From the NCBI GenBank assembly GCA_002715665.1, contig PAZO01000007.1, forward strand, positions 39,270 to 47,490: a stretch of 8,221 nt of DNA, given 5' to 3'. Positions within the stretch are counted from its first letter, which is position 1. Every line of letters begins with the position of its first letter. A program made the position numbers and the translations under genes. This stretch comes from Chloroflexota bacterium. Its GTDB lineage: Bacteria; Chloroflexota; Dehalococcoidia; SAR202; GCA-002694895. Positions 1-8,221 of this stretch are shown one piece after another. The notes under the pieces are model-generated. The model searched no databases. It was given only the letters and a program-made list of their open reading frames with translations, and was not told the origin of the DNA.

Positions 1-1
1 A

Positions 2-880
2 TTAACAAATAAAATAACAGCAACTTACCACTCTAACGAACCAAAGTATAATAATGAACACATTAATTGGGTAAAGATAAATCTAACAAAAGATTATCAA
101 TACAAAAAATTAATGAAAGATAAAGAAATTGTTTTTATTTGTGCAGCTTATACCAAAGGTGCATCAGTTATAGTTAATTCACCAATGGATCTTGTGACAC
201 CAAACATAATTATGAACTCAAATATATTAGAAAATTGTTATAAGTTTGGTGTAAAAAAAGTAATATTTTTAAGTAGTTCAGTAGTTTATCCTGAAATGGA
301 TGTAAGTATAGATGAATCTCTGGCTTTAACAGGAAATCCTCCTGAAATTTATTTTCCTGTAGCTTGGATGAAAAGATATACAGAAATTTTATGCAAAACT
401 TATAGCAAAAAAATCAAAAATGGTTTTTCAAGTTTGATTATAAGACCTTCTAATTTATACGGTCCCTACGATAATTTTCACCCAAAAGAATCTCATGTTA
501 TCCCTTCTTTAATCAGAAGAGTAGTAAATAAAGAAACTCCATTTAAAATTTGGGGAACCGGGGAAGACAGCAGAGATTTCATTTACATTGATGATTTTAT
601 TGAAGGTGTAATAAATGCAGCTAACATTGACGAACAATTTATGGATATCAATTTAACAACAGCACAAAATAAAACAATTAATGAAATTTTAGAAAATTTA
701 TTTGAAATTGAAAACTATTATCCTGATGTAGAATACGATACCACTCAACCACAGACTATAAATAAAAGATTGCTAAGTAATGAAAAAGCAAAAAATCTAA
801 TTAATTTTAAGTTAAATACATCAATTAAAGAAGGTTTAGCAAAAACTATAAAATGGTACAAAGAAAATGAGCAAAATTAA
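2..880 (+). CDS. NAD-dependent epimerase/dehydratase (extended SDR), 5'-truncated by window edge
   Basis: The frame is open from base 2 to a TAA at 878-880 (292 residues seen), so the ATG at 113 is internal and the true start lies before the window. The reading from base 2 gives a typical Rossmann middle (TATYHSNEP, then INWVKINLT), so only the N-terminal GxxGxxG nucleotide loop and first strand are missing. Numbering from base 2, FLSSSVVYP (residues 89-97) is the catalytic-Ser strand, RPSNLYGPYDNF (148-159) is the substrate-side motif, and WGTGEDSRDFIYIDD (180-194) is the classic C-terminal motif of nucleotide-sugar epimerases. The active-site stretch reads YFPVAWMK (117-124), so Tyr and Lys are seven apart rather than in a YxxxK. 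It resembles the GDP-fucose synthase/UDP-sugar epimerase superfamily, but the substrate cannot be read. Its 3' end overlaps the next gene by 14 nt, implying co-transcription. Confident on fold, not on substrate. Confidence 0.88.
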   Translation, partial: LTNKITATYHSNEPKYNNEHINWVKINLTKDYQYKKLMKDKEIVFICAAYTKGASVIVNSPMDLVTPNIIMNSNILENCYKFGVKKVIFLSSSVVYPEMDVSIDESLALTGNPPEIYFPVAWMKRYTEILCKTYSKKIKNGFSSLIIRPSNLYGPYDNFHPKESHVIPSLIRRVVNKETPFKIWGTGEDSRDFIYIDDFIEGVINAANIDEQFMDINLTTAQNKTINEILENLFEIENYYPDVEYDTTQPQTINKRLLSNEKAKNLINFKLNTSIKEGLAKTIKWYKENEQN

Positions 881-1700
881 TTCAAATAAAAGAATTAGTT
901 TTATATTGGTTACTAAAGATAGGCCAGATTTAGTTCGAATTGCCTTAGATAACATAAAAAAAATCCTAACAAAAGAAGATGAACTTATATTAATAAATGG
1001 TGGCGAAAATAACATAAGTAATCCACTTATTAATAAAACCATTAAAGAAAAAGATAAAAGTCCAGGACATGCAATAAATAAAGGGATAATGATTTCTGAA
1101 GGTAGGTATATCAGAACAGTTTCAGACGACGATATAATTCGTAAGCAACAATTTAATGAAGCTATTGATATTTTAGACAAAAATTTATCAATTGATTTTT
1201 TGGTATGTGGAGGTATAAGAGAAAGAGAAAACAAAAGATATCCGTTTTATATACCTAAAAACTCAAACTACGGTGAAAATATGCAAGATATTTCTAAATT
1301 CGGTGCTTGTGGACAAGGATTTATTATTAGAACTAGTTCATTACCTCTAATAGGATTACATCCAACTGGATTAGCATCAGATGTAGAATATGTAATACAG
1401 GCTATAGCAAATGGCGGAAAAGTAAAGTTTTGCAGAATAAATTTATTTCACCACCCAATACACAAAGATAGCGTAACTGTAAAATACAAATCATTGTGGC
1501 AAGATGATTTAAACAAAATATATCAAAAATATAATATTAAAATTAAACAAAAGCCTTTTCACAGAAAATTACTTGGTTTTATATATAAAAACTTATTACC
1601 AACTTCTTATGAAAATAGACAGAAAAAACATCAGAAAATAAACTTTAATAAAGATTTATTAAACGAAAACTCACCATTATGGGATAAAGGATTTAGCTAG
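867..1700 (+). CDS. Glycosyltransferase, family 2-like (GT-A fold)
   Basis: A 277-residue soluble protein, probably transferring a sugar from a nucleotide donor onto the growing lipid-linked glycan at the cytoplasmic face. The N-terminus (ISFILVTKDRP, residues 10-20) is the first strand of a GT-A nucleotide-binding fold. SPGHAINKGI (65-74) followed by a strand and VSDDD (85-89) gives the DXD-type metal and donor site. FGACGQGFIIR (145-155) matches the acceptor-side loop, SDVEY (171-175) offers the acidic catalytic-base position, and HHP (195-197) is a late His pair seen in many GT2 enzymes. The C-terminal part (about 205-277) is basic and may lie on the membrane; no transmembrane segment is visible. 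The ATG at 867 sits inside the end of the epimerase gene (14-nt overlap) with only a weak purine-rich ribosome site, suggesting translational coupling. Donor and acceptor are unknown; a CMP-nonulosonate donor is possible but unproven, since known sialyltransferases belong to other families. Confidence 0.85.
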   Translation: MSKINSNKRISFILVTKDRPDLVRIALDNIKKILTKEDELILINGGENNISNPLINKTIKEKDKSPGHAINKGIMISEGRYIRTVSDDDIIRKQQFNEAIDILDKNLSIDFLVCGGIRERENKRYPFYIPKNSNYGENMQDISKFGACGQGFIIRTSSLPLIGLHPTGLASDVEYVIQAIANGGKVKFCRINLFHHPIHKDSVTVKYKSLWQDDLNKIYQKYNIKIKQKPFHRKLLGFIYKNLLPTSYENRQKKHQKINFNKDLLNENSPLWDKGFS

Positions 1701-2356
1701 TCAATTAATTCGTTTATTTTAGCAAGCACATCTTCATAACTATCAAAATAAAAACAATCTAAATTATTATTCACATAATAATCGTAAAGTTTACTTGTAG
1801 CAAAAACATAATCTGATTTCAACGAAGAATTGAGATCAGTTAAACTATCACCTAAATATATGATTTTAGAATAATTATCTTTATGATATTCAGTAAAACT
1901 ATTTTTAAACTCAGAACTAATAGGATTTCCAAACGGATCAATATATTTAATTTCAATTCCATCATTAACAAATTGTGAAATTCCCGAATATATAGGAACA
2001 GAATTACAATCTATTCCGATAGATTTGAGAGATGATTTAATATAAAAATCCACACCACTACTAACAATTTTATAATCAATCTTTTTGTTTAATATAAAAT
2101 CATAAAATTGTTTAAATCCCTTACGAAATTTTACATTATTGCAAACAAACTCATTTAGTTGTTTTTCAGTAAAATTTAAAAACTGAAAACTGTAAATATT
2201 ACTTTCTTCTACAGAAATTTTCCCTGATCTATAATTTTGATATATGGTATCCCAATTGGCTGGACCAAATTTGTCATGTATTTGTTCACTAACATTACCT
2301 ATGGTAATAGTATTATCAAAATCTGATTGTATTAATATAGGTTTTTTATTTTTCAT
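1697..2356 (-). CDS. HAD-superfamily phosphatase, MtnX/phosphoserine-phosphatase-like
   Basis: A 219-residue HAD hydrolase of the subclass IB type, expected to remove phosphate from a small metabolite in the cytoplasm. Motif I is SDFDNTIT (residues 11-18; nucleophile Asp12, acid/base Asp14). Motif II is IVSSG (97-101), motif III probably Lys151, and motif IV LGDSLTD (168-174). The segment between motifs I and II (about 20-85) is a helical cap containing FRKGFKQFYDF, as in B. subtilis MtnX (2-hydroxy-3-keto-5-methylthiopentenyl-1-phosphate phosphatase). The Cys-rich stretch I recall before motif III in MtnX is absent here, and no other methionine-salvage gene is nearby, so a methionine-salvage role is unlikely. 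It is last in the operon, overlaps the transketolase gene by 11 nt and has no clear Shine-Dalgarno, so it is probably coupled to transketolase translation. Inference: it dephosphorylates a precursor or product of the transketolase/NeuB pathway. Confidence 0.85.
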   Translation of the reverse strand: MKNKKPILIQSDFDNTITIGNVSEQIHDKFGPANWDTIYQNYRSGKISVEESNIYSFQFLNFTEKQLNEFVCNNVKFRKGFKQFYDFILNKKIDYKIVSSGVDFYIKSSLKSIGIDCNSVPIYSGISQFVNDGIEIKYIDPFGNPISSEFKNSFTEYHKDNYSKIIYLGDSLTDLNSSLKSDYVFATSKLYDYYVNNNLDCFYFDSYEDVLAKINELID

Positions 2357-4238
2357 TATTTATTTTTGATAATACTTTCTTAACCAAATCTTTTGCTGTC
2401 AAATAATGATACTTTAAAGCATCATTATTTGATCCATTAACCGGAATGTCAGTAATACCTATATTAGTTATATTCTTGTCATTTATCTGAGTATTCATAT
2501 AACTTCCCAAACCTGTGAAGATCATATGATCTTCAACTGTAAAAATTTTATCTATACCTTTTGTAACATTATAAAACCAATTTTTATCGATATAATTTAA
2601 CCACGGCAAATTTATAACCTTAGCACTTATATTCTGTTTTTCTAATAATTTTGAAGCTCTGATGCATTCATCTAGCATATAAGGATTGTAAGAAAAAATA
2701 GCCAAATCGTAGCCTTTTTCAACAATATATCCTTGTCCATAACTTAATTCGTTATCAAAAGTCATAAATGATAATTCTTTGAAAGGAATACTTGTAATTC
2801 TAATAAATGTACTTCTTTTTGATATATCAAGTGCATATTTGATTATAAATTTAAGATCATTTACTGACGCAGGATGAAAAACATCCATTCCGGGTATATT
2901 TCCCATCAATCCTATATCTCTCACACTTTGATGGGAATGTCCTGGGCCTGATGGTAATAAGCCACATAATCCTGAAACATAAACTATTTTAGATTTTTCA
3001 GTAGCATTATTATAAATTTGTTCGTTAGCTCTTGTGGTTAAAAAAGAAGCAAATGAATGAACAATAGGGATATATTCTTCAAGTGCTAAAGTTCCTGCCT
3101 GAGAAACCATGTCTTGCTCAGATATACCGCATTCTATATATTTTGTTGGAAATTTTCTTTTAAATTCAGTTAATCCGTGATCTTTCATAAGATCTCCGTC
3201 CATAACAATCATTTTGGAATTATCAGCATTTTCTAACAATAATTTTGAATAATTCTCTAATAAGTTAACATTGCTTGAATTCGAACTCTCATTAATCTTA
3301 GTATAATTTTCAAAAACAATTCCTCTTTCTCCAAAATTTTTTAATTTTGAGTTTAATAATTTTTTCAATTCTAGAAGAGCTTTACAATAATCCTCGTAAC
3401 TTAATGCTCCACTATGATAAGGATATTCATAATCTGGTTCTTTTATTTTTTCATCTGCATGCATAAATGAAACTCCATAACCTTTTACAGTATTAGCAAT
3501 AATAACTTTTGGTTTGTCATCTATAGATTTCAGATTTTCAAAAGTAGAATATATTTCTGAAAGATTGTGGCCATCAATTTCTTCTACATGACAACCAAAT
3601 GATTCAAATTTCAAACGTAAATCTCCATTGTCAGAAGTCAAATTTACCCAATTATCTGATTGGATTTTATTATTATCCACAATAATATACATTTCTGACA
3701 TTGATTCATTACTGGCTGACCGCAAAGATTCCCAAATTTGACCTTCTTGAAGCTCTCCGTCACCTAATAAAACTAGAATATTTCTATTAATTCCCTTCAT
3801 TCTCGCAGATTTTACAAACCCTTTAGCTTTTGATATCCCCATTCCCAAAGATCCAGTATTTGTTATTATTCCAGGAGTATTTACATCTGGGTGACCAGGT
3901 AATCCATCAAGCATTCTTAATTGATGAATTTTTTCAAAATCTAAAAGATCAAAAATTGTCATTATTGAATATATAGCAGGAGCGTCATGACCTTTAGATG
4001 AAAAAAATAAATTTTGATTTTGTTGGTTTGTTATTTGAAACTCTGAGAAAATGTAACTTAATAACTCCATGCTACTAAATGATGTGCCTATGTGGCCTGA
4101 CCCTGCTTTATTTATCATGTACAAAGTATTAATTCTTGATATTAATGAAATCAGTTCAGTTTTGTTAATCTTATCTATTTCTAAAGAAGTGATTCGAGTA
4201 ATTTCTTCTTTAGAAATATAACTTAATTTATTATTCAT
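2346..4238 (-). CDS. Transketolase-like thiamine-diphosphate enzyme, full length, in nonulosonate operon
   Basis: A 630-residue protein carrying all three transketolase domains, slightly shorter than the usual 660 or so. The N-terminal ThDP-binding domain has AGSGHIGTS (45-53), SKGHDAP (81-87), LPGHPD (113-118), the cofactor motif GDG...NN (159-161 and 189-190), and YHSGA (274-278). A low-complexity linker rich in Ser/Asn lies near 315-325. The pyrimidine-binding domain has GISEQD (371-376) with the cofactor-activating Glu374, and GPGHSHQ (431-437). The C-terminal domain runs from about 495 to 630. Chemistry is expected to be ThDP-dependent two-carbon ketol transfer. By-eye alignment places Ser at the positions of E. 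coli His461 and Asp469, and I see no counterpart of Arg358 or Arg520, so sugar-phosphate binding may differ from housekeeping transketolase. GAGGAA at 4249-4244 precedes the start, which overlaps the previous stop by 1 nt. Fold is certain; substrates are unknown. Confidence 0.93.
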   Translation of the reverse strand: MNNKLSYISKEEITRITSLEIDKINKTELISLISRINTLYMINKAGSGHIGTSFSSMELLSYIFSEFQITNQQNQNLFFSSKGHDAPAIYSIMTIFDLLDFEKIHQLRMLDGLPGHPDVNTPGIITNTGSLGMGISKAKGFVKSARMKGINRNILVLLGDGELQEGQIWESLRSASNESMSEMYIIVDNNKIQSDNWVNLTSDNGDLRLKFESFGCHVEEIDGHNLSEIYSTFENLKSIDDKPKVIIANTVKGYGVSFMHADEKIKEPDYEYPYHSGALSYEDYCKALLELKKLLNSKLKNFGERGIVFENYTKINESSNSSNVNLLENYSKLLLENADNSKMIVMDGDLMKDHGLTEFKRKFPTKYIECGISEQDMVSQAGTLALEEYIPIVHSFASFLTTRANEQIYNNATEKSKIVYVSGLCGLLPSGPGHSHQSVRDIGLMGNIPGMDVFHPASVNDLKFIIKYALDISKRSTFIRITSIPFKELSFMTFDNELSYGQGYIVEKGYDLAIFSYNPYMLDECIRASKLLEKQNISAKVINLPWLNYIDKNWFYNVTKGIDKIFTVEDHMIFTGLGSYMNTQINDKNITNIGITDIPVNGSNNDALKYHYLTAKDLVKKVLSKINNEK

Positions 4239-5014
4239 TATAATTCCTCGGATTTTTCATATGGTTTTATTTCTATATTTGGTAACAATGCTAGTTTATT
4301 TTGAATTAATGTCTCTGCAACAACCCAATCTGTCGGGGTATTAACATCAATGCCTTCATAACCATTTGTAAAAAATGGAGCGATTTTACTACCTGAAATA
4401 GTACCTGTATCATAAACAGAACTTTTTTTTACAATCTCTAAACTTGCATTTTGTACATATATTTCAGGTAAGGAAGAATATTGCATACTATGATATGGTT
4501 GCCCATATTCATCAGATATAATGTTATTCATTAAAGGTTTTATATACTCACCTTCATAATTCCACATTTTGTATGGATGTTGCCCACATAGTTCAACTGC
4601 GCGGATTGAATCAATAGATTTTTCTTTTGTTATAAATTCTTTCCATGCTCTTTTCAATGTTAATTCATTACGAAATGGACTAGTTGGTCTCAAAATACAA
4701 ACATATGAATAATTTTTTTTTAACTCATCAAGTTTTTTCATTGTAAAATCAAGCCATTCAAAATCCGGTGAATTATCTTTAGCATATTCTTTTGGCCTTA
4801 AAAAAGGAATTTCCGCGCCATAATATTTAGAAATATTTGCTATTTCAGAGGAATCTGTCGAAACCATTACAGAATCAAATACTTCTGAATTTATGGCAGA
4901 TGAAATTGTATAAGCAATTAGAGGATGATTTTCCAAATATTTTATATTTTTGTTAATTATTCTCTTCGATCCTGACCTGGCAGGAATCAAAGCTATCACG
5001 CTGTTATTCACCAT
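4238..5014 (-). CDS. CMP-nonulosonate cytidylyltransferase (NeuA/PtmB-like)
   Basis: A 258-residue nucleotidyltransferase expected to join CTP to a 3-deoxy-ulosonic acid, giving the CMP-sugar donor and pyrophosphate in the cytoplasm. IPARSGSKR (10-18) is the CTP-binding loop of the acylneuraminate/KDO cytidylyltransferase family, followed by NKNI, VSTDSSEIA (51-59), LRPTSPFR (108-115), YVQNASLEI (186-194) and GIDVNTPTDW (221-230), whose Asp223 is the likely Mg2+ ligand. CMP-sialate synthetases usually read QPTSPLR at the 108-115 site; here the Gln is Arg. QNASLEI also differs from the more usual QNG-type motif, which fits a PtmB/legionaminate-like or unassigned branch rather than classical CMP-Neu5Ac synthetase. 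Length is normal for this branch, with no fused C-terminal phosphatase, which instead is the separate HAD gene upstream. It overlaps the SDR gene by 7 nt and the transketolase gene by 1 nt. Reaction class is confident; the acid is not identified. Confidence 0.9.
   Translation of the reverse strand: MVNNSVIALIPARSGSKRIINKNIKYLENHPLIAYTISSAINSEVFDSVMVSTDSSEIANISKYYGAEIPFLRPKEYAKDNSPDFEWLDFTMKKLDELKKNYSYVCILRPTSPFRNELTLKRAWKEFITKEKSIDSIRAVELCGQHPYKMWNYEGEYIKPLMNNIISDEYGQPYHSMQYSSLPEIYVQNASLEIVKKSSVYDTGTISGSKIAPFFTNGYEGIDVNTPTDWVVAETLIQNKLALLPNIEIKPYEKSEEL
4244..4249 (-). promoter_or_regulatory. Shine-Dalgarno site for transketolase gene
   Basis: Read on the - strand this is GAGGAA, with GAGG seven bases before the ATG at 4238-4236. 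It lies inside the last codons of the cytidylyltransferase gene, whose TAA overlaps the ATG as TAATG, the arrangement expected for termination-reinitiation coupling. It fixes the start of the transketolase gene. Confidence 0.7.
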
Positions 5015-5799
5015 GCGCTAAATCCTCCATCAATGACAATATCTGTTCCTGTTACATAACTCGAACTGTCAGATAACAAAAAAATCAAAGCACCTCGAAA
5101 ATCTTTAACATCAGCCATTCGACCCATAGGAACTTTATCAATATATTTTGATACAAATTCTTTATCTTGATTATTATAAACACCCCCTAAAGTCATTGAA
5201 TTTACTCTTACATTATTTGATGCCCAATAAGTTGATAGGTATTTTGTCAGATTTGCTAATCCTGCTTTAGACGCTCCGTATACAAAAGGCTTAAAAAAGC
5301 TTTGGTCACTATCTGAAAAATGAGAATACAATCTTTGGTCTGGAGACAAGTTCCCATAAAGAGAATTTATATTAACAATTGACCCTGCATTATTTTGAGC
5401 CATTTCATTTCCAATGATCTGAGAGCAAAAAAAAGCTCCCTTAAGGTTAACATCCATCACTCGGTTCCAATCTTCTTCAGAATAATTTTCAAAACTAACA
5501 TTAGAGCCTAAATTAGAGTTTGGAGGAGAGTCAATTCCTGCGTTATTAATCAAACCAAATGGAATTCCCCATTCTTTTTTAACAATTTCAAGGACTTCTT
5601 TGATTTCTTCTTTTTTGGTTATGTCTAAATTAAAATACTTCAAATTTTCCGAAACTTTAATTTTCTCAGAATCATTAATATCTAAAACAACAATCTTTGC
5701 TTTGGCATCTAATAAGGTTTTAGTGAAATCAGTCCCTAAATTACCTGACCCTCCTGTAATGAAAATGATTTTATCTTTTAATGAAAAAAAATTTAGCAT
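5008..5799 (-). CDS. Short-chain dehydrogenase/reductase, PtmA-like
   Basis: A classical SDR of 263 residues using NAD(P)(H) to oxidise or reduce a sugar hydroxyl or ketone. TGGSGNLG (15-22) is the nucleotide loop, Asp40 at the end of strand 2 suggests NAD(H) preference, then NLDIT (57-61), NNAG (85-88), Asn118, catalytic Ser146, and YGASK (174-178) with catalytic Tyr and Lys; the C-terminus GTDIVIDGGFSAW is typical of the fold. Ser146 and Tyr174 are 28 residues apart, about twice the usual spacing, with an insert running YSHFSDSDQSFFKPF (158-172). A similar insert occurs, from memory, in Campylobacter PtmA of the legionaminate/flagellin-modification pathway. I chose the ATG at 5799; an in-frame TTG at 5811 would add four residues (MRNI), but family proteins usually begin close to the first strand and the ATG is preceded by GAGAAA. 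It begins 19 nt after the phosphatase gene. Substrate unknown. Confidence 0.9.
   Translation of the reverse strand: MLNFFSLKDKIIFITGGSGNLGTDFTKTLLDAKAKIVVLDINDSEKIKVSENLKYFNLDITKKEEIKEVLEIVKKEWGIPFGLINNAGIDSPPNSNLGSNVSFENYSEEDWNRVMDVNLKGAFFCSQIIGNEMAQNNAGSIVNINSLYGNLSPDQRLYSHFSDSDQSFFKPFVYGASKAGLANLTKYLSTYWASNNVRVNSMTLGGVYNNQDKEFVSKYIDKVPMGRMADVKDFRGALIFLLSDSSSYVTGTDIVIDGGFSAW
5023..5028 (-). promoter_or_regulatory. Strong Shine-Dalgarno site for cytidylyltransferase gene
   Basis: Read on the - strand this is GGAGGA. GGAGG ends nine bases before the ATG at 5014-5012, and lies in the Gly-Gly codons at the end of the SDR gene. It supports the 7-nt overlapping start and shows that this organism uses anti-Shine-Dalgarno pairing. 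Confidence 0.7.
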
Positions 5800-5818
5800 A
5801 ATGTTTCTCAATTACAAT

Positions 5819-6397
5819 TTATAATATAGGGGGAATTTTAATTTTTTCAAAATAATCAATCACTTCCCTAACAACTCCGTTACCACCAGAATTTTTAGTA
5901 ACAAACACATTGGTATTTTGTTCTTTAAATTTATCTATAACATCATTACTTGTATCAGGTACAATCACAGGTAATCCAACGTGTAATAAACATCCTAGAT
6001 CATTAATATCGTTGCCCACAAAAGCAATTTGATCAATTTCAAAATTTCTAGTTTTAATATTGGTCTTTAAATCTTGAAATTTATCACCTGAAATATGATG
6101 ATCAATTTTTATTTTTTTACATCTAGCACTAACTGTTTGATTTGTTTCGCTAGAAAAAACAATATAAGGGACTTTCTCTAATTCAAAATTTTGTCTTCTA
6201 TTAGCTTTTGATATTCCCATACTGTCATACTTAGAATTTTTGATGATTTCTTTACCGTCCTCAGTTGTGTAAACACTATTGTCGGTAAAAACTCCATCAA
6301 AATCAAAAACTACAATTCTGATATTTTTTGCAATCTCATTCATTTCTTCAGAACCAAAGATTTTAAAATTTTTTTCATTTATAAAATTGCTATTCAT
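5819..6397 (-). CDS. KdsC-like HAD phosphatase, candidate nonulosonate-9-phosphate phosphatase
   Basis: A 192-residue C0-type (capless) HAD phosphatase of the KDO-8-phosphate phosphatase family, which normally works as a tetramer. VFDFDGVFTD (30-39) is motif I with Asp32 and Asp34, FSSET (81-85) motif II, SGDK (103-106) motif III with Lys106, and VGNDINDLG (127-135) motif IV. GGNGVVREVID (171-181) is the conserved C-terminal tail that closes over a neighbouring subunit's active site. The length and the 31 residues before Asp32 match E. coli KdsC, supporting the first ATG although no Shine-Dalgarno precedes it; the start lies 2 nt after the NeuB-like gene's TAG. Related enzymes remove phosphate from KDO-8-P and, in Bacteroides, KDN-9-P. 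Being adjacent to a NeuB-like synthase, it probably dephosphorylates that enzyme's product, implying a phosphorylated aldose acceptor (inference). Confidence 0.9.
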   Translation of the reverse strand: MNSNFINEKNFKIFGSEEMNEIAKNIRIVVFDFDGVFTDNSVYTTEDGKEIIKNSKYDSMGISKANRRQNFELEKVPYIVFSSETNQTVSARCKKIKIDHHISGDKFQDLKTNIKTRNFEIDQIAFVGNDINDLGCLLHVGLPVIVPDTSNDVIDKFKEQNTNVFVTKNSGGNGVVREVIDYFEKIKIPPIL

Positions 6398-6399
6398 AT

Positions 6400-7449
6400 C
6401 TAATTGATTTGGTTTTTATTTAAATCTTCATCTTTAGAAATAGCAATATTTATTTTTTTACCAATAAAATTATCTAATTCATGGGGAGGAGTTCCGTTAC
6501 CTGGAATTTTAATAGCAATATCTTCTTTTTTTAAAACTGTTCCCTCTCGTAAGTCTTTTGATGCAACTAATTTTTTTCGTAGTTTAAACATTGCAGGTTT
6601 TTCATTTTCTAATAGTTTTTTTTCTCCTGTTCCCATAGCAAGTTTAGAACGATACAAATCCCTAGTTAACTTCTTTAGCCCTATTGGTTCTAAAGAAAAA
6701 GGCTGATCAGTTCCTTTCATAGATCTATTTAATGTGAAATGTTTTTCGATAATTCTTGCCCCTAGAACATAACCTACTAATGCTAATGCAATTCCACTTT
6801 GATGATCTGAAAGGCCAATTATATTATTCTCAAATTCTTCCAAATAGGTATTAATAACAGAAAGGTTCATATCAGACGGTTGAGCAGGGTAAACTGAGCT
6901 ACATTGTAATATTGATAATTGATTATTATATTTACTAATTTTATCGTAAGCTCTTTTAACGTCATCCAAGCTTGCTCCTCCTGTACTAACAATCATTGGT
7001 CTTCCAGTAGAGGCAATATATTCTAAAAAAGGAGTATTAGTTATATCAGCAGAAGCAGTTTTATATGCGGGTAAATTAAATTCTTCTAAAAAATCTACAC
7101 TTTGAAAATCAAATGGAGTTGCGAAAAACATGATTTCATGTTCACGAGCAAAGTCAATTAAGTGTTTATATTCTTCGTTACCAAATTCCAAATATTCTCT
7201 ATGCTCACCATAAGTTTCTGCAAAACTGTTTGAATTTATATAGGGCATATCATACATTTCTTGAGTAAATAATTCTTGATTATTCCTTTTTTGGAATTTT
7301 ACTGCATTAGCACCTGATTCTTTAGCAGATAAAATCATTTTTTCTGCAATATCAATTTTACCCATATGATTGGCTCCAATTTCTGCTACAACAAAGCATT
7401 CAGAGTCTTGAGTGATTTCCACATCTCCAATATTAAATTTACGTGACAT
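6400..7449 (-). CDS. NeuB-like nonulosonic acid (phosphate) synthase
   Basis: A 349-residue enzyme, the usual NeuB length, expected to condense phosphoenolpyruvate with an aldose to give a 3-deoxy-2-ulosonic acid. The TIM-barrel domain (1-285) has EIGANHMG (23-30), VKFQKR (50-55), TPFD (111-114), YKTASAD (129-135), LQCSSVYP (181-188), GLSDHQSG (212-219), EKHFTL (235-240) and GTDQPFSLEP (246-255). His216, His237, Glu23 and Asp248 match the metal and catalytic residues of Neisseria NeuB. A C-terminal SAF/antifreeze-like domain covers about 293-345. In it the usual RPGNG reads IPGNG, so the Arg that contacts the N-acetyl group of ManNAc (Arg314 in Neisseria) is Ile315. PPHELDNFIGKK resembles the eukaryotic 9-phosphate synthase NANS more than free-sugar NeuB. 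AAGGA lies 5 nt before the ATG. Class is confident; whether the product is sialate, KDN, legionaminate or something else is open. Confidence 0.92.
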   Translation of the reverse strand: MSRKFNIGDVEITQDSECFVVAEIGANHMGKIDIAEKMILSAKESGANAVKFQKRNNQELFTQEMYDMPYINSNSFAETYGEHREYLEFGNEEYKHLIDFAREHEIMFFATPFDFQSVDFLEEFNLPAYKTASADITNTPFLEYIASTGRPMIVSTGGASLDDVKRAYDKISKYNNQLSILQCSSVYPAQPSDMNLSVINTYLEEFENNIIGLSDHQSGIALALVGYVLGARIIEKHFTLNRSMKGTDQPFSLEPIGLKKLTRDLYRSKLAMGTGEKKLLENEKPAMFKLRKKLVASKDLREGTVLKKEDIAIKIPGNGTPPHELDNFIGKKINIAISKDEDLNKNQIN

Positions 7450-7454
7450 AGTTT

Positions 7455-7459
7455 TCCTT
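7455..7459 (-). promoter_or_regulatory. Shine-Dalgarno site for NeuB-like gene
   Basis: Read on the - strand this is AAGGA within GAAGGAAAAC, five bases before the ATG at 7449-7447. It supports that start. The 76-base gap it lies in (7450-7525) is the longest within the - strand run and could hold a secondary promoter, but I found no convincing -35/-10 pair there. Confidence 0.65.
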
Positions 7460-7525
7460 CTAAGATTTATAGTTATTTTATAAATGTAACATAGTTAAAA
7501 TAATACATATTAGGGTGTTTTTACA

Positions 7526-8140
7526 TTAAAAATATTTTTTTACCCACTTCCTTGAATCAGATTGCCAATTCCCAATTAAAGTAACTAAAATTGAGAAAAT
7601 AATTATTTTGACATCCAACATTATTGTTTGATTATTAATATATAACAAATCATATCTTAATTTATTTTTAGGCGTAGTATCGTAAGAACCTAGTAACTGG
7701 GCTAATCCGGTTAAACCTTGGGGTGCATTAAGTCTAAGATAATACGGGATATTCATCTTTTCAAATTCTTCATATAATTCTGGTCTTTCAGGCCTTGGAC
7801 CAACTAAACTGATATCTCCTTTTAATATATTTATAATTTGAGGTATTTCATCAATTGCATATTTTCTTATAAACTTCCCAGTTTTTGTTAACCTAGGATC
7901 ACTGTTTTTAGCAGCCCAAACTGCACCAGTAGTTTGTTCAGCTTCTTTAATCATTGATCTAAATTTAATTAATTTGAATATCTTCTTATTTTCTCCTAAT
8001 CTATTTTGTGTATAAAAAAATGGCGGCCCATCTTCAAACAGCAAAAATAAGAGGACAAATATAACAACAATAAATAATATTGGCATTAACAATGTAAATC
8101 CAATTACAATAAAACTTAAATCTATAGTTCGTTTAATCAT
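7526..8140 (-). CDS. Small monotopic phosphoglycosyl transferase (PglC/WcaJ-type initiating sugar transferase)
   Basis: A 204-residue membrane protein that transfers a sugar-1-phosphate from a nucleotide sugar to undecaprenyl phosphate at the inner membrane's cytoplasmic face, starting the repeat unit of a surface glycan. KRTID (3-7) precedes a hydrophobic segment (about 8-36) with Pro20, the expected re-entrant helix. FFYTQNRLG (41-49), FKLIKFRSM (55-63), the catalytic Asp-Glu in AIDEIPQ (95-101) and SLVGPRP (111-117) are family signatures; QGLTGLAQ (141-148) and the hydrophobic stretch near 175-190 are also typical. The protein has only the catalytic core, like PglC, without the extra N-terminal membrane domain of WbaP/WcaJ. 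This is not a mis-called start: an in-frame TAA lies two codons before the ATG. It heads the visible - strand run and is followed by a 76-base gap before the NeuB-like gene. The sugar transferred cannot be read. Confidence 0.93.
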   Translation of the reverse strand: MIKRTIDLSFIVIGFTLLMPILFIVVIFVLLFLLFEDGPPFFYTQNRLGENKKIFKLIKFRSMIKEAEQTTGAVWAAKNSDPRLTKTGKFIRKYAIDEIPQIINILKGDISLVGPRPERPELYEEFEKMNIPYYLRLNAPQGLTGLAQLLGSYDTTPKNKLRYDLLYINNQTIMLDVKIIIFSILVTLIGNWQSDSRKWVKKYF

Positions 8141-8178
8141 ATATTAACCATTATTCGTATTAATCTAAGATACAAATG

Positions 8179-8207
8179 TTAATAAATTATTAAAGATAAC
8201 ATACCAA
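8179..8207 (-). promoter_or_regulatory. Possible sigma-70-type promoter upstream of the sugar transferase gene
   Basis: On the - strand, TTGGTA (8207-8202) and TATTAA (8184-8179) are separated by 17 bases; each matches four of six consensus positions. This would start transcription near 8172, about 30 bases before the ATG at 8140. In DNA this AT-rich such matches arise by chance, and the operon may instead be read through from genes beyond the window edge. The rest of 8141-8221 holds nothing else I can support; a short open frame from the edge to TAA at 8181-8179 could be the tail of an upstream gene. Confidence 0.22.
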
Positions 8208-8221
8208 AGCCTTTATTGGCA

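What the first reader, a model, noticed from the sequence alone, without database searches (positions are those of the whole stretch)
1697..7449. Candidate undescribed nonulosonate pathway: NeuB, KdsC-type HAD, SDR, cytidylyltransferase, transketolase and second HAD in one tight operon
Seen: six genes with gaps of 2 and 19 nt or overlaps of 7, 1 and 11 nt, which strongly suggests a single pathway. Known: NeuB plus NeuA-type enzymes make CMP-nonulosonates, and KdsC-like phosphatases act in KDO and KDN synthesis. No characterised sialate, legionaminate, pseudaminate or KDN pathway that I know requires a transketolase and an MtnX-like phosphatase, and the window has no hexosamine 2-epimerase, aminotransferase or acetyltransferase. 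Inference: the transketolase and SDR build or remodel the aldose acceptor (changed chain length or stereochemistry) or modify the acid, giving an atypical 3-deoxy-ulosonic acid.
Basis: partly seen in the sequence, partly recalled or inferred. Interest (0 to 1): 0.72.

Follow-up and report, generated by a model that had tools for sequence, protein, structure and literature searches.

The report
Transketolase-containing sialic-acid-like sugar pathway
A gene cluster in a marine bacterium, also found in other bacteria and in viruses of bacteria, pairs sialic-acid-type genes with a re-tooled transketolase and probably makes an acidic surface sugar whose structure and synthesis are not yet described.

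Summary
The six-gene operon is real and its geometry is as described. Its core recurs: a distinct transketolase (TKT) subfamily lies with NeuB in 13 of 16 bacterial loci and within 61 nt of a CMP-sugar synthetase in 14 of 16. None of 10 other TKT loci has either within 8 kb. Eight phage contigs carry NeuB, SDR, CMP-synthetase and a short TKT; a ninth lacks NeuB at its edge. In six of seven searched, the gene before NeuB is the large terminase. Of four phosphate-gripping residues of ordinary TKTs, the subfamily has lost three in 49 of 49 sequences and the fourth in 48, while the ThDP/ketol residues stay. So the TKT probably acts on the unphosphorylated ulosonate, after NeuB and the KdsC-like phosphatase. 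My preferred mechanism: SDR oxidises C8 of a KDN-type acid and TKT excises C8–C9, leaving a C7 aldehyde; a semialdehyde-dehydrogenase-like gene in 7 of 16 loci fits this. Hydroxyacetyl branching is the main rival. The MtnX-like phosphatase is in only 3 of 16 loci. My literature searches (open PMC papers only) showed no such pathway. Substrates, product and reaction order are inferred.

The parts
6400..7449 (-). NeuB-type 3-deoxy-ulosonate synthase (NeuB + SAF domains)
   Evidence: in 13 of 16 bacterial TKT loci and 8 of 9 phage contigs
5819..6397 (-). KdsC/KDN-9-phosphatase-like HAD phosphatase
   Evidence: NF058599 81 bits, KdsC 77 bits, both under cut-off; in 8 of 16 bacterial loci, 0 of 9 phage contigs
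5008..5811 (-). short-chain dehydrogenase/reductase (adh_short_C2; PtmA-like)
   Evidence: in 12 of 16 bacterial loci and 9 of 9 phage contigs
4238..5014 (-). CMP-ulosonate synthetase (PseF-like, CTP_transf_3)
   Evidence: in 14 of 16 bacterial loci and 9 of 9 phage contigs
2346..4238 (-). transketolase of a distinct subfamily with the phosphate pocket replaced (L327, D353, L424, S483/I484; also P432)
1697..2356 (-). MtnX-like HAD-IB phosphatase, lineage-specific addition
   Evidence: only in window, L001 and L024 of 16 bacterial loci
7526..8140 (-). polyprenyl-phosphate sugar-1-phosphate transferase (PF02397); upstream on the same strand, marks a surface-glycan locus
   Evidence: 181 bits; same position in L001 and L024
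867..1700 (+). GT2-type glycosyltransferase, convergent with the operon; same surface-glycan locus
   Evidence: 30.7 bits; same place in L001 and L024
2..880 (+). NAD-dependent sugar epimerase/dehydratase (nearest GDP-fucose synthase, under cut-off), 5' end cut by the window

Best explanation
The operon makes a CMP-activated, skeleton-modified 3-deoxy-ulosonic acid for a surface glycan. Steps: (1) NeuB condenses PEP with a hexose 6-phosphate, most simply mannose-6-phosphate, giving a KDN-type 9-phosphate. (2) The KdsC-like HAD removes the phosphate. (3) The SDR oxidises a hydroxyl, most likely C8, giving HOCH2-CO-CH(OH)-R, the group a transketolase needs in a donor. (4) The re-tooled TKT, which lacks the phosphate pocket, takes the C8-C9 ketol unit off the unphosphorylated acid (free or CMP-linked) and leaves an aldehyde at C7. 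(5) In some relatives an aldehyde dehydrogenase oxidises it, giving a heptulosaric-type acid; elsewhere it is reduced or kept. (6) The CMP-synthetase activates the acid and a glycosyltransferase places it. Shown by sequence: gene content, co-occurrence, loss of the phosphate pocket, presence of the aldehyde dehydrogenase gene in relatives. Inferred: every substrate, the C8 position, the direction of the TKT step and the order.
For: Co-occurrence: CMP-synthetase in 14 of 16 and NeuB in 13 of 16 bacterial subfamily loci, neither in 10 control TKT loci. Phage cassettes with the same four genes; in L029 the run from terminase to methyltransferase holds no further sugar enzyme that Pfam or PHROGs names. 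Pocket: human R318, S345, H416 (recalled as ligands of substrate phosphate; positions mapped) are R 14/14, S 12/14, H 11/14 in controls, but never R (49/49), always D (49/49) and L/Y/M/F (49/49) in the subfamily; at R474's place controls have R 11/14 and the subfamily 1 of 49 (phage L076; L028 has an R nearby). The control D at window P432 (14/14) is P in 47/49. H49, H84, H116, D160, N190, H275, H436 are 49/49 and E374 48/49. A KdsC/KDN-9-phosphatase-like HAD follows NeuB. SDRs of the same Pfam family are tied to C8 epimers: EpaB with EpaA, and AciE (PMC12053666 section 6; PMC5595891 passages). An aldehyde dehydrogenase lies in 7 of 16 bacterial loci; the two copies scanned score best with 2-oxo-acid semialdehyde dehydrogenases.
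Against: No enzyme has been assayed and no product is known. Type C loci (L069, L070, L087) have TKT and aldehyde dehydrogenase but no SDR beside them; the nearest SDRs in those genomes sit in other NeuB clusters without TKT, so the SDR-TKT link is not absolute. The window, L001, L024, L065, L086, L067, L068, L025 and the phage contigs show no aldehyde dehydrogenase match, so the fate of the aldehyde there is open. The KdsC-like phosphatase is not seen beside 8 of 16 bacterial modules (three of these on short contigs) nor in any of 9 phage contigs, so a phosphorylated acceptor is inferred for half the loci only. The acceptor for the ketol unit is unknown. Streptomyces L025 has no CMP-synthetase match nearby, and an aminotransferase gene just before NeuB, which points to an amino sugar there. 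C8 epimerisation by EpaB or AciE alone is not shown biochemically in what I read. A transketolase has been proposed to add a hydroxyacetyl branch to a keto sugar in miharamycin/amipurimycin (PMC12247030 passage), the opposite direction.
Confidence: 0.4

Rival explanations
1. Branching: the SDR oxidises a ring or side-chain hydroxyl to a ketone and the TKT adds a hydroxyacetyl unit to it, giving a branched C11 ulosonic acid.
For: Transketolases were proposed for this (oxidoreductase, then split TKT) in miharamycin and amipurimycin biosynthesis, not tested in vitro (PMC12247030 passages). Also fits the loss of the phosphate pocket if the donor is, for example, hydroxypyruvate.
Against: Gives no aldehyde for the aldehyde dehydrogenase found in 7 of 16 loci. 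Loci without a neighbouring SDR exist (L069, L070, L087).
Confidence: 0.25
2. Acceptor building: TKT and SDR prepare an unusual aldose (chain length or stereochemistry) that NeuB then condenses with PEP.
Against: Where the phosphatase follows NeuB (8 of 16 loci) the acceptor should be phosphorylated, yet the TKT has lost the phosphate ligands. The same SDR family sits with NeuB and a CMP-synthetase in clusters without TKT.
Confidence: 0.19
3. The TKT and SDR belong to a different sugar of the same glycan and are merely co-transcribed with a plain KDN or sialate pathway.
For: Surface-glycan loci are mosaics; the SDR also occurs without TKT; L001 carries further split TKT and SDR genes next door.
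Against: TKT stays within 61 nt of the CMP-synthetase in 14 of 16 bacterial loci that otherwise differ, and with NeuB, SDR and CMP-synthetase in short phage cassettes.
Confidence: 0.1

Closest known systems
KDN / CMP-KDN pathway (mannose-6-P, KDN-9-P synthase, KDN-9-P phosphatase, CMP-KDN synthetase)
   Same: NeuB-type synthase, KDN-9-phosphatase-like HAD (NF058599 81 bits, under cut-off), CMP-synthetase; no hexosamine genes among the 9 window proteins searched
   Different: KDN synthesis needs no SDR, TKT or aldehyde dehydrogenase (recalled knowledge)
8-epi-nonulosonate tailoring (AciE in K73; EpaA/EpaB in Acinetobacter prophages)
   Same: an SDR of PF13561 that tailors a nonulosonate; EpaA/EpaB are also phage-carried (PMC12053666, PMC5595891)
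   Different: no transketolase in the passages seen; product is an epimer with the same skeleton; direct sequence relation to the window SDR not tested
Legionaminate/pseudaminate flagellin glycosylation clusters with PtmA
   Same: NeuB homologue + SDR (NF050062 PtmA, 117 bits, under the 350 cut-off) + PseF-like CMP-synthetase; PtmA lies in a legionaminate cluster of Plesiomonas (PMC4481668 passages)
   Different: no aminotransferase, acetyltransferase or NDP-sugar hydrolase named in the window; TKT present
Split transketolase of miharamycin/amipurimycin (proposed hydroxyacetyl branching)
   Same: TKT paired with an oxidoreductase for an unusual sugar (PMC12247030 passage)
   Different: split genes in nucleoside antibiotics; sequence relation not tested
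Canonical and split pentose-phosphate transketolases
   Same: same three domains in the window protein, ThDP and ketol residues
   Different: phosphate-binding R/S/H/R replaced (the last kept in 1 of 49), D424 equivalent replaced by P in 47 of 49, separate clade at 0.93 support in a midpoint-rooted tree
[quoted passage not shown]
   Same: the class of product predicted if the C7 aldehyde is oxidised; its plant biosynthesis is listed as unknown (PMC12168206 passages)
   Different: C4-C6 of KDN would give L-arabino, not D-lyxo (own stereochemical reasoning); no plant link tested

Membership tests
canonical transketolase (pentose phosphate) | ThDP and ketol-handling residues | tested here: met
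   H49, H84, H116, D160, N190, H275, H436 49 of 49; E374 48 of 49
canonical transketolase (pentose phosphate) | substrate-phosphate ligands R318, S345, H416, R474 (human numbering, ligand role recalled) | tested here: not met
   subfamily R 0/49, S 0/49, H 0/49, R474 place 1/49 (L076); controls R 14/14, S 12/14, H 11/14, R 11/14
canonical transketolase (pentose phosphate) | only or housekeeping TKT of the genome | tested here: not met
   another PF00456 match in 10 of 12 carrier genomes; G380 and G622 show only this one
nonulosonate pathway (NeuB type) | NeuB synthase plus CMP-synthetase in one locus | tested here: met
N-acetylneuraminate synthase NnaB (TIGR03569) / PseI (TIGR03586) | score over curated cut-off | tested here: not met
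   293.8 against 399.65 and 258.3 against 340.25 bits
Neu5Ac, Leg and Pse pathways | hexosamine 2-epimerase, aminotransferase or acetyltransferase in the locus | tested here: not met
   none among the 9 window proteins searched; genome-wide presence not tested; Streptomyces relative L025 does have an aminotransferase before NeuB
KDN pathway | KDN-9-P phosphatase (NF058599) over cut-off | tested here: not met
   81.2 against cut-off 180 bits; works-like claim remains
KDN pathway | mannose-6-phosphate as acceptor | not testable with these tools
   needs an assay
C8-tailoring SDR (AciE/EpaB) | adh_short_C2 (PF13561) SDR in a nonulosonate locus | tested here: met
   137 bits; necessary, not sufficient
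C8-tailoring SDR (AciE/EpaB) | oxidation at C8 | not testable with these tools
   needs an assay
GT42-like sialyltransferase (phage L029 224-aa protein) | fold shared by sialyltransferases and MptE-type HPPK | tested here: met
GT42-like sialyltransferase (phage L029 224-aa protein) | sequence match to a solved sialyltransferase | tested here: not met
   0 hits up to E 10 with the A3 profile
GT42-like sialyltransferase (phage L029 224-aa protein) | transfer of a CMP-ulosonate | not testable with these tools
   needs an assay

The most novel reading that the evidence does not exclude
A transketolase subfamily that works on sialic-acid-type sugars instead of sugar phosphates: with an SDR it cuts two carbons off a KDN-type acid, opening a general route to 3-deoxy-hept-2-ulosonic and heptulosaric acids. 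Both bacteria and tailed phages carry this route, and the phages use it, with their own sialyltransferase-like enzyme, to decorate their heads.
Probability: 0.25. Interest if true: 0.85.

Novelty: new variant of a known kind. Interest (0 to 1): 0.62.

Why it matters
Transketolases are textbook enzymes of sugar phosphates; a conserved subfamily rebuilt for an acidic surface sugar would be a new use of the fold and a handle to predict unknown acidic sugars from genomes. If the chain-cutting model holds it would give a genetic route to short 3-deoxy-ulosonic acids of the Dha class, whose synthesis is listed as unknown in plants (PMC12168206 passages). Phages that carry the same genes beside their head genes suggest virion or host-surface decoration with such acids, a testable idea.

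Tried and rejected
Housekeeping TKT: rejected for most carriers (10 of 12). DXS-like pyruvate chemistry: rejected as the main reading, since the TKT-type histidines including H275 are kept in 49 of 49. MtnX-like HAD as core: rejected (3 of 16). Chance gene neighbours: rejected. An argument I dropped: 'transketolases build ketoses, NeuB needs an aldehyde' is weak, since the reaction also yields an aldose; on checking I raised that rival from 0.17 to 0.19 and lowered the main model from 0.42 to 0.40 for this and for the Streptomyces aminotransferase.

Literature: nine searches. Transketolase with nonulosonic/NeuB/cytidylyltransferase, flagellin glycosylation (23), ulosonic acid (24), N-acetylneuraminate synthase or O-antigen (86, 25 of 72 listed); phage nonulosonate or capsid glycosylation (37, 87); heptulosaric (36, 20 of 53 listed), PtmA (64), 8-epi acids (80). 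I saw no paper describing this module; the library is open PMC papers only and I saw listings with abstract starts. Seven papers were opened: PMC11766843 (passages; transketolase only in a pathway-map legend), PMC4481668 (passages), PMC12053666 (abstract, section 6, passages), PMC12168206, PMC5595891, PMC12247030 and PMC13390465 (passages; the last has a split TKT in an Actinoplanes polysaccharide cluster and none of the sialate terms I searched in it).

Deposited phages: TKT hits in 44 of 50,697 records, all under 60% identity (30 listed); phage TKT in 31; phage NeuB in 3; window SDR in 77. I opened one, AG-345-L05, with SDR and NeuB but no TKT match in the 18.5 kb seen. Plasmids: 735 records hit, 40 listed, best 38.6%; only that one, L025, was opened. 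Foldseek alone gave no E below 0.001 for the phage 224-aa model; VIA-align on its top 1000 did rank sialyltransferases. Phage TKTs are not one clade, and that tree is midpoint rooted with long branches. L065's TKT lacks the catalytic Glu (GIGAQ): sequence error or inactive copy.

Limits of the control: one search lists 17 TKT_N matches of carriers besides the module TKTs. I used 9 of these plus one from the relative G004. Two that I left out lie in the module's own locus and do have NeuB within 8 kb (L001 pair 5.8 kb, L023 pair 7.0 kb); the other six were not tested for neighbours. Four control stretches meet a contig end within 8 kb (L095, L096, L101, L102). Two have a weak SDR match (44-50 bits) on the other strand (L099, L100). 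Spread outside Chloroflexota rests on names (Thalassospira, Gomphosphaeria, Gammaproteobacteria, Patescibacteria) and one Streptomyces plasmid; gene context there was seen only for the plasmid. The 30 rows of A1 were picked by me: the window plus 29 of the 120 listed hits (7,997 in all).
Full report
Observation. Family searches support each name at the superfamily level, but no equivalog model of a known pathway enzyme that was shown reaches its cut-off (for the SDR 25 of 206 matches are shown): NeuB scores 293.8 against 399.65 for NnaB, the synthetase 143 against 205.7 for PseF, the first HAD 81 against 180 for KDN-9-phosphatase, the TKT 314 against 488. A PF02397 sugar transferase lies 76 nt upstream on the same strand, so this is a surface-glycan locus. 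The TKT is 95% identical to that of an uncultured marine Chloroflexi MAG, in which the whole operon is kept. A second genome of the same family (G003; 2 of 5 genomes searched carry it) keeps it at 74% TKT identity.

Is the cluster more than chance? I collected 16 bacterial loci that hold a TKT of this subfamily: window, L001, L024, L025, L059, L064-L070, L085-L088, that is, every subfamily locus in genomes that searches gave, plus the top plasmid hit. Within 8 kb on the same strand the CMP-synthetase is present in 14 of 16, always within 61 nt (missing in L059, on a 3.2 kb contig, and in Streptomyces L025). NeuB is in 13 of 16 (missing in L059, L068 and L088, all on contigs of about 9 kb or less). 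The SDR is in 12 of 16, the KdsC-HAD in 8, an aldehyde dehydrogenase in 7 and the MtnX-HAD in 3. As a control I took ten other TKT loci, nine from carriers and one from a relative (L094-L103): none has a NeuB, HAD or CMP-synthetase match within 8 kb on either strand, and two have a weak SDR match (44-50 bits) on the other strand. Four of the ten meet a contig end. Two further TKT pairs that I left out lie in the module's own locus and do have NeuB within 8 kb (L001 and L023 pairs). The 16 loci are not independent: window, L001 and L024 form one lineage, and L069, L070 and L087 come from one order. The trait is sporadic. In a draw of 400 Chloroflexota genomes 13 matched at E 1e-100; 9 are subfamily members by score (648-1000 bits) and 4 are split pairs. 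Further draws, which overlap the first and one another, gave 3 of 158, 2 of 29, 2 of 393, 3 of 393 and 4 of 201, four new carriers in all.

Gene-order types: A, NeuB-KdsC-SDR-CMP-TKT (window, L001, L024, L065, L086). B, the same with an aldehyde dehydrogenase between SDR and CMP-synthetase (L064, L066, L085; L088 in part, with a glycosyltransferase gene between the aldehyde dehydrogenase and the CMP-synthetase). C, NeuB-ALDH-CMP-TKT with no SDR or KdsC beside it (L069, L070, L087). L067 has NeuB-SDR-Nudix-CMP-TKT, L068 SDR-CMP-TKT, and L025 NeuB-SDR-TKT with an aminotransferase gene just before NeuB. Two aldehyde dehydrogenases were scanned (L064, L069): they score best with alpha-ketoglutaric semialdehyde / 2,5-dioxovalerate dehydrogenases (429-434 bits, under the cut-offs of 770 and 750), that is, with enzymes for aldehydes of 2-oxo acids. 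The others are called by similarity to L064 (792-820 bits). In the type C genomes the nearest SDR relatives (40-45% identity) lie in other NeuB-SDR-CMP clusters without TKT. So the SDR is a wider partner of nonulosonate clusters and the TKT is the special element.

The transketolase. In a MAFFT alignment of 49 subfamily members (30 from A1, 11 Chloroflexota, 1 Streptomyces, 7 phage) and 14 other TKTs, the ThDP and ketol residues are kept: H49, H84, H116, D160, N190, H275 and H436 in 49 of 49, and E374 in 48 of 49. The residues that in ordinary transketolases hold the substrate phosphate (human R318, S345, H416, R474; roles recalled, positions mapped) are R 14/14, S 12/14, H 11/14 and R 11/14 in the controls. 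In the subfamily the first is I, V, L, A, S, M, P or G; the second is D in 49 of 49; the third is L, Y, M or F; at the fourth only phage L076 keeps an R (1 of 49; L028 has one nearby). The aspartate of controls at window P432 (14/14) becomes P in 47 of 49. Two controls (L001 and L023 pairs) depart from the canonical pattern too and look like further accessory TKTs. The subfamily including phages forms a clade with 0.93 support in a midpoint-rooted FastTree tree. Ten of 12 carrier genomes have another TKT_N match. So this is a specialised enzyme whose substrates probably have no terminal phosphate.

Mechanism. The operon's first phosphatase is nearest to the KDN-9-P/KdsC type, so NeuB probably makes a 9-phosphate and the acid is then freed. 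That places a TKT without phosphate pocket after these steps and argues against acceptor building. The argument holds for the 8 of 16 loci that have this phosphatase. [quoted passage not shown] the authors say biochemical studies are needed), and EpaA with EpaB converts Pse to its 8-epimer in Acinetobacter prophages (PMC12053666, abstract and section 6; roles of the two proteins not separated in what I read). If the SDR here oxidises C8 of a KDN-type acid, the end becomes HOCH2-CO-CH(OH)-R, a transketolase donor. Cutting between C7 and C8 leaves an aldehyde on a 2-oxo acid, which is what the recurrent aldehyde dehydrogenase should use. The product would be a heptulosonic or heptulosaric acid. 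[quoted passage not shown] The main rival is addition of a hydroxyacetyl branch to a keto sugar, proposed for split TKTs in miharamycin and amipurimycin but not tested in vitro (PMC12247030, passages). I put 0.40 on the chain-cutting model and about 0.65 on the broader claim that the TKT acts on the acid after NeuB (chain cutting and branching together).

Novelty. Each enzyme class is known, and nonulosonate pathways with tailoring SDRs are known. The combination with a re-tooled TKT was not found in the searches listed under Tried and rejected, which cover open PMC papers only. I rate it a new variant of a known kind. The chemistry could raise that.

Noticed in passing
L026, L027, L028, L029/L030, L031, L037, L072, L074 (IMG/VR contigs): Phage contigs carry a NeuB-SDR-CMP-synthetase-short TKT cassette (NeuB not seen in L037) beside head genes: large terminase before it in six, portal after it in seven, a FkbM methyltransferase in most, a sialyltransferase-fold family in several.
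   Followed up: partly
L026 13370-14332, L027 16214-17047, L028 14591-15418, L072 12960-13805: Longer relatives of the phage sialyltransferase-fold protein lie about 5-6 kb past the TKT, beyond the portal gene; L028 has both kinds.
   Followed up: partly
L001 12203-13940 and L023 3159-4870: Further split transketolase pairs in the same glycan loci; they keep the R and D of ordinary TKTs but have F and G at two phosphate positions, so they may be another specialised group. In L001 an SDR follows (14148-14945).
   Followed up: partly
L089 6404-9368, L090 3523-7400, L091 11670-14386, L092 4574-7703: NeuB-SDR-CMP-synthetase clusters without TKT in the type C genomes; in three of the four (L089, L090, L092) the synthetase ORF is 408-423 aa, longer than the window's 258 aa.
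   Followed up: no
L093 8761-12219 (MH319754.1, Marine virus AG-345-L05): A large tailed-phage record with an SDR and a NeuB-like gene in a run of unannotated genes, without a TKT match in the 18.5 kb seen.
   Followed up: no
L069 447-3121: Methyltransferase, second CTP-transferase and D-2-hydroxyacid dehydrogenase genes upstream of the module; purpose unknown.
   Followed up: no
L065 9461-11410: This TKT reads GIGAQ where others read GIAEQ, so the catalytic Glu is missing: sequence error or inactive copy.
   Followed up: no
L067 11947-12477: A Nudix hydrolase gene sits between SDR and CMP-synthetase.
   Followed up: no
L025 8111-10108: An aminotransferase-domain ORF lies just before NeuB in the Streptomyces plasmid locus, which may mean an amino ulosonate there.
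   Followed up: no
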